Part shown: positions 1-64,000 of the stretch, piece by piece
Numbering within the stretch: position 1 is the first letter of the stretch
Layout of the letters: each line of letters opens with the position of its first letter
DNA from: Williamsia soli
GTDB taxonomy: Bacteria > Actinomycetota > Actinomycetes > Mycobacteriales > Mycobacteriaceae
Length of the DNA stretch: 64,000 bases
Assembly (NCBI RefSeq): GCF_017377795.1
Contig: NZ_JAFRDR010000006.1
Coordinates: 186,001-250,000, forward strand
Direction of reading: 5' to 3'
Position numbers and translations under genes: made by a program
The notes under the pieces: model-generated
Told to the model about the DNA's origin: nothing
The model's database searches: none
The model's input: the letters and a program-made list of their open reading frames with translations, nothing else

Positions 1-1
1 C

Positions 2-340
2 GGCGAGGACTTCGAAGAGGTCATGGGCAAGGCCATGATCAAGAACTTCCACATCACCCAGGTTCGGGCCATTATTCCGCTGATGATTCAGGCCATCATC
101 TTCAATCTTCCTATTGCAGGCGTGCTTTCAGGCAAGGCGCGCCGCGCGATGGGACTGAGTCCGACGAAGGCGCGACTTGCGATCCTATCCAAGATGGCAG
201 TGCTACCGATTGTCTGGCTCATGCAGCAGCCGCCGATCGAACGCCGTTTCATGAGATTGATGTGGGGACCCGACGGTGTCGTGCTCATCGAATCGGCGCG
301 CCTGTTGCACAGGCAAGCGCGGGCCGCTCAGTCCGGCTGA
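2..340 (+). CDS. C-terminal part of an unidentified protein (5' end outside window)
   Basis: The frame is open from the left edge and ends with TGA at 338-340. About 112 residues are visible. They contain a hydrophobic stretch (AIIPLMIQAIIFNLPIAG), a basic segment, a second hydrophobic stretch around AVLPIVWLM, and a helical tail ending LHRQARAAQSG. The third-codon GC bias is that of a real gene. I do not recognise the family: no catalytic motif lies in the visible part. It converges on the c-di-GMP gene that follows and overlaps its 3' end by 13 bases. Confidence 0.6.
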   Translation, partial: GEDFEEVMGKAMIKNFHITQVRAIIPLMIQAIIFNLPIAGVLSGKARRAMGLSPTKARLAILSKMAVLPIVWLMQQPPIERRFMRLMWGPDGVVLIESARLLHRQARAAQSG

Positions 341-2526
341 GCACGCAGCAGTTCTGTTGTCGCGTCGCCGGATATCGGGCGTCCGAGCAGATATCCCTGC
401 GCCAGTTGGCATCCGCAATTCCGGAGCGCCTCGAGCTGCTCCGAGGTCTCGACCCCCTCGGCGACCACGGTCACATCGAAGGCGTTCGCGAGCGAGACGA
501 TCGCGGAGATGATGGCCTCGCCGCGCGGGCTCGGCAATCTCGCGATGAACGATTGGTCGATCTTGAAACACTCGAACAGCGGGTAGCGGTCGAGGTACGA
601 GATGGAGCTGTGCCCGACGCCGATGTCATCGAGCAGGATCCCCACGCCCATCCGGTGGAGTTCGGTGAGAGTGTCGGCAACTCGTTCTGTGTCTTCGACC
701 CAGACGGTCTCGGTGATCTCCAGGCCGAGGGCGGTCGGGGGCAGGCCGGTCGCCGCGAGAACCAGGGCGACCTGATCGGGCAGCTTCGCATCCCGCAGCT
801 GCAGGGCGCTGACGTTCACGCGGATGGTGATGTCGCTGGTCTGTCGCCATACGGCGGCCTGGGTGCACGCCGTTCGCAGGGCCCACATGCCGAGTTCGGT
901 GGAAAGCCCGGTGCGTTCGGCAACGGCCACGAACTCGGTGGGACCGATCGGACCGAGTGCCGGGTGGTTCCACCGCGCCAGGGCCTCGACCGCGACGATC
1001 CGGTTGCTGTCGATCTCGACGATCGGTTGGTACACCATGTGCATTTGATCGCCGCGAATCAATGCCTTTCGCAACGCAAGTGAAAGAGTTCGGATGCGTT
1101 CGGCGTCATATACATCGGCGTTGTCGAACACCGCGTGTCCGCCGGTGCCGGTGCTCTTCGCGCGGTACATGGCCAGATCGGCTTGATGGATGAGGTCTCG
1201 CCTGGTCGACGCCTCATCGGACACGGCGATTCCGATGCTGGCGCTGCGCGGAGTCGGAGAGTTGTCGTCGACCATCGGTTGCCTGATCTCGTCGGTGATC
1301 GAATGTGCGATCTCCTGGGCATGGGCCACGTCCCGGATGCCCTCGCAGATGATCAGGAACTCATCCCCGCCGAGGCGGGCGACGGTGTCCTGCGGACGGA
1401 TCGCCGACTTGAGCCGGCGGGCGAAATGGCGCAAAGCGACGTCACCGGTGTCGTGTCCGAGGCTGTCGTTGATGATCTTGAAGTCGTCGATGTCGAGCAG
1501 GAGGACAGCGACAACAGTTCCGTTGAGCCGGGCGCGCGCAAGCGCCTCATCGATGCATTCGTAGGCGACCTCGCGGTTGGGCAGACCCGTCAGCTGATCG
1601 CTCATCCGGCGGTGCCTCAGCCGCCGATCCAGTTCGATCCGGCGAATCGCCGTGGACAGGACACCAGCCACTGTTTGCAGGAACGCGACCTCGCGGGGAC
1701 CGTAGGAACGGGGACGGGCGCTGTGCACCGACAGCGCACCCCACGGCCCGGAGTTGCCGGCGATGGGTACAGATGCCCCGCTCTGCAAACCGGCGGAGAC
1801 CATCGCGCTGGTGTCGAATCGGGTCTCGCCCACGATGTCGTCGCAGACGACCGGCGCATTGCGCAGGATGGTGTAACCCATCAGTGAATAGGTTCCTGCA
1901 GGTATCGACACATTCTTGGACTTGGTCCCGGTGTACGCCTCGAGGACCAGAACTGCGTCCTCCTGGGGGTCGACCCGGGTAATAGTCGATCGTTCGACAC
2001 CCATCATGGTTGCCGCCGCGGCGGTCGCGATCGGGAGCAGCTGAGGGAGGTCTCCGCTGATCGCGATCCTGCTGAGTTCGGCTACGGCCTGTTGCTCCGC
2101 GGCGAACTGTGCGGCACTGGCGGCCGCATCGAGCAGTTGGAGGTCCCGGACGTGACCCGCACGACGGTCTCGGACATAGGAGGCGACCATTCGCGGGTTG
2201 TCCCCATCGCGCTCGACCACGAACGTCGAGATGGCGACCGGGATGCCCTCTCCTGTCGCGAAATGACGCATCTCGCTACGACCCTGCCAGTGTCCCACCG
2301 TGCTCAGCCCGTGCTCGACCTCACCCGCGACCTTCAAGCCTTCTGGCGTGAAGAAGTCCTCTGTCATGAGACTGCCGTCGAAGGGCAATGCACTCAGTCC
2401 CAGCAATTCGAGACCGGCCGGGTTGAGATAGCGCACCGTGCCCGAGAACTCCGACAGAGAGATGAGATCGGGCGAGCGCTCCATCAGCGCTTGCAGGATC
2501 GCCAACTCCTGCTCGGGTCCTCGCAT
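328..2526 (-). CDS. PAS-GAF-GGDEF-EAL cyclic-di-GMP turnover protein
   Basis: This 732-residue soluble sensor protein is likely to make and/or break the second messenger cyclic di-GMP. An N-terminal PAS domain (about residues 5-125, starting LMERSPDLISL) is followed by a GAF domain (about 150-295), a GGDEF cyclase domain (about 300-470) and an EAL phosphodiesterase domain (about 480-725). The GGDEF signature is intact at residues 386-390, and an RxxD product-inhibition site (RPQD) lies five residues before it. The EAL signature is intact at 514-516, and KIDQSF and AEGVET further on support a working phosphodiesterase site. No membrane segment is seen, so it senses a cytoplasmic signal through PAS or GAF. 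It is a single gene. Which activity dominates cannot be told from the sequence. Confidence 0.93.
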   Translation of the reverse strand: MRGPEQELAILQALMERSPDLISLSEFSGTVRYLNPAGLELLGLSALPFDGSLMTEDFFTPEGLKVAGEVEHGLSTVGHWQGRSEMRHFATGEGIPVAISTFVVERDGDNPRMVASYVRDRRAGHVRDLQLLDAAASAAQFAAEQQAVAELSRIAISGDLPQLLPIATAAAATMMGVERSTITRVDPQEDAVLVLEAYTGTKSKNVSIPAGTYSLMGYTILRNAPVVCDDIVGETRFDTSAMVSAGLQSGASVPIAGNSGPWGALSVHSARPRSYGPREVAFLQTVAGVLSTAIRRIELDRRLRHRRMSDQLTGLPNREVAYECIDEALARARLNGTVVAVLLLDIDDFKIINDSLGHDTGDVALRHFARRLKSAIRPQDTVARLGGDEFLIICEGIRDVAHAQEIAHSITDEIRQPMVDDNSPTPRSASIGIAVSDEASTRRDLIHQADLAMYRAKSTGTGGHAVFDNADVYDAERIRTLSLALRKALIRGDQMHMVYQPIVEIDSNRIVAVEALARWNHPALGPIGPTEFVAVAERTGLSTELGMWALRTACTQAAVWRQTSDITIRVNVSALQLRDAKLPDQVALVLAATGLPPTALGLEITETVWVEDTERVADTLTELHRMGVGILLDDIGVGHSSISYLDRYPLFECFKIDQSFIARLPSPRGEAIISAIVSLANAFDVTVVAEGVETSEQLEALRNCGCQLAQGYLLGRPISGDATTELLRAQPD

Positions 2527-2768
2527 AGACGGTCATCCTCCCAGAGCCGTGGGGTCGGCCGGGCCTGCGGGGCTGGACCTCAGACTGTCTATGAATGTAC
2601 TGGGGTCCGTTGGGTCGCGGACGCGTTTGACCATGAAGCCGTCACGGCGCGGCACGTCAGCGCCCACACTTACGTCACCGACGTGCCGGAGGAGGTGTTC
2701 GGCCGGTGTTCACCGAAGCGCCACCGCATGTTCCGGCCACCGGCCGGGGAGAAGCCGACACTTCGAGC

Positions 2769-3872
2769 ATGCGGATAGTGCAGGTCGCCAACTTCTACGG
2801 ACCACGTTCGGGAGGACTTCGGACCGCGGTCGACGAACTCGGGACCGGATACGTTCGGCATGGTCACCACGTCACCCTGATCGTTCCGGGACCTGCCGCC
2901 GCTCGCGAGGTCCTCGTCTCAGGCGTTGTGCGGGTGACGGTGCCGGCCCCGGTTCTCCCGTTCACGGGGGGATATCGCGCCGCGCGATTCGCCTCCGTTG
3001 CGGCGGTGGCTGCGTCGGCGACCCCCGACGTCATCGAGGTGTCCGACCGACTGACCCTGCGGCGCATGGGTGTCTGGGCACGAGAACGGGATGTCGGCAG
3101 CGTCATGATCGCGCACGAACGTCTCGACAGACTCCTCGGTCAGATACTTCCACGAGAGGTGGCACAAACGTTCGCCGACATCGCCAACCGCGCGACCGCG
3201 CGTGACTACGACACGGTGGTGTGTACCACTGCGTTCGCGGCCGAGGAGTTCGACCGCATCGGTGCGAGCAACCTCTGCCGGGTTCCGCTCGGCGTCGACC
3301 TCGAGGTCTTCCACCCCGAGCGCCGCAGCGACGCGCTACGCGACCGGGCCCGACGAGGAGCCGAGCACCTGCTGATCCACTGTGGGCGGCTGTCGGTGGA
3401 AAAACACGTCCACCGAAGTATCGATGCTGTTGCACTGCTGTGTGACTCGGGTATGTCGGTACGCTTGCTGATCGTCGGAGATGGCCCGGTCATGCGTAAG
3501 CTGAAGCGGCGTGCAGCAGGTCTACCCGTCGACTTCGCGGGCTACCTGGGTAGTCGAGCCGAGGTCGCCGGGTTGATGGCGTCGTCCGATGTGGCGTTGG
3601 CACCGGGACCCCACGAGACATTCGGTCTCGCAGCCCTCGAAGCGCTCGCCACGGGTACCCCGGTGGTGGTGTCGCAGAGATCCGCGCTGTCGGAGATCGT
3701 GCGGGCCGAGTCCGGCGCACTGGCTCCGGATACGGCGATGGGTGTGGCCCAGGCGATCATGGCCGTGCTGGATCTCCCTGAGGCACAGCGGCGATCACGG
3801 GCGCGCGAGCGAGCGGAACAGTTCAGCTGGCCGCACGCTGTCGATGGCATGCTCGCGGCTTTCGTCGGCTGA
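2769..3872 (+). CDS. pimC: PimC-like GDP-mannose-dependent alpha-mannosyltransferase (GT4)
   Basis: This 367-residue GT-B fold glycosyltransferase resembles mycobacterial PimC, proposed to add the third mannose to phosphatidylinositol dimannoside at the inner face of the membrane. The start MRIVQVANFYGPRSGGL matches the family N-terminus, so I chose the ATG at 2769 over an upstream in-frame ATG at 2706. Family landmarks are EVSDRLTLRRMG, the acceptor-side HERLDRLLGQILPR, VPLGVDLEVFHP in the hinge, HCGRLSVEKH at the donor domain entry, and the EX7E-type donor motif region GPHETFGLAALEALATGTP. Its 3' end converges on nadE with an 8-base gap. The assignment to PimC rests on remembered similarity; a related GDP-mannose or UDP-sugar enzyme is possible. 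Confidence 0.85.
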   Translation: MRIVQVANFYGPRSGGLRTAVDELGTGYVRHGHHVTLIVPGPAAAREVLVSGVVRVTVPAPVLPFTGGYRAARFASVAAVAASATPDVIEVSDRLTLRRMGVWARERDVGSVMIAHERLDRLLGQILPREVAQTFADIANRATARDYDTVVCTTAFAAEEFDRIGASNLCRVPLGVDLEVFHPERRSDALRDRARRGAEHLLIHCGRLSVEKHVHRSIDAVALLCDSGMSVRLLIVGDGPVMRKLKRRAAGLPVDFAGYLGSRAEVAGLMASSDVALAPGPHETFGLAALEALATGTPVVVSQRSALSEIVRAESGALAPDTAMGVAQAIMAVLDLPEAQRRSRARERAEQFSWPHAVDGMLAAFVG

Positions 3873-3880
3873 TCCGATCG

Positions 3881-4705
3881 TCACTGCCACCACGTGTCGG
3901 ACGGGGCGACCGGCAGGTGGCGCTTGTGCCGGGTGCGCAGATATGCGGCCTCGATCGTCTCGGCGGCCTCGTCCGAGATCGATTCCCCCTGTAGGTAACG
4001 ATCGATCTCGGGGTACGTCACCCCGAGCGCCTCTTCGTCGGGCAGTGCAGGCCGGTCGTCCTCGAGGTCGGCCGTGGGAACCTTCTGCCACGTCGATTCG
4101 GGAGCGCCCAGCGAGCGCAACAGTTGCGCACCTTGGCTTTTGGTCAGGCCCTCCAGCGGATTGACGTCGGTACCCCCGTCGCCGTACTTCGTGAAGAATC
4201 CGGTGACGGCCTCGGCAGCGTGGTCTGTTCCGACCACGAGCAGGTTGCGCTCACCGGCCACGGCGTACTGGGCCACCATGCGTGCTCGGGCTTTCACGTT
4301 CCCGCGCACGAAGTCTCGCAGTCGGTCGACACCGAGACCGCCCGCGATGGCGGCGGACTCGGCATCGACACCAGGTTTGATGTCGATGCTGATCACCCGT
4401 GATGGCTTGATGAAATCCAGCGCGATGTCGACATCGGACTGATCGGACTGCTGTCCGTGCGGTAGCTGCACCCCGACGAACTCGACGCCGCCGGCCGCCT
4501 CATTGACCCGGTCGACGGCCAACTGGCTCAGCTTCCCCGCCAGGGTGCTGTCCTGGCCACCGCTGATGCCCAATACCAAACCTTGTGTGCCGGTGGCGCG
4601 CAGGTACGAGACAAGAAACTGCACTCGCTGCTCGATCTCGCGTTCGACATCGATCGACGGCGAGACGTGTAGCTCCTCGCGGATCTGGTCGCGGAGCGTG
4701 GTCAT
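3881..4705 (-). CDS. nadE: ammonia-dependent NAD+ synthetase
   Basis: This 274-residue enzyme catalyses the last step of NAD synthesis: nicotinic acid adenine dinucleotide is adenylated with ATP and amidated with ammonia to NAD+. The N-type ATP pyrophosphatase P-loop [14 protein letters not shown] lies near residue 46, and the family motif [22 protein letters not shown] binds substrate and ATP. There is no glutaminase domain, so this is the short ammonia-using form. The ATG at 4705 was chosen because an AGGAGA ribosome site precedes it and the family N-terminus ([13 protein letters not shown]) starts there; the open frame runs further upstream. The ATG overlaps the stop of the upstream pncC-like gene by four bases (ATGA), which implies one transcript and coupled translation. 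Confidence 0.95.
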
Positions 4706-5250
4706 GGGTTCTCCTCTCGTGGCCGGGGGGTCTGCTCGTCCGGATCGCCGGTCCCCGCCTGTGCGTGCCGGATGAGCAGATCCACACTGGCGGCGATCGT
4801 CGACGCGAGGACCTGCTCCGGATCCCCATCGAAGACGCGATGCAAGGTCTCGACCGAACCGTTGTCGTAGACACCGAACCACACGGTCCCCGGCGGCACG
4901 TCTTCCTGGGTTTCGGGCCCGGCTTCTCCGGTCACCGCGACCGCCAGATCGGCGCCGAGCAACGTCGCGGTACTCCGGGCCATCGCACGAGCCGCAGCTT
5001 CGCTGACCACCGGTCCGTCCGGGACGTCCAACACGTCGTGTTTGACCTCCTTGCGGTAGGCGACGATGCCTCCGCAGTACCAGTCACCCGAGTTGGTTGC
5101 GCGTCCCAACTCGGCGGCCAGGTTGCCCGCGGTGAGCGACTCGGCGGTGGCAATCACCCGATGGTTCTGGTCAGCCAGCTCCGCCAACTTCTCACACCAC
5201 TGCGCAAGCTCTGAAGTGGTAGGTATCCGCTCCTCGGGATCGGCAATCAT
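4702..5250 (-). CDS. pncC: CinA C-terminal domain protein, nicotinamide-nucleotide amidase type (PncC)
   Basis: This 182-residue stand-alone CinA C-terminal domain belongs to a family that deamidates nicotinamide mononucleotide to nicotinic acid mononucleotide, feeding the deamidated pyridine route. Recognisable blocks are [17 protein letters not shown] (nucleophile region), [30 protein letters not shown] and VAVTGEAGP. The canonical ATAESCTGG block reads ATAESLTAG here. It is followed directly by nadE with a four-base overlap, so NMN deamidation and final NAD amidation are probably co-expressed. The family is often labelled simply as competence/damage-inducible CinA; the amidase role here is inferred from family and neighbour. 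Confidence 0.85.
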
Positions 5251-5327
5251 CGACTCCTCCGTCCTTCGAATATTGCTGTGCTACAGGTTCATAGGCATAG
5301 CCATTCCCGACGGCCTCGAAACGTCGG

Positions 5328-6167
5328 TCACTCCCGTCGGGCGACCCAGTCGTCGGTGCTCGCATCGAACGCGATCAGACCCCGATCTCGAAAGGCGTCG
5401 AGCCAACCCTGCATCGGCCACCATCCCCACCGCGAGTGGAAGATCCGGGCATTGCGCAGGATGTCGTCGAGGTGTTCCACCGGGGGATCGGACACCGGGT
5501 GGTACTGGTGATAGGCGTGGGCGCCGCCGACCCAGGCGAGACGGAAGTAGTGCGCCGCAGCCGACATGGCGAAATCGGTGTCCTCCCCGCCGTAGCCCTC
5601 GTACGCGGTCGAGAAGCCGCCGAGCATCTGCCAGTTCGCAGCGCTCAGCGCAAACGACAACGACCAGAACAGCGTCATCTCGGTGTCGAGGATGACGACG
5701 CCGGCATCAGGGTTCGGGCGTGCCCGATGCGGATCGGTCAGCGCCGCGAGGTCGCCCAGATCGGCCTGCGGCGGCAGATAGGTGACAGGCCCGGAGAAGA
5801 GCAGTCGCTCTCCTTCTCGTCGTTCGGTGGCAGCGGCGTAGTACCGGAACAACTCGGGGCCGGGAACACAGTCGACATCGAGGAAGACCAACAGGTCCGC
5901 GCCGGCATCGATCGCGGTCCGCGCGCCGAGGTTGCGGGCGTGTGCCAGCGGCAGGTGGGCGCCGACGGACTCGACGTCGACCACCTGGGTCGAGGGATAC
6001 GGTGCCGCGACGTCGTGCACCGCAGGATCATCCATGGCAACGATGATGTGTTCGGCCGGTCGCACGGTAGCTGCGGCCACCCCATCGAGTTGGTGCGCGA
6101 GGTGGTCATGGCGACCGGAGACGATGGTTATGGCAACGATCTTCGGTGGCTGGGATGCGGCCGTCAC
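5328..6167 (-). CDS. GT2-type glycosyltransferase with a C-terminal galactosyltransferase-like block
   Basis: This 279-residue GT-A fold enzyme is predicted to transfer a sugar from a nucleotide donor in the cytoplasm. The N-terminal half has KIVAITIVSGRHDHLAHQL and the acidic metal-binding motif LVFLDVDCVPG (DxD-like). The C-terminal part has YEGYGGEDTDFAMSAAAH, as in Glyco_transf_7C galactosyltransferases, where the ED pair is the likely catalytic/acceptor site. The GTG start at 6167 overlaps the TGA of the upstream gene (GTGA) and the family similarity starts right after it; an in-frame ATG at 6233 would lie far inside that gene. It is the last gene of a four-gene glycosyltransferase operon. 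Donor and acceptor are unknown. Confidence 0.85.
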   Translation of the reverse strand: MTAASQPPKIVAITIVSGRHDHLAHQLDGVAAATVRPAEHIIVAMDDPAVHDVAAPYPSTQVVDVESVGAHLPLAHARNLGARTAIDAGADLLVFLDVDCVPGPELFRYYAAATERREGERLLFSGPVTYLPPQADLGDLAALTDPHRARPNPDAGVVILDTEMTLFWSLSFALSAANWQMLGGFSTAYEGYGGEDTDFAMSAAAHYFRLAWVGGAHAYHQYHPVSDPPVEHLDDILRNARIFHSRWGWWPMQGWLDAFRDRGLIAFDASTDDWVARRE

Positions 6168-7141
6168 CCGAGGACCGCCTCGATGGCGGCCGCCGCTCGT
6201 CCTGCGGCGCCCGCGGTGCGCCAGCGGGACCACGACGTTGCCGAATCAGGCACTGCCCGCAGGATCACTGCCCACTCCTCCGCGGTGGGCCACGCGGAAC
6301 AGACATGCGCGAGGCCCGCACGGGCAACGTTTCTTCCGGTGCGGAGTTGTTCGTCGAAGGGGCGGTCCTGAGGGAGGAGTACCGCGGGCCTCTGGGCGAC
6401 CGCGACATCTGCGACGCTGCCCTGTCCGGCATTGGTGACCACGAGCCGGGCCCCACACAACTCCCGCCACGGATCGTCGCTCCACGTTCCGAAGGCCGGG
6501 CCGAGCCCGCGGACGGTGAGGTCGGGGTGGTCGTCGGCGAACTGCGAGACCGCAGCCTGCGAGGTGGTGGCTCCGCCGGTGCCGGTCAGGACCAGGACAT
6601 CGGACTCCCAGTCGGCATCGATGTGAACCGGACGGCCGTCGAACCGACTGATCCCTCCCGTGAACGTGGTCTTGTGCAGGTGCGCGGTGAGCCAATCCGG
6701 CCGGTAGAGCTCCTCCGGCCACGGGGCGATGATGGCGTCGGCCAACTGGTAGGCCAGCAGATGCGGCGGATCCGTCCGTTCCCCGGGCATCGCGGTGACG
6801 ACCACGGGAACACCGAGCAAGCGGACGAAGGCGGCGACCTCCACAGACACGTCGACGACCATGGCATCGGGGCGGTGCACGGACACGAACTCCGCAATCT
6901 CGGCCATGCGCGTACGGAGTCCACCATCCAGGCGCGGAGCCCAATGTAGCGCTCCGTTGGCGGTGACGTCGATCGGGCTGTCCGACAGATCATCTCGGGT
7001 GAGCCTGATCCGGTCGGCGAAGACGGTGCTGTTGATGTCGGCACTGCTCAGCGCCACGACCGGAACCCTGAGCCGTTCGGTGATCGCCTCCGCGCGCATC
7101 CGGTGTCCACTGCCCTGGTGGTGGATGTAGTAGCCGATCAC
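6164..7141 (-). CDS. GT-B glycosyltransferase (GT28/MurG-like)
   Basis: This 325-residue protein begins IGYYIHHQGSGHRMRAEAI, the glycine-rich N-terminal acceptor loop of GT28/GT1 enzymes in which the GHxxR histidine helps catalysis. The C-terminal domain carries VVTNAGQGSVADVAVAQRPAVLLP and PFDEQLRTGRNV, the usual nucleotide-sugar binding signature (compare GG.GS and DQ in MurG or glucuronosyltransferases). It overlaps both neighbours by four bases, so it is the third gene of a coupled operon. Donor and acceptor are unknown. A glycosyltransferase acting on an envelope glycolipid or a secondary metabolite would fit the context. Confidence 0.83.
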   Translation of the reverse strand: MIGYYIHHQGSGHRMRAEAITERLRVPVVALSSADINSTVFADRIRLTRDDLSDSPIDVTANGALHWAPRLDGGLRTRMAEIAEFVSVHRPDAMVVDVSVEVAAFVRLLGVPVVVTAMPGERTDPPHLLAYQLADAIIAPWPEELYRPDWLTAHLHKTTFTGGISRFDGRPVHIDADWESDVLVLTGTGGATTSQAAVSQFADDHPDLTVRGLGPAFGTWSDDPWRELCGARLVVTNAGQGSVADVAVAQRPAVLLPQDRPFDEQLRTGRNVARAGLAHVCSAWPTAEEWAVILRAVPDSATSWSRWRTAGAAGRAAAAIEAVLG

Positions 7142-8232
7142 GCCGGGATGTTCTCGCTGCCGGCCATCTCGGAGTACAGCAGCTGATACTGCTCCACCAT
7201 GGCGTCTTCGCTGCAGTGGGTGAGCGCGCGTCGCCGAACGTTGCGGCGGTCGTACCCCGCGGCCGTGAGAGCCGCAGTCGCCAGTGCCGCAACGTCACCG
7301 GGAGGGACGAGGATCCCGCCGTCGGAACCGACGATCTCGGGGATACCGCCGCGATCGAAGGACGCCACGGGGGTCCCGCAGGCCAGTGATTCGGCGACCA
7401 CGAGTCCGTACGGCTCGTCCCACATCGGGGTGACCAGAGTGACCGCCGACGAACCGACGAGGTCGGCCAGTGCGCTGTGCCCGAGGTGCCCGACGTACTG
7501 GATCTGGTCGTCGAGTGCAGGTTCGATCATCGTGGTGAAGTAGTGCTCGTCGCTCCTGGGGCCGGCGAGACGGAGCGGCTTTCCGGCCAGTCGAGCGGCC
7601 TCGATCGCCAGATGTGCGCCCTTCTCCGGCACCAGGCGACCGAACCACACAAAGTCCGTGCCGCCGGCACCCTCCGGCCAATGGGCGATCCGTACTCCGT
7701 TGCGGACGACAGGTGTCGGACCCAGGACGTGCTCCCACAGCCGCGCGGTATGACCGCTGACTGCCACGCATCGCGGATGGGGCGCGACGGTCATCGCAGA
7801 CTCGAGCCAGGGCGTAGGCGGGGTGTGCAGGGTGGTCACCATGGGGGTGGCCAGTGCCGGGGCCATCGCGATGGGCAGGTAGTGCAGGCTGTGGTTGTGG
7901 ATGAGGTCGAACCGGTCGGGGTCGGCCACGAGGTCGAGCATCAGTGACAGATACGCGTGATGGTCACGCATCGCCGTCTCGGACGGCATCGACACATCAC
8001 CCCGCGCGACCGCCGATGGCTCGAAGATGTTGACGTGCATCACATGTACGCCGGGGCCGACATCCGATCCCGGGCCGGCGAACAGGGTCACCTCGTGTCC
8101 CGCGGCGGTCAGCGCTCGGGTCAGGTGCCAGACGTGCGCTTCGAGGCCGCCCGCGAAAGGTTCCGCGATGGGGTGACGACTCGAAGCGATGACGGCGATC
8201 TGCAACGGCCGATCAGTCGTCCGGTCAGGCAT
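7138..8232 (-). CDS. GT4-family glycosyltransferase
   Basis: This is a 364-residue GT-B fold enzyme. The start MPDRTTDRPLQIAVIASSRHP at 8232 precedes the family N-terminal strand; the open frame continues upstream into the next gene but without family similarity. Features are FAGGLEAHVWHLTRAL (glycine loop), LIHNHSLHYLP, VWFGRLVPEKGAHLAIEAA at the donor-domain entry, and DEPYGLVVAESLACGTPVASF, the EX7E retaining-transferase motif. It overlaps the upstream gene by eight bases and the downstream gene by four (ATGA). Cytoplasmic, probably membrane-associated; substrate unknown. Confidence 0.87.
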   Translation of the reverse strand: MPDRTTDRPLQIAVIASSRHPIAEPFAGGLEAHVWHLTRALTAAGHEVTLFAGPGSDVGPGVHVMHVNIFEPSAVARGDVSMPSETAMRDHHAYLSLMLDLVADPDRFDLIHNHSLHYLPIAMAPALATPMVTTLHTPPTPWLESAMTVAPHPRCVAVSGHTARLWEHVLGPTPVVRNGVRIAHWPEGAGGTDFVWFGRLVPEKGAHLAIEAARLAGKPLRLAGPRSDEHYFTTMIEPALDDQIQYVGHLGHSALADLVGSSAVTLVTPMWDEPYGLVVAESLACGTPVASFDRGGIPEIVGSDGGILVPPGDVAALATAALTAAGYDRRNVRRRALTHCSEDAMVEQYQLLYSEMAGSENIPA

Positions 8233-9295
8233 CGAGGCACCTGCTGTAGAGCGCGGAGTGCTGTTGGGCAAGCCACTGTCGCTGCGAGAGCCGCTGCGAC
8301 CACGACGGTGCCGGGGTGGGAGTGTCGTGGGCCGCTTTGAGTGCGGCAGCGAGGGTCTCGGCGTCGAAATGGTCTTCATCCAGGTCGAACTCGAAACAGT
8401 CCTGTTGCTGACCGTAGAAACCGCAGCTGGGAGCCAGGACCGCCGTGCCCAGATCGTGGCACGCCTCGAGCCAGCCCGAGTGCGTCCCGAACCGGTACGG
8501 AAGCACCGATACGGACAGGCTTTGTAGGTACGCCCACAATTGTTCGTCCGAAAACCGCGGGTGCTCGACCACGCGTGCGCGACGGTGGGATCCGAGCGTC
8601 CGGAGGGCCCGTCCGACGTCGGGGTCGTATCCGTGGGCGTTTGCATCAAAGATGTCGTCGTGCACGTTGATCTGTACCACCACGTCGTCGTACGACCCGG
8701 CGATCTCGACCAGGGCCTGCGCGACCGTCAGCGGATCGCAGTTGGCACGCGCACTCTTCGCATGCACGCCGACGGTGAACTCAGGGGAGTCGGTCGGACG
8801 TCGATGGAACCACTGCGGCGGGACCACATGTGGGTGGGGCAGGACGGTAGCGGTGCGGTGCCACCGTTCCTGGATGCGCTCTGCGGCACCGGGGGTGAGA
8901 GTGATGATCTCGTCGACCTCCGGAACCAGGATGTCGAGTATCTCCTCGTGTGCACCTGGTTCCCGATGGTGCGGATTGCGCAGGTCGTGCAGTGTGTAGA
9001 CAATCGGCTTACCGCGTGATCGGAGCTCGGAGATCACATCGCTCATGACCTCGGGAGTGACATCGTCGAACCCGAAGTGGATGTGGAAGACGTCGAACTC
9101 CGCGTGATGGGCCGCGATCCATTGGGGGTCGAACATGCGCGGCGGCCACCACACAGCGGGATCGGCCGGACCACCGACCGGAACAGGGTCAGCCAGACGA
9201 ATGATGTTCGTTTCCTCTGGCATCAGGGGCGAGATGTGCCGGACGTACACGTGCGAGTTCGGCACCGACGCGACCCTGATACTGCTGCGCTTCAC
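8225..9295 (-). CDS. glycosyltransferase-like protein, first gene of the glycosyltransferase operon
   Basis: About 356 residues from a GTG at 9295. The recognisable N-terminus is IRVASVPNSHVYVRHISP, followed by WWPPRMFDP, FDVFHIHFGFDD, IVYTLHDLRNPHHR and, late in the protein, VLPYRFGTHSGWLEACHDLGTAVLAP. These match actinobacterial GT4-like proteins, although the usual EX7E block is replaced by SGWLEACHDLGT. The start is uncertain: in-frame GTG codons lie at 9325 and 9310 and ATG codons at 9361 and 9391. I chose 9295 because the family similarity begins just after it and a GGAG/AGG stretch precedes it. It leads the minus-strand operon; the region to its right is the divergent kdp promoter. Confidence 0.75.
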   Translation of the reverse strand: MKRSSIRVASVPNSHVYVRHISPLMPEETNIIRLADPVPVGGPADPAVWWPPRMFDPQWIAAHHAEFDVFHIHFGFDDVTPEVMSDVISELRSRGKPIVYTLHDLRNPHHREPGAHEEILDILVPEVDEIITLTPGAAERIQERWHRTATVLPHPHVVPPQWFHRRPTDSPEFTVGVHAKSARANCDPLTVAQALVEIAGSYDDVVVQINVHDDIFDANAHGYDPDVGRALRTLGSHRRARVVEHPRFSDEQLWAYLQSLSVSVLPYRFGTHSGWLEACHDLGTAVLAPSCGFYGQQQDCFEFDLDEDHFDAETLAAALKAAHDTPTPAPSWSQRLSQRQWLAQQHSALYSRCLDA

Positions 9296-9556
9296 CCACG
9301 ACCTCACTCCACCATCGCTCACGGAATCCCAGAAGGCTGACGACTCAACCGAGACAGGCATGACGCAGGCGGATCGTGCCCGCCTCGCCATGCCTCATCG
9401 TGCGTGTACCCAGCTGTCGGGGTGGCTAACCGTGCGCGCCGACCGTCGTCAGGATCAGGTGGCGCGAAGATCTCGTAAAGATGCAGCGTGTGTGCGTATG
9501 GAGGTCGTCAACACGCTGGTCGCTGGCACCGCAGGTCCAGCATGCTGAATCCACCC

Positions 9557-9583
9557 GGCCGGACCCGACGAAGTGGTCCGGCC
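9557..9583 (+). promoter_or_regulatory. leader hairpin ahead of the kdp operon
   Basis: A perfect 9-bp stem (GGCCGGACC pairing with GGTCCGGCC) with a 9-base loop ends 11 bases before the AGGAG ribosome site (9595-9599) of the first kdp reading frame. It would lie in the mRNA leader and could act as an attenuator, an mRNA stabiliser or a protein-binding site. The rest of the divergent region 9296-9556 must hold the kdp and glycosyltransferase promoters; I could not assign -35/-10 boxes or a KdpE site with confidence. Confidence 0.45.
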
Positions 9584-9604
9584 CCCTCATCCTCAGGAGT
9601 GGAC

Positions 9605-9697
9605 GTGGCAGATCTCTTGTTCGTGCCGGCGATCTTCGGCGGTTTCGGTGTGTGCGTACTCGTCCTGCGCCTCGTCGCTGCCAGGACCCGACCGTGA
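9605..9697 (+). CDS. 30-residue membrane peptide preceding kdpF
   Basis: A GTG at 9605, five bases after an AGGAG ribosome site, opens a 30-residue frame reading ADLLFVPAIFGGFGVCVLV and then LRLVAARTRP. It is one membrane helix with a basic C-terminus. Its TGA overlaps the GTG of kdpF (GTGA), so translation is coupled. Similar tiny hydrophobic frames are, from memory, common directly before kdpF in actinobacteria. The role is unknown: an accessory subunit of the Kdp complex or a leader peptide are both possible. Confidence 0.65.
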   Translation: MADLLFVPAIFGGFGVCVLVLRLVAARTRP

Positions 9698-9792
9698 CCG
9701 CCGACGGCGCGACGAATGTCGTGTTGCTGATCATCGCAATCGTGGTGGTGCTGTATCTCTGTGCAGCCCTGGTACTTCCCGAAAGGTTCTAG
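9694..9792 (+). CDS. kdpF: KdpF, small subunit of the potassium-importing Kdp ATPase
   Basis: A 32-residue single-helix membrane peptide (TNVVLLIIAIVVVLYLCAAL, then VLPERF). The YLCAALVLPERF end is typical of KdpF, which stabilises the KdpABC complex in the cytoplasmic membrane. The GTG start overlaps the stop of the preceding small frame, and kdpA follows after 6 bases. Confidence 0.88.
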   Translation: MTADGATNVVLLIIAIVVVLYLCAALVLPERF

Positions 9793-9798
9793 GCAAAC

Positions 9799-11508
9799 GT
9801 GAACTCCTCTGTGGCCGCCGCCCTCCAGGTCGGGTCGGTGGTCTTCATCCTCGCGGCAGCGTATGTGCCGCTCGGCGACTACATGGCCCGCGTGTTCTCC
9901 GGTGGGCGCGGCAGACCGCCAGGCCGCGGGACAGACCTGGCGCCGGAACGCTTGCTCTACAAGATCGCCAGGATCGACCCGCGCCGATCCCAGACCTGGA
10001 CCGGATACGCCACCGCAGTGCTGGCCTTCTCCTTTGTGGGGGTGCTGTTCCTCTACGCCCTGCAGCGTCTCCAGGGTGTGCTGCCCTGGAGCGACGGCCG
10101 CGACGGGGTCTCGCCCGCGATGGCCTTCAACACTGCGATCTCCTTCGTCGCGAACACCAACTGGCAGTCCTTCTCACCTGAGGTGGTGATGAGCAACCTC
10201 ACCCAGATGGCCGGGCTGGCGGTGCAGAACTTCCTGTCCGCTGCGGTTGGTCTCGCGGTGGCGGTAGCGCTCATCCGCGGAATCATCGGTTCGAAGGGCG
10301 ACGGCGAACTCGGGAACTTCTGGGTGGATCTGACCAGGGCCACCCTCCGGATCCTGCTGCCGCTGAGCATCATTGTCGCCCTACTGCTGCTCACCCAGGG
10401 CGCAGTGCAGTCGTTCAGGAGCGGCTTCGACTTCACCGGGCTCGACGGATCGAGTGGGTCCGGCGTTGTCGGACCGTTCGCGTCGCAGGAGGCGATCAAG
10501 GAGCTCGGCACCAACGGCGGCGGAACTCTGTCGGCCAACTCCGCCCACCCGTTCTCCAACCCCACGCCGCTGAGCAACATCGTGGAAATCATTGCGCTGC
10601 TGATCATCCCGGTATGTCTGACCCGCACCTACGGCACGATGGTCGGTGACCGACGGCAGGGCCTCACGATCCTCGGGGTCATGGCCGCCATCTGGTCGGG
10701 CATGGTGGCCCTGGTCTGGGCGTTCGAATCGCACACCAACGGCCTCGCGGCCCAGACGGCCGGGACGATGATGGAAGGCAAGGAACAACGGTTCGGAGTC
10801 GCCGGGTCCGCTCTGTTTGCCGTGTCGACAACGGGAACCTCCACCGGCGCGGTGAACTCGGCGCACGACTCGTACTCCGCCGGCGGCGGTGGAGCGCTGA
10901 TCTGGAACATGCTCCTGGGTGAAGTCGCACCCGGCGGCGTCGGGACCGGTCTGTACGGCATGCTGGTGCTGGCGATCATCGCGGTGTTCGTCGGTGGCCT
11001 GCTCGTGGGCCGGACACCGCAATTCCTGGGCAAGAAGATCGGCCAGCACGAGATCACCATGGCGGCGCTGTCTATCCTCGTGATGCCGGCATTGGTGCTG
11101 ATCGGCACCTCGATCACAGTTACCTTGGCGTCCACCACAGGTTTTCAGGGCAACAGTGGCGAACCGGGATCGCCGGGGTCGATTCACGGATTCTCGGAGG
11201 TGCTGTACGCGTTCGCCTCCGCGGCCAACAACAACGGCAGTGCGTTCGGCGGGCTCACCGCCACCAGCGACTGGTTCCAGACATCACTGGGCTTCGCCAT
11301 GCTGCTCGGCCGGTTCCTGCCGATCATCTTCGTCCTGGCACTGGCCGGCCTACTGGCCTCGGCGAAACCCCGACCGGTCAGTTCCGCAACCCTACCCACC
11401 CACGGCCTGCTCTACGGCGGCCTACTCACCGGCACAGTTCTTCTCGTCGCCGGACTCACCTTCTTCCCGGCCATGGCGCTGGGACCGATAGCAGAGGCAC
11501 TTTCATGA
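9799..11508 (+). CDS. kdpA: KdpA, potassium-binding channel-like subunit
   Basis: This 569-residue polytopic membrane protein forms the potassium selectivity pore of the high-affinity KdpFABC importer. It shows the repeated P-loop pattern of the family: [16 protein letters not shown] in the first repeat, [18 protein letters not shown] in the second, [20 protein letters not shown] in the third and [16 protein letters not shown] in the fourth. Length is normal for KdpA. The start is a GTG at 9799, and kdpB begins four bases before its end (ATGA overlap). Expression is expected at low potassium through KdpDE. Confidence 0.97.
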
Positions 11509-13607
11509 CCACAGTCGCGGAGCGGGAAACCGCGCCCGTCCGGGCCGACGACGATCTGGCCGGCAGCGGAGCGTTCGATCCCCGGCAGCTGATCACCTCG
11601 GTACCCCAGGCGCTTCGCAAACTCGATCCACGAGACCAGGCCCGCAATCCGGTGATGTTCGTCGTCTACCTCGGCGCGATCATCACGACGGTCCTGGCGG
11701 TGTGGCAGCCGTCGTGGTTCTCGATCGCGGTGGTGTTCTGGCTGTGGTTCACGGTGCTGTTCGCGAATCTCGCCGAAGCGGTAGCGGAAGGACGTGGACG
11801 CGCCCAGGCCGCGAGCCTGCGGAAAGTCAAGCAGGACACTGTGGCCCGTCGCCTCGACGCAGACGGCGCCATCACCGAGATCTCGGGCAGCGCACTCGTG
11901 ATCGGTGACCTGATCGTCGTCGAGGCCGGGGAGGTGATCGCCGGAGACGGCGACGTGGTCGACGGTATCGCCACGGTCGACGAGTCCGCGATCACCGGTG
12001 AATCCGCACCCGTGATCCGCGAATCCGGTGGCGATCGCAGTGCGGTGACCGGTGGCACGGTGGTGTTGTCGGACAGGATCATCGTGAAGATCACGACGTC
12101 GCCGGGCGAATCGTTCGTGGACCGGATGATCGCGCTCGTCGAAGGAGCGTCACGGAAGAAGACACCTAACGAGATCGCACTCGACATCCTGCTCTCGAGC
12201 CTGACCATCATCTTCTTGCTGGCGGTCGTGGCGGTCGGGCCCATGCAGCAGTACGCGGGACAGAGCCCGGATGCGGTGAAACTCATTGCGCTGCTGGTCT
12301 GCTTGATCCCGACCACCATCGGTGCGCTGCTGTCGTCGATCGGGATCGCCGGGATGGACAGGCTGGTGCAGCGCAACGTCCTCGCCATGTCCGGGCGCGC
12401 GGTCGAGGCGGCGGGCGATATCGACACGCTGCTCATGGACAAGACCGGGACCATCACCTTCGGCAACCGCCAGGCGACAGCCCTGGTACCCGCACCCGGC
12501 GTGACGCTCTCGCATTTGTCTTTGGCTGCATGCCAATCGAGCCTGGCCGATGACACCCCGGAGGGCCGCAGCATCGTCGAATTGTGCCGTGTCGAGTTCG
12601 GTCAGGACCCCGAAGCGCTCGACGCCGCCGATCGCGCCACCCGGGAGATCGTTCCCTTCACCGCCCAGACCAGGATGAGCGGGATGGATGTGCCCGGCAC
12701 CGCTGGTACGGTCAGGATTCGCAAGGGTGCGGCCGACGCGCTGCTGCGGTGGGTCGCCGACAACCACGGTGACACCCCGGCCGAGGTGAGCGACGAGGTT
12801 GCCAACATCTCGCGGGCAGGCGGCACGCCACTGGTGGTCGGCACTCAGACCGGCGACGACCGGGCCGTCATCCTGGGGACGATCGCGCTCTCCGATGTCG
12901 TGAAACCGGGTATGGCCGAGCGCTTTGCGCAGCTGCGGGCGATGGGGATACGCACGGTGATGGTCACCGGCGACAACCCGCTCACCGCGACGGCGATCGC
13001 CGCGGAAGCCGGGGTCGACGACTTCGTGGCCGAAGCGACACCCGAGGACAAACTGGCGTTGATCCGCAAGGAGCAGGCCGGTGGACGATTGGTCGCCATG
13101 ACCGGCGACGGCACCAACGACGCCCCGGCACTCGCCCAGGCCGACGTCGGGCTGGCGATGAACACCGGGACCTCGGCCGCAAAAGAAGCCGGCAACATGG
13201 TGGATCTGGACTCCGATCCCACCAAGCTGATCGACGTGGTGGCGATCGGCAAGCAGCTGCTGATCACCCGCGGAGCGCTGACCACGTTCTCCCTGGCCAA
13301 CGACCTCGCGAAATACTTCGCGATCCTGCCCGCGCTCTTCAGCGGCATCTACCCGCAGCTCGACAAGCTCAACATCATGGGTCTGCACTCGTCCGAGTCT
13401 GCGATCACCTCGGCGGTGATATTCAACGCCCTGGTCATCGTGGCGCTCATCCCGTTGTCGCTACGCGGCGTGCGGTACCGACCCAGTTCTGCGTCGAAGC
13501 TGTTGGGTCGCAATCTGTTGATCTATGGACTCGGGGGTGTGATCACGCCGTTCCTCGGTATCTGGCTGATCGACCTGGTGGTCCGTTTTCTCCCGGGAAT
13601 GGGGTAG
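11505..13607 (+). CDS. kdpB: KdpB, P-type ATPase catalytic subunit
   Basis: This 700-residue membrane ATPase powers potassium import. The phosphorylated aspartate lies in [13 protein letters not shown] (about residue 312). The actuator-domain motif is present as [13 protein letters not shown], and [18 protein letters not shown] and [22 protein letters not shown] complete the P-domain. KdpA, KdpB and KdpC assemble in the cytoplasmic membrane. The gene overlaps kdpA by four bases and kdpC follows after five. No key residue is missing. Confidence 0.97.
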
Positions 13608-13612
13608 ACGAG

Positions 13613-14239
13613 ATGAGAACGATGTCGACGTGGCTACGGCAGTGTGTCGTGGCAGTCGCGGTCCTCGCGGCGATGACGGTGATCCTCGGGGTGGCCTACC
13701 CCGCAGTCGTCTGGGGGGTTTCGCGCATCGGCGCGACCTCGGCGGAGGGGTCGCAGGTCACCGACCGCAACGGGTGCGTCGTCGGGTCGAGCCTGATCGG
13801 CATCGATCCGCAGGTGGCCGCCGGCGAACCTGACAAGTACCTGCACGCCCGCGTGCTGGGATCCTCGGATGACCCGATGGCCCCCGGCGACCCCGCGGCG
13901 TCCGCGGCGAGCAACCAGGGCCCGAACAGTGAGAAGCTGGCCGGCTGGATCGCCGAACGCAGGCAACTGATCGCCGCTCGGGAGGGCGTGAGCGCCGACC
14001 GTGTTCCGGTCGATGCCGTCACCGGGTCAGGGTCGGGTCTCGACCCGCACATCAGCCCGGCCTATGCGGCGCTCCAGGTGCCGCGGCTGGCCAGGGAGAA
14101 CGGGAAGTCGATCGCGGAGGTTCGGCAGATCATCGCCGATCACACCGTGGGCCGCCAGCTGGGCTTTCTCGGCCAGCCCAGGGTCGACGTCCTCGAGGTG
14201 AACCTCGATCTGGGGCTGACCGCTCCGGCCTGCGACTAA
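13613..14239 (+). CDS. kdpC: KdpC, ATP-affinity subunit of the Kdp ATPase
   Basis: This 208-residue protein has one N-terminal membrane anchor (VVAVAVLAAMTVILGVAYPA) and an extracytoplasmic domain. Family motifs are SLIGIDPQVAAGEPDKYLHARVLG, SNQGPNSEKL, VTGSGSGLDPHISPAYAALQVPRLAR and LGQPRVDVLEVN. It holds KdpA and KdpB together and raises ATP affinity. It lies between kdpB and kdpD in the expected order. Confidence 0.96.
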   Translation: MRTMSTWLRQCVVAVAVLAAMTVILGVAYPAVVWGVSRIGATSAEGSQVTDRNGCVVGSSLIGIDPQVAAGEPDKYLHARVLGSSDDPMAPGDPAASAASNQGPNSEKLAGWIAERRQLIAAREGVSADRVPVDAVTGSGSGLDPHISPAYAALQVPRLARENGKSIAEVRQIIADHTVGRQLGFLGQPRVDVLEVNLDLGLTAPACD

Positions 14240-14249
14240 GGTCGGCGCA

Positions 14250-16781
14250 GTGACCGGCGAAACCAGGGGGCGTCTCGAGGTGTTCCTCGGCTGCGCTCCC
14301 GGTGTGGGCAAGACGTACGAGATGCTGGCGCAGGCCCACGCTCTGCTCGGAGAGGACGTCGACGTGGTCGTCGCGGTGGTGGAGACGCACGGGCGGTCCG
14401 TCACCGCGGCGATGACCGACGGACTGGAGATCGTTGCTCGCAAGGATGTCGAGCACCGCGGGACCGTGCTCGCCGAGATGGACCTGGACGCGGTGCTGGC
14501 CCGCCGCCCTCAGGTGGCCCTTGTCGACGAACTCGCCCACACGAACGCCCCCGGCTCGCGGAACGCCAAGCGCTGGCAGGACATCGAAGAGCTGCGCGCC
14601 GCCGGCATCGATGTCCTGTCCACGATCAACATCCAGCATCTCGAGAGTCTGAACGACGTGGTCCAGGAGATCACCGGGATCGTCCAGCGCGAGACCGTCC
14701 CTGACGACGTGGTGCGGGCTGCCGACGAGATCGAACTCGTCGACATCGCGCCGCAGGCACTGCGGCAACGTCTCTCGGCGGGCAAGGTCTATCCCGGGGA
14801 CAGGGTGGGCGGTGCGCTGGCGAACTATTTCCGCGAGGGCAACCTGACCGCGCTGCGGGAATTGGCCTTGCTGTGGCTCGCCGATCAGGTCGACGACAAC
14901 CTCGCGACGTACCGCGCCGCACACCAGATCACCGCCACCTGGGAGGCTCGCGAGCGCGTCGTGGTGGCGCTGACCGGCGGTCCGGAATCGGCGACACTGC
15001 TGCGCCGCGCAGGTCGGATCGCCTCGCGCTCGAGCGCTGAACTCGTCGTGGTGCACATCGCGGCTGCCGACGGTCTCTCCGCTCCCGCCTCGGTGGACAT
15101 CGCCGAACTCACCGAACTGGCGAAAGGGTTCGGCGCACAAACCCACACAATCGTCGGCGACGACGTACCCGCCGCGCTACTCGAGTTCGCCCGAGGGGTC
15201 AACGCCACCCAACTCGTGATCGGCACCTCCAGACGATCTCGCTGGCAACGCATCCTCGACGAAGGGGTCGGCGCCACCGTCGTGCGGAACTCCGGAAAAA
15301 TCGACGTCCACATGGTCACCCATTCCGAGTCCAAGGCACGAAACCCGCTCGACATCAGGCAGACCCGCTTCCACCGTCCGCTGAGCTGGATGTTCGCCGT
15401 CCTGGTGCCCGCCGCGGCGGCGGTACTGCTCGCCTTCCTGGACCGGTGGCTGGGTATCGCCAGTGAGTCGGCGTTGTTCTTCGTGGTGGTGCTCGCGGTC
15501 TCGATGCTCGGTGGCATCGGCCCGGCGGCGCTGTCGGCGATCGTGTCGGGGTTGTTGCTCAACTACTTCTTCACCTCGCCGCGCTATACCTTCACCATCA
15601 ACGAGGCCGACAATCTGATCACCATCATCGTGATGCTGGTGATCGCCATAGCCGTTGCCGCTCTGGTTGATTCGGCCACTGTGAGGCGGGTGCAGGCGCA
15701 GCGGGCCGGTCGTGATGCCGAACTCCTCGCCACGTTCTCCGGCGCTGTTCTCAGTGGAGAAGGACTCGACGGCCTGCTGCGGCGGGTCCGCGAAACCTAC
15801 GACCAGCGTGCCGTCTCGCTGATCCGTCGCAGCGGCCGAGAGGCGAGCATCGTGGAAGGATCGGTCGGGGAGGAGCCACCTGCCGACACCGGTGCCGCCG
15901 ACACCGTGTGTCCTGTCCCCGGCAGCGATTTCGCGATGTTGCTCAGCGGCCCCAAACTCGGTGGACGTGAACGCAAGGTGCTCGTCGCGGTCGCCACCCA
16001 GGCTGCGGGCATCGTCGAACGGCGTGAACTCGCCGCCGAGGCGGCCGAGGCGCGAGCACTGGCGGAAACCGATCAACTGCGTCGCGCTCTGTTGTCGGCG
16101 GTGAGCCACGATCTGCGGACCCCGTTGGCCGCGGTCAAAGCGGCCGCGTCGAGTTTGCGGGGTACCGACGTCACCTTCTCGCCACAGGACACCGCAGAAC
16201 TGCTCGCCACCATCGAAGAATCCACCGACCACCTGACCGCGCTGGTCGGCAATCTGCTCGACTCGTCGCGACTGGCCGCCGGGGTGGTTCGGCCAGACCT
16301 GCAGATGGTCTACCTGACGGAGGTGGTGAGCCGTGCCATGATGGGCATCTCCCGCCTCGACCCCACCGGTGCCACTCGTGTCGAACTCGATGTCGAACAG
16401 GTGCTCGTCTACGCGGACCCGGGGCTGCTCGAACGGGTGCTGGCCAACCTCATCGACAACGCACTGCGGCACAGCGGGCAGACCGCGTCGGTGCACGTGC
16501 TCGCTCGCCTTGACCCTGAGTCCGACCCGGTGCGGTGCACGGTGTCGGTGCGCGATCACGGGTCCGGGGTCCCGGCGCAGTCGTGGGACAAAATTTTCAC
16601 CGCTTTTCAGCGCCTCGGGGACACGGGCAGTGGTGCCGGAGTGGGGCTGGGACTGTCTGTGGCGCAGGGTTTCGTTCGCGCCATGGGGGCGCAGATCACC
16701 CCGTCGGACACCCCTGGCGGCGGCCTGACGATGTCGTTCGAGCTCCCGGTCGAGCCACCTGTGGAGGCCTCATATGGTTGA
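14250..16781 (+). CDS. kdpD: KdpD, potassium/turgor sensor histidine kinase
   Basis: This 843-residue membrane kinase starts with a GTG at 14250, eight bases after an AAGG stretch. The N-terminal KdpD domain has the Walker-type loop GCAPGVGKTYEM and RPQVALVDELAHTNAPGSRN; a universal-stress-like domain follows (about 235-355). The DUF4118 region has several membrane helices (about 380-480). The kinase core has the phosphorylated histidine in SAVSHDLRTPLAAVKAA, then NLIDNALRHSG and GVGLGLSVAQGF. It phosphorylates KdpE when potassium or turgor is low and overlaps kdpE by eight bases. Confidence 0.96.
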   Translation: MTGETRGRLEVFLGCAPGVGKTYEMLAQAHALLGEDVDVVVAVVETHGRSVTAAMTDGLEIVARKDVEHRGTVLAEMDLDAVLARRPQVALVDELAHTNAPGSRNAKRWQDIEELRAAGIDVLSTINIQHLESLNDVVQEITGIVQRETVPDDVVRAADEIELVDIAPQALRQRLSAGKVYPGDRVGGALANYFREGNLTALRELALLWLADQVDDNLATYRAAHQITATWEARERVVVALTGGPESATLLRRAGRIASRSSAELVVVHIAAADGLSAPASVDIAELTELAKGFGAQTHTIVGDDVPAALLEFARGVNATQLVIGTSRRSRWQRILDEGVGATVVRNSGKIDVHMVTHSESKARNPLDIRQTRFHRPLSWMFAVLVPAAAAVLLAFLDRWLGIASESALFFVVVLAVSMLGGIGPAALSAIVSGLLLNYFFTSPRYTFTINEADNLITIIVMLVIAIAVAALVDSATVRRVQAQRAGRDAELLATFSGAVLSGEGLDGLLRRVRETYDQRAVSLIRRSGREASIVEGSVGEEPPADTGAADTVCPVPGSDFAMLLSGPKLGGRERKVLVAVATQAAGIVERRELAAEAAEARALAETDQLRRALLSAVSHDLRTPLAAVKAAASSLRGTDVTFSPQDTAELLATIEESTDHLTALVGNLLDSSRLAAGVVRPDLQMVYLTEVVSRAMMGISRLDPTGATRVELDVEQVLVYADPGLLERVLANLIDNALRHSGQTASVHVLARLDPESDPVRCTVSVRDHGSGVPAQSWDKIFTAFQRLGDTGSGAGVGLGLSVAQGFVRAMGAQITPSDTPGGGLTMSFELPVEPPVEASYG

Positions 16782-17493
16782 CCAGGTGCGGTCGGATCAG
16801 GCGCGGGCAGAGCGGGTGCGGGTTCTCGTCGTCGACGACGAGCCGCAGATCCTGCGCGCCCTGCGGATCAATTTGAATGCGCGTGGGTTCGACGTGACCA
16901 CCGCCTCCAGCGGTGCGGGCGCCCTGACCGCTGCCGGGCAGACGAATCCACAAGTGATCGTCCTCGATCTCGGACTACCCGACATAGACGGATTCACGGT
17001 GCTCGCCGGGTTGCGAGGGTGGACCGACGTGCCGGTCATCGTGCTGTCGGCGCGCACCGATTCGGCCGACAAGGTGCAGGCCCTCGACGCCGGAGCGGAT
17101 GACTATGTGACCAAACCCTTTGGCATGGAAGAGTTTCTCGCCCGGCTGCGGGCAGCGGTCCGGCGCGGACGTGCCACCGAATCCTCGGAACCTGTGGTCG
17201 AGACCGATGCGTTCACGGTCGATCTGCGCACCAAACAGGTCACTCGCGGGGGAGTGCCCGTCCACCTCACCCCCACCGAATGGGGCGTCCTGGAGCTGCT
17301 GGTGCGCAACGAGGACAAGCTGGTCAGCCAACGCGACATCCTCACCCACGTGTGGGGACCGAGCTACGGCACCCAGAGCAACTACCTGCGGGTCTACTTG
17401 GCCAGCCTGCGGCGCAAGCTCGAAAGCGATCCCACCACTCCCCGGCATCTACTGACCGAGGCCGGGATGGGTTACCGGTTCGTGCGGTCTTGA
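16774..17493 (+). CDS. kdpE: KdpE, response regulator of the kdp operon
   Basis: This 239-residue OmpR/PhoB-type regulator has a receiver domain containing VLVVDDEPQ, the phospho-acceptor aspartate in VIVLDLGLPDIDG, and the switch lysine in DYVTKPFGMEEF. The C-terminal winged-helix domain includes LTPTEWGVLELLVRNEDKLV and the recognition region SNYLRVYLASLRRKLE. It is expected to activate kdpFABC under potassium limitation. It is the last gene of the kdp set. Confidence 0.96.
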   Translation: MVDQVRSDQARAERVRVLVVDDEPQILRALRINLNARGFDVTTASSGAGALTAAGQTNPQVIVLDLGLPDIDGFTVLAGLRGWTDVPVIVLSARTDSADKVQALDAGADDYVTKPFGMEEFLARLRAAVRRGRATESSEPVVETDAFTVDLRTKQVTRGGVPVHLTPTEWGVLELLVRNEDKLVSQRDILTHVWGPSYGTQSNYLRVYLASLRRKLESDPTTPRHLLTEAGMGYRFVRS

Positions 17494-17538
17494 TATCGGC
17501 GGCCCGAGGGTTTGGGTCGTCTCCGGTGGGTACCCGAG

Positions 17539-18180
17539 ATGGCGATGAGTCCTGAAACGGTTCTTGCCTTCTGTGGAATTGCCCTGCTCGCTTACGTCAC
17601 GCCTGGTCCGGACTGGTTTGTGGTGATGAGACACGCGGTCCGGTCAAGGCGGTCCGGCTGGGTCGCTGCGATCGGCGTCCAATGCGGATTATTGGTCCAC
17701 ATGACGGCGGCCGCAGTGGGGGTCGCCGCGATTCTGCTGGCCAGCGCGACGGCGTTCACCGTGCTCAAGCTCGTCGGCGCCGCGTATCTGGTGTACCTCG
17801 GAGTCCGTGCGCTGCTGAATTCGCGTTCGAGCTCCGGCGGTTCCGTCACCGAGGCGCAGGAACCGGCCGACCTGCGGTTGTTCAGCGTCTGGCGCCAGTC
17901 GTTCATAGCGAACGTCCTGAACCCGAAAGCGGCGCTCTTCTTCGTGGCGGTGCTCCCGCAGTTCGTGTCCACCGGTGGCGCTGTCACGCTGCAGATCCTC
18001 GGGCTCGGTGTGATCGACGTTGCCTTGGGAGTCGTCTGGTGGGCGGTGTTCGTGTTCGGAGTGCACCGCCTTCGGACGCTCATGGGTGGACGGCGTGCCA
18101 GGGTTCTGACCGACCGGATCTCGGGAACCGCTCTGATCGGATTGGGCGGGGGATTGGCGCTGACGCCGGCGAAGATGTGA
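17539..18180 (+). CDS. LysE/RhtB-family amino acid exporter
   Basis: About 213 residues with the family's five to six membrane helices. The signature TPGPDWFVVMRHAVRSRRSGWVAA lies in the first loop, and NVLNPKAALFFVAVLPQF is the second family block. It would export an amino acid or small analogue across the cytoplasmic membrane. In-frame ATGs occur at 17512, 17539 and 17545; I favour 17539 (MAMSPETVLAF) because similarity starts there. It converges on the acyl-CoA dehydrogenase across a 78-base gap. Substrate not predictable. Confidence 0.88.
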   Translation: MAMSPETVLAFCGIALLAYVTPGPDWFVVMRHAVRSRRSGWVAAIGVQCGLLVHMTAAAVGVAAILLASATAFTVLKLVGAAYLVYLGVRALLNSRSSSGGSVTEAQEPADLRLFSVWRQSFIANVLNPKAALFFVAVLPQFVSTGGAVTLQILGLGVIDVALGVVWWAVFVFGVHRLRTLMGGRRARVLTDRISGTALIGLGGGLALTPAKM

Positions 18181-18258
18181 GACCTGGTCGGTTGATGTCT
18201 GGCCTCGACCACTCCGCCGCGCGGCAGCGAGTAACTATTACTGAGAAACGCAGGAACG

Positions 18259-19401
18259 CTACAGCGATCGGGCGACTATTTCCTTCATGATCTCGTTGGT
18301 GCCCGCGTAGATTTTCTGTACGCGTCCGTCGGTCCACATACGGCCGATCGGATACTCGCTCATGTAGCCGTATCCGCCGAAGAGCTGGACACACTCGTCG
18401 AGAACCGACATCGCGCGGTCAGTGGTCCACCACTTGGCCATCGCGACCGTCGGGATGTCAAGCTCGCCCGTGAGGTGCTTGACGATGCAGTCGTCGACGA
18501 AGACTCGCGCGATGCGAGTCTCTGTGGCCGCCTCGGCGAGCTTGAACTTGGTGTTCTGGAAACCGAAGACCGGACGTCCGAACGCCTGACGGTCCTTGGT
18601 GTAGGCAATGGTCTGTGCGACAGCAGATTCCATGCCCGCGACCGAGGCGACGGCGATGATGAGACGCTCCTGCGGGAGCTGTTGCATGAGCTGGATGAAG
18701 CCCTGGCCCTCCTCGGTGCCGAGCAGGTTCGCGACCGGAACCCGGACGCCGTCGAAGAACAGTTCCGAGGTGTCCTGTCCTCGCTGGCCGATCTTGTCGA
18801 GCACTCGCCCTCGCCGGAAACCTTCGCGGTCGCCCTCGACGAGCACCAGCGAGATGCCCTTGGCTCCCTCACCGGTGTCGGTCTTGACCACGACGATGAT
18901 GAGGTCGGCCTGAGAACCGTTGGTTATGAACGTCTTCGACCCGTCGATGACGTAGTCGTCGCCGTCGCGAATCGCCTTGGTCTTGATGTTCTGCAGATCC
19001 GATCCGGTGCCCGGCTCGGTCATGGCGATGGCGCCGACCACCTCACCAGAGGCCATCTTCGGCAACCACCGCTGCTTTTGCTCCTCTGTCCCGTAGGCGA
19101 GCAGGTAATGGGCGATGATGCCGTTGTGCAGGCTGACGCCCCACGACGAGTCACCGACCCGAGCCTGCTCCTCGATCAGCACCGCCTCATGTGCGAACGT
19201 GCCGCCACCGCCGCCGTACTCCTCAGGGATCGACATGCACAGCAGGCCGAGCTCTCCCGCCTGATTCCACAGATCACGATCAACGTGATGCTGGTCGATG
19301 TACTTGTCGACGTTGGGAGCGACGGTCTTCTCGAAAAACGACCGGACCAGACCACGCAGGTCGTCCAGGTCGTCAGTCGCCCAAGGGGAGACGTGAGTCA
19401 T
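18259..19401 (-). CDS. acyl-CoA dehydrogenase
   Basis: This 380-residue FAD enzyme of fatty acid or related acyl-CoA beta-oxidation forms the alpha,beta-double bond. Markers are AIAMTEPGTGSDLQNIKTKA (FAD/substrate loop), DGSKTFITNGSQADLIIVV, ESAVAQTIAYTKDRQAFGRP, and the C-terminal QLFGGYGYMSEYPIGRMWTDGRVQKIYAGTNEIMKE in which YAGTNEIMKE is the usual terminal block. The catalytic base is expected in the YxxEYP-TDGRV region. The start at 19401 follows a GGAAGG ribosome site; the open frame runs further upstream without similarity. Divergent from the following monooxygenase gene. Confidence 0.94.
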   Translation of the reverse strand: MTHVSPWATDDLDDLRGLVRSFFEKTVAPNVDKYIDQHHVDRDLWNQAGELGLLCMSIPEEYGGGGGTFAHEAVLIEEQARVGDSSWGVSLHNGIIAHYLLAYGTEEQKQRWLPKMASGEVVGAIAMTEPGTGSDLQNIKTKAIRDGDDYVIDGSKTFITNGSQADLIIVVVKTDTGEGAKGISLVLVEGDREGFRRGRVLDKIGQRGQDTSELFFDGVRVPVANLLGTEEGQGFIQLMQQLPQERLIIAVASVAGMESAVAQTIAYTKDRQAFGRPVFGFQNTKFKLAEAATETRIARVFVDDCIVKHLTGELDIPTVAMAKWWTTDRAMSVLDECVQLFGGYGYMSEYPIGRMWTDGRVQKIYAGTNEIMKEIVARSL

Positions 19402-19464
19402 GGGGTTACCTTCCGGATTGCCATGGGATGCGGATGTTGTCATCACGGAGCGTAACATTGAGCA

Positions 19465-20949
19465 ATGGCAGTAACGAGGCACCATGAAATCGTCGTCGTC
19501 GGCGGTGGCTTCTCCGGTTTGGGGACCGCGATCGCACTCAAAAGGGCCGGTTTTCACGACCTGCTCATCATCGACGACGCCGATGGTCCCGGCGGCACCT
19601 GGCAGTGGAACACCTACCCGGGTGTGGCCGTCGACATCCCGTCGTTCAGCTACCAATTTTCGTTCGCCCAGCGATCGACCTGGTCACGCAGCTACGCACC
19701 AGGCCGTGAGCTACGCGTGTACGCCCAGCAGATCGTCGATGAATACAACCTCGCGCCCCACCTGCAGTTCTGCACCCGGGTCCACAAGGCCACGTTCGAC
19801 GCACAGGCCGCGCGCTGGTCGATCTCGACCAGTTCCGGGGATGTCACCGCACGCTGGTTGATTCACGCCGGTGGGCCGCTGAGCCAGCCCAAGCTGCCCG
19901 AGATCGACGGCATGGACACCTTCGAGGGCGCGACGATGCATACCAGCCGATGGAACCACGAGGTGTCCTTGGCGGGTAAACGGGTCGGGATCATCGGCAC
20001 CGGAGCGACGGCGGTACAGGTAATCCCTGAGATCGCACCCGACGTCAAGTATTTGACCGTCTTTCAACGCACCCCTATCTGGTGTCTGCCGAAACCGGAC
20101 TTCCCCCTCGGTCGCGTCGGACGCGCCGGCCTGAAGAAGGTGCCCGGAGTCAGGCAGGCCGCCCGCCTGGCGAGCCAGGCGTTCGTCGAGGTGACGTTCC
20201 CTGTGTTGGCGCATTTCCATCGGTGGGTTCCCGGTACCTTCGCCCTCGAAGTTGCCGCCCGCAAGTATGTCGCCATGCAGGTCCTCGACCCGACCACACG
20301 GAGCAAGCTCACGCCCACCTACGCCCTCGGGTGCAAACGGCCGAGCTTCCACAATTCATATCTGTCGACGTTCAACCGTGACAACGTCGCCCTGGAAACC
20401 AGGTCCATCGAGGCGATCACCCCAAAGGGGATCAGGACTACCGACGGGGTCGAACACGAACTCGACGTACTCATCCTGGCCACAGGTTTCAAGGTCACCG
20501 ACAAGGATGCGTTACCGACCTACCAGCTCACCTCGAACGACGGCACCGACTTGGCCGAGCACTGGGATGCCGAGCGGTTCCACTCCTACCAGGGCGTCAC
20601 GACGGCGGGCTTCCCGAACTTCTTCACCGTCTTCGGCCCCTACGGCTACAACGGCGCCTCCTTCTTCACGCTGGTCGAGAACAGTGCGACTCACATCGTG
20701 CGGGTACTCGACGAAGCTCGCCGCCGCCAAGCCACGTCGGCCGAAGTGACCGCGGCGGCACAGGACAAGTACATGACCTCGATATTGGCGCGCCGCCCGT
20801 TGCAAGTGTTCACCAACCCGACCTGCGCGGGCGCAAACAGCTACTACTTCACCAACAACGGTGATGTGCCCTTCCGGGCATCGACCACACTGGAAGCAGC
20901 GTGGCAGAGCCGGCGGTTCTCCCTTGACGACTACACCTTCGCCAAGTAG
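19465..20949 (+). CDS. Baeyer-Villiger-type flavin monooxygenase
   Basis: This 494-residue FAD/NADPH monooxygenase has an N-terminal FAD fold GGGFSGLGTAIALKRAG, GPGGTWQWNTYPGVAVDIPS, the Baeyer-Villiger fingerprint FEGATMHTSRWNH (F-x-G-x3-HT-x2-W), and the NADPH fold GIIGTGATAVQVIPEI. DVLILATGF marks the end of the core. It would insert oxygen next to a ketone or oxidise a heteroatom in a hydrophobic substrate. It is divergent from the acyl-CoA dehydrogenase and convergent with the MOSC gene, so probably monocistronic. Substrate unknown. Confidence 0.93.
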   Translation: MAVTRHHEIVVVGGGFSGLGTAIALKRAGFHDLLIIDDADGPGGTWQWNTYPGVAVDIPSFSYQFSFAQRSTWSRSYAPGRELRVYAQQIVDEYNLAPHLQFCTRVHKATFDAQAARWSISTSSGDVTARWLIHAGGPLSQPKLPEIDGMDTFEGATMHTSRWNHEVSLAGKRVGIIGTGATAVQVIPEIAPDVKYLTVFQRTPIWCLPKPDFPLGRVGRAGLKKVPGVRQAARLASQAFVEVTFPVLAHFHRWVPGTFALEVAARKYVAMQVLDPTTRSKLTPTYALGCKRPSFHNSYLSTFNRDNVALETRSIEAITPKGIRTTDGVEHELDVLILATGFKVTDKDALPTYQLTSNDGTDLAEHWDAERFHSYQGVTTAGFPNFFTVFGPYGYNGASFFTLVENSATHIVRVLDEARRRQATSAEVTAAAQDKYMTSILARRPLQVFTNPTCAGANSYYFTNNGDVPFRASTTLEAAWQSRRFSLDDYTFAK

Positions 20950-20986
20950 GCAGCGGAACACTCCCCGGGCGATGTCGCGCCAGTCC

Positions 20987-21535
20987 TCAGATCGGCTGGG
21001 CCCGACGGACTTGCTCTGCCACCCGCGCCGGGTCGAGTTCCACATTGCAGGAGATGACTGCCGGCCCGACGCGCAGGACCCCGGATGTCAGCGGTTGCGT
21101 CCGTAGTCCGCCGCGTCCGATCAGTGCTTTGCGGGTACCTTCGCCTGCCATCGTGTCCATCCACACGCAGGGGTGGGCGGGACGTCCGCCGCGGAATCGG
21201 ACTGGCCCGTCGCCGGTGTCGATCTCGAACTCCTCGCCCCTCAGCGGATCGAGTTCCAGTCCACGGACCATGACGTTGCGGCGGGCCACCGCCGGATCGA
21301 CGTCTCCTGCCGCGGCCTCCCAGGCCTCGAGGGCGAGAAAGGTGATGGCCGCCTCGGTGTGCGCCCGGACGCCGAAGAAGCGGTCACCGCGAATGCCCTT
21401 GTTCGCGGTGATCTCGACGACGTCGGGTGTCTGCGTCGTGACGTCGGCCGCCGGTCCGTCCTTCGCCCGGCCGAAGTAGGCGTGGGCAGGGGACACCAGG
21501 AGCGACACGATGTCGAAGTGGTATTCGCGATCCAT
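20987..21535 (-). CDS. MOSC domain-containing protein
   Basis: This 182-residue protein carries a MOSC (molybdenum cofactor sulfurase C-terminal) fold. The pattern begins IVSLLVSPAHAYFGR, continues with NKGIRGDRFFGVR and PAVARRNVMVRGLELDPL, and has a cysteine in RPAHPCVWMDTMAG. Family members bind molybdenum cofactor or carry sulfur. The ATG at 21535 gives the usual length; the open frame extends upstream without similarity. Substrate and partner unknown. It follows the DapB-like gene on the same strand after 28 bases, so co-transcription is possible. Confidence 0.85.
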   Translation of the reverse strand: MDREYHFDIVSLLVSPAHAYFGRAKDGPAADVTTQTPDVVEITANKGIRGDRFFGVRAHTEAAITFLALEAWEAAAGDVDPAVARRNVMVRGLELDPLRGEEFEIDTGDGPVRFRGGRPAHPCVWMDTMAGEGTRKALIGRGGLRTQPLTSGVLRVGPAVISCNVELDPARVAEQVRRAQPI

Positions 21536-21563
21536 CCCATTACCCTGGCACGCGAGTGGCGGA

Positions 21564-22637
21564 TCAGCCGACGTAGAGGCCTTTACCGGTGACGAGGGGC
21601 AAGTCCAGGGTGGTGCGGATCCCGGGTGGCGCTGCGATGACGGCCGGTATGGCGTTGACGATGCGACCGGCGGCGGCCACGATCGCCGCATGGTTGTGGT
21701 CGCCCTTGACGCTGGTCGGGCAGATGTCGACGGCGTAGTTGGGTTCGCCGATGATCTCCACGCGGTACGAACCACCTTCTTGCGCGGGCCGCGCCCAGTC
21801 CGGGCGCAGGTCGTCGCGCAGTCGGGTGACGTGCTCGACGACGATCGCGGAGTGTCCCCTGACCTTTCCGTGGATCTCGAATCGCATGGCGGCAACGGTG
21901 CCCTTCTCGATTCTTCCCACTGCGACATCGAAACTTTCGGGGGCAGGTTCCAATTCGAAGTTCTCGGTGATCTCGTCGACCTCGATACCGAGACCGGCCG
22001 CGAGTTGCCGAATCGTTGTGCCCCAGGTGAACCCGAGAATGCCGGGTTGGAAGAGGATCGGTAAGTCGTCGAGGGGTTTGCCGAACCCCATGACGTCGAA
22101 CATCACGGTGGCGCCATCGTAAGTGGCGTAGTCGGCGATCTCCATGACGCGGATCTGTTCCACGCGCTGACACGTCCCCGCCAGTGCGAGTGGGATCAGA
22201 TCGTTGGCGAAACCTGGATCGACGCCCGTGATGAAGATACTGACGTCGCCCGTGTGGGCCGAGGCCTCGACCCGATCGATGTTCTTGTCGGGCAACAGCT
22301 GCCAGGGGAATTGCAAGATAACGGGCGACGAGCCGACCACATCGACTCCGGCTTCCAGAATCTTCTGACAATCCCTGAGCGCATCGCCGGTACGGATGTC
22401 GCCCATGGCGCAGTAGACGACGCAGTCGGGTTTCGTCGCCAGCACCGCGTCGATGTCGCCGACTGCAGTGACGCCGGTGGTGACGTCGAGGCCTGCCAGT
22501 TCGCCGGCGTCCTTGCCCACCTTGGATTCCGTGGAAACGCCCACTGCGGTCAGCTGGTAATCCGCGCTCTCGATGAGTTGGGTCAGCGCCAGGCGGCCGA
22601 CGTTGCCGGTGCCGATGAGGGCGACGCGAATCGCCAT
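21564..22637 (-). CDS. NAD(P)H-binding dehydrogenase, DapB-like (diaminopentanoate/amine dehydrogenase type)
   Basis: This 357-residue oxidoreductase has an N-terminal Rossmann fold IRVALIGTGNVGRLALTQLIES, then CVVYCAMGDIRTGDALRDCQKIL, GVDVVGSSPVI, GVDPGFANDLIPLALAG and SVKGDHNHAAIVAAAGRIVNAIPAVI. This family is annotated as dihydrodipicolinate-reductase-like in mycobacteria, is distinct from true DapB, and resembles 2,4-diaminopentanoate dehydrogenase. It lies downstream of the steroid SDR gene with about 60 bases between, so they may share a transcript. The physiological substrate is unknown. Confidence 0.85.
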   Translation of the reverse strand: MAIRVALIGTGNVGRLALTQLIESADYQLTAVGVSTESKVGKDAGELAGLDVTTGVTAVGDIDAVLATKPDCVVYCAMGDIRTGDALRDCQKILEAGVDVVGSSPVILQFPWQLLPDKNIDRVEASAHTGDVSIFITGVDPGFANDLIPLALAGTCQRVEQIRVMEIADYATYDGATVMFDVMGFGKPLDDLPILFQPGILGFTWGTTIRQLAAGLGIEVDEITENFELEPAPESFDVAVGRIEKGTVAAMRFEIHGKVRGHSAIVVEHVTRLRDDLRPDWARPAQEGGSYRVEIIGEPNYAVDICPTSVKGDHNHAAIVAAAGRIVNAIPAVIAAPPGIRTTLDLPLVTGKGLYVG

Positions 22638-22697
22638 GGATTTCTCCTCAGAAGTGTTGCTGTGCAGGGTGTTCGAGCGGGATCGACGCGAAGCAGG

Positions 22698-23438
22698 TCA
22701 CATCGACTTGTGCGGGACGTCTGTGACCAAACCGCCGTCGACGACGAACTCGGTGCCGGTTGCATACGAGGATTCGTCGCTGGCCAGGAACAGCACGAAT
22801 GTGGAGACCTCGCTCGAGTCTCCCGGCCGGCCCAGTGGGATCGTCACCAGGTCGTCCGGGATGTTCTCGGTCATCGGGGTACGAATGAGGCCCGGATGCA
22901 GTGAATTCACGCGGATGTTGTGGGGGGCCAGTTCCAGGGCGACGGACTTGGCCAACCCGCGAACCGCCCATTTCGTCGCGACGTATCCGTGTGCCCAGGG
23001 TGCCCCACGAAGACCTTCGATGGACGAGACGTTGATGATGGAACCGCTTCCGGCGGCGATCATGGCGTCGGTCGACGCCTGGATCCCGTAGAACGTGCCG
23101 GTGAGATTCACATCGATGATCTTGTGCCATTTGTCGTGCTTGAACTTCTGGATCGAACTGCCGTTCGCGATACCTGCGTTGTTGACGAGCACATTCAGCG
23201 AGCCGAAATCCTCGACGGCGACCCCGACCGCGGCCTGCCACTGGTCGAACTGTGACACGTCCAGGTGGACGTATCGCGCAGAGTCGCCGAGTTCATCGGC
23301 GAGCGCCTGGCCCTTCTCGTCAAGGATGTCCCCGATCACGACCTTGGCGCCTTCGGCGACCAGGAGTCGGGCGTGTGATGCGCCCATCCCCTGAGCCCCG
23401 CCGCTGATGATTGCCACTTTTCCGTCCACTCGTCCCAT
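22698..23438 (-). CDS. fabG3: short-chain dehydrogenase, FabG3-like 3-alpha/20-beta-hydroxysteroid dehydrogenase
   Basis: This 246-residue NAD(P)-dependent SDR closely resembles mycobacterial FabG3 (a 20-beta-hydroxysteroid dehydrogenase). The coenzyme loop is SGGAQGMGASHARLLVAEGA, followed by VLVNNAGIANGSS, and the catalytic serine, tyrosine and lysine lie in IINVSSIEGLRG and HGYVATKWAVRG. RVNSLHPGLIRTPMTENIP and TEFVVDGGLV complete the fold. The ATG at 23438 (MGRVDGKVAIISGG) matches the family start; an ATG ten residues upstream is also in frame. Steroid activity is inferred from similarity. Confidence 0.88.
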   Translation of the reverse strand: MGRVDGKVAIISGGAQGMGASHARLLVAEGAKVVIGDILDEKGQALADELGDSARYVHLDVSQFDQWQAAVGVAVEDFGSLNVLVNNAGIANGSSIQKFKHDKWHKIIDVNLTGTFYGIQASTDAMIAAGSGSIINVSSIEGLRGAPWAHGYVATKWAVRGLAKSVALELAPHNIRVNSLHPGLIRTPMTENIPDDLVTIPLGRPGDSSEVSTFVLFLASDESSYATGTEFVVDGGLVTDVPHKSM

Positions 23439-23540
23439 GGTAGGCACGCTACCTCGACCATCAGACATGTGTCCAGACTCAAGTTTTGTTTGGTGTCCAT
23501 TCGCCGCGGCTTCGGCATCGGTGACGAATCGTAGGACGAG

Positions 23541-24896
23541 CTACGAGGACTTCAGACCAGCAGCACCGGAGCCCCGAGTGCCGAACGCGAGCTCGCGCAG
23601 CCGAACCCAGTCCAGTGGCGTCGGCGGGCGACGTATTCCGGGTCGGTTCCGCGGAACCAGGACCCGCAGTGCGCCTGGTGTGATGGTGCACCGCACGGGA
23701 GTGGAGAACATCAGCGCTTCGCCGTCGACGCCGACCGGGATCTCCGGTGCATCGGCCTCGACCACGACGTCGCCGACGGTGCTCTGGGTCAGTCCCTGTT
23801 GTCGGGTGCGGCGAAGCAGACCGAGGGCGTCTTTGGTGCTGTCGACCGAGATGGTGACCATTCCGAGGACGCCGCGGTCGATCCGCGGCCGATGGCCGAG
23901 TCCTGCGAGATCGTGAGTCTCATAGGGCCCGTTGCTGACCAGCACGGCCTGGGGATTGTCGATCGTCACGTTTCCCGCTCGGACCCGCAGTCCGGCGCCC
24001 CGGTGGTTGCCGATCAGGTCGGGCAGCATCCGCAGCATCGTGCCCCGTTTGTCATCGCGATATTCGGGACTTTGCACCACTTCGGCGTACGCGCCGAACG
24101 ATGCGTTGTTCACGAACGTGCGGCCCTCGATCTCGCCCAGATCGACGCGGATCTCCGTCCCGTCGACCAGCGCATCGAGGCACGTGGCCGGATCGTCGAG
24201 GTCGAGTCCGAGATCGCTTGCAAAGTGATTGCGCGTGCCGGCACTGATCACCAGATACGGGAGGTCGTGTTCGGCAGCGATACCCGCGACGAGTGCCTGT
24301 GTCCCGTCGCCGCCCGCAACTCCGAGTAGATCGGCCCCGCGCTCGACCGCGTCCCGGGTCAGCGCTGCGACGTCGACGATGTCGGCGCCGTCGAGAAGTG
24401 CGACCTCGGCACCGAGCGCCTCAGCTTTTCTCTTCAGGTCGAACGTGCCGACCTTCCCTCCACCGGATCGGGGATTCATCACCAGGAACGCGTGCTCAGG
24501 TGGCGATGAGCCGCGCTCTGGCATTGCTGCGCCGCCATGGTCCCGCCGCAGCGCGGAATGGGCGCAGATCCCGGCGATCATCAGCAAGACGATCGACGTC
24601 AGCACCACCCACAGCAGATTCGCTCGAATGAGTATGCCCAGAAACACAAGTGGGGCAACGACCAGCGCCGCCAGCGACAGCCAACGCGCCACTCCACGAG
24701 TGGACAGGAACCAGAACAGGCCGACGATCGCGATCACCAGCGTGCCCACCGCCCCGATCAGCAGTGTCACCGTGTGTAGGCCCGCGAACACCACGAGGAC
24801 TGCCGCCGTGGCAAATACGGCAAGAAACGCCGCCCGTGCGAACCAGCGGGCGGCAGCCGGCGGCGCGGGGTCCGGGTTGCCGCGGTGGCTGTTCAT
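23541..24896 (-). CDS. membrane-anchored diacylglycerol kinase-type lipid kinase
   Basis: This 451-residue protein has an N-terminal region of several hydrophobic helices (about residues 18-115) and a C-terminal DAGK/sphingosine-kinase-like domain. The kinase part has FLVMNPRSGGGKVG, LLGVAGGDGTQALVAGIAAEH (nucleotide-binding GGDGT), YLVISAGTRNHFASDLGLDLD and FVNNASFGAYAEVVQ. It probably phosphorylates a lipid at the cytoplasmic face of the membrane. The extra N-terminal membrane block is unusual for YegS/DgkB-like enzymes. Lipid substrate unknown. Confidence 0.9.
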   Translation of the reverse strand: MNSHRGNPDPAPPAAARWFARAAFLAVFATAAVLVVFAGLHTVTLLIGAVGTLVIAIVGLFWFLSTRGVARWLSLAALVVAPLVFLGILIRANLLWVVLTSIVLLMIAGICAHSALRRDHGGAAMPERGSSPPEHAFLVMNPRSGGGKVGTFDLKRKAEALGAEVALLDGADIVDVAALTRDAVERGADLLGVAGGDGTQALVAGIAAEHDLPYLVISAGTRNHFASDLGLDLDDPATCLDALVDGTEIRVDLGEIEGRTFVNNASFGAYAEVVQSPEYRDDKRGTMLRMLPDLIGNHRGAGLRVRAGNVTIDNPQAVLVSNGPYETHDLAGLGHRPRIDRGVLGMVTISVDSTKDALGLLRRTRQQGLTQSTVGDVVVEADAPEIPVGVDGEALMFSTPVRCTITPGALRVLVPRNRPGIRRPPTPLDWVRLRELAFGTRGSGAAGLKSS

Positions 24897-24922
24897 CCGA
24901 CGACGGTGCCAGGTGCGGCGTA

Positions 24923-25246
24923 CTACTTGGCTGCCGCTTTACGCGGCCGAGCCCGCCGGGTCGCCTTGGCCGGTGTGGCCGCGGCCGGTTCGGGTGCTGT
25001 GTCGGCGGTCGCGGCAGAAGCTCCGTCGCGCCAACTGATCTCGATCTCGATCTCCGTCTCGTCCCCGTCCACCTCGATCTCGAGCTCGAACTGGACTCGG
25101 TCGGCGACCTCGACGGTGATCGACTCACCGCCGGCCCCCAGGTCCACCTCGGAACCGCCGGCAAGGGCCTTGCCGAGGGCTATGAGTCTGTCGGACACCT
25201 GCTTACGGGTCAGCTCGGACGTCTTCTTGATCTCCAATTTCGGCAT
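24923..25246 (-). CDS. amphi-Trp domain-containing small protein
   Basis: This 107-residue protein starts PKLEIKKTSELTRKQVSDRL, then has alternating acidic and hydrophobic strands (VQFELEIEVDGDETEIEIEI) ending at the single tryptophan of ISWRDG, the pattern that names this family. The tail is Ala/Pro/Lys-rich (ATRRARPRKAAAK) and could bind nucleic acid. Function unknown. The start at 25246 was chosen because the family begins with MPKLE. It lies between a DUF6325-like gene and the lipid kinase, both on the same strand. Confidence 0.8.
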   Translation of the reverse strand: MPKLEIKKTSELTRKQVSDRLIALGKALAGGSEVDLGAGGESITVEVADRVQFELEIEVDGDETEIEIEISWRDGASAATADTAPEPAAATPAKATRRARPRKAAAK

Positions 25247-25467
25247 GATGCGCTCCTGGCTTCTCGTCGATGTACAGATCGGTTTGATGTGAAACATTTT
25301 CTGGCTCGCCGGCTCCGGGCCGGCGATCGCGGTCATGGGCAGGGGAGCTCTGGCGACGACGGATACCCTCGGCGACAACCGCTGCGCCGTCCGTGTTCGT
25401 CCGCTGCCTGATGACAGGGTGCCCGATCACCGCGCGTCTCGTTGCTCTTCCGTGGCGCATCGTCATG

Positions 25468-25923
25468 TCAATCCGCCTCGGAGTGGTCGGCTTCGAGCGT
25501 CGCGACGATCGCTCGGGACGGGATGCGCCCCTGCGCGACGATCTGCGCGGAGACCTGTCGGGCAGATGCTGAAATCGACGCGACGCCGATGTTCTCCCAG
25601 ACGATCACCGCGGCGGTGGCGCCTGATCGGATCGCCCTCGCCAGGTTGTCGATGTCGTCGGCCGCCAGGATCTCGGCCAGTGTCCCTGTGAGTGAGCCCA
25701 ACTCAGAGGCTTCCCCCAGGTCTTCGACCTCGGTCACCGAGATGTCGCCCAGCGCCGACTTCGTGACGATGAGCAGATCGAGCACCCGGATGACGCCGCG
25801 GTCGACGAGGTCCAGCAATGATCGCGTCATGGCAGCGGGGACATTGTGCTCCCCGGCCACGAACTCGACGATCACGTAGTCGACCGGACTCAGTTCGGCG
25901 TAGTCGATCAACCGGACCTCCAT
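25468..25923 (-). CDS. DUF6325/DUF1269-like small protein
   Basis: This 151-residue protein reads SPVDYVIVEFVAGEHNVPA, then DLVDRGVIRVLDLLIVTK, LAEILAADDIDNLARAIRSG, TAAVIVWENIG and an end with QGRIPSRAIVATLEA. This resembles a family of actinobacterial proteins of unknown function often found beside SHOCT-domain proteins in stress regions. Nothing clearly coding lies in 25247-25467. The 192 bases upstream (25924-26115) separate it from the divergent LuxR gene and probably hold both promoters. Confidence 0.75.
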   Translation of the reverse strand: MEVRLIDYAELSPVDYVIVEFVAGEHNVPAAMTRSLLDLVDRGVIRVLDLLIVTKSALGDISVTEVEDLGEASELGSLTGTLAEILAADDIDNLARAIRSGATAAVIVWENIGVASISASARQVSAQIVAQGRIPSRAIVATLEADHSEAD

Positions 25924-26115
25924 GTGCAGTCGTGCACGTCGGCGTGGAGCACTGCGCGCACGTTCGACGGTGAGTGACGCCAGTGTCCCAATCGATGTCT
26001 GGTGCTGTCGTCATCCGTAGGGAATGAGATGTGCGCGCGGGTAAGAAGACTTACTATTGGACCCAGGTGTTCCACGGGAGGGGCCTGGAACAATACCGGA
26101 AGAGGTGGTCAAGAC

Positions 26116-28773
26116 ATGGCCGACCAGTACACCGCTGCATTTCGCTTGCGTACGTCCCGATCGGATCCTCCGCCGGGTTTCGTCGAGCGTCAGCGCCTGA
26201 ACTCGATGCTGAACCGTGGCGCTCGTCGAGCCGTCACCATCGTCTGCGCCGGGCCCGGTTACGGTAAGACCCTTGCGGTCTCGGCCTGGGTCGGGCGCGG
26301 TGATCCTCCGGGTCCGGTTGCTTGGCTGACCGCTGACAGCAGATATGACGTGCAGGGTCTGTGGGCTGACCTGCTGGACGCACTGCGGATTGCCGGAGTC
26401 GTGCCGCAGTCGAGTGTGCTCGCCACCCTGACTCCGGGAGTGCAGTTCGGCGAGCCCGAACTGGACCGGATCGTGGAGGCTCTGATGCATCTGCCGACCC
26501 CGATCGTCGTCGTGCTCGACGATTTCCACCACATCACTGACCCCGCCGCCCTGGACAGCCTCAATCGCGTCGCGGAGTACCGCATTCCGCAATTGCGCCT
26601 GGTGTTGGTCTCCCGCACCGAGCCCGGCCTGCGGCTGTCCAGACTCCGCCTCGTCGATGAGGTCGCCGACATCGATGGCAACGACCTGATGTACACGGCC
26701 GCGGAGACCCGCGAGGTGTGCGCCCGGAGTGGGGTGACCTTCGCCGACGGCGCATTGACCGAGCTCCACAGACGCACGCAGGGCTGGCCGGCAGGACTTC
26801 GGCTGGCGATGATCAGCGTCGGCGAGGCTGCCGGAGCAGTTCCGGCCCTCGAGCACTTCAGCGGCAACAACCGCAGGGTCGCCGAGTATCTGCTGGAGGA
26901 GATACTCGACCGGCTCTCGCCTAGCGACCGCCTGTTCCTTCTTGCCACGAGTGTCGTCGATCAGATGACCGCAGAGCTCGCGCGAGCACTGTCCGGTCGC
27001 GTGGACAGCAGGCAGGTTCTCGAGAACCTGGTGGCACGTAATGCGTTGACAGTGCGACTGTCGGATCGCCCGAACTGGTTCCGCTACCACCCGCTACTCC
27101 GAGAATTGTTGCAGGACAGGCTCTCCTCCGAGAATCCTGACAGTGTCGCCGAACTGAACCGCCGGGCCGCGGACTGGTACGTCGGGAGGAACGAACCGAT
27201 CGATGCGCTGCGCCACTATGCATACGCCCGTGATTGGGCAACAGTGGCAAGAGTTCTCGGTCAGGTCGCCCTGCCGCTGATCCTGACCCCGCAGGCTGCG
27301 GCTCTGGTGTCGGCACTGTCGACCGTGTACGACGACGTGGCGAGGTCACCAACTGCCGAGACCTTGATCGTTGCGTTGGTGTGCGACTATCAGCGACACG
27401 ACTTCGAGTCGATGCAGCGCAATGCCGACGACGCGGCGTTGCTGTTGGATGGGCTGGGCAACCCATTGGCCGACGTGTATCGGGTCATCATCGCCATGGC
27501 GCACACCGTTCATGCCAGGGCGTGGTCGCCGTCACGGCTGGTGGACACCGCGGACGCGTTGGTCGAACTTCTCGATCACGTTCCCCGACAGGAGGTTCCG
27601 GCGTCCGCTGCCTATGCCCTCGTCGCCATCAACAACCGCGCGACGGGACTCGTGCACGAGGGCCACCTCGACCAGGCGCAGATTGCGCTGTCCGCGGTGC
27701 GCACCCAGGGCGGACATCTCGGCATTGGTTTGACGGTGCTCTCGGCCGCATCCTATCTGTCGCTGATCGAGTTCCTGCTGGGTGATCTCGATCAGGCGGA
27801 GACCGAATCGACGGCGTCGTTGGCGGCTGCGGAGAGGCGGGGATGGGCGCGTGAACCCCAGTTGTTGGCCGCCTACGCAGCGGCGGCCCTGGTTCATCTC
27901 GAACGAGGTGAACTGGAGAAGGCCGAGCGGTACATCGACGCGGGCCTGACCGCCAGTACGAGAGGGTCTGACTTCGGTTGCCGGCTTCTCCTGCACGTGG
28001 CCGCCGTCCGCATCGCCGTTGCCCGCCGGGAACCGTCGACGGCACGGACGGCACTCCATCGTCTCGACCTGCTGACGGCGGCGGTTGCGTTGCCAGCCTT
28101 GTTGGCTGCGTGGTCACGCGCGTGCCACGCCGAGGTCGCGATGGCGGCAGGAGAACCCCACAGTGCGCTCGACGTCATCGGCGACCCCGTCGACGAAGTG
28201 GATTATGCGTCGAGCCTGATGCGCATCACACGCGCCAGAGCGCTGCTCGAACTCGCCCGGCCCGCCGCTGCTCTCGATGAGCTTCGTCCGGCAGGTCGGT
28301 TCGCCGAATTTCGGGCACTCGCCGCCGAAGGTGCGCTGCTGGAGGCGACCGCGCAAGGTCATCTTCGGCGCGACAACATAGCCGTCGAAAGGATTGGCGC
28401 GGCGGTGGCGTTGTCCGCGCCGATCGGGTTACGGCGTCCGTTCCTTCTGCAGGATGCGCAGATACCGATTCAGCTGAACCGGTACATCCGCCTCAGCGGC
28501 GACCGCAGCTCGTTCGTCACCGAACTCGCGGGCACCTTCGGTGTCGTCACCGAACAGGCGACGCCGCCGGCGACTGTCTTGCAAGACCTCACCGAACGCG
28601 AACTCGCAGTGCTGAAGTATCTGCCGACCATGCTCAAATCGTCGGAGATAGCAGCTGATCTGTTCGTGTCGGTGAACACCGTGAAGACTCACCAACGCTC
28701 GATCTACCGAAAGTTGGGTGTGTCCAACCGCCGAGAGGCGGTGGAGTCGGCGCGGTATTGGGAGATGCTCTAG
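26116..28773 (+). CDS. LAL-type LuxR-family transcriptional regulator (MalT-like)
   Basis: This 885-residue regulator has an N-terminal ATPase (Walker A AGPGYGKT at residues 45-52; Walker B IVVVLDDFHHI), a long TPR-like central region, and a C-terminal LuxR helix-turn-helix (LTERELAVLKYLPTMLKSSE, then VNTVKTHQRSIYRKLGVSNR). Such proteins are ATP-dependent activators that respond to a small ligand. The ATG at 26116 was chosen because MADQYTAAFRLRTSRSDPP begins the family similarity; the frame is open further upstream. Target genes are unknown: it is divergent from the DUF6325-like gene and convergent with DUF2252. Confidence 0.93.
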   Translation: MADQYTAAFRLRTSRSDPPPGFVERQRLNSMLNRGARRAVTIVCAGPGYGKTLAVSAWVGRGDPPGPVAWLTADSRYDVQGLWADLLDALRIAGVVPQSSVLATLTPGVQFGEPELDRIVEALMHLPTPIVVVLDDFHHITDPAALDSLNRVAEYRIPQLRLVLVSRTEPGLRLSRLRLVDEVADIDGNDLMYTAAETREVCARSGVTFADGALTELHRRTQGWPAGLRLAMISVGEAAGAVPALEHFSGNNRRVAEYLLEEILDRLSPSDRLFLLATSVVDQMTAELARALSGRVDSRQVLENLVARNALTVRLSDRPNWFRYHPLLRELLQDRLSSENPDSVAELNRRAADWYVGRNEPIDALRHYAYARDWATVARVLGQVALPLILTPQAAALVSALSTVYDDVARSPTAETLIVALVCDYQRHDFESMQRNADDAALLLDGLGNPLADVYRVIIAMAHTVHARAWSPSRLVDTADALVELLDHVPRQEVPASAAYALVAINNRATGLVHEGHLDQAQIALSAVRTQGGHLGIGLTVLSAASYLSLIEFLLGDLDQAETESTASLAAAERRGWAREPQLLAAYAAAALVHLERGELEKAERYIDAGLTASTRGSDFGCRLLLHVAAVRIAVARREPSTARTALHRLDLLTAAVALPALLAAWSRACHAEVAMAAGEPHSALDVIGDPVDEVDYASSLMRITRARALLELARPAAALDELRPAGRFAEFRALAAEGALLEATAQGHLRRDNIAVERIGAAVALSAPIGLRRPFLLQDAQIPIQLNRYIRLSGDRSSFVTELAGTFGVVTEQATPPATVLQDLTERELAVLKYLPTMLKSSEIAADLFVSVNTVKTHQRSIYRKLGVSNRREAVESARYWEML

Positions 28774-28782
28774 ACGACAGGG

Positions 28783-30201
28783 TCAGGGAACGTCGGGCCA
28801 GCCTCGCTCGGCTGGGATGTCGCCATCGGCAGCGGCTTTGGCCAACTGTGCATGGTCGGCGGTGTTCTGGTCGGCGTAGGCGCTCGAGAACTCGACAAGG
28901 GCATCCTCTACTTTGTCGCTGTTCCCCAGGTAATCAGCGATCGCCGCCGAATCCCCACTGCGGGCGTGCGCCCGGGCCAGCACATGACCGCAGGCAGCGG
29001 CGAACCGCGGTAGCACCGGAGCCACGCCCTCGCCTTTCGGGATCACCTTGCCGTCCCGGAATTGACGCACATAGAAGTCCAGATCCAGATCCAACTCCTG
29101 CCACTCGAACGAGGTCCAGCCCACGAACATGTCGGTGGCGCTCTGGATGAGATGCTGCCCGTGCACGACTCGGGCGCCGTGGTTGTCGTACTTGCTCCGG
29201 CCGAGAAATTGTTCGTACACAGACGGTCCGGCCTGTTTGACCTGGAGGAACAGGGGGTCTCCGGTACGACGTTCTTCGAGCAACGTCAGGAAGACCCGCA
29301 TGCCGACACTGCCCACACCCACGACCTGGCGCACGGCGTCCACCGCGTCGTACCGGGTGAGCAGATTTCCGAGATGGTCGGGGACCGACTCGTGGTACTT
29401 CGACAGGACCGTCCGCAAGATCTGTTCCGCGGCGTCACCGAGTCGGTGGGTCCGGTATGGCGGATCCTCGGTGATCTGTCTCTTTCCCTCGACCGTGGTG
29501 AGCAGCTTTTTCGACACACCCCGACTGGTCCGTTTCTTGGCCCGGCTCTCGATGAGGGCGTCGAGCTTCTCTTCGTTTTCCTTCTTGGCGTACTGCACCA
29601 GTTGCTCGATGTCGATCTTGTCGTACCAGACATCGATCTGCGGCATCTCCGCGTAGGTCCTCATGTGCTTGCGATAGTTGCGGTAGCCCGCCCGAACCGC
29701 ATCCTGCGCTGCCGATTCCGAGATCCCGTTGTCGCGTGCCAGCACGACCAGGCTCGCGAGAAAACGTTTGAGGTCCCATTCGAACGGCCCGGGCAAGGTC
29801 TCGTCGAAGTCGCGAAGATCGAAGATGAGGTTGCGTTCGGGCGATGTCCACATCCCGTAGTTGAGTACGTGTGCGTCGCCGCACATCTGGACCATGATGC
29901 CGGTGTGTGGGGTCGACGCCAGATCGGCGGCCATCACCGCTGCGGCACCGCGGTAATAGGTCCAGGGGGAGTGACTCATCCGGCCATGACGGATGGGCAA
30001 CAGGTCGGGGGCCCGGATGTCGCTCTGCGCGAGAATCGTCTGCAGCGCGTCATGGCCACGCTTCTCGGAATTCCACCGTCCGAGCTCGCGGCGTGGGACC
30101 AACTTCCGGGACTGACGACCCGGGCTCGGATGTTCGGGCATCGGTGCGTCGACGAACTCGTGCTCCTGCGTCGGCCGTGCGTCGAGATCAGTCACCGGCA
30201 C
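28783..30201 (-). CDS. DUF2252 family protein
   Basis: This 472-residue protein belongs to DUF2252, whose fold resembles aminoglycoside phosphotransferase/kinases. Conserved blocks are LLPIRHGRMSHSPWTYYRGAA, QMCGDAHVLNYGMW, NLIFDLRDFDETLPGPFEWDLKR and VVHGQHLIQSATDMFVGW. The CGDAH and DFDET blocks look like catalytic/metal sites. Substrate unknown. An AAGGAG ribosome site precedes the ATG. It is divergent from the aldo/keto reductase across 125 bases. Confidence 0.9.
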   Translation of the reverse strand: MPVTDLDARPTQEHEFVDAPMPEHPSPGRQSRKLVPRRELGRWNSEKRGHDALQTILAQSDIRAPDLLPIRHGRMSHSPWTYYRGAAAVMAADLASTPHTGIMVQMCGDAHVLNYGMWTSPERNLIFDLRDFDETLPGPFEWDLKRFLASLVVLARDNGISESAAQDAVRAGYRNYRKHMRTYAEMPQIDVWYDKIDIEQLVQYAKKENEEKLDALIESRAKKRTSRGVSKKLLTTVEGKRQITEDPPYRTHRLGDAAEQILRTVLSKYHESVPDHLGNLLTRYDAVDAVRQVVGVGSVGMRVFLTLLEERRTGDPLFLQVKQAGPSVYEQFLGRSKYDNHGARVVHGQHLIQSATDMFVGWTSFEWQELDLDLDFYVRQFRDGKVIPKGEGVAPVLPRFAAACGHVLARAHARSGDSAAIADYLGNSDKVEDALVEFSSAYADQNTADHAQLAKAAADGDIPAERGWPDVP

Positions 30202-30326
30202 TCCTTTGTCGTGGTCTGCCCAAGCATTCTCCTCGACCGGGTGGTGAGCTTCATCCGATCTGGGTGAATCGGGCCCCGTACGTCAAGGACTCCCGGGCGG
30301 CCGACATCGCGCCTAGCGTGGAAGTC

Positions 30327-31211
30327 ATGAGTATCCCGAATCTGACATTGAACAACGGCGTCGAGATCCCGAGCCTGGGCTTCGGCGTGTTCCAGACCCC
30401 ACCCGACGAGACCGCCGTTGCGGTCGCGACCGCGCTGGAGACGGGCTATCGCCACATCGACACCGCTGCTGCCTACCTGAACGAGAAGGGGGTCGGCGAC
30501 GCGATCGAGCGTTCCGATGTCGACCGTTCCGACATCTTCATCGAGACGAAGATCTGGATCACCGACTTCGGTTACGACGCCACTCTGCACGCCTTCGACA
30601 AGGCGGCCGGCAAACTGGGGGTCGAGCAACTCGACCTGCTGATCCTGCATCAGGCGCTACCCGGCGAGTTCGACCTCACGATCGCGGCGTACAAGGCACT
30701 GGAAACACTGCTCGCAGACGGCAAGGTCCGGGCCATCGGTGTCAGTAACTTCATGCCCGACCATCTCGATCGCCTGCTGGAAGAAACTTCTGTTGTTCCG
30801 GCGATCAATCAGATCGAGGTCCATCCCTACTTCCGCCAGTCGGAGCTCCTCGAGGTCAACGAGAAGCACGGCATTCTCTCGCAGGCTTGGGCTCCGATCG
30901 GCGGCATCACGTTCTACCGCGACGGCAAACATGGCTCCACACTGGAAGATCCGGTCATCAAGGAGATTGCTGCGGCGCACGGGAAGTCGCCCGCGCAGGC
31001 GATGCTGCGCTGGCACCTGCAGCAGGGGCGACAGGTGATCCCGAAATCGGTCACCCCGTCGCGGATCGTCGAGAACTTCGACGTCTTCGACTTCGAACTC
31101 ACCGCCGATGACCTCGCTGCGATCGATGCCCTCGACACCGGAATCCGTGGCGGACCCGAGCCCGCGGTCGTCACGCGTGAGAAATTCGGCCTGGACATCC
31201 CGGAGGCGTGA
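30327..31211 (+). CDS. aldo/keto reductase
   Basis: This 294-residue NADPH-dependent reductase of the AKR5/2,5-diketo-gluconate reductase type has TGYRHIDTAAAYLNEKGVGDAI containing the catalytic Asp and Tyr, the catalytic Lys region in FIETKIWITDF, the His in LLILHQALPGEF, and IPKSVTPSRIVENFDVF for NADPH binding. The start MSIPNLTLNNGVEIPSLGFGV at 30327 matches the family; the frame is open upstream. It is followed by a damaged cupin gene with an overlapping stop, so the two were once an operon. Confidence 0.93.
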   Translation: MSIPNLTLNNGVEIPSLGFGVFQTPPDETAVAVATALETGYRHIDTAAAYLNEKGVGDAIERSDVDRSDIFIETKIWITDFGYDATLHAFDKAAGKLGVEQLDLLILHQALPGEFDLTIAAYKALETLLADGKVRAIGVSNFMPDHLDRLLEETSVVPAINQIEVHPYFRQSELLEVNEKHGILSQAWAPIGGITFYRDGKHGSTLEDPVIKEIAAAHGKSPAQAMLRWHLQQGRQVIPKSVTPSRIVENFDVFDFELTADDLAAIDALDTGIRGGPEPAVVTREKFGLDIPEA

Positions 31212-31213
31212 AC

Positions 31214-31463
31214 ATGCAGATCGATCCCGTAATGCCGACAACGAAGAACCCGCCCGAGCAATTCACCGGAGACGTGTGGCTGGACCCCATCGCCTTTCCC
31301 CGTGAGGACGGCCAGCAGATGATCGTCGCGAAGGCGCGGTTCGCACCGGGGGCGCGGACGGCCTGGCACTCGCACGCTATTGGACAATGCCGACAACCCG
31401 CCGACCACCACCACGTGGCTAGAGCATGCGACCGATGAGGAGTACCTCAGCAGTAGTAGCTGA
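31214..31463 (+). pseudogene. cupin-domain protein with internal deletion
   Basis: The N-terminal part (QIDPVMPTTKNPPEQFTGDV, then AFPREDGQQMIVAKARFAPG and RTAWHSHA) is that of a small cupin whose first metal histidines sit in WHSHA. At about 31380 the reading frame changes, and from 31383 another frame gives DNADNPPTTTTWLEHATDEEY ending at TGA 31463, the normal C-terminus of the same family. The middle of the barrel, including the second histidine motif, is missing, so it cannot be functional. The upstream frame otherwise continues to a stop at 31438. It follows the aldo/keto reductase directly and lies beside the HNH/13E12 element. Confidence 0.75.
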
Positions 31464-31529
31464 CGGATCCTTTCCTTAGCCACCGAAAGATGTTGTAGAA
31501 GAACGGAATTGGGTCCGTTCCTGCCCTTG

Positions 31530-31544
31530 CGAACATGTGTTCGA
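31530..31544. promoter_or_regulatory. SOS box (LexA operator) upstream of the HNH gene
   Basis: CGAACATGTGTTCGA contains the exact mycobacterial/Gram-positive core GAAC-N4-GTTC as a perfect palindrome, missing only the outermost T of the mycobacterial consensus. It lies 110 bases before the HNH gene start, and a -10-like TAGATT sits at 31551-31556. From memory, several 13E12 genes of M. tuberculosis are LexA-controlled, which supports DNA-damage induction of this one. Confidence 0.7.
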
Positions 31545-31654
31545 GTGCGGTAGATTGTAGATAGTCGGCCCAATGATGACGAATCTTGATACATGCCCTT
31601 CCGGGAAGATGCCGCCGACTGTCCCTGTTGATCGTGGGTGGAAGGTGTTGTCTT

Positions 31655-32869
31655 ATGCGGGTTCTCGATGCGGTATCGGCTGTGAGTGAGCTGGTGGTCC
31701 CTGGTGATTCTTCGGAGCTGTTGATGTTGGTGCGTGATCTGATCACGTTGCGTAATGCCACCGAGCATCAGGTCTCGGTGTGCGCTGCGGTTCTCGATGA
31801 GTTGGGTGTGGCGCGGCAGGCGGGGTCGACGACGTCGAAGTTGTTGGAAGCCAATGGTGCTGCGCCGGCGTCGGCGCAGCGGTGGATGCGGATCGGTGCC
31901 GGGCTGGCGGGCCTCGATCGCACGGCCGGGTGGGCCCGTGATGGGTACCTGTCGTCCGAGCATGTTGATGCGGTGGTCAAGGGCCTGGCCGGTATCGAGG
32001 GGCGCTCGGACGAGCCGGTCACCGACGCCGAGCGTTACGGATTTGGGGGGGAGCTGCTCAACGGGGCGGTGTCGGGGGCGCCGCCGGCTGAGATCAGTAG
32101 GACTGCTCGAAGTCTAGGTAACGCACTGGCTGCAGATACCGGTGGGAAACCGCCCGCGGAGGACCCTTCGCTGAACAGTCTCGATTATGCGGTCGGTAGC
32201 GACGGTCGGTGCGCGGGCAGGTTCGATCTGGATGTGAAGATCGGGGAGAAGTTGTTCTCCGCACTGGACTTCTGGTCGAAGCCGCGCCCGGAGCCTGATG
32301 GTTCCCCGGATGCGCGCACGCCGACGCAGGCGAGGGCCGATGCGTTGCATCAGTTGCTCGACTGCGGTGGTGGTGGGCAGGGGTTGATCTCGGCGCCGCG
32401 GACCGAGGTAAACGTGACCGTTCCTGCTGATCATCCTGATCAGGCGTCGTTGCGGTGGATGGGTCCGATCACCGAAGCAACGGCAGCGGCGCTGGCGTGT
32501 GATTCGACTTTCACCTTCATCACCCTCGATGGGCAGCAGGTGCCGATTGATCTGAGCCCACCGAAACGCTTGTTCACCGGGCCGGTCCGTAAAGCGATCA
32601 TCATCCGCGACGAGCGCTGCATCAAGTGCGGGGCACCGGCGACGTGGACTGATGCCCATCACATCAAGCACTACATCGACGGCGGGGAAACAACCCTGGC
32701 CAATGGGTGTTTGTTGTGCCGGACCTGCCACGGCGCCGTCCACAACACCGGCTGGGACGTGATCATGGGGTCTGACGGGCATCCGTGGTTGATTCCGCCG
32801 GTCGAGATGGACCCACACCAGCGACCGCTGCCGGCCTACAACAGGCGAACCATGACCCTCGCCGCGTAA
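31655..32869 (+). CDS. DUF222/13E12-family HNH endonuclease
   Basis: This 404-residue protein has an N-terminal DUF222 region (about 5-270) and a C-terminal HNH nuclease domain. The nuclease part reads CIKCGAPATWTDAHHIKHY and then LCRTCHGAVHNTGWDV, with the four zinc cysteines and the catalytic DAHHI. The 13E12 family is a multicopy mobile-like repeat of mycolata, and in mycobacteria some copies serve as prophage integration sites. The ATG at 31655 follows a GAAGG site; the frame is open to 31586. It has an SOS box upstream and two internally deleted genes on its flanks. The spacer 31464-31654 is more AT-rich than the surroundings. Confidence 0.9.
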   Translation: MRVLDAVSAVSELVVPGDSSELLMLVRDLITLRNATEHQVSVCAAVLDELGVARQAGSTTSKLLEANGAAPASAQRWMRIGAGLAGLDRTAGWARDGYLSSEHVDAVVKGLAGIEGRSDEPVTDAERYGFGGELLNGAVSGAPPAEISRTARSLGNALAADTGGKPPAEDPSLNSLDYAVGSDGRCAGRFDLDVKIGEKLFSALDFWSKPRPEPDGSPDARTPTQARADALHQLLDCGGGGQGLISAPRTEVNVTVPADHPDQASLRWMGPITEATAAALACDSTFTFITLDGQQVPIDLSPPKRLFTGPVRKAIIIRDERCIKCGAPATWTDAHHIKHYIDGGETTLANGCLLCRTCHGAVHNTGWDVIMGSDGHPWLIPPVEMDPHQRPLPAYNRRTMTLAA

Positions 32870-32982
32870 CACCCTGCTACTGAACGACTCTGACTGGGCA
32901 CTGACACTTTTCGACCAGCCGCACCTGACCGTGAGTCAGGACCGCGCACGCAACCTTGATAACTCCATAGTGTGAAAGCGCA

Positions 32983-33019
32983 CGGTGTTGCCGCCCAGAC
33001 GGGCTGGGCGGCAACACCG
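32983..33019. terminator. 16-bp perfect hairpin
   Basis: Two 16-base arms (32983-32998 and 33004-33019) pair perfectly around a 5-base loop (ACGGG). It lies 8 bases beyond a minus-strand TGA (33028-33030) that ends the remnant of an alpha/beta hydrolase-type gene, and about 115 bases after the HNH gene. There is no U-tract, as is common in actinobacterial terminators. It could stop transcription from both sides. Confidence 0.65.
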
Positions 33020-33027
33020 AGATCGGC

Positions 33028-33310
33028 TCAGAGGCCTTTGTCGGACAACAACGTCAACGTTGGGTTTGGCGTTGGGCGTACCGATCAGATCCGCGTAGTG
33101 TCGGCAGATCCGTTCGATGCCGACCTCGTTGAGTGAGTCGGGGGCGTCCCTGGTCTCCTGGACCGTCGCGCCGTCACCGGGCCACCCGGGTGCGGTGGCG
33201 GTGTAACCGTGCTCGGCGAACAGAGTGATCCACGGTTCCCACGCGCTCGAGTGGATCCACAATCCGTGGATGAAGATGACCGGATTTGTCCTACCGGCGG
33301 ATGCAGTCAT
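33028..33310 (-). pseudogene. alpha/beta hydrolase remnant with internal deletion
   Basis: From an ATG at 33310 the minus strand encodes the N-terminus of an alpha/beta hydrolase: VIFIHGLWIHSSAWEPWITL, then HGYTATAPGWPGDGATVQET and ERICRHYADL. Similarity stops near residue 78 (NAKPN), just before the nucleophile elbow expected in the family. A different frame then reads TLTLLSDKGL to a TGA at 33028-33030, like a genuine C-terminus, followed by a strong hairpin. The catalytic serine and the rest of the core are missing. The first frame continues to a stop at 32936. Confidence 0.6.
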
Positions 33311-33501
33311 GCGATTGTCTGTTCCTTGTCGGTGGATGGGGTTCAGAGCGTCTTGACGGCACCTGGGTACGCAGATCCGGAAACGTTGACAACGAACACT
33401 CTGGCGCCTGTCGATTTCAGGAGAACCCGTTCGACGTATGGATGACAGACCGCAACCGCCACTACGGTGGGTGCGGCAGCCACGACATAGAGGACCAGAA
33501 A

Positions 33502-34065
33502 ATGCGCACACTGATCGTCACCGCCTTTGTTTCCCTCGATGGCGTCATGGAGGCGCCAGGTGGGGAGCCGGGATACCGCAACTCGGGGTGGACCTTTAAA
33601 GACGTCGCGTTCGACCCCGCCGCGTACGAGATCAAGGGACGCGAACAAGAGGAGACCACCGCCCTCCTTCTCGGCCGGACCTCGTACGAGGCGTTCGCCC
33701 CGATCTGGCCCACGATGGACGACTTCGCCGGATACAACGCGATGCCGAGATACGTGGTCTCGACAACCTTGCAGTCCGACGACGAACGTTGGCCCGCAAC
33801 AATTCTCCGCTCGGTGGACGACGTGGCGGCGTTGAAGGAGACCAAGGGCGGTCCGATCGCTGTGCACGGCAGCGCGACCCTCGGCCGCGGTCTCGCCGAC
33901 GCCGGTCTCGTCGACCGCTATCACCTCCTCGTCTTCCCGCTGCTGCTCGGCGCAGGCAAGCGGTTGTTCAGCGACTCGGACAAGGACGCCACAAAACTGG
34001 ATCTCGTGGAGTACGAGGCGTACGGCAACGGCATCCAGAAGCAGATCTTCGACGTCGTGCGCTGA
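33502..34065 (+). CDS. dihydrofolate reductase/RibD C-terminal-like reductase
   Basis: This 187-residue protein of the RibD_C/DHFR superfamily reads RTLIVTAFVSLDGVMEAPGG, ALLLGRTSYEAFAPIWP, RYVVSTTLQSD, IAVHGSATLGRGLADAGLVDRYHLLVFPLLLGAGKRLF. These are the NADPH-binding and fold residues of many actinobacterial homologues with no known substrate. The start at 33502 matches the family; the open frame begins further upstream at 33286. The 191 bases before it (33311-33501) contain no other gene. Confidence 0.9.
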   Translation: MRTLIVTAFVSLDGVMEAPGGEPGYRNSGWTFKDVAFDPAAYEIKGREQEETTALLLGRTSYEAFAPIWPTMDDFAGYNAMPRYVVSTTLQSDDERWPATILRSVDDVAALKETKGGPIAVHGSATLGRGLADAGLVDRYHLLVFPLLLGAGKRLFSDSDKDATKLDLVEYEAYGNGIQKQIFDVVR

Positions 34066-34143
34066 GCAGGCCTCGGGTCGGGGCCCCGGAAGCCGCCGCA
34101 TACGGTGACAGTGTCCGACCCGTCCCGAACTGAGGAGTATCTG

Positions 34144-34758
34144 ATGAGCGCGCGCACCCCCAGTCAGTGGGAAGAGATCACCGCCGCCGATCCAGAGCAC
34201 TCCACCCGATATATAGAGCGCTTCCGGGCGATGGCAGCCAAGGGCCAGGACATCGTGGGCGAGGCGCGGATGGTCGACGCGATGATGTCCCGCGGCGGTC
34301 GTGTCCTCGATGCGGGGTGCGGCCCCGGCCGACTCGGCGGCCATCTGCACGCGGCCGGCCACACGGTGGTCGGCGTCGACGTCGATCCGGTCTTGATCGC
34401 CGCAGCGCAGCAGGACTACCCCGGTCCGACGTGGCAGGTGGGCGATCTCGCCGAATTGGATCTGCCCGCACGGGGGATTGCCGCGAGTTTCGAGGTCATC
34501 GTCTGTGCCGGAAATGTGATGGCGTTCGTCGCGCCGTCCACCAGGCAGGCTGTGCTGGCGGGCTTCGCCCGTCATCTCGCGCCGACCGGGCGGGTGGTGG
34601 TCGGATTCGGGTCCGGGCGTGGCTACGAGTTCACCGAGTTCTTCGACGACGCAGCGGCAAGCGGGCTGTCCGTCGATCATCGGTTCTCGACCTGGGATCT
34701 GCGACCATTCACCGACCGGTCCGACTTCGTGGTCGCGATGTTTTCGCGGGCGGGCTGA
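34144..34758 (+). CDS. class I SAM-dependent methyltransferase
   Basis: This 204-residue protein has the SAM-binding motif VLDAGCGPGRLGGHL, followed by HTVVGVDVDPVLIAAAQQDY (acidic ribose-binding residue), VGDLAELDLP and FEVIVCAGNVMAFV. The fold is complete for a small methyltransferase. The ATG at 34144 is preceded by AGGAG at a good distance; a GTG at 34105 is also in frame. Acceptor substrate unknown. It lies between a DHFR-like gene and an NDH-2-like gene on the same strand with short spacers. Confidence 0.9.
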   Translation: MSARTPSQWEEITAADPEHSTRYIERFRAMAAKGQDIVGEARMVDAMMSRGGRVLDAGCGPGRLGGHLHAAGHTVVGVDVDPVLIAAAQQDYPGPTWQVGDLAELDLPARGIAASFEVIVCAGNVMAFVAPSTRQAVLAGFARHLAPTGRVVVGFGSGRGYEFTEFFDDAAASGLSVDHRFSTWDLRPFTDRSDFVVAMFSRAG

Positions 34759-34804
34759 CGCGAACAGCGCGACGCTGCGGTGCACGACCGTTATCGTGAG
34801 CGGC

Positions 34805-36166
34805 ATGCGATCGATCCGGAAACGTTTTCGAGTCAACTCGCCGGCACCGGCCGAGGCCGCGAGGGTGGTCATGGTCGGAGAAGGCTTCGGCGGGTTCCAC
34901 GGCCTGCGCCGACTGGAGAAGTTGCTGGGACCCGAGCGGGCCTGTCTGACTCTGGTTGCCCCGCACGACTATCTGCTCTACAGCCCGCTGCTCCCTGAGG
35001 TCGCGACGGGCGTACTGGACCCCCGTGACATCGCGGTGCCGCTCCGCCAGACCCTGCGCCGTACGCGCACCGTGCTCGGCCGAGTGACCTCCGTGGACTT
35101 CGATGAACGCACCGTTCACGTTCAGGGTGACGACGGGGACAGCGAAATAGGCTGGGACAAACTGATTCTCTCGCCCGGCTCGGTGACGCGCCAGTTCGAT
35201 ATCCCAGGAGTGGCCGAAAACGCCTACGGACTGAAGACGTTGAGCGAAGCGGTCTACATCCGCAACCACGTCATCGCGCAACTCGACGCCGCCGACGAGT
35301 TGCCTGATACTCCGGCCGGACGCGACGAGCGCAAGGAGCGGTTGACCGTGGTCGCTGTCGGCGCCGGGTACACCGGCACCGAGTTCGTCGCGCAGATGCA
35401 AAAATGGGTCAAAGGTGTCGAGTCCCGCTGGGGGAGCATCAACCCGGACGACGTCCGCTGGATCTTGGTCGACCTGGCGACCGCGGTACTGCCCGAACTC
35501 GGACCCCAGCTCGGCGCCAAGGCGTTACGGGTGCTCGCCGCCCGCGGAGTCGAGGTCAAACTCGGGGTGAGCGTCGAGTCCGCGACCCCGACGTCTGTCA
35601 CCCTCACAGACGGCTCGGTGGTCGGCTCCCGCACTCTCGTCTGGGGCGCAGGGGTGGCGCCGAGTCCGCTGATCCAAACGCTCGGCCTGCCCACCGAGAA
35701 GGGCAGGCTTGTCGTCAATGCCGATCTCTCGGTGCCGGGCCTGAAGGACGTGTGGGCGCTCGGTGACGCCGCTGCGGTGCCCGACCTGGCCGGGGATCCG
35801 TCGACACCGACGGCCCCCACAGCGCAGCATGCACAGCGACAGGGAATAGCGGTGGCGCACAACGTGGCCGCGACACTCGGAGTCGGCCAGGCCCGCGACT
35901 ACCGGCACAAGGACTTGGGGCTGGTGGCGGACCTCGGCGGGTTCGATGGCGTCGCCAAACCCCTCGGGGTGGAGCTGACCGGGCCGGTGGCGAAATCCGT
36001 TGCACGCGGGTATCACCTGTACGCATTGCCGACCACGGCCGCCAAGGTGCGGGTCGCCACCGATTGGCTCTATGCATCAGTGCTGCCGACGCGAGTGGTG
36101 AACTTGAACCAGGTGCGTCCCGAGGACGCGCTCATCGCCAAGGCGCAGGGTGTGGATCTGTACTGA
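34805..36166 (+). CDS. NDH-2-like FAD/NAD(P)-dependent oxidoreductase
   Basis: This 453-residue single-subunit NADH:quinone oxidoreductase-type flavoprotein transfers electrons from NADH to membrane quinone without pumping protons. The first Rossmann fold is VVMVGEGFGGFHGLRRLEKL (glycine motif G-E-G-F-G-G), followed by HDYLLYSPLLPEVATG, the NAD fold VVAVGAGYTGTEFVAQMQ, and DVWALGDAAAVPD near the C-terminus. HxxxLYQP-type residues are seen as HDYLLYSPLLPE. The start at 34805 (MRSIRKRFRV) is the first suitable ATG after the methyltransferase; the open frame begins inside that gene. A different ferredoxin- or thiol-linked oxidoreductase is possible. Confidence 0.86.
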   Translation: MRSIRKRFRVNSPAPAEAARVVMVGEGFGGFHGLRRLEKLLGPERACLTLVAPHDYLLYSPLLPEVATGVLDPRDIAVPLRQTLRRTRTVLGRVTSVDFDERTVHVQGDDGDSEIGWDKLILSPGSVTRQFDIPGVAENAYGLKTLSEAVYIRNHVIAQLDAADELPDTPAGRDERKERLTVVAVGAGYTGTEFVAQMQKWVKGVESRWGSINPDDVRWILVDLATAVLPELGPQLGAKALRVLAARGVEVKLGVSVESATPTSVTLTDGSVVGSRTLVWGAGVAPSPLIQTLGLPTEKGRLVVNADLSVPGLKDVWALGDAAAVPDLAGDPSTPTAPTAQHAQRQGIAVAHNVAATLGVGQARDYRHKDLGLVADLGGFDGVAKPLGVELTGPVAKSVARGYHLYALPTTAAKVRVATDWLYASVLPTRVVNLNQVRPEDALIAKAQGVDLY

Positions 36167-36232
36167 CTCGGGGGCGGTACTCGATCGAACCGGGCTGGTG
36201 GGGGTTATGCCCTGCAGGTGACGGCCGCCAAT

Positions 36233-36856
36233 TCAGAGATTGCGGACGCGGACGCAGACGTCTTGATATATCGAGAGCAGATCAGCCCCCGACGATTCCG
36301 TGGTCGCGCGGCTGACCCACTCGTCGAACGCCGACCGCAAAGCGAGTTGCGCGACCTCGAGAATCAGCCGAACGTGTGACCGGACCTCTTTGCCGTACTC
36401 GGTCTCGAGCAGCGCCGAGAGGCGCTGGGAATTGTCCGAGCACCGGCCGACCACCGCGGCACTCAGGCTGGGATTCGAGCAGACGAGCTTCTGGATGCGT
36501 GCAATGGTGCGGGCGACTTCACTCTGCTCGTCGCGGAATCCCTCGATGACCGCGGTGAACGCGGCCTCCGCGTCGGCGAGCGAGAACTCGGTGGGGTCTG
36601 CGGCGACCACGCAGGCCCGTAACGCTTCATCGAATCCGTACATGTCGAAGAGCACCGACTCTTCTTTTGTGGTGAAGTATCTGAAGAACGTCCGTGCGGA
36701 CACTCCGGCATCTCGGGCGATCTCGTCGACTGTCGTCACCTCGAAACCCTGTCGCTCGAACAGGGTGAGCGCTGCCTGCTGGATCTCGTGCAGTGTCCTG
36801 GTGCGTCGCCGGGCCCGCAGATCGGTGGGGGCCTCTGGTGCTGACGTGGCTGGCAT
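36233..36856 (-). CDS. TetR-family repressor
   Basis: This 207-residue regulator has an N-terminal helix-turn-helix: AALTLFERQGFEVTTVDEIA, then RDAGVSARTFFRYFTTKEES, with recognition helix SARTFFRYF. The C-terminal half is a ligand-binding helical domain. It is divergent from a DHA2-type multidrug exporter, and a perfect 17-base palindrome lies between them, so it very likely represses the exporter and itself. The start at 36856 was chosen for its position and TetR length; the frame is open to 36949. Confidence 0.9.
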   Translation of the reverse strand: MPATSAPEAPTDLRARRRTRTLHEIQQAALTLFERQGFEVTTVDEIARDAGVSARTFFRYFTTKEESVLFDMYGFDEALRACVVAADPTEFSLADAEAAFTAVIEGFRDEQSEVARTIARIQKLVCSNPSLSAAVVGRCSDNSQRLSALLETEYGKEVRSHVRLILEVAQLALRSAFDEWVSRATTESSGADLLSIYQDVCVRVRNL

Positions 36857-36905
36857 GTCACGAGGGTATCCGCCCCGGCCGAGGTTGTCGTCAGTCGGTG
36901 ACAAT

Positions 36906-36922
36906 GTGGCAGTCACTGCCAC
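36906..36922. promoter_or_regulatory. palindromic operator between the TetR and MFS genes
   Basis: GTGGCAGTCACTGCCAC is a perfect 8-bp inverted repeat with a one-base centre, lying 50 bases from the TetR start and 48 bases before the exporter start. A -10-like TATATG follows at 36928-36933, so a repressor bound here would block the exporter promoter. This is the usual TetR arrangement. Confidence 0.7.
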
Positions 36923-36970
36923 TTGGTATATGCTGCTGAAGTTCTGCACGGCTATGAGGGGAATGTGATC

Positions 36971-38437
36971 GTGACCGAGGATGCAATGGTCGACACCAAG
37001 GTGGGTGGTGCCGATGCTCAGAAGGCCGCGAACCCTGTTCTGCTGATCGGGTTGCTGTTGATCGCGACCTTCGTCGTGATCCTCAACGAGACGATCCTGA
37101 GTGTCGCCCTACCCACGCTGATGGTGGACCTCGAGATCACCGCATCGACGGCGCAGTGGCTGACCAGCGGCTTCCTGTTGACGATGGCCATCATCATCCC
37201 CACCACGGGCTTCATTTTGCAGCGCTTCCACATGCGCACCGTGTACATCGCGGCGATGAGCGCGTTCACCGTCGGCACCCTGGTCGCGGCGCTCGCACCA
37301 GGATTCGAGGTGCTGATGGTGGCCCGCGTGATCCAGGCCGGCGGCACCGCACTGATGATCCCGTTGCTGATGACCACCATCCTGAACGTGGTCCCCGAGC
37401 ACTCGCGCGGTCGGACCATGGGCCTGGTGTCCATCGTGATCTCCGTGGCACCCGCGATCGGACCCACGGTGTCCGGGCTGATCCTCGAGTCGTTCGACTG
37501 GCGTGCGATGTTCTGGATCGTCCTCCCGATCGCCGCAGCGGTCCTCGTGCTGGGTGGACTCTTCGTCCGTAACGTCACCGAGCCCCGCAAGGCCCATCTC
37601 GACTTCATCTCGGTCCCGTTGTCGGCACTCGGTTTCGGTGGCTTGGTCTACGGCCTGAGCAGTATCGGTGAATCGGCGGCCGGGCACGCGCCGGTCCCGC
37701 CGTGGGTCCCCTTGGTGATCGGTGCCGTTGCGCTCGTCCTCTTCGTGATCCGGCAGCAGCGGCTCGTGAGTCGCGGGTTCGCACTACTCGATCTGCGGAC
37801 CTTCAAGGTCGCCTCGTTCCGTCTGGCGGTCGGTCTGATGGGTGGTCTGATGCTGACCCTGTTCGGCGCCCTGATCCTGCTGCCCCTCTACCTGCAGAAC
37901 GTGCTCGACAAGAGTGTGCTGACCACCGGCCTGGTCCTACTGCCGGGCGGTCTCGTCATGGGACTGCTGGCACCCGGTGTCGGGGCGCTGTTCGACCGCT
38001 GGGGCGCCCGTCCACTGGTGCTGCCGGGCACGATCGCGATGAGCGTGGGCACCTGGCTACTGGCCACCCTGAACACCACCTCGTCGCTGGCCCACGTGAT
38101 CGGTGCGCACGTCATCCTCAGTGCGGGTATCGCGTTCGCCCTGACACCGCTGATGACCTCGGCCCTGGGCTCGCTTCCGCCGGAACTCTATTCACACGGC
38201 AGCGCGACAGTGAGTACGGTCCAGCAGGTCGCGGGTGCCGCAGGTACCGCACTGTTCATCACCCTGATGACCCGCGGAACCACGTCGTCGGTGAGCGATG
38301 GCGCCGACGATGTCACAGCGTACTCAGACGGCACCCACCTCGCGTTCATGGTTGCCGGGGTGCTGTCGGTGGTGCTCATCCTGGCCGCGACGATGGTCAA
38401 GTCGACAAAGAAAACCGGCGCCGACATCTCGCAGTAG
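36971..38437 (+). CDS. DHA2-type MFS drug/proton exporter
   Basis: About 488 residues with 14 predicted membrane helices. The first helix carries FVVILNETILSVALPTLMVD (motif D1), the second loop has AQWLTSGFLLTMAIIIPTTG, and motif C appears as SVAPAIGPTVSGLILES. Such EmrB/QacA-like proteins expel lipophilic drugs in exchange for protons. The start is a choice among GTG 36965, GTG 36971 and ATG 36986; the GAGGGG site at 36956-36961 best suits 36971. It is divergent from, and probably repressed by, the TetR gene next to it. Confidence 0.9.
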   Translation: MTEDAMVDTKVGGADAQKAANPVLLIGLLLIATFVVILNETILSVALPTLMVDLEITASTAQWLTSGFLLTMAIIIPTTGFILQRFHMRTVYIAAMSAFTVGTLVAALAPGFEVLMVARVIQAGGTALMIPLLMTTILNVVPEHSRGRTMGLVSIVISVAPAIGPTVSGLILESFDWRAMFWIVLPIAAAVLVLGGLFVRNVTEPRKAHLDFISVPLSALGFGGLVYGLSSIGESAAGHAPVPPWVPLVIGAVALVLFVIRQQRLVSRGFALLDLRTFKVASFRLAVGLMGGLMLTLFGALILLPLYLQNVLDKSVLTTGLVLLPGGLVMGLLAPGVGALFDRWGARPLVLPGTIAMSVGTWLLATLNTTSSLAHVIGAHVILSAGIAFALTPLMTSALGSLPPELYSHGSATVSTVQQVAGAAGTALFITLMTRGTTSSVSDGADDVTAYSDGTHLAFMVAGVLSVVLILAATMVKSTKKTGADISQ

Positions 38438-38449
38438 TCGGCGCCGGTT
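38413..38449. terminator. bidirectional terminator between the MFS exporter and the coiled-coil gene
   Basis: A perfect 13-bp stem (arms 38413-38425 and 38437-38449) closes an 11-base loop. It contains the last codons and TAG of the MFS gene and ends 26 bases before the 3' end of the converging coiled-coil gene. Placement between convergent genes indicates a two-way terminator. Confidence 0.7.
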
Positions 38450-38474
38450 CTCGGCTTTGGAGGGTGCCTGTGGT

Positions 38475-39152
38475 TCAGGCCTTGTCGGCGCGTTCGGCCT
38501 GACGCTTTTCCTTCTCCGCGTCGGCGAGCTTTTCCACCCGATCGGCCTGCGCCCGGGTAGCCGCCGCGTCATCGCGCTTGGCGGCGGCGTCCTTTTGCTT
38601 GGACGCAGCTGCAGCGGTTGCCTGATGCTCGGCGGCACGGATCTTCGCCTGCTCGTCGCGCTTGGCGGCGTCGACCGACTTCTTGCGCTGGGCCGCGACT
38701 TCGTCAGCTTGCTTCTTGGCGGCAGCGGTGCGCTCGGCCGCAGTCTTCTCGGCTTCCTGCTGGCGCTGCTCGGCGGTCTGGCGTGCTTCGGCGACTTCCT
38801 GCTCTTTCGCCTCGCGTGCCTCTTTCTGCTCTGCGACAGCCTTCTCGCGCTTCGCCTTCAGTTCGGCGTCGGCGGCCTGACGTTTGGCTTCCGCCTCGGC
38901 ATCGAGCTCTGCGGCCGCGGCCAGGGCATCACTGCGTTCGGTGAGCGCGGTCCCGCGCTTGGCCAGTGTGGAGTCGCCGAGGACGCCTCCAACAGTGGCA
39001 TCGAGCGTTCCCAGCGAACGCTCGTAGAACAACCGGGCGGGAGCCTCGGGATCCCACTTGGATACGACTTGATCTTCGATGAACTGCAGCGGGAAGCGGG
39101 CAATCCGGTAGTTGAAACGTAGAACTGCGAACGGAATAGCGGTGACACTCAT
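38475..39152 (-). CDS. coiled-coil, Ala/Lys/Glu/Arg-rich protein of unknown function
   Basis: A 225-residue protein in two parts. The first 75 residues look globular (FNYRIARFPLQFIEDQVVSK, then LFYERSLGTLDATVGG). The rest is almost pure charged helix (RQQEAEKTAAERTAAAKKQA, then DEVAAQRKKSVDAAKRDEQ). Similar proteins are sometimes mislabelled as IF2-family translation factors because of the repeat-like charged helix; no GTPase motif is present. It lies downstream of a CsbD-type gene on the same strand after 26 bases and probably shares its transcript. It may act as a structural, envelope or stress protein. Confidence 0.75.
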   Translation of the reverse strand: MSVTAIPFAVLRFNYRIARFPLQFIEDQVVSKWDPEAPARLFYERSLGTLDATVGGVLGDSTLAKRGTALTERSDALAAAAELDAEAEAKRQAADAELKAKREKAVAEQKEAREAKEQEVAEARQTAEQRQQEAEKTAAERTAAAKKQADEVAAQRKKSVDAAKRDEQAKIRAAEHQATAAAASKQKDAAAKRDDAAATRAQADRVEKLADAEKEKRQAERADKA

Positions 39153-39178
39153 CAGTGGCTCCTGGTGGTTGTGGTTGG

Positions 39179-39736
39179 TCAGGGCAGGTCGGCTTCGTTG
39201 GACAGGCGTTCGGTCTGACGCCTGATCCGGTCGGCCTCGGCCTGGGCGCTGGTTGCTTCCGCCGTGGTCTCTCGGTGTTCGTCCGCCGCTTCGGCGACCT
39301 CCCGCGCCGCGTCGGTGACCTCTTCGCGTTCAGCCGCCTGCGCCTGAGCAACCTCGCGCTCGGCGTCGATCTCGGCCTGGGTCTTCTTGCGCGCGGCTTC
39401 CTGGACGCCGGCCTGTTCCGCAGCGTGCTTCTGGGCGGCCGCGCGCGCGTCCACCTCGTTCTTCACGCCCCCGGCTTCGACGCTGACCTCGGTGCGTTCC
39501 TTGGCGCTCTCGAGCTTTGCCTCGTTCTCCTCGGCACGCGCTTGCGCGGCCTCGGCATCGGCGACGGCTTCGACGCTGTTGGCCTTCTTCCGCTCGCTCG
39601 CCTGTGTCTGTTCGAGCTGTCCCTCGGCGGTCAGGGAATCATTGCCGATCACGGCACCGGCGACTTCTTTGGCCTTGCCCTTCACCGAATCGATCAAGCC
39701 CTTGCGTGCCTGGTCAGCCTTGTTGTGCTCCGTCAT
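39179..39736 (-). CDS. CsbD-like stress protein with long coiled-coil extension
   Basis: A 185-residue protein. The first 40 residues match CsbD (KADQARKGLIDSVKGKAKEV, then AGAVIGNDSLTAEGQLEQTQ). The remaining 140 are charged, Ala/Glu-rich heptad-like helix. Such long versions are known in mycolata as microaggregate-binding proteins, which links them to cell aggregation or stress. It is followed by a second coiled-coil gene and likely co-expressed with it. The extension is far longer than in Bacillus CsbD (about 60 residues). Confidence 0.8.
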   Translation of the reverse strand: MTEHNKADQARKGLIDSVKGKAKEVAGAVIGNDSLTAEGQLEQTQASERKKANSVEAVADAEAAQARAEENEAKLESAKERTEVSVEAGGVKNEVDARAAAQKHAAEQAGVQEAARKKTQAEIDAEREVAQAQAAEREEVTDAAREVAEAADEHRETTAEATSAQAEADRIRRQTERLSNEADLP

Positions 39737-40104
39737 GTTCAGTCCCCTCTCGACAGCAATCTCGTCAGCTCGCGTTGAGCGCGCAGTTCTGATGTCTGAC
39801 CCAGTGGTTCCACCGGTAGAACGTGTTCAAACGCAGATGTGACGGGCAACTCCGCCGCCGCCGACCTGCAGAACGTCCGTTGTGCGATCTGCGAGTAGGC
39901 AGGGCTGCCGATCGGTGATGGGTTCATCGGGTGGGGCGTCCGCATCGTGGGATCATCGTCTGGGCGGTGATCCCAGGACTTCCGGCTTCGTCTCGTAGGT
40001 GCCGATTCGACCGCGGTCGACGCCGGGCCTGTGCTCGACTGGTCACGGGACTTCGAGTCCATCCCCGCCGAGGACGTTGACGTCACAGCACGGAAAGAGG
40101 ACGC
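39737..40104. other. intergenic region before betB, with a gene-tail-like frame
   Basis: No complete gene is visible here. From 39971 to 40108 the plus strand has an open frame with high GC in third positions, whose end (VLDWSRDFESIPAEDVDV, then TARKEDA) overlaps the betB ATG by four bases (ATGA). The part from the GTG at 40031 encodes 25 residues. It reads like the C-terminus of a decayed or truncated gene, perhaps a lost choline transporter or regulator; this is a guess. The CsbD promoter must lie on the left side. Confidence 0.35.
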
Positions 40105-41610
40105 ATGACTGCTCAGACCCTGTTCATCGACGGAACGTGGGAGGCTGCGGCCGACGGTGGCACCCGAGACATCGAGTGCCCGGCAGATCGAACTCTTGTG
40201 GGAACCGTCAGCGAGGCCTCCCGCGGCGACACCGAACGTGCCATCGCCGCGGCGCGCAGAGCCTTCGATGACGGCCGCTGGTCGTCGGTGCCTGCACCCG
40301 ACCGCGGGGCCTTCCTCCTGCGGGTGGCCGGTGCCCTGCGTGAACGCAAGGCCGAGTTCGCGCGTGCGGAATCGTTGGATACCGGTAAGCGTCTGGTGGA
40401 GTCGGAGATAGACATCGACGACATCACCGCGTGCTTCGAGTACTTCGGTCGCGCGGCCGCCCAGGACGCCGGCCGCCTGGTGGATGCGGGCAGCGACACC
40501 GTCATCAGCCGCGTTCAGTACGAACCGGTCGGCGTCTGCGGCATGATCACGCCCTGGAACTATCCACTGCTACAAGCCGCCTGGAAAATGGCGCCCGCGC
40601 TGGCCGCCGGGTGCTCGTTCGTTCTCAAACCCGCGGAATTGACCCCGCACACCGCGATCCTGATGATGCAGGTCTTCGACGACCTCGGTCTGCCTGCCGG
40701 GGTGGCGAACCTCGTCACCGGCGCGGGCCCGGGCGCGGGCGCGCCGCTCTCGGAACACCGCGACATCGACATGGTCTCGTTCACCGGGGGACTGGTCACC
40801 GGAAAGGTCATCGCCGCGGCGGCAGCGGCCACCGTGAAGAAGGTGGCTCTCGAACTCGGAGGCAAGAATCCGAACGTCATCTTCGCCGACGCAGACTTCG
40901 ACGCCGCGGTGGACAACGCCCTCAACGGAGCTTTCGTGCATTCCGGGCAGGTGTGTTCGGCAGGCGCCCGAATCGTGGTGCAGGACAGCATCGCCGAGAA
41001 GTTCACCGACGCACTCGTCGCCCGGGCCGAGCAGATTCGGCTCGGCGGGCCGTTCGACGACAACGCCGAGACGGGTCCACTGATCTCGGCTGCACACCGC
41101 GACAAGGTGGACGCCTATATCCGTAAGGGCGTCGCCGAAGGTGCCCGCCTGCGGTGTGGCGGCACATTCGGTACCGGTATATCCGGGGATTCCGACCTCG
41201 ACGCGGGGTATTACTACACGCCGACGATCCTCGACCAGGTCCGCGGCGGGATGTCGGTGGTCGTCGACGAGGCGTTCGGTCCGGTGGTCACCATCGAGAC
41301 GTTCACCGACGAAGAAGACGCCGTCGCGATCGCGAACGACACCGACTACGGCCTCGCCGGGGCGGTGTGGAGCCAGGACGCCGGCAAAGCCCAACGCGTC
41401 GCGAATCGGTTGCGGCACGGCACGATCTGGATCAACGATTATCACCCCTACCTGCCTCAGGCCGAGTGGGGAGGCTTCGGTCACTCCGGTGTCGGTCGCG
41501 AACTCGGCCCGACCGGTCTCGACGAGTATCGCGAGGCCAAGCACGTCTACCAAAACATCGCACCCGCGGTCACCGGTTGGTTCGACAACAACTCTCAGGA
41601 GAGCATCTGA
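40105..41610 (+). CDS. betB: betaine-aldehyde dehydrogenase
   Basis: This 501-residue NAD(P)-dependent aldehyde dehydrogenase oxidises betaine aldehyde to the osmoprotectant glycine betaine. The catalytic cysteine lies in FVHSGQVCSAGARIVV and the catalytic glutamate in KVALELGGKNPNVIF. ITPWNYPLLQAAWKMAPALA and VSFTGGLVTGK mark the coenzyme site. It overlaps the choline dehydrogenase gene (TGATG), so both enzymes of the choline-to-betaine pathway are co-translated. No choline transporter or BetI repressor is adjacent. Confidence 0.93.
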   Translation: MTAQTLFIDGTWEAAADGGTRDIECPADRTLVGTVSEASRGDTERAIAAARRAFDDGRWSSVPAPDRGAFLLRVAGALRERKAEFARAESLDTGKRLVESEIDIDDITACFEYFGRAAAQDAGRLVDAGSDTVISRVQYEPVGVCGMITPWNYPLLQAAWKMAPALAAGCSFVLKPAELTPHTAILMMQVFDDLGLPAGVANLVTGAGPGAGAPLSEHRDIDMVSFTGGLVTGKVIAAAAAATVKKVALELGGKNPNVIFADADFDAAVDNALNGAFVHSGQVCSAGARIVVQDSIAEKFTDALVARAEQIRLGGPFDDNAETGPLISAAHRDKVDAYIRKGVAEGARLRCGGTFGTGISGDSDLDAGYYYTPTILDQVRGGMSVVVDEAFGPVVTIETFTDEEDAVAIANDTDYGLAGAVWSQDAGKAQRVANRLRHGTIWINDYHPYLPQAEWGGFGHSGVGRELGPTGLDEYREAKHVYQNIAPAVTGWFDNNSQESI

Positions 41611-43181
41611 TGAGCACCGAGCAGACATACGACTATGTGGTGATCGGCGGCGGGTCTGCCGGATGCGCTGTCGCCGCGAGATTGTCGGAGGACCCATCGG
41701 TCAGCGTGGCGCTGATCGAGGCCGGGCCGGACGACCGCGACGTCCCGGAGGTCCTGCAGCTCGACCGCTGGATGGAATTGCTCGAATCCGGTTACGACTG
41801 GGACTATGTCGTCGAACCGCAGGAGAACGGGAACTCGTTTCTGCGACATGCGCGGGCCAAGGTGATGGGCGGATGTTCGTCGCACAATTCGTGTATCGCG
41901 TTCTGGCCGCCCGCCGAGGACATCGACGACTGGGAATCGGTCCACGGCGCCACGGGCTGGAACAAGGCGGCGGTCTGGCCGCTGGTCAAGCGTTTGGAAA
42001 CCAATGAGGACGCCGGACCCGATCACCCGCACCACGGGGACAGCGGCCCCGTGCACCTGATGAACGTCCCTCCGGCCGATCCCTGCGGCGTGGCCCTGCT
42101 CGAGGCCTGCGCGCAGGCAGGCCTGCCCACCACCAAGTTCAACACCGGCTCCACAGTGGTGCAGGGCGCCAACTTCTTTCAGATCAACAGGCGAGGCGAC
42201 GGGACCCGCTCGTCGTCGTCCGTCTCCTACATCCATCCGATCTCCGACCGTCCGAACTTCACCCTGCTCACCGGACTGCGGGCCAAGAAGCTGATCTTCG
42301 ACGAGCGACGGTGTGTCGGCGTCGAGGTGGTGGACGGACAGTTCGGTCGCACGCACGTCGTCCGGGCGAACGCCGAAGTGGTGCTCTCGGCGGGCGCGGT
42401 CGACTCCCCGAAGTTGTTGATGCTCTCCGGAATAGGGCCGGCAGAACACCTACGGGAGATCGGGATCGACGTACTCGTCGACTCGCCCGGCGTCGGGTCG
42501 AACCTGCAGGATCACCCCGAGGGGGTCATCTCATGGGAGGCGAAGCGGCCGATGACCGAGACCTCCACGCAGTGGTGGGAGATCGGGATCTTCGACACCG
42601 TCGACGCGGGCCGTGATCGCCCCGACCTGATGATGCACTACGGCTCGGTGCCGTTCGACATGCATACGGTGCGGCAGGGTTATCCGACCTCGGAGAACGT
42701 GTTCGTGCTCACCCCGAACGTCACGCACGCCCGGTCTCGTGGCACTATCCGGTTGCGCACCAGAGACTTTCGGGACAAGCCTCTTGTCGATCCGAAGTAC
42801 TTCACGGACCCGGATGGCTACGACATGCGCATCATGATCGCCGGGATCCGGCGTGCACGTGAGATCGTGGCGCAACCTGCGATGGCGGAATGGGCCGGCG
42901 ACGAACTCTTCCCCGGCATTGGCGTGCAGTCCGACGAGGACCTCGCCGAGTACATCCGGCTGACCCACAACACCGTCTATCACGTCGCGGGGAGTGTTCG
43001 GATGGGCGCGGTCTACGACGACGAGTCACCGCTTGACCCCGAACTCCGGGTCAAAGGCGTCGACGGCCTCCGCGTCGCCGACGCCTCCGTGTTTCCCGAG
43101 CACACCACCGTCAACCCGAACATCACGGTCATGATGGTCGGCGAGCGGTGCGCCGATCTGATCAAGGCCACGCGAGACTAG
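41610..43181 (+). CDS. betA: choline dehydrogenase (GMC flavoprotein)
   Basis: This 523-residue FAD enzyme oxidises choline to betaine aldehyde. The N-terminal FAD fold is YDYVVIGGGSAGCAVAARLS, followed by the GMC signature MGGCSSHNSCIAFWPP. The second signature is AGAVDSPKLLMLSGIGPAEHL, and the active-site histidine/asparagine pair lies in TVYHVAGSVRMG and HTTVNPNITVMM. The ATG at 41610 overlaps the betB stop. The frame upstream of it is open by chance within betB. Its TAG shares a CTAG with the stop of the converging hydrolase gene. Confidence 0.93.
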   Translation: MSTEQTYDYVVIGGGSAGCAVAARLSEDPSVSVALIEAGPDDRDVPEVLQLDRWMELLESGYDWDYVVEPQENGNSFLRHARAKVMGGCSSHNSCIAFWPPAEDIDDWESVHGATGWNKAAVWPLVKRLETNEDAGPDHPHHGDSGPVHLMNVPPADPCGVALLEACAQAGLPTTKFNTGSTVVQGANFFQINRRGDGTRSSSSVSYIHPISDRPNFTLLTGLRAKKLIFDERRCVGVEVVDGQFGRTHVVRANAEVVLSAGAVDSPKLLMLSGIGPAEHLREIGIDVLVDSPGVGSNLQDHPEGVISWEAKRPMTETSTQWWEIGIFDTVDAGRDRPDLMMHYGSVPFDMHTVRQGYPTSENVFVLTPNVTHARSRGTIRLRTRDFRDKPLVDPKYFTDPDGYDMRIMIAGIRRAREIVAQPAMAEWAGDELFPGIGVQSDEDLAEYIRLTHNTVYHVAGSVRMGAVYDDESPLDPELRVKGVDGLRVADASVFPEHTTVNPNITVMMVGERCADLIKATRD

Positions 43182-44344
43182 GGAGTTCCGCGCTCACGTC
43201 CGGAGGCGGCGTCGGCAACGGCCGAATCACCGTCGCGCAGTTCGAGCTCTGCGAGAAACGGATCGACCGCGTCCTCGATCGCCCGGTTGTACCGCTCCGG
43301 CTGCTGCCCAGGATTCGCGTGCCCGGTCCCGGGCATACGAACAACCAGCAGGCGTCCGTCGGGGCCGCCGGTGAGGTCGAAGAGCGCCCGTTGGCTGTAG
43401 TCGACGTCGACCACCGGATCAGCTTTGCCGAAGGCCGGCCGGAGGAAGATGAACGCGGGATTGTTTGTGTCGTCGGAGGTCAGGGTCTCGAGGTCGTCCT
43501 GAGCGCCGGAGGCGACGATCGCCCGGAACTGGGATTCGATCAGACCGTTGCTGGCGGTGTTCTTCGAGAGGATCTTCTTGTGCAGCACCTCGTCGACAAC
43601 CCGGGTGAGCTCGCCCACGTCCACGAAGCGATTGTGGCCGGACGACGGGAACAGGTAGCGATCCTTGCGTGCCACGGTCTCGACCAACAGGCGCAGTGAT
43701 CGACTCTCTCGGGCTCCGGGTAGCCAGCCCATCCAGCGCAGCATGTCTTCCCCGGCATCTCGGCTCCGCGCGCGGACGGCGTGCAGATTGATCGGAGTGC
43801 AGTCGAGCACCACGGCCTGCAATTCGAGGTCGGTGTCTTCGGCGATGTGCTCGGCGACCTCGAGGGCGATGATCCCGCCCATACTGTGGCCGGCCAGCAC
43901 AATTCGATCGACTCCTTCACGCAGGGCGTGCTGGGCGATGATCCTGCTGATCACCGCGGTGTCCAGACCGGAGTTGTCGTACTGCACCGCCCAGACCTGA
44001 CCGATCCTGGTGAACGAGGGCAACGCTGTGGCGGTGGCGCTTGCGTCGAGATTGCCGAGACCGACGAGATCGACGACTGCGGTGTCCTGATCCAGCGGGT
44101 CCTGCGCGTCGTAGATGTGGTGTACCTGCGGCCGCGTCGACGCCAGCCGGGCGCGCTCGGGTGCGACGTCGTACACCCAATACTGAGTGCACACGATCGC
44201 CACGGCCAGCAGCGCGACACCGAGCCGCAACACTGAGCGGCGAGGTCCGCCTTTGTTCACTCGGGACTCGCGCAGCCGTTCTTTGCGGCGGTCATCGTCC
44301 CATTCGGTGACCGGCCGCTGAGCAGGGCGCAGGTCGGAAGCCAT
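43178..44344 (-). CDS. membrane-anchored alpha/beta hydrolase
   Basis: A 388-residue protein with one N-terminal membrane anchor (SVLRLGVALLAVAIVCTQYW) after a basic cytoplasmic head, and an extracytoplasmic alpha/beta hydrolase domain. The nucleophile elbow is LAGHSMGGIIALEV. The acid and histidine probably lie in VVRMPGTGHANPG. The enzyme class (esterase, lipase or thioesterase) cannot be decided. It converges with betA, with both stop codons in one CTAG. Confidence 0.85.
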   Translation of the reverse strand: MASDLRPAQRPVTEWDDDRRKERLRESRVNKGGPRRSVLRLGVALLAVAIVCTQYWVYDVAPERARLASTRPQVHHIYDAQDPLDQDTAVVDLVGLGNLDASATATALPSFTRIGQVWAVQYDNSGLDTAVISRIIAQHALREGVDRIVLAGHSMGGIIALEVAEHIAEDTDLELQAVVLDCTPINLHAVRARSRDAGEDMLRWMGWLPGARESRSLRLLVETVARKDRYLFPSSGHNRFVDVGELTRVVDEVLHKKILSKNTASNGLIESQFRAIVASGAQDDLETLTSDDTNNPAFIFLRPAFGKADPVVDVDYSQRALFDLTGGPDGRLLVVRMPGTGHANPGQQPERYNRAIEDAVDPFLAELELRDGDSAVADAASGRERGTP

Positions 44345-44480
44345 TGCCTCCAGTCTAGGCGCGCGTGGGCTCCACCGAGGTGGGCGTCGAATCGTCTGAT
44401 GGCCAACACATCACGCTCACCGGCTTCGCGGGTGACCTTCGGCAACCGGCAGATTTGGCCGCTGCCAATACAGTGGCCCC

Positions 44481-45416
44481 ATGACAGATGGTTGCTGTTC
44501 GCCGAGCCGCGGCCCGGCCGAGGGTGAATCCGCCGCTGCTCTGCCCCCGCGCGCGAACCCGATGGTGTCCGATTCACTGACCACCGTGCCGGCACAGACG
44601 TTCCGGATGGGCGATGACTCGCAGTGGGCGTATCCCGCGGACGGGGAGGGGCCCGTGCACGAGGTGTCGCTGTCTGCGTTCCGGCTCGACCGGTACGCGG
44701 TGTCCAATGCGCGCTTCGCCGAGTTCATCGCCGCGACCGGATGGCGTACCGACGCGGAGAAGTACGAGTGGTCGTTCGTCTTCGCCGGCTTCTTACCCGC
44801 TGACTTCCCGCCCACCCGCGGGGTCGAGGGCACCCCGTGGTGGCGGCAGGTGTTCGGTGCGGATTGGAAACACCCAGAGGGTCCACAGTCCGACATCGAC
44901 GGCCGGCCGGATCATCCGGTGGTCCACGTCTCGTGGAACGATGCCCGCGCGTTCTGTGCCTGGTCGGGGACCCGGTTGGCGACCGAGGCCGAGTGGGAAG
45001 CGGGCGCGCGCGGCGGGCTGCGCGGCATGCCGTTTCCGTGGGGTGACGAACTCGAACCCGCGGGTACGCACCGGATGAATGTCTTCCAGGGCGTGTTCCC
45101 CGGCGAGAACACCGCGGCGGACGGGTTCCTCGGCACCGCTCCGGTCGACGCGTATGAGCCGAACGGGTACGGGCTGCACAACATGACGGGCAACGTGTGG
45201 GAGTGGTGTGCCGATTGGCGCGACCTCGCGTACTACGCGACCTCGCCCGCGCAGAATCCCACCGGACCGGCCACCGGGTCGGAGCGTATCCAGCGCGGGG
45301 GGTCGTACCTGTGCCACGCGTCGTACTGCCGGCGATACCGGGTGTCGGCGCGGATCGGCAGTGCGCCCGACAGCTCGTCGGGCAACGTCGGGTTCCGGGT
45401 CGCTGCCGACGTCTGA
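44481..45416 (+). CDS. formylglycine-generating enzyme (sulfatase-activating oxidase)
   Basis: This 311-residue protein converts a cysteine in CxPxR motifs of type I sulfatases to formylglycine, using copper and oxygen. The FGE/SUMF1 fold is shown by VSWNDARAFCAWSGTRLATE, GLHNMTGNVWEWCADW and the active-site segment RGGSYLCHASYCRRYRVSAR with the two catalytic cysteines five residues apart, as in true FGE. This distinguishes it from the many FGE-fold proteins that lack them. No sulfatase gene is visible nearby. It converges on a membrane-protein gene with five bases between stops. Confidence 0.92.
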   Translation: MTDGCCSPSRGPAEGESAAALPPRANPMVSDSLTTVPAQTFRMGDDSQWAYPADGEGPVHEVSLSAFRLDRYAVSNARFAEFIAATGWRTDAEKYEWSFVFAGFLPADFPPTRGVEGTPWWRQVFGADWKHPEGPQSDIDGRPDHPVVHVSWNDARAFCAWSGTRLATEAEWEAGARGGLRGMPFPWGDELEPAGTHRMNVFQGVFPGENTAADGFLGTAPVDAYEPNGYGLHNMTGNVWEWCADWRDLAYYATSPAQNPTGPATGSERIQRGGSYLCHASYCRRYRVSARIGSAPDSSSGNVGFRVAADV

Positions 45417-45421
45417 CCCGG

Positions 45422-45991
45422 TCAGTGGGTGAGGTACACCTTGATGATGGTGATGATCGTCGCCACGGCCGCCACGCCGACCCCGGATGCGATGGTGCGC
45501 CAGGACACTGTGCTCGACTGCAATCGCTCGACCACCAGGCCGAGAAATCCGATCCGGAGGATGATGACCGCCGCCGCGCACAGCTGGGCGCCGGGTGGGT
45601 CGAACAACTCGATCACCTCGAACGACCCGATCAGCAGGATGATGAACGGCAGCGTCCCGGACGTGATGATGGGCAGCGCGTCGCGTAGTGCCGCAGCGAA
45701 ATCCATCTTCGACGGCCCCGGGCCTTCGGCCTCGCCGGGCCGTCGTGCGGTGACACCGTGGGACAACCACTCGGCGAAGAGATGGGCGAAGAACGTCGAC
45801 AACGTGGTTCCGAGTACGAGCCATGCCGCCTCGCGTTCCTCGACTGCGCGTGACTCGGACACCACCACGACCGACAGCACGAGGATGTTGCCGTAGGCGA
45901 ACGCCGATATCCGGCGGGCGGCGCGAGCGGGTGGCAATCTGCGGCCACCGTCGCGGCGGGTCAACGACGTGAAAAACCCGGGTTCTCTCAC
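45422..45991 (-). CDS. small polytopic membrane protein of unknown function
   Basis: A 189-residue protein from a GTG at 45991, preceded by AAGGA. It has about four hydrophobic helices (RISAFAYGNILVLSVVVVSE, VLGTTLSTFFAHLFAEWLSH, ITSGTLPFIILLIGSFEVIE, IASGVGVAAVATIITIIKVY). The FFAHLFAEWLSHG and RDALPI segments are the most distinctive. The open frame extends upstream to 46492, but without hydrophobicity or similarity there. I do not recognise the family. Confidence 0.7.
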   Translation of the reverse strand: MREPGFFTSLTRRDGGRRLPPARAARRISAFAYGNILVLSVVVVSESRAVEEREAAWLVLGTTLSTFFAHLFAEWLSHGVTARRPGEAEGPGPSKMDFAAALRDALPIITSGTLPFIILLIGSFEVIELFDPPGAQLCAAAVIILRIGFLGLVVERLQSSTVSWRTIASGVGVAAVATIITIIKVYLTH

Positions 45992-46118
45992 GATCTGGTG
46001 GTCCTTCTCGTCCGAGTGCTGCTGTGGCGAGGACGCGTACTGCCGCCCCGGTTGATGTCGACACATCCTACAAAGGCCGGGCCGGTACCCGCGCAGTATT
46101 GTCGGTGCGCGGCGCCCC

Positions 46119-46165
46119 GTGTTGTTCGTGCGAGCTTGTGTTGTTCGTGCGAGCCCGTGTTGTCG
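46119..46165. repeat. 19-bp tandem direct repeat, about 2.5 copies
   Basis: The unit GTGTTGTTCGTGCGAGC plus two variable bases occurs at 46119-46137 and 46138-46156 with 17 identical leading bases, and its first 7 bases (GTGTTGT) recur at 46157-46163. The array lies about 25-70 bases before the DksA-type gene, in its promoter or leader. It may be a regulator binding array or a slippage-prone element. Confidence 0.75.
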
Positions 46166-46188
46166 CAGGGTGTCCGTATCATCGCGCC

Positions 46189-46563
46189 ATGGACCCCGAT
46201 GTCGCTCGCGAAGCTCTATCGACCGAGCGTTCCGAGGCCGCGGAGCTGATCGAGACGATGTCGGTTCGCCTCCGGTCGGTGGTCGAGGCCGGTGCCGGCG
46301 AGAGCTCTGACGACGAGCATGATCCGGAAGGATCGACTTTGGCGTTCGAGCGTGGCCAGCTCGTCGCGCAGATCGAGAGATCGAAGGCACTGGTTCTCGA
46401 CATCGACGCTGCCCTGCTCCGGGTGGACGGCGGGACGTACGGAATCTGTGAACGGTGTGGATCCGCGATCGCCGAGGCCCGACTGGAGGCACTTCCCGCA
46501 GCGCGGCTGTGCATCATCTGCGCTTCAGCGGCGGACTCATCGCGGCGCTGGGGGATACGCTGA
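46189..46563 (+). CDS. TraR/DksA C4 zinc-finger family protein
   Basis: A 124-residue protein with a helical N-terminal half and a C-terminal C4 zinc finger: GTYGICERCGSAIAEARLEALPAARLCIICAS, in which cysteine pairs CxxC and CxxC bind zinc. Such proteins bind RNA polymerase through its secondary channel or have related roles. The short charged coiled coil is simpler than in E. coli DksA. The start at 46189 was chosen for its position; the frame is open to 46024. A 19-bp tandem repeat precedes it. Confidence 0.86.
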   Translation: MDPDVAREALSTERSEAAELIETMSVRLRSVVEAGAGESSDDEHDPEGSTLAFERGQLVAQIERSKALVLDIDAALLRVDGGTYGICERCGSAIAEARLEALPAARLCIICASAADSSRRWGIR

Positions 46564-46617
46564 CGCCCGGAGCCTTGCGGCGACGCGCCGCGACACCATC
46601 CGCGGAAAAGGGGGATC

Positions 46618-46965
46618 ATGAGCACGTATCAGAAAATTGCAGCAGTGGTGAACACGGGATTCGGGGTCGTCGCGCGTATTCCCGTGCTCGACAAGATCAT
46701 CGGCAAAGCGATCACCACCATCACCTACACCGGTCGCAAATCGGGCAAGACCTTCTCCATCCCGGTCGCGTACAAACGTTCCGGCGACGACGTGATCATC
46801 GGGGTCGCGATGCCCGACAAGAAGACCTGGTGGCGCAACTTCTCAGGCGATGGCGCACCGATCTCGATCGAGCTCGACGGCGTCGACCGCCCGGGGCACG
46901 GGGTGAGCCGCCGCAACGACAAAGGCCAGGTGTCGGTGAAGGTGACACTGGATTCGTCCGTCTGA
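46618..46965 (+). CDS. DUF385/deazaflavin-dependent nitroreductase family protein
   Basis: This 115-residue protein has the split-barrel fold of mycobacterial F420-binding DUF385 proteins (Ddn relatives). The pattern is ITTITYTGRKSGKTFSIPVA, followed by RSGDDVIIGVAMPDKKTWWRN and the C-terminal PISIELDGVDRPG. The KTWWRNF block corresponds to the family F420/substrate region. Some homologues do not bind F420, so the cofactor is uncertain. It lies on the plus strand between the DksA-type gene and a small membrane protein. Confidence 0.85.
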   Translation: MSTYQKIAAVVNTGFGVVARIPVLDKIIGKAITTITYTGRKSGKTFSIPVAYKRSGDDVIIGVAMPDKKTWWRNFSGDGAPISIELDGVDRPGHGVSRRNDKGQVSVKVTLDSSV

Positions 46966-47024
46966 GAAAAGCTTTACCCGCCAGGTAATCGCCGAGCTGG
47001 GCTCGGGCGGGGCAGCCTTGTCTC

Positions 47025-47459
47025 ATGGACTACGGGGTGCAGGAGCTCAGACCAGATCCGAGACAGCCGGCGCTGCTGCGACACGCGTATGTTGTCGCGG
47101 CCGCCGGACGTATCGCGTGGGGCGGTGCCGCGCTCGTGTCGCCGGGAGCGAATCTACGCGCTGCCGGGGTCGGCGAACTCCAGACGCCGGAGGTGATCTA
47201 CCTGACGAGGGTGTTCGGCGCCCGTGCACTGGCCATCGGAGTCGGTTACCTCCGGGGAGATCCACCGGCGCGAGCGCGGTGGCAACGGCTCGGGCTTCTG
47301 GTCGATTCTCTCGACACGATCAGCGGGCTCACTGCTCTGCGAACAATTGACGACGCACCGCGGCGCCGTGCGGCTTCGCTCCTGGTGGCCATCACCGGCG
47401 CTTATGCGGCACTAGGGGTTGCCGGTTCGGTCTACGCATTGCTGTCCGAACGCCCCTGA
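47025..47459 (+). CDS. small membrane protein (DUF4267-like)
   Basis: A 144-residue protein with three to four hydrophobic stretches. Recognisable pieces are YVVAAAGRIAWGGAALVSPGA, VIYLTRVFGARALAIGVGYL and LLVAITGAYAALGVAGSVYA. RVFGARALAIG is shared with small actinobacterial DUF4267 proteins of unknown function. Its stop codon lies inside the 5' arm of a long bidirectional hairpin. Confidence 0.7.
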   Translation: MDYGVQELRPDPRQPALLRHAYVVAAAGRIAWGGAALVSPGANLRAAGVGELQTPEVIYLTRVFGARALAIGVGYLRGDPPARARWQRLGLLVDSLDTISGLTALRTIDDAPRRRAASLLVAITGAYAALGVAGSVYALLSERP

Positions 47460-47527
47460 AAACCGGCCTATACGAAGGCTTCGAGGGAAGATATCCCCCG
47501 GAGCTCCCGTATAGACCGGTTTTCAGG
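47455..47527. terminator. long bidirectional terminator hairpin
   Basis: Arms 47455-47474 and 47508-47527 match at 19 of 20 positions; the single mismatch is C versus U, which pairs as a wobble on one strand. The inner 33 bases fold further (GGCTTCGAGGG with CCCCCGGAGC), giving a nearly continuous stem of about 30 bp. It lies between the converging membrane-protein gene and lipase gene, overlapping the stop codon of the first. Confidence 0.85.
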
Positions 47528-47535
47528 GCGCCGGA

Positions 47536-48873
47536 TCAGTTGAACGTGCAGCCGTTGAGCGGCTTGTCTGCGAAACGGTCCAGCAGGTAGTCGATCACCC
47601 CGTTGGTGACGATGCCGTCGATGACCTCGGGCCCGAAGTGGTTGGGAATGACCAATCCCGGTCCTATCGGGGGTAGTTCGTTGGTACGGAAGGTGACGTC
47701 GGCGCCGTCCTCGCACCAGCCCGTGGCGAGTGCCTTCACCTGGTTGTGAGGAATGGTGTCGTCGTTGATGCCGGCGGTGAGCAAGACGGGTGTGCTCGGC
47801 GTCAGCGTTCCGATTCGTTGCTGCTCGAAAATGGGTGCGGCCTCGGGGATGGTCTCGAGATTCGCCAGTAATGATCGGCCGTCTCTGGTCAGCGAGCTGG
47901 TCCGCAGGAAGGGATGTTTGATGATCACATCGCCTATGCACTCCGTGCTGAGTTGATCCAGCATCACCTGACCCGCCGGTGATGTGCGTTCGCGCAGGGG
48001 CTCTTCCAGGTTCGGATGCCGAGCGACGAATCCGTTGATGGCGAAGCCGATCGCACCCCCGATCAGGTTTCCATCGATCTTGGTCAGCACGGCGAGTAGA
48101 TCGGCAGGCGGCGCGCCCGACCAGGTCCCCTTGAGGTTCAGCTCGGGTGCGTACGTCGGCTGTAGTTCGGCTGCGGCGGCTGTGGCACCACCACCCTGCG
48201 AGTAGCCCCAGAACGCGATCGGCGTCTGCGGTCCGGTGCCGCTGATCGCGTTCGCGGCCCGTGCTGCGTCGAGGACCGCGTGGGCCTCTTCGATGCGGTT
48301 GACGTACGTGTGAACGCCCGGGGTGCCCAGCCCGATGTAGTCGGTGACAAAGACCCTTGCTCCCAACGCGTTCCACCTCGCCGCCGCGGGGGCTTCCTGA
48401 TTCGCGGACAGGGACAGCTGATCGGGGTCCAGGAGCAGGCCGGTGGAAAATGCCAGGGAGGGCGCGCAGTGGTCGCCTTGGCCCATGGTGCCGGGTGCGA
48501 TCACGATGGTGGGCCGCTCGCCTGAGCCCTGCCACGGTTGGGTCGAGTCGATGAATGTTCCGGTCACCACGGTGGGATCCCCGGTCTCCAGCTGCGAGGT
48601 GTACATCACCCGCTTCGCCGAGCCCGGCCACGGACCGTTGAGTCCGGGGACGGACACGAGCAGCGGCATCGGTTCGGTGCGAACCACCGAACCGGGTGTG
48701 CTCGAGACTGCCGTGGGCGGTTGATAGAACTCGGTCACCGGTGCCGCGGTCGCCTGCGGGACTGCGGCGTTGAGACCGACAGCGGTCGCGACCGAGAGCA
48801 ACACGGCGAGTGCGCCTGCTCGGCCGCGCCGGCGACGTGGCGACCGGTTGTAGTTCGAATCATCGTTGGTCAT
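47536..48873 (-). CDS. secreted lipase of the LIP (secretory lipase) family
   Basis: A 445-residue protein with an N-terminal signal peptide: a basic start (SPRRRRGR), a hydrophobic core (GALAVLLSVATAVGLNAA) and an AxA-type cleavage site (ATAAPV). The catalytic serine lies in FWGYSQGGGATAAAAEL. ERPTIVIAPGTMGQGDHCAP and GINDDTIPHNQVKALA (acid region) complete the hydrolase fold. It is expected outside the cell, cleaving esters. It lies 55 bases downstream of a secreted cholesterol-oxidase-like gene on the same strand, so both may serve sterol-ester use. Confidence 0.9.
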   Translation of the reverse strand: MTNDDSNYNRSPRRRRGRAGALAVLLSVATAVGLNAAVPQATAAPVTEFYQPPTAVSSTPGSVVRTEPMPLLVSVPGLNGPWPGSAKRVMYTSQLETGDPTVVTGTFIDSTQPWQGSGERPTIVIAPGTMGQGDHCAPSLAFSTGLLLDPDQLSLSANQEAPAAARWNALGARVFVTDYIGLGTPGVHTYVNRIEEAHAVLDAARAANAISGTGPQTPIAFWGYSQGGGATAAAAELQPTYAPELNLKGTWSGAPPADLLAVLTKIDGNLIGGAIGFAINGFVARHPNLEEPLRERTSPAGQVMLDQLSTECIGDVIIKHPFLRTSSLTRDGRSLLANLETIPEAAPIFEQQRIGTLTPSTPVLLTAGINDDTIPHNQVKALATGWCEDGADVTFRTNELPPIGPGLVIPNHFGPEVIDGIVTNGVIDYLLDRFADKPLNGCTFN

Positions 48874-48928
48874 GGTGCTTCCTGTCCGCGGTCAGCTGGT
48901 GCAGATGGTGCTCGATCACGCAGGGCCG

Positions 48929-50515
48929 TCATATCGCGACACCTACGTCGCGGACGACGATCTGGTCGAGTGCACGTTCGGCCACCGCAGCGATGGTCAT
49001 CGAGGGGTTGCAGGCCGCAGAGTTCCCAGGCATCAGGGCGCCGTCGAGAACGTACAACCCGGGTTGGCCCTGTACCCGGCCCTCGAGGTCGCAGACCGAT
49101 CCCATGCTCGCGCCACCGAGGGGATGCCAGGTGGAGGGGAACGCCAGGTTGGTATCGGTGAGAATGCCCGCGGGTCCGGCGATCTTGCGCACGGCGGGTC
49201 CGATGTGACCGTTCTGGATGGCCGAATCGGCGTCCGTCGGCCAGCGCAGGCGGGCGTCGTCGGCGGCGGAGTCGTAGTAGAACCGGCCACGCCCTCGGCT
49301 GACCCCGTATCCGACCATCATCGTGCTCCGGGCGTCGAACGACAGCGGTGGCACGGAGGCCTGGATGACGGTGAACGCGGATTCCGGGTCGTCCCAGTTC
49401 TTGCTGCCGTAGACGACCGGACCGCCCTGTGGTGCACCGAATTCGGTCTCCAGGTTGGTCCAGACATAGATCCGGTCGGCGTTGGAACCCCAGTTGCCGC
49501 CCAGATCGTCCGGCATGTCGGGGATCTGACCTTTGGCGGCGGCGCGCATCAGCAGTTTGGTGGTGTTCATGCTGCCCGCGGCCATGATCAGCGCCTTGGT
49601 GGTCAGGATCTTGTTCTCGAGCACCTGTCCGGAGGTGTCCGTCCGTTCGACGTGGACGATCCATCGGCCGTCCTTGGCCCGCTCGACATCGGTGACCTGA
49701 TGCAGCGTCTGCACCGTCGCGAGACCGGTCGCCTCCGCTGCGGCGATGTAGGTGACGTCCACCGAGTGCTTGCCGCCGTTGTTGACCCCGAGTGCACCGG
49801 ACCCGTTCGAATACGACGGCTTCATCTTGCCCGCCACCTCGTCGAGGGCGAAGTTCCAGTCGATCGGCATCGGGATCTTCGACACCGGGAGCCCGGCTCG
49901 CCTGACGTTGTCGGCGAACACTCTCGGCGCCCGATAGTTCGGGCTGGCGATCAACTCGTCCGGAGCGACCTGCAGCTGCAGCATGCGGGCGACACGCGGG
50001 TAGTGGACCCGGTTCATCAGCGCCCAGTCGAGCTCCTGAGGGAAGTGTGCGTTGAACACGGCTTCCGCGGGTTGCAACGTCATTCCCTGATAGACCAGGG
50101 ACCCGCCACCGACGCCTGCTGCGCACAACGTCGTCATGTTGTCGCCGACAACAGCTTCGAGGAGCCCGACGTAGGGGTCGAACACCGCGGGCCTGCCGAA
50201 GAGCTGCGGGGCGGACTTGTGCCAGAGAATGCGCTTGTCCGGGGCGGTGGCGTCGGGGAAGGTGTTGGCGTTCGGGCCAGTGCGCCAGCGCTTTCCGCGC
50301 TCGAGGACCGTCACCGGAACACCGGCCTCGGCCAGGCGCAGCGCCGCGACACCGCCGCCGAAGCCGGACCCGATGACCACCGCACGGTGGTCTTCGCGGG
50401 TCAACGGGATCGTGGCGGGATTCGGCGCCGCCTGTGCAAGCACCCGGGACCCGGCCAGCGCAACCCCCGCGGCGGCCGCACCGGTCAGAAAGGTGCGGCG
50501 TTTGATGACAGAAAT
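48929..50515 (-). CDS. exported cholesterol-oxidase-like GMC flavoenzyme (apparent ATT start)
   Basis: About 528 residues. The FAD fold is AVVIGSGFGGGVAALRLAEA, followed by CAAGVGGGSLVYQGM, and the active-site histidine and asparagine of class I cholesterol oxidases lie in WHPLGGASMG and AACNPSMTIAAVAER. It would oxidise and isomerise cholesterol to cholestenone using oxygen. Upstream of the first canonical in-frame start (GTG 50443) the frame encodes a clear twin-arginine signal (SVIKRRTFLTGAAAAGVALA). This begins with an ATT at 50515 where relatives have ATG, seven bases after a GGGGGT stretch. I give the ATT as start because a cytoplasmic version would be unusual; GTG 50443 is the alternative. 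Confidence 0.8.
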   Translation of the reverse strand: MSVIKRRTFLTGAAAAGVALAGSRVLAQAAPNPATIPLTREDHRAVVIGSGFGGGVAALRLAEAGVPVTVLERGKRWRTGPNANTFPDATAPDKRILWHKSAPQLFGRPAVFDPYVGLLEAVVGDNMTTLCAAGVGGGSLVYQGMTLQPAEAVFNAHFPQELDWALMNRVHYPRVARMLQLQVAPDELIASPNYRAPRVFADNVRRAGLPVSKIPMPIDWNFALDEVAGKMKPSYSNGSGALGVNNGGKHSVDVTYIAAAEATGLATVQTLHQVTDVERAKDGRWIVHVERTDTSGQVLENKILTTKALIMAAGSMNTTKLLMRAAAKGQIPDMPDDLGGNWGSNADRIYVWTNLETEFGAPQGGPVVYGSKNWDDPESAFTVIQASVPPLSFDARSTMMVGYGVSRGRGRFYYDSAADDARLRWPTDADSAIQNGHIGPAVRKIAGPAGILTDTNLAFPSTWHPLGGASMGSVCDLEGRVQGQPGLYVLDGALMPGNSAACNPSMTIAAVAERALDQIVVRDVGVAI

Positions 50516-50590
50516 GACATGACCCCCATTGGCTGTCGCGATTCGCTGCGTTCGGAGACCCCTGCGGCCCCGACCCTCACAGCGTGCTCA

Positions 50591-50621
50591 AACCTAGACA
50601 CTCTGGGTGGACAGTGTCAAG
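50591..50621 (-). promoter_or_regulatory. promoter of the cholesterol-oxidase gene with overlapping inverted repeat
   Basis: On the minus strand TTGACA (forward 50615-50620) is followed after 18 bases by TAGGTT (50591-50596), a good -35/-10 pair. It is overlapped by an imperfect inverted repeat: CTAGACACT at 50594-50602 and AGTGTCAAG at 50613-50621. A repressor bound here would block the promoter; the adjacent TetR gene is the obvious candidate. Confidence 0.6.
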
Positions 50622-50664
50622 AATTACTCGACGAACCTGTTGTGCCCGGTGTCACGGCAAGCGG

Positions 50665-51234
50665 TTACGGATATGAGGGCAGCGCAGGCCCGAGCCAGCG
50701 CGTCAGGAAGCGTCGTAGATCGTCATCGGAATGGATCGCCTCGTCGTCGAACAGCACGACGGACAGTCCCAGTCGCAGCGCGATCTCGACGATGTCGTCG
50801 AGATCCGCCTTCACTGCGGCGTTGCGTTCGGCCAGGGGTGAGAGGAGTTCGTGCGCAATGGGTCTTGCGCGGGTCATCATCCCGGTGTCGAAGACGGGAT
50901 TGCCCTCACCGGCCGTCCAGAGCGTGGCGAGGAGTTGATCGTCGCGGACGAGCGCGCGACCGCTGACGATCAGTTCGACGACGTATTCGACCGGTGACTC
51001 GATCGATTCCATTCGAGACCGGATGGCGGACAGGATCTCCAGCGCGACTCCGGCGATCGCCTGCGACACCAGGTCCTCACGCGACCCGAAGATCGAGTAG
51101 ACGGTCTGTCGTGAGACCCCGGCGGCCGACGCGACCGCCGCAATGTTCACCGCCTCGAATCCGCCGGTCCCGATCAGGCCGAGGGTGGCGTCGAGGATTT
51201 TCTGGCGCGACCGCATCCGGTCATTATCAACCAC
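50665..51234 (-). CDS. TetR-family regulator
   Basis: A 189-residue protein with an N-terminal helix-turn-helix (VNIAAVASAAGVSRQTVYSIFG, recognition helix SRQTVYSIF) and a C-terminal ligand domain. It lies directly upstream of, and in the same direction as, the cholesterol-oxidase gene and 26 bases from the divergent rsbQ start, so it could regulate either. The start may be the GTG at 51234 or the ATG at 51216 (MRSRQKILDAT). Confidence 0.88.
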   Translation of the reverse strand: MVDNDRMRSRQKILDATLGLIGTGGFEAVNIAAVASAAGVSRQTVYSIFGSREDLVSQAIAGVALEILSAIRSRMESIESPVEYVVELIVSGRALVRDDQLLATLWTAGEGNPVFDTGMMTRARPIAHELLSPLAERNAAVKADLDDIVEIALRLGLSVVLFDDEAIHSDDDLRRFLTRWLGPALPSYP

Positions 51235-51260
51235 GTCGGGCCGGGTGAGAGGATGGTCGC

Positions 51261-52055
51261 GTGGATGTGCGGGTGCGAAACAACGTGACGATCACCGGGG
51301 CGGACGACGCCCCGACCGTGATGCTTGCGCACGGATTCGGATGTGACCAGCATCTGTGGCGCCTGGTCGCTCGGCAGCTGGAGCCGCACTTTCAGGTGGT
51401 CATGTTCGATCACGTGGGGTCTGGTTCGTCCGATCCGGCGGCCTGGGACGCGCAGCGCTATGCCTCACTCGACGGCTATGCGCAGGACGTTCTCGAACTC
51501 GTCCGAGTCCTGGATCTACATGATGTCGTGTTCGTCGGTCACTCGGTGGCCGCGATGATCGGGGTACTGGCCGTGGCGTCGGATGCAAGCCGCTTCTCGA
51601 AGTTGGTGCTGCTGACGCCGTCACCGCGCTACCTCGACGACGAGGGGTACCGCGGCGGTTTCACCGGTCCCGACATTGATGAACTGCTCGAATCCCTGGA
51701 GAGCAACTATCTGGGTTGGTCGCGGCAGATGGCCCCGGTGATCATGGGAACCCCGGAGCGTCCGGAACTCGGCGACGAACTGACCGATAGCTTCTGCCGC
51801 ACCGATCCGTCTCGCGCCCGCGTGTTCGCGCGCACCACGTTCTTGTCCGACAACCGGGCAGACCTCGGCCGCGTGAGGGTGCCCACCCTGGTGATCGAAT
51901 GTGCTCACGACTCGCTGGCTCCTCGCGAGGTCGGTGCCTACGTCCACGAGCACATCGCCGGGAGCCAATTGGTCACCCTCGATGCCACCGGACACTGTCC
52001 GCAGCTCAGCGCGCCCGACGCAACCGCGGACGCGATTGCGGTCTTCGCCAGGTGA
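51261..52055 (+). CDS. rsbQ: RsbQ-like alpha/beta hydrolase of the energy-stress pathway
   Basis: This 264-residue protein closely matches Bacillus RsbQ: LAHGFGCDQHLWRLV, FVGHSVAAMIGVLAVASD with the catalytic serine, YRGGFTGPDIDELLESLE, PERPELGDELTDSFCRTDP, the catalytic aspartate in IECAHDSLAP and histidine in DATGHCPQLSAPD. RsbQ is needed for activation of the RsbP phosphatase in energy stress. The GTG start at 51261 is used. Its TGA overlaps the GTG of the next gene, an RsbP-like phosphatase, the same gene pair as in Bacillus. Confidence 0.92.
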   Translation: MDVRVRNNVTITGADDAPTVMLAHGFGCDQHLWRLVARQLEPHFQVVMFDHVGSGSSDPAAWDAQRYASLDGYAQDVLELVRVLDLHDVVFVGHSVAAMIGVLAVASDASRFSKLVLLTPSPRYLDDEGYRGGFTGPDIDELLESLESNYLGWSRQMAPVIMGTPERPELGDELTDSFCRTDPSRARVFARTTFLSDNRADLGRVRVPTLVIECAHDSLAPREVGAYVHEHIAGSQLVTLDATGHCPQLSAPDATADAIAVFAR

Positions 52056-53245
52056 TCGCCGGCGAGGGTGGTTCCGACGAGCTCGAAGACCTCTTCGAAA
52101 ACGCGCCGTGCGGCTTCCTGTCGATGTCGCCGGAGGGCCGCATCATCAAGGTCAACACAACCTTGTGCGGGTGGTTGGACCGTCCGTCGAGTTCGCTGAT
52201 CGGTGCACCGTTCACCACGATCCTGAGCGCCGGTGGCCGGATCCACTACGAAACCCACTTCCGGCCGGTGCTGCAGATGAGCGGACATCTCGACGCTATT
52301 TCGGTCGATCTGGTGCGCGCCGACGATTCGCGGCTGCCGGTCTTCGTCGATGCGAACGCGAAGACCGACGCGGCCGGCAACGTGGTCCTGATCCGGGTGA
52401 CCGTGCAGGATGCCCGCGAAAGGCGCTCGTACGAGAAGGAACTCCTCTCCGAACGGCGCCGGGCCGAGCACGAGCGTGCGCGGGTGGGGGTTCTTGCCGC
52501 CACCCTGCAGCGAGCCATGCTGCCCCCGTCCCTGTCGCCTCCGGATGGGTTGGAAGCCGCTGCGTACCACCTCCCGGCCTCGGACGACGATGTCGGTGGC
52601 GACTTCTACGACCTGTTTCCGCTGTCGTCCACGCAGTGGGGATTCTTCCTGGGCGACGTGTCGGGCAAGGGTGCCGGAGCGGCGGCGGTGACGTCGCTGA
52701 CCCGCTACACCCTGCGCTCCGCTGCGGTGTATGACGCCGATCCGATTGCGGTGCTACACAACCTCGACACCGTCTTGAGCCACGAATACCACGGGGACGA
52801 CCCCCACTTCTGCACTGTGATCTTCGGGGTGCTGACCGCACGCGAGGGCAAGGCCGACCGCAGCGGGGGATGGGACGTCGAACTGGCCAGTGGCGGCCAC
52901 CCACCGGCGCTGCTGTTGCGGGCCGATGGCACGGCGCGACACATCAGCACCGCGGGTGGTCAGTTCGTCGGAATACTCTCCGAGGCCAAATTCGTCTCTG
53001 CGCGAGTTCAACTCGGTGCCGGAGACACCCTGGTGCTCTACACCGACGGGCTCACCGAGGCCCGTACCGGCGTCGGCACCCAGCGGTACGACGACGATGG
53101 TGCGCTGCTGGAGTTCGCGAAGGCACAGGCCCCGGCATCAGCCGCCGATATCGTGGCGGCGCTGCAGCGACTACTCGCCGGTTTCGGTTCGGGTCTCGAT
53201 GACGACACCGCGATACTCGCAGTGGGTGTGCCGACCGATCTGTGA
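52052..53245 (+). CDS. rsbP: RsbP-like PAS-PP2C phosphatase
   Basis: A 397-residue protein with an N-terminal PAS domain (FENAPCGFLSMSPEGRIIKV to about residue 120), a coiled-coil linker (ELLSERRRAEHERARVGVLA) and a C-terminal SpoIIE-type PP2C domain. The metal-binding aspartates are present in DVGGDFYDLF, GDVSGKGAGAA, LYTDGLTEA and LDDDTAILAV. It would dephosphorylate an anti-sigma antagonist in response to a PAS-sensed energy signal. The GTG at 52052 overlaps the rsbQ stop. No anti-sigma, antagonist or sigma factor gene is nearby. Confidence 0.92.
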   Translation: MIAGEGGSDELEDLFENAPCGFLSMSPEGRIIKVNTTLCGWLDRPSSSLIGAPFTTILSAGGRIHYETHFRPVLQMSGHLDAISVDLVRADDSRLPVFVDANAKTDAAGNVVLIRVTVQDARERRSYEKELLSERRRAEHERARVGVLAATLQRAMLPPSLSPPDGLEAAAYHLPASDDDVGGDFYDLFPLSSTQWGFFLGDVSGKGAGAAAVTSLTRYTLRSAAVYDADPIAVLHNLDTVLSHEYHGDDPHFCTVIFGVLTAREGKADRSGGWDVELASGGHPPALLLRADGTARHISTAGGQFVGILSEAKFVSARVQLGAGDTLVLYTDGLTEARTGVGTQRYDDDGALLEFAKAQAPASAADIVAALQRLLAGFGSGLDDDTAILAVGVPTDL

Positions 53246-53298
53246 ATCCGGCTGTACTCGACGAGTGGCATGCGTGTTTGCGGGCGTAACCTGGGCCG

Positions 53299-53451
53299 AT
53301 GACCTCCAAGAAAGAGCATCCCGAATCCGGCGAGCCCACCGAAGAGCCCAAGGGCGGGCGACCGGGGCCTGTCGACGAGGGCGGCACAGGCGGCATGGCG
53401 ACCCGCGAGGTCGCGCCGGAGATCGTGCACAAGAAGGACAGAAAAGACTGA
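53299..53451 (+). CDS. 50-residue charged protein of unknown function
   Basis: An ATG at 53299 opens a 50-codon frame ending at TGA 53451: TSKKEHPESGEPTEEPKGG and then RPGPVDEGGTGGMATREVAP, ending EIVHKKDRKD. Third positions are GC-rich, as in the neighbouring genes. It is hydrophilic and probably disordered. It lies between rsbP and the YihY/BrkB gene on the same strand. Function unknown. Confidence 0.6.
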   Translation: MTSKKEHPESGEPTEEPKGGRPGPVDEGGTGGMATREVAPEIVHKKDRKD

Positions 53452-53503
53452 CAGCTGCCCCGACGGCATCACTGCGTCAAGGGGTACGCAGTAGCGTTCC
53501 CTC

Positions 53504-54385
53504 ATGACTCAAGCGCTCGCGTCGGTGGTGGAATCCGGCGCCGCCCGGATCCGGTCGGTCCCGGGTGGTTCGCTGGTCCTGCAGATCGTGTCGGATCTCG
53601 CCCGCAGCGAGATCGCCGACCGGGCGATGACCCTTGCGGGACAGGCCTTCACCTCGATTCTCCCGGTGATGATCCTGCTGTCCGCGATCCCGGGCAAGGG
53701 CGTTCTCGACGACGCGCTCGAGGGGTACGATCTCACCTCCGGCGACCTGGCGCTCGGATCCTCGGGGACGCAGGATGCCGCCGTGACCTTTGGGGTGATC
53801 GGCGCGGTGATGACCCTCGTGAGCGCCACCTCGTTCTCACGCGCCCTGGACCGGATGTACTCCCGGGTCTGGGGCGTGCCGCGGCTGTCCCTGAAACAGA
53901 GCTGGCGTTGGCTGGTCGTCATCGTCGCTGTTGCGATCGGTGTGGCGATCCAGACAGTCCTGCCCTCGCTCCGCGACGTCTGGTCGATCCGCGCGGCCGT
54001 CGACTTCGGTATCGAGCTGGCGCTCGGGTACCTGCTGTGGGCTGTCCTGTGGTTCGGGATCGCCTGGCTGCTCACCTCGGGCCGCATCAATACGCGGTGC
54101 CTGCTGCTCAACGCCGGCATCACAGCCGCGGGGCTCACCGTCTTGGTCGTGGCGACGCATATCGGGATGTCCCGGGTGCTGGCCTCGGCGACGGATCAGT
54201 TCGGCATTCTCGGCGTCATCTTCACAGTGATCAGCTGGCTGTTCGTCTTCTCTGCGATCGTCATCGCCGCGACCGTGATCGTCCATGCACTGTTCGTCGA
54301 AGAAGGTGTGGTCGGACGGTGGTTACACGCCGCCGACGATCCGGGCCCTCGGGTCGACCCGCCACGGGCGGTGGCCGTCGACTGA
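53504..54385 (+). CDS. YihY/BrkB-family inner membrane protein
   Basis: This 293-residue polytopic protein of the YihY/virulence factor BrkB family has six hydrophobic helices. It starts with an amphipathic SDLARSEIADRAMTLAGQAF and contains VTFGVIGAVMTLVSATSFSRAL, LLWAVLWFGIAWLLTSGR and VISWLFVFSAIVIAATVIVH. These proteins were once called RNase BN and are now regarded as transporters or envelope proteins of uncertain role. A gene-free stretch follows that carries a candidate minus-strand RNA. Confidence 0.87.
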   Translation: MTQALASVVESGAARIRSVPGGSLVLQIVSDLARSEIADRAMTLAGQAFTSILPVMILLSAIPGKGVLDDALEGYDLTSGDLALGSSGTQDAAVTFGVIGAVMTLVSATSFSRALDRMYSRVWGVPRLSLKQSWRWLVVIVAVAIGVAIQTVLPSLRDVWSIRAAVDFGIELALGYLLWAVLWFGIAWLLTSGRINTRCLLLNAGITAAGLTVLVVATHIGMSRVLASATDQFGILGVIFTVISWLFVFSAIVIAATVIVHALFVEEGVVGRWLHAADDPGPRVDPPRAVAVD

Positions 54386-54398
54386 GGTGCGGGCCCAC

Positions 54399-54570
54399 GA
54401 AAAAGCCGCCGACCAGATGGTCGGCGGCCTCCTCGATGCCAGGGACGGTGCCCGCCAATGCGCCTCTCGGCAAGTGGCCGCTCTCGGCGGCTTATGGGGT
54501 GGTACCCGGGGCTTGATCCGGACACCGTCAGATCTCTCAACCGGATGATCGAGCGATCTATTCCATCGTA
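54399..54570 (-). ncRNA. candidate structured small RNA with intrinsic terminator
   Basis: No convincing protein gene lies in 54386-54696. Read on the minus strand, the region forms a closing stem (54519-54528 with 54443-54452, ten pairs including one G-U that would be a C-A clash on the plus strand). It holds two inner hairpins with GAGA-type loops (54476-54490; 54461-54470, GCC-GAGA-GGC), followed by a 10-bp hairpin (54404-54427, loop ATCT) and five U residues (54399-54403), a textbook intrinsic terminator. A -10-like TACGAT lies at 54564-54569 on the minus strand; no clear -35 is seen. The 5' end is a guess. I do not recognise the RNA class. Confidence 0.45.
54404..54427 (-). terminator. 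intrinsic terminator of the candidate RNA
   Basis: A perfect 10-bp GC-rich stem (GCCGCCGACC pairing with GGTCGGCGGC) with a 4-base loop is followed on the minus strand by five T residues. On the plus strand no T-run follows, so its direction is minus, although no protein gene is transcribed that way here. Confidence 0.7.
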
Positions 54571-54696
54571 GAGGTGAACCGGCCCGGGATGCGTGTGACT
54601 GCTCCCAGCGAACCCACAGGGTGTGTGCAGGGTGCGCCGGGGTTGCCTCGATATCAATGGAGACACAGGAACAACAGCCCCTTGAAGGAGTCATCG

Positions 54697-55668
54697 ATGA
54701 GCAAGCGTCGGATGTTCGGTCGCGACCCGGAGGTGCACGAGCACGACCTCGGCCTCTCCCACGATATGAAGACGATGTCGCGACGCGGAGCCTTGGCCCT
54801 GTTCGGCGCGGCAGGCGCCACCGCCGCACTCGCGGCGTGCGGTTCGTCGTCTTCGTCGACGACGGCGGCATCCTCGTCGACGGCCACCGCAGGTACCAGC
54901 ACCTCGACCGCTGACGCGGTGGGTGAGTGCGTCACCGCAGCGCCCGGCGAAACCGCAGGTCCGTACCCGGGCGACGGCTCGAACGGCCCCAACGTCCTGG
55001 TCGAATCGGGGATCGTCCGTAAGGACATCACCGGTAGCTTCGGTGCGTCGACGGGTACAGCCGAGGGTGTCCCGATGACCATCACGATGGCGCTGCAGGA
55101 TCTGACGAAGAATTGCGATCCGGGCACCGGCATGGCGGTCTACCTCTGGCATTGCGACCGCGACGGCGAGTATTCGCTGTACGGAAAAGCGATCACCGAC
55201 CAGAACTACCTGCGCGGCGTGCAGGTCGCCGGCGCCGACGGCACTGTGTCGTTCACCTCGATCTTCCCGGCCGCGTACTCCGGCCGGTGGCCCCACATCC
55301 ACTTCGAGGTCTACGACTCCCTCGAAGTCGCGATCGCGGGAGAGAACGCCCGGCTCACGTCGCAGATCGCGCTGCCGCAGGAGGCCTGCGACGCGGTCTT
55401 CGCCGGTGCGGAAGGGTATGAGAAGAGCGTCACCAACATGACCCGCACCACCTTGTCGTCGGACAACGTGTTCGGTGACGGCTGGGATGCCGAACTCGCC
55501 ACCGCCACCGGCAGTGTCTCCGCCGGCTACGACATCGCGATCACTATCGGTGTAGCCGCGAAATCGGAGAACGCCCAGGCTGCCCCGCCTGCAGGTGGCG
55601 GCGGACCGGGCGGCGGTCCCGGTGGTGAGGGTGGCCCCGGCGGCAGCGAACCCCCGGCGATGCCCTGA
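54697..55668 (+). CDS. exported intradiol dioxygenase-like lipoprotein
   Basis: A 323-residue protein with a twin-arginine signal (MSRRGALALFGAAGATAALA) ending in a lipobox (LAAC) about residue 48, a Ser/Thr-rich linker, and an intradiol (protocatechuate 3,4-dioxygenase beta-like) domain. Iron ligands are expected in TAGPYPGD, LWHCDRDGEYSLYG (tyrosine) and GRWPHIHFEVY (two histidines). The tail is a Gly/Pro-rich run. Family members of this exported type are common in actinobacteria and their substrates are unknown. The start at 54697 follows GAAGGAG at good spacing; the frame is open to 54574. Confidence 0.9.
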   Translation: MSKRRMFGRDPEVHEHDLGLSHDMKTMSRRGALALFGAAGATAALAACGSSSSSTTAASSSTATAGTSTSTADAVGECVTAAPGETAGPYPGDGSNGPNVLVESGIVRKDITGSFGASTGTAEGVPMTITMALQDLTKNCDPGTGMAVYLWHCDRDGEYSLYGKAITDQNYLRGVQVAGADGTVSFTSIFPAAYSGRWPHIHFEVYDSLEVAIAGENARLTSQIALPQEACDAVFAGAEGYEKSVTNMTRTTLSSDNVFGDGWDAELATATGSVSAGYDIAITIGVAAKSENAQAAPPAGGGGPGGGPGGEGGPGGSEPPAMP

Positions 55669-55914
55669 CCCCGCCCATCCTGCCGAGACAGCCGCCCATC
55701 GTGCCGAGGATGTCAGGTCGCGAACGACAGACTTTGCCGAGCCGGAGCTGGAACTCGGTTGTCGGACCGGGCTCTTCGATCGCCACCGTGAGACGTCCTT
55801 TGCGTTCGAGTGGACTGCGCACCGAGGTGGGTGCCACGATCGGAGTTCACGTTGGACGTTGCCGGCGCGGTGCCGGTCGCAATTCACTGGCCGGGCACCG
55901 GCATGGAGGCCACG

Positions 55915-57033
55915 ATGCAGGATGTACTCGCAGAGCTGATGCAGATCTGGCGCAGCGGCGGGACAGCCGGTGTCGGCACCGTTGTCCGGACGTTCCGTTC
56001 GGCGCCTCGGCCACCCGGTGCGTCGATGGTGGTCGCACCGGACGGCACCGTCAGCGGGTCGGTGTCCGGCGGTTGCGTCGAGGGAGCGGTCTACGAGTCG
56101 GCGTCCGCCGCGGCCGAGTCCGGGACACCGTTGCTCGAGCGTTATGGGGTGAGCGACGACGACGCGTTCGCGGTCGGTCTGACCTGCGGCGGAATCCTGG
56201 ACATCTTCACCGAATCCGTGTCGCAGACAACGTTTCCCGAACTCGGCGACATTGCCGACGACATCGAACAGCACCGTCCGGTGGCCATCGCGACCGTCGT
56301 CTCGCATGTCGACGCCTCCTGGGTTGGTCGCCGGCTGATCGTCCGCACCGACACCGCTCAGGGGTCACTCGGTTCCGGTCGGATGGACAACGCGGTGATC
56401 GACGACGCGCGTGGTTTGCTGGCCGCCGGCCGCAGCGAGGTACTGACTTACGGTCCTGACGGTCAACGCCGGGGTGAGGGTATGGCCGTGTTCGTCGCGG
56501 CCCACGCCCCCCGCCCGCGGATGCTGGTGTTCGGGGCCATCGATTTCGCAGCGGCGGTCGCCCAGCAGGGCTCCTTTCTGGGCTACCGCGTGACGGTCTG
56601 CGATGCCCGCGCCGTCTTCGCGACGCCCGCACGTTTCCCTACCGCCGACGAGGTCGTCGTCGAGTGGCCACACCGGTATCTGTCAGACCAGATCGCGACC
56701 GGGTCGCTCGACGCCCGGACCGTCATCTGCGTCCTCACCCATGACCCGAAGTTCGACGTCCCGCTGCTCGAAGTGGCGTTGCGGATGCCGGAGGTCGCGT
56801 TCGTCGGCGCGATGGGGTCGAGGCGTACCCACCTCGACAGACTCGACCGGTTACGCGAGGCAGGGTTGACGCATGAACAGATCGATCGACTCTCCAGTCC
56901 GATCGGACTCGACCTCGGCGCCCGGACGCCCGCGGAGACCGCGGTGTCGATCGCGGCCGAGATCATCGCACAACGTTGGGGCGGCGGCGGTCGTCCGCTC
57001 ACCGAGATCGAAGGCCGGATTCACCACGAATAG
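55915..57033 (+). CDS. XdhC/CoxI family molybdenum-enzyme maturation factor
   Basis: A 372-residue protein with an N-terminal XdhC/CoxI domain (GTVVRTFRSAPRPPGASMVV, then SGSVSGGCVEGAVYESA and VGLTCGGILDIF with the conserved cysteines) and a C-terminal Rossmann domain (MLVFGAIDFAAAVAQQGSFL, FVGAMGSRRTHLDRLDRL, GLDLGARTPAETAVSIAAEI). XdhC helps insert and sulfurate the molybdenum cofactor of xanthine dehydrogenase-type enzymes. The ATG at 55915 follows a GGAGG site; in-frame ATGs also lie upstream. No molybdenum hydroxylase subunit is adjacent. Confidence 0.9.
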   Translation: MQDVLAELMQIWRSGGTAGVGTVVRTFRSAPRPPGASMVVAPDGTVSGSVSGGCVEGAVYESASAAAESGTPLLERYGVSDDDAFAVGLTCGGILDIFTESVSQTTFPELGDIADDIEQHRPVAIATVVSHVDASWVGRRLIVRTDTAQGSLGSGRMDNAVIDDARGLLAAGRSEVLTYGPDGQRRGEGMAVFVAAHAPRPRMLVFGAIDFAAAVAQQGSFLGYRVTVCDARAVFATPARFPTADEVVVEWPHRYLSDQIATGSLDARTVICVLTHDPKFDVPLLEVALRMPEVAFVGAMGSRRTHLDRLDRLREAGLTHEQIDRLSSPIGLDLGARTPAETAVSIAAEIIAQRWGGGGRPLTEIEGRIHHE

Positions 57034-57086
57034 GGTGGGCGTCCCCAGGACGGCTCCGAATGCATCGTCGACGATGTCGCTGCAGT

Positions 57087-57136
57087 GCCGGGCAGGGACA
57101 ATCGCCGTGCCCGGTCACCGGACATCCCTGCCGGGC
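57087..57136. terminator. possible terminator between xdhC-like and alkB-like genes
   Basis: Arms GCCGGGCAGGGA (57087-57098) and TCCCTGCCGGGC (57125-57136) pair at 11 of 12 positions, with an inner palindrome CCGG-TCA-CCGG in the loop. It lies between converging genes and runs into the 3' end of the alkB-like gene. There is no U-tract. Confidence 0.35.
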
Positions 57137-58362
57137 GTCGCCAAAGGGTGGTGTCCGTAGCGCCGGGCCATCGCGTCGGCCTTGGCTGGGTGCACGTTGA
57201 CGCGAGACAGGTCGCCGCCGTAGTGCGCCATCACTCGGCGGTCCATGACCGCGCGCCACAGTGGCGGCACAGTAGCCAACAAAACCATCAACGCGTACCC
57301 GGCGGGGAACTGCGGCGCCTCCTCGCAGCTGCGCAACACCTGATAGCGCCGCCGAGGCCGGGAATGGTGGTCGGAGTGCCGCTGCAGGTTCAGCAACACC
57401 ACGTTGCTGAACACATGATCTCCATTCCAGCTGTGCTCGGGGTGCACTTTCCCCGGCCGACCGCCGGCTCGAGGGATTCGCAGCAGCCCGTAGTGCTCGA
57501 TGTAGTTCACCGCTTCGAGAACCAGCATGCCGATCACCGCCTGCAGTACGAACCACGGCGCCGCGCCCCAGCCGAACACGGCCACAATGACAATGACGAT
57601 CACCAGGCTCGCCGCCCACGACTGCGCAATATTGTTACGCCAGTGCCAGAAGCGCAGCCCCCGTCGGTGCAGGCGAGCAGACTCCAACCGCACTCCAGAG
57701 ACGAAGCCCCCGACCAGCGCCCGCGGATAGAACCTCCACAACGACTCACCGAGCCGCGCGCTCGCGGGATCCTGTGCGGTGGCGACTTTGAGGTGATGTC
57801 CCACGTTGTGCTCGACCAAAAAGTGTCCATACCACGAAGGCGCCAGGGCCAGCTTCGCCAGGGTCTGCTCACACGTGCCGCGTTTGTGACCCAATTCGTG
57901 CGCAGCGTTGATGCCGATTGCCGCACTCATTCCCATCGTGATGCACAGGCCCACCCGCTCGCCGGTGGTCATCGGTTCATGCGCCAGACACCAGAACCCG
58001 AAGAACAGCCCTGCGTACTGGACGGGAACAAAGAGATGAGTACACCAGCGGTAATAATTGTCAGCCGACAACGCCGGCACCGCCTCATCAGGCGGTCCGC
58101 TTCGGTCAGGCCTGCACACCAGATCGAGGAACGGCACCACGACCAACAGCAGGTACCCGCCGAATCCCCACAGCAGACCGGACACAGTGTGGGCCAGTAA
58201 CCAGGCCACAAAAGGCCCAGCGGGCACCAGAAGGCTCAGCGGCCACAGATAGCGCTTCGTGTCGCGCCAGCGATGAGTGTCCGAGTTCGCCGCGCCGGCG
58301 TCGACCGGACCAGAACGCTTCAGCGCAAACCCGGCGCCGCCGGCCCCCTTACGCCCACCCAT
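57115..58362 (-). CDS. alkB: AlkB-type alkane 1-monooxygenase
   Basis: A 415-residue integral-membrane di-iron hydroxylase that oxidises the terminal methyl group of alkanes. All four diagnostic histidine motifs are present: HELGHK, EHNVGHH, LQRHSDHH and NYIEHYGL, between hydrophobic helices (YLWPLSLLVPAGPFVAWLL, MSAAIGINA). The start at 58362 follows GGAGGGGA at good spacing; ATGs at 58380 and 58419 are also in frame. No rubredoxin, rubredoxin reductase or alkU regulator follows, so it must obtain electrons from elsewhere. An AT-rich leader precedes it. Confidence 0.94.
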   Translation of the reverse strand: MGGRKGAGGAGFALKRSGPVDAGAANSDTHRWRDTKRYLWPLSLLVPAGPFVAWLLAHTVSGLLWGFGGYLLLVVVPFLDLVCRPDRSGPPDEAVPALSADNYYRWCTHLFVPVQYAGLFFGFWCLAHEPMTTGERVGLCITMGMSAAIGINAAHELGHKRGTCEQTLAKLALAPSWYGHFLVEHNVGHHLKVATAQDPASARLGESLWRFYPRALVGGFVSGVRLESARLHRRGLRFWHWRNNIAQSWAASLVIVIVIVAVFGWGAAPWFVLQAVIGMLVLEAVNYIEHYGLLRIPRAGGRPGKVHPEHSWNGDHVFSNVVLLNLQRHSDHHSRPRRRYQVLRSCEEAPQFPAGYALMVLLATVPPLWRAVMDRRVMAHYGGDLSRVNVHPAKADAMARRYGHHPLATPGRDVR

Positions 58363-58728
58363 CAGCCGATTCCCCTCCATAGACCAGGCCGACCGGGAAA
58401 GCTCTTGTCCTCGGCGCACCTGTTACACATCAAGCAAGAATAAATCGGTCGGCGATCGACATGACGCCAGACCTATTCCCATTCTCTACACTTCAGTTCT
58501 CCACGGGAGTGGATATTGTTACACCACACCGGACCTGTTTTCGAAAGCACCTTAAAGACACTTCGAATATTAGAGAGCTGTCCAGAATTACCACTTGTAT
58601 AAATTTTGACACCGATGCGTAATCGTCACCATTTCTCGGATCCGGCACCAATTGGCGGTAAATCTGCGCGCACATGAAATCGCGGATCCGACATGGCGGT
58701 TCCGTTGAGGATCAACGGAATCCGAGAG
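58363..58728. other. AT-rich intergenic region between the flavin monooxygenase and alkB
   Basis: No gene is visible in these 366 bases. From about 58430 to 58680 the composition is distinctly more AT-rich than the surroundings. It must contain the alkB promoter, but I could not assign -35/-10 boxes. A small inverted repeat TCCAC-GGGA-GTGGA occurs near 58500, and the hairpin at 58700-58720 belongs to the flavin monooxygenase end. Confidence 0.5.
58700..58720 (-). terminator. hairpin after the flavin monooxygenase gene
   Basis: TTCCGTTGA and TCAACGGAA form a perfect 9-bp stem with a 3-base loop, 9 bases beyond the stop codon of the minus-strand monooxygenase gene (stop at 58729-58731). There is no U-tract, in keeping with actinobacterial hairpin terminators. 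Confidence 0.6.
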
Positions 58729-60342
58729 CTATCGGAAGGTCTTCTTCAGATGAGCAATGAGATCGTCGCCGGAGACCGTGCCTGCGCTGTAGCCCAGATA
58801 GCCGTCCGGCCGGATCACGAAGAGCGAATGATCCTGAGCGCCATAGGCTTCGACAAAGGTCCCAGCGGTGTCGCGGATGACCGGTAGCACGGTCGGCGAG
58901 ACGTCGGCGCCGGGGGAGGCGACGAGGTAGATGTCGAGTTCGTCGTGTGCAGCCGACTGCGCGGTCGCGACCAGGCCCTCGATATCGAGGAGGGTGTCGG
59001 TGGTCGATGTCCCGTCCAGGTAGATGACGACGGTGTGCCGTAGCCGGTCCAGTAGCGAGAACAACCGGATCGGGTCGGTGACCATGTCCCTGGTCAGACC
59101 CTTGGCGTCTGGAGCGCGCACCCCTGGCCGGAGGAGCGTCTCGTCGGAGGACTTTTCGATGATGGGGCTGTCCGCGTATTCGATGAGGAGCTGGGCCTCG
59201 CGGCGCATGACGTAGGCGGGGTCGTTTTCTCCCGCGCCGATACCCTCACGGGCGCTGCGGACGGTACGGCCGACAACCTCCTCGCCGACGGGTCGGCGTT
59301 CGGTGTCGTAGCTGGCGGTCAACCCGTCCGAGGCTTTGCCCTGGACGGCCAAGGCCACCTTCCAGGCGAGGTTGTGCGCGTCCTGGATGCCGGTGTTCAT
59401 GCCCTGCCCGCCGGTGGGGGGATGAATGTGCGCGGCGTCGCCTGCGACGAAGACGCGACCGTGACCGTAGGAATCGACGATGCGGTGGCTGATCCGGAAC
59501 ACCGACGACCAGCGCAGGTTTCTCGCCGTGGTCGGTTCGGGCGACAGACGATCGATAACGGCCTGGATGTGGGAGAGTTCGGGCTTCTTTTCGCCCTCGA
59601 ACCCATGGGCGACGGCGCCGCGTTCGGGTTTCGCGGTGGCGAGTTCGTCGGGCACCAGCATCGACATCCGGTAGCGGCCACGGCCTGCGAGAGGGATGCA
59701 GACCAGGAGATCGTCGGTCTTGCCATCTGTCTGGTGCATGGCCCGGATCCCGTAGCCGCTGGGCTGCGACCAATCGACCTCGACGTCGCCGAGCATGTAC
59801 TGCTCTTCGAAGGCCGCGCCCTCGAAGGTCAGACCGAGGGTCTTCCGGGTGACGCTGTGCGCTCCGTCCGCGCCGATGAGGTACTGGGCGGTGACCGTCT
59901 CTTCGCCGTCGGGAGTGGACAGGGTCGCGGTGACGCCGTCGGTGTTCTGCTCGAAACCGGTCAGAGCCTTGCCGCGCTCGATCGGCAGCCCGAGGGTTGC
60001 GAGTCGTTCTCGCAGGATGCGCTCGGTGACGTATTGGGGGATGGAGGCGAATCCGAACGGTACGTCCGATGGGAGCCCGAGGTCGAAACGCCCTGCCGCC
60101 TCGCCATTGACATAGACGATCTGTCCCCGCATCTGCGTCGAGGCGTCGAGGATCTGGCGCAGAACTCCCATGCCCTCGAAGACCTCGAGCGTCCGGGGCT
60201 GGACCCCGACGGCTTTCGCATACTGCGGTGGCTCGAGCAGGGGGTCGACGATCCGGCACCGGACACCACGCCGTCGTAGCTCGATCGCGGCGGTCAACCC
60301 GACCGGTCCGGCTCCGATCACGAGGACTCCTGTTTCTGCCAC
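58729..60342 (-). CDS. FAD-dependent aromatic monooxygenase (PheA/TfdB-like)
   Basis: A 537-residue class A flavoprotein hydroxylase. The N-terminal FAD fold is GVLVIGAGPVGLTAAIELRR, the NADPH/FAD DG motif is AQYLIGADGAHSVTRKTLGL, and the GD motif is GRVFVAGDAAHIHPPTGGQG. The C-terminal 150 residues form a thioredoxin-like domain, as in phenol 2-monooxygenase-type enzymes. It would hydroxylate a phenolic or polyketide substrate with NAD(P)H and oxygen. Monocistronic; substrate unknown. Length is normal. Confidence 0.92.
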   Translation of the reverse strand: MAETGVLVIGAGPVGLTAAIELRRRGVRCRIVDPLLEPPQYAKAVGVQPRTLEVFEGMGVLRQILDASTQMRGQIVYVNGEAAGRFDLGLPSDVPFGFASIPQYVTERILRERLATLGLPIERGKALTGFEQNTDGVTATLSTPDGEETVTAQYLIGADGAHSVTRKTLGLTFEGAAFEEQYMLGDVEVDWSQPSGYGIRAMHQTDGKTDDLLVCIPLAGRGRYRMSMLVPDELATAKPERGAVAHGFEGEKKPELSHIQAVIDRLSPEPTTARNLRWSSVFRISHRIVDSYGHGRVFVAGDAAHIHPPTGGQGMNTGIQDAHNLAWKVALAVQGKASDGLTASYDTERRPVGEEVVGRTVRSAREGIGAGENDPAYVMRREAQLLIEYADSPIIEKSSDETLLRPGVRAPDAKGLTRDMVTDPIRLFSLLDRLRHTVVIYLDGTSTTDTLLDIEGLVATAQSAAHDELDIYLVASPGADVSPTVLPVIRDTAGTFVEAYGAQDHSLFVIRPDGYLGYSAGTVSGDDLIAHLKKTFR

Positions 60343-60493
60343 TGCGCTACCGCCTGTCTCGAGTTTCGCTCACCGTCCCGACTCAGAGTATGCAAGGAAA
60401 CGGACAGTCGGAAGTGGTTCCGGTCACATTCCGGCCGCGTCGGTGCAGGTCAGTAGGGCGTGGATGTTAGGTCGCGGATCCCGGGAATGTATT

Positions 60494-60507
60494 CGGACCA
60501 AGGTCCG
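60494..60507. promoter_or_regulatory. palindrome in the yceI-like promoter region
   Basis: CGGACC-AA-GGTCCG is a perfect inverted repeat with a two-base centre, directly before a -10-like TAGACT (60510-60515) and 48 bases before the YceI start. It is a likely operator for an unidentified regulator; no regulator gene is adjacent on this side. Confidence 0.5.
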
Positions 60508-60554
60508 TTTAGACTCTCTGTAGGCCACAACGCAGTTCACCAAGGAGCAATCAC

Positions 60555-61106
60555 ATGAGCACCACTCTCACCACCACCGATCTGGAAGCCGGCACCTGGA
60601 CCATCGATCCGGTGCACTCGTCCGTCTCCTTCTCCGTTCGTCACCTCATGGTCAGCAAGGTGCGCGGTAAGTTCGAGACCTTCTCGGGTGCCATCACCGT
60701 CGACGAGAGCGGCGTTCCGTCCGTCACCGCCGAGATCGACGTCAATTCGATCAACACCGGCAACGAAGGCCGCGACGGCCACATCAAGTCTGCTGACTTC
60801 TTCGAGGTCGAGAAGTACCCGACAGCCACCTTCACGAGCACCTCGGTCAAGGCCGACGGCGACGACTACGCCCTCGAAGGTGACTTCACCCTTCACGGCG
60901 TGACCCGCCCGGTCACCCTCAAGCTCGAGTTCAACGGTGTCAACCCCGGCATGGGCAACGGCCCGGTCGCAGGCTTCGAGGCCTCGGTTGTGCTGAACCG
61001 CAAGGACTTCGGCATCGACCTCGACATGCCCCTCGAGACCGGCGGCAGCGTCGTCGGCGACAAGGTCACCATCACCCTCGAGATCGAAGCCGGCAAAACT
61101 GCCTGA
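60555..61106 (+). CDS. YceI-family lipid-binding-like protein
   Basis: A 183-residue YceI-like beta-barrel protein: GTWTIDPVHSSVSFSVRHLM, KVRGKFETFSGAITVDESG, VTAEIDVNSINTGNEGRDGH, LTLHGVTRPVTLKLEFNGV as FTLHGVTRPVTLKLEFNG and RKDFGIDLDMPLETGG. The family binds isoprenoid or amide lipids. No signal peptide is present, so it is cytoplasmic, as often in actinobacteria. Two hairpins follow the stop codon, and a palindromic operator-like site precedes the start. Confidence 0.93.
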   Translation: MSTTLTTTDLEAGTWTIDPVHSSVSFSVRHLMVSKVRGKFETFSGAITVDESGVPSVTAEIDVNSINTGNEGRDGHIKSADFFEVEKYPTATFTSTSVKADGDDYALEGDFTLHGVTRPVTLKLEFNGVNPGMGNGPVAGFEASVVLNRKDFGIDLDMPLETGGSVVGDKVTITLEIEAGKTA

Positions 61107-61120
61107 TCTCGCCTGAAAGC

Positions 61121-61200
61121 ACCTGGTCCGATCCCCCCGTCGGATCAGGTTCAGCGGCGGCCGCGCGTACCGGAAGATCCCGGTGCCGCGGCCGCCGTTT
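61121..61200 (+). terminator. tandem hairpin terminator after the YceI gene
   Basis: A first hairpin pairs 61121-61131 with 61140-61150 (10 of 11). A second, stronger one pairs 61155-61165 with 61187-61197 perfectly, with further pairing inside, and is followed by TTT. It lies between the YceI gene and the converging TetR gene (ends at 61220). Confidence 0.8.
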
Positions 61201-61219
61201 CCATATCCGCCCGCGTTCG

Positions 61220-61834
61220 TCAGTGTGCGATGAGGCCGGCCAGCAGCAGATCGACGAGGCCGCCCAAGTACTGCTCGTCGACGGGTTCGCGACTGAGCAG
61301 CACTCGCGTGTAGATGGGTGCGTGGAGCACCTCGAGTGCCATCGCGAAGTCGGGTTGCGCAGTGTCGACGATCTCGCCGCGAGCGATGGCCCGCGCAAAG
61401 ATCACTGCCAGCACGTCGAGCCTGGCCTCGACCATGCGCCGCCGTGCCTCGTCGAGAGGGTCGATGTCCACCGGCATCGCGGCCAGGCGCAGGAGTGCCT
61501 TCATCTGCGGACTCGTCAGGGAGGTGTGCAGATCGGTGCACATCGCGATGAGATCGCCGCGGAGCGAACCTGTGTCAGGGGAGGCGATCGATGGATCGAA
61601 GTGATCGATGAGGGCGTCTGTGACCAGCTGCTCTTTGGTCTTCCAACGCCGGTAGATCGAGGTCACGTGGACGCCGGCACGCTCGGCGACGTGAGCGATG
61701 GTCAGACCGTCGAAACCGACGTTGAGCAGCTCGTGAACCGCGGCTGACATCACGCCGTCGCGGACGGCGGCCCCCCGGCGATGCGACCGCGTCGTGCTCG
61801 GTCGCTCCGGTGCGGGGGGAGGGGGCTGCGTCAC
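61220..61834 (-). CDS. TetR-family regulator
   Basis: A 204-residue TetR-type regulator. The helix-turn-helix reads GFDGLTIAHVAERAGVHVTS and then IYRRWKTKEQLVTDAL, with recognition helix HVTSIYRRW. The C-terminal domain (VDIDPLDEARRRMVEARLDV) resembles the TetR C-terminal family 11/16 type. It is divergent from the membrane cyclase gene, and a palindromic site lies in the short spacer, so it probably represses itself and perhaps the cyclase. Confidence 0.9.
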   Translation of the reverse strand: MTQPPPPAPERPSTTRSHRRGAAVRDGVMSAAVHELLNVGFDGLTIAHVAERAGVHVTSIYRRWKTKEQLVTDALIDHFDPSIASPDTGSLRGDLIAMCTDLHTSLTSPQMKALLRLAAMPVDIDPLDEARRRMVEARLDVLAVIFARAIARGEIVDTAQPDFAMALEVLHAPIYTRVLLSREPVDEQYLGGLVDLLLAGLIAH

Positions 61835-61848
61835 CTGCCCACTCTAAC

Positions 61849-61862
61849 GCAACTCTAGTTGC
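61849..61862. promoter_or_regulatory. palindromic operator between TetR and cyclase genes
   Basis: GCAACT-CT-AGTTGC is a perfect inverted repeat with a two-base centre, flanked by further matching AA/TT. It lies 15 bases from the TetR start and just before a -10-like TATACT (61869-61874) on the cyclase side, a suitable position for TetR autoregulation and control of the cyclase. Confidence 0.65.
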
Positions 61863-61946
61863 ATTATGTATACTCACCGGCGAGACTTCCGTTGCGGTCA
61901 GGGCCATGTCCGGGGCACGATCAGCGGCGAGAGAAGGCGGACCTCG

Positions 61947-63629
61947 ATGCCACGACCGAGCGCTCGACGATCCGGGGTCTCCGGTGCGCTGAGCGCGGTC
62001 ATGCACCTCGACGATTTTCTGATCGGAGTCCCCGATCCCAGTCAGGACGGCCCGGACAGTCGCAGACACGTCGCGAACCGGTTCATCATCCTGGCGGTCC
62101 TCGGACTCGCGATCAGCAACATCATCGCCGCGATCGAGACCGTGGTGATGATCCAGCTGGTGATGACCGGCGGCGAGCTGAGCGTCTCGGGGATGATCAG
62201 CGGGTCCAACCTGACCGTTCTCATCATCGCCGTGGTGGTGGCGCTCGCCGTGGGCGGCGCCCTCAGCATCTACCTGCTGTACCCACAGCTGACCTGGTTC
62301 GTCAAAGCCGTACCCGCCACCCCGGCCAAGCGTCGATCGATTCAATTGATGCCGCTGCAGCAGGCGGGAGCAGCGCTGCTCACCTGGGCTGTCGGTGCCA
62401 TCGTCTACATCCCGGTCGGGCTGGGCGGTTCGGCGGTCGAGTTCGTCGTCTACGGTTCCGCATTCCTCATGGCGGGCACGTCGGCCGGTTGCCTCAGCTA
62501 CTTGTTCGTGGAGCGGATGTCGCGGCCGCTGGTCGCCATCGCGCTGCGCGGCGGGGTGCTCGGCGGCGCGATACTCGGTGTGCGCGAACGTCTGCTGGCG
62601 GTGTGGATCGTCTTCTGTGCCATCCCGCTGTTCGGCATCATCGCGATCAACGTCGGCCGGTTGGCGGGTTGGCTGCCGGACAACCGCATGCTGATCGACA
62701 CGCCGACGGTGGTGCTCGCCATCTTCTGCCTGCTCGGCGGAATCCGGGCCACTGTCTTGGTGTCACGGTCGATCACCGACCCGCTGCGCGAGATCCGGAC
62801 CGGTATGGAGCAGGTGCAGTCGGGTCAGGTTCACCCTGTGGTGGACGTCTACGACTCGTCCGAGCTGGGAATCCTGCAACAGGGCTTCAACGACATGGTG
62901 GCCGGGCTCGCCGAACGAGAGCAGATCAGGGAACTCTTCGAGCGCCATGTCGGGGACGGCGTCGCGCGACTGGCGTTGGAACAGGGTGCGGGCTTCCACG
63001 GTGAGAACGCGTTCGTCGGTGTGCTGTTCGTTGACATCCAGGGGTCGACCACGCTCGCCGAGCGCGAGAAACCCGAAACCGTGGCCACCCTCCTGAACAG
63101 CTTCTTCGCGATCGTCGCAGAGGTCGTCGACCGTCACGACGGCTTCATCAACAAGTTCGAGGGCGACGCCGCACTGGCCATCTTCGGCGCTCCCAGCGCG
63201 GTCGACGACCCCGCGGGCGCAGCACTGGCCGCCGCCCGTGATCTCTATGCGGAACTGGAGGTTCTCAGGCCGCTTCGTTTTTCGATCGGCGTCTCCGCGG
63301 GCACCGTCTTCGCGGGCAACATCGGTGCGGTCACCCGATACGAGTACACCGTGGTCGGTGACGCCGTCAACGAGTCGGCCAGGCTGTCCGAGGCCGCCAA
63401 ATCAGTGCGTTCGCACGTGCTGGCCAGCGGATCGGCGATGGATGCGTCGGAAGACGAATCCCCACAATGGAATTCGATCGGTTCGCTGGTGCTGCGTGGT
63501 CGCGCGGTGCCGACCAAGCTCTACACCATCGCCGCCGGCGCCGACCCGGCCGGATGGAGCCTGAAATCGCTCGTCGGCAGCGCGATCAAGATCCCCGGCA
63601 TGATGCTCGGACTACGTGAACGTCGGTGA
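61947..63629 (+). CDS. membrane-bound class III adenylate cyclase with HAMP domain
   Basis: A 560-residue protein with six hydrophobic helices in the first 260 residues, a HAMP linker (SRSITDPLREIRTGMEQVQS to about 330) and a C-terminal class III cyclase domain. The metal aspartates lie in VLFVDIQGSTTLAE and NKFEGDAALAIFG, the adenine-specifying lysine in INKFEG, and the transition-state asparagine and arginine in VVGDAVNESARLSEA. All catalytic residues for cAMP synthesis are present. The layout is that of the M. tuberculosis Rv1318c-Rv1320c group. The ATG at 61947 follows GAGAAGG; the frame is open to 61866. Confidence 0.93.
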   Translation: MPRPSARRSGVSGALSAVMHLDDFLIGVPDPSQDGPDSRRHVANRFIILAVLGLAISNIIAAIETVVMIQLVMTGGELSVSGMISGSNLTVLIIAVVVALAVGGALSIYLLYPQLTWFVKAVPATPAKRRSIQLMPLQQAGAALLTWAVGAIVYIPVGLGGSAVEFVVYGSAFLMAGTSAGCLSYLFVERMSRPLVAIALRGGVLGGAILGVRERLLAVWIVFCAIPLFGIIAINVGRLAGWLPDNRMLIDTPTVVLAIFCLLGGIRATVLVSRSITDPLREIRTGMEQVQSGQVHPVVDVYDSSELGILQQGFNDMVAGLAEREQIRELFERHVGDGVARLALEQGAGFHGENAFVGVLFVDIQGSTTLAEREKPETVATLLNSFFAIVAEVVDRHDGFINKFEGDAALAIFGAPSAVDDPAGAALAAARDLYAELEVLRPLRFSIGVSAGTVFAGNIGAVTRYEYTVVGDAVNESARLSEAAKSVRSHVLASGSAMDASEDESPQWNSIGSLVLRGRAVPTKLYTIAAGADPAGWSLKSLVGSAIKIPGMMLGLRERR

Positions 63630-63680
63630 AGACCTTCCAACACAAGGAGACATGCACACGAACACAGGTACGTTGAAGCG

Positions 63681-64000
63681 ATGACGTGGACTACTGCCGA
63701 CATCCCAGACCAGACCGGACGCACGATCCTCATCACCGGGGCCAACAGTGGCCTGGGCAAGGAGGCTGCCCTCGCGCTCGGCGCCGCGGGCGCCGAGGTG
63801 ATCCTCGCCTGCCGCACCGTGTCCAAGGCGGAACCGGTGGCAGCCCGGATCGGAGCGGGCGCGTCGATCACCGAACTCGATCTCGCCGATCTGAGTTCGG
63901 TGCGGGCGTGTGCCGAGCGCACCGGACCGATCGATGTGCTGATCAACAACGCAGGCGTGATGGCGGTGCCCGAGGCTCGTACGGCCGAAGGTTACGAGAT
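63681..64000 (+). CDS. short-chain dehydrogenase, N-terminal part (3' end outside window)
   Basis: About 106 residues of an SDR are visible: TILITGANSGLGKEAALALG (coenzyme glycine loop), VILACRTVSKAEPVAARIG, ITELDLADLSSVRACAERTG (the aspartate-leucine of the adenine pocket) and IDVLINNAGVMAVPEARTAE (NNAG). The catalytic tyrosine lies beyond the edge. The ATG at 63681 overlaps the stop of a ten-codon frame starting at 63652 (ATGA). It resembles retinol-dehydrogenase-like SDRs of actinobacteria. Confidence 0.9.
   Translation, partial: MTWTTADIPDQTGRTILITGANSGLGKEAALALGAAGAEVILACRTVSKAEPVAARIGAGASITELDLADLSSVRACAERTGPIDVLINNAGVMAVPEARTAEGYE

Follow-up and report, generated by a model that had tools for sequence, protein, structure and literature searches.

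A candidate structured small RNA gene of Williamsia soli with counterparts across the class Actinomycetes

Introduction

Several described small RNAs (sRNAs) resemble the locus reported here in one respect or another. 6C RNA is an actinobacterial sRNA with C-rich unpaired parts, and the sRNA SorY of Rhodobacter depends on an alternative sigma factor for its transcription. The available part of PMC9130861 presents Ms1 RNA (scr3559) as a widespread actinobacterial stand-alone RNA, and the available part of PMC8388888 presents scr2952 as an expressed, conserved sRNA of Streptomyces coelicolor.

The present RNA lies on the minus strand of the window, by which we mean the whole stretch of 64,000 nucleotides of Williamsia soli DNA that was analysed. 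It shares the C-rich unpaired parts and the actinobacterial host with 6C RNA but differs in that no gathering-level match to that family was found in the window or in the scanned copies. The likeness to SorY is one of analogy, as a stress-sigma-driven sRNA, whereas the match itself scores only 15.9 bits where gathering requires 111, which is chance level. Compared to the Ms1-like fold, given as 220–235 nt and at another locus in the part of PMC9130861 available, the conserved core of the present RNA is only ~90 nt.

Comparison with known RNA families

Rfam 15, whose library includes models for tmRNA, RNase P, SRP, 6S and 6C RNAs, gave no gathering-level match in the window and none for the RNA in eight representative loci, one of which contains a tRNA elsewhere; the initial annotation had likewise not recognised the RNA as any of these five classes. 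At the permissive level, only sub-threshold matches appeared. We found no description of the RNA family in the open-licence literature, and the RNA is apparently unclassified.

The closest lead comes from Streptomyces. SCO2952 is a HelD gene according to the available part of PMC8655204. The Streptomyces-like copy of our RNA sits between a HelD/HelR-like and a malic enzyme-like gene, both below NCBIfam cut-offs. These neighbours fit the pair SCO2952-SCO2951, the latter of which we take to be the malic enzyme gene, so that the copy lies at a place where scr2952 of S. coelicolor could lie and scr2952 may be the same RNA, in which case a transcript would already be known. The identity is a lead only, drawn from the gene neighbourhood, and there are differences: scr2952 is in Rfam according to the part of PMC8388888 available, yet no gathering-level match was found in 13 kb around the Streptomyces-like copy, and neither a class-wide family nor SigR control is mentioned in the available parts of PMC8388888 and PMC8655204. 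None of PMC3765725, PMC4681348 and PMC4895711 has the string "2952" in its main text, "scr2952" is absent from PMC11678152, and the available parts of PMC4046766 and PMC10771440 hold no link to the RNA. The word "undescribed" in the initial annotation thus calls for the reservation that the RNA's Streptomyces counterpart may be scr2952.

Overall fold of the RNA

Folding of the minus strand at 54400–54530 gave −68.9 kcal/mol with a z-score of −4.20, equalled by none of 200 shuffles, compared to a z-score of −2.18, equalled by 4 of 200 shuffles, for the same stretch on the plus strand. The fold previously proposed for the minus strand is thus borne out. The predicted gene spans 54400–54530 on this strand (~130 nt), with its 5′ end placed by the promoter spacing and its 3′ end by the U-run. 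From 5′ to 3′, it consists of the 5′ arm of a closing stem P1 (54519–54529), a junction strand GCCCCGGGTACCACCCC (54496–54512), two hairpins H1 (GCCGC-CGAGA-GCGGC, 54477–54491) and H2 (TGCC-GAGA-GGCG with a GNRA-type loop, 54461–54472), the 3′ arm of P1 (54444–54454), and a 10-bp terminator hairpin (54405–54428) followed by a U5 tail (54400–54404). The 3′ arm of P1 was assigned from covariation and the predicted fold, the junction strand from the column table of the alignment, the terminator hairpin from a terminator scan and the fold, and the U5 tail from the sequence.

The two inner GAGA-type hairpins, as well as the 10-bp hairpin and U5 at the 3′ end, are present as first described. The closing stem was recovered too, with 11 pairs rather than ten: 54519–54529 pairs with 54444–54454, and the 3′ arm originally given as 54443–54452 was about two bases off. 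Similarly, the structured span had been drawn as 54399–54570, of which 54400–54530 contains the fold; 54531–54570 is predicted from sequence to be the promoter, outside the transcribed part (~54400–54530).

Covariation and conservation

Two covariance models were built, and the alignments A4 and A5 were both fitted to a covariance model. In a MAFFT alignment of 25 sequences made without structure, six pairs are altered on both sides and yet kept. Among 100 model-aligned sequences, 97.6% of the cells are paired, compared to 36–41% with the partners slid, and the covariation score is 0.519 against 0.144 after shuffling; this alignment, being fitted to the structure, favours pairing, the contrast nonetheless being large. 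Changes on both sides were found at all 11 pairs of P1 (at the outermost pair in one sequence only), two of the three pairs of P2 and two of the five pairs of H1. The sequence of P1 diverges widely between families with its pairing kept. P2 is a short helix with two variable pairs, each of which is unpaired in ~7% of the cells; the window copy has A-A at one of them. RNAalifold suggested a further helix within the junction (a third one, GGG/CCC), which was left out of the model, given no both-side change and 4–15% unpaired cells per pair. The comparisons indicate that the structure is under selection, the stems showing among relatives the conservation and covariation on which the initial annotation had let its proposal depend.

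Over the 100 relatives, G-U cells exceed A-C cells by 140 to 4 in P1, H1 and H2, and for this reason the minus strand is taken as the sense strand. The strand-specific wobble pair first noticed in the window is U54522-G54451.

According to the column table, the near-invariant letters fall in the junction strand, the loops of H1 and H2, and the stem of H2. The element CCCCGGG-YHYCA (54500–54511, minus strand) within the junction strand is nearly invariant, with CCCCGG belonging to the scan pattern for some copies. This pattern, which yielded at least 120 stretches among the matches listed, required portions of the junction and of both hairpins, so that the near-invariance of those letters, including the H2 stem, is partly by construction; P1 lay outside the pattern. 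Altogether, the sequence data strongly support the strand, the fold (closing stem, short P2, two hairpins and C/G junction), the conservation and a putative promoter that would put the start at the base of P1.

Distribution among Actinomycetes

The core is present in eight of nine genomes of the genus, G001 being the one without it, and a DNA search found it in 133 of 301 genomes of the family. With the covariance model from 25 sequences, the RNA was matched in 22 of 61 genomes at the family level and in 88 of 148 at the class level, the latter from 50 of 82 genera and mostly with a single match. A phylum sample of 246 genomes gave 18 matches, every one inside the class Actinomycetes. Samples of more than 40 genomes were strictly filtered and limited to few candidates each, which makes these presence and copy counts lower bounds. 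The distribution is wider than the initial annotation suspected. Carriers among the matches listed include Gordonia, Nocardia, Rhodococcus, Williamsia, Mycobacterium, Geodermatophilus, Nakamurella, Nocardioides, Microbacterium, Arthrobacter, Leifsonia, Cellulomonas, Kocuria and Tessaracoccus. One copy per genome was found in g49, a Streptomyces-like genus, so the RNA gene could be deleted there.

Plasmid copies were found in 68 of 72,556 records (61 of Rhodococcus and 7 of Gordonia), with as many as five in a single listed record; the gene table behind this count lists no RNA genes. Phages gave no match. Two weak, longer matches in a genome of the same order, G390:C1:800166–800288 (+, 43.6 bits) and G390:C1:1105733–1105853 (−, 39.5 bits), may be divergent members.

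In total, 195 model matches were collected, of which 192 remained after three identical ones were dropped; the flanks sufficed in 191 for the promoter test, 172 for the terminator test and 176 for the T-run count. A cruder set of 190 copies from a regular expression includes at least one chance match (the second in L029).

Putative promoters and the predicted sigma factor

Directly before P1, an ECF-type pattern GGAA[T/C/A]-N16-20-GTT occurs in 109 of 191 copies, compared to 2 of 1304 control windows farther upstream. A SigA-like TANNNT 3–12 nt before P1 occurs in 81 of 191 copies, against 3 of 1304 such windows. Of the 191 copies, 157 have one pattern or both (33 copies) at a constant spacing to P1, and 34 have neither. 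The strict form GGAA[T/C]-N17-19-GTT is found in 90 of 187 copies, the window copy among them, compared to 0.3% in shuffles. Promoters were judged at the pattern level throughout.

The two types were sorted by genus name in 66 of 80 loci among the matches listed. The ECF type was observed in Gordonia, Mycobacterium, Geodermatophilus, Nakamurella and five of six Nocardia copies; the SigA type alone in Leifsonia, Curtobacterium, Kocuria, Tessaracoccus and five of seven scored Nocardioides; and both types in seven of eight Microbacterium. Two Arthrobacter copies without either pattern have TTGACA upstream, as seen by eye. A SigA-type promoter would drive the RNA in other lineages, for example Leifsonia, Kocuria and most Nocardioides sampled.

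In the window, GGAATA-N17-GTTG occupies 54538–54564 of the minus strand. It provides a putative −35 element GGAATA of SigH/SigR type (54559–54564), invariant in eight genus copies, and a putative −10 element GTTG (54538–54541), assigned from the genus copies, the genome-wide pattern count and the promoter test. The genome has eight sites of this pattern and none of the reversed one. Another of the eight lies 96 nt ahead of a Mec/CysO/CysM-like operon, presumably a SigR/SigH target. The products of this operon are similar to a protease of the desampylase type, a small ubiquitin-like protein and a cysteine synthase, all below NCBIfam cut-offs. Of the eight sites, those of the RNA and the cys operon alone appear meaningful, the remaining six not being evidently ahead of stress genes. 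The genome also encodes one SigH_actino above cut-off (367 bits), adjoining RsrA (TIGR03988, 104.9 bits against a cut-off of 62.5), and GGAAC-N18-GTT starts 52 nt ahead of the predicted sigH start. On account of the promoter sites, the sigH and rsrA genes and the motif ahead of sigH, control of the window copy by SigH/SigR appears likely. In the lineage of the window, SigH/SigR, once freed from RsrA under thiol-oxidative or heat stress, would transcribe the RNA from a start near 54530 to the U5 terminator, giving a transcript of ~130 nt.

If such control is true, an RNA arm would be added to the known thiol-stress response in bacteria where, in our judgement, RNA regulation is little explored. 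The covariance models, coordinates and promoter predictions can be checked at once against existing RNA-seq.

Possible modes of action

We consider it probable, taken as a whole, that the locus belongs to a family of stand-alone RNAs across the class Actinomycetes, driven here by SigH/SigR. By a weaker inference, the RNA would act in trans on a common target throughout the class, most likely a protein or ribonucleoprotein (RNP) reading the junction and the hairpin loops, since in these parts the sequence is conserved and in P1 only the pairing. From the sequence pattern, the chance that the RNA binds a protein or RNP rather than pairing with mRNA is not far short of even.

Close behind comes a trans-acting antisense sRNA with a conserved seed, the C-rich junction strand of which would pair with G-rich sites of mRNAs and repress translation under stress, in the manner of other sRNAs controlled by stress sigma factors. 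We regard this as possible, though the less probable of the two. Antisense pairing is a common mode of action of bacterial sRNAs, and both the nearly invariant unpaired C-rich strand and the stress-type promoter would suit it. However, CCCCGGG does not complement a Shine-Dalgarno sequence and includes CCCGGG, which is self-complementary; the YHY beside it differs by lineage; and no match beyond chance was found in the rRNA contig of the genome. In the latter search (5291 bases), the longest complement was 10 nt, compared to a mean of 9.6 and a maximum of 15 for shuffled sequences, and no identity of 9 nt or more was seen, so that rRNA mimicry or pairing was rejected.

No target or partner was found among the candidates considered, the rRNA contig and a linked ~210-aa protein. 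We propose tentatively, as a picture with a somewhat less than even chance, that an unclassified class-wide RNA serves one shared machine, such as transcription or translation. Control of its expression would have changed hands repeatedly, from the housekeeping sigma factor to the thiol-stress factor SigH/SigR or back, with extra copies on Rhodococcus and Gordonia plasmids, some of them beside other global regulators.

Terminator and probable transcription unit

A terminator-like hairpin follows the RNA in sense orientation in 38 of 172 copies, compared to 4 of 172 when the opposite flank is read in antisense and 4–6 of 172 at three control distances; the downstream stretch read on the opposite strand gave 19 of 172. 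A T-run straight after P1 occurs in 16 of 176 copies, against 1–3 in controls. The window copy has a clear terminator with U5, which the simple scan omitted, perhaps because the stem runs into the U-run (12 pairs in the fold), and which a separate scan detected. From the promoter patterns and the terminator of the window copy, the RNA looks like its own transcription unit.

An RNA processed from the 3′ UTR of an upstream gene would need no promoter of its own. Among the 185 scored copies of the cruder set, the upstream gene shares the strand of the RNA in 110 and lies on the opposite strand in 75, an excess that would allow some of the copies to be carried on a transcript from upstream. Nevertheless, the upstream neighbour of the minus-strand RNA in the window is a plus-strand gene, so no upstream mRNA is available there, and the promoter patterns keep their fixed distance from P1 in the great majority of copies. 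We therefore rate processing as very unlikely. The covariation, the promoters at a constant place and the strand-specific wobble pairs strongly support the stand-alone minus-strand RNA first suggested for the window, and a stand-alone structured small RNA is, as judged from these features, almost certainly what the locus encodes.

Neighbouring genes and linked features

Genes near the copies were called by our own GC-frame script. Of 192 copies, the next downstream gene shares the strand of the RNA in 83 and lies on the opposite one in 87, 22 not being scored, and the cruder set gave 101 and 80, respectively. With its terminator and the conserved unpaired bases of its compact junction fold, the RNA recalls a riboswitch plus expression platform and could in principle be a cis-acting riboswitch or attenuator of the next gene. 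However, the next gene is convergent in the window, gene neighbours vary even inside the genus, a constant co-directional downstream gene was not found, and the absence of a clear strand bias argues against cis-regulation, making this reading marginally less probable still than processing from a 3′ UTR. Least credible of all is the reading that the structure arises incidentally from a small coding gene or belongs to the plus strand, for example as a T-box-like leader. Open frames are frequent in this GC-rich DNA and the plus-strand GGGGTGGTACC resembles the T-box bulge, but the excess of G-U cells, the promoters and the terminators all favour the minus strand, spacing changes of 1–2 bases shift the frame, Rfam gave no T-box match, and the gene that follows on the plus strand resembles a dioxygenase rather than a synthetase gene.

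The genes flanking the RNA in the window give weak matches below Pfam cut-offs, to BrkB at 53504–54385 (23.5 against 33.7 bits) and to an intradiol dioxygenase at 54697–55668 (26.4 against 27.3 bits). In four other genomes of the genus (L005–L008), the RNA lies elsewhere, between DMT/EamA-like and PhoU-like genes named by eye, and Pst- or PiT-like genes were seen by eye near some other RNA loci.

In part of the class, a gene for a ~210-aa protein is linked to the RNA, for example L145:6455–7081 (−), in a cluster of 72 loci. It is present in 45 of 148 class genomes, 44 of which have the RNA, at 1 kb or less in 32. The protein is predicted to be all-helical (pLDDT 86.5). No Pfam match above cut-off was found for seven of these proteins, no NCBIfam match for one, and no convincing solved fold (best E 0.52). 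It was rejected as a general partner, none of the 45 carriers belonging to the family or order of the window.

In six Rhodococcus plasmid records (L238–L243), the neighbours of the RNA include Lsr2, mIHF, cold-shock, LigD and SOS-peptidase genes, a setting that gives a hint of a general role, as opposed to a local one.
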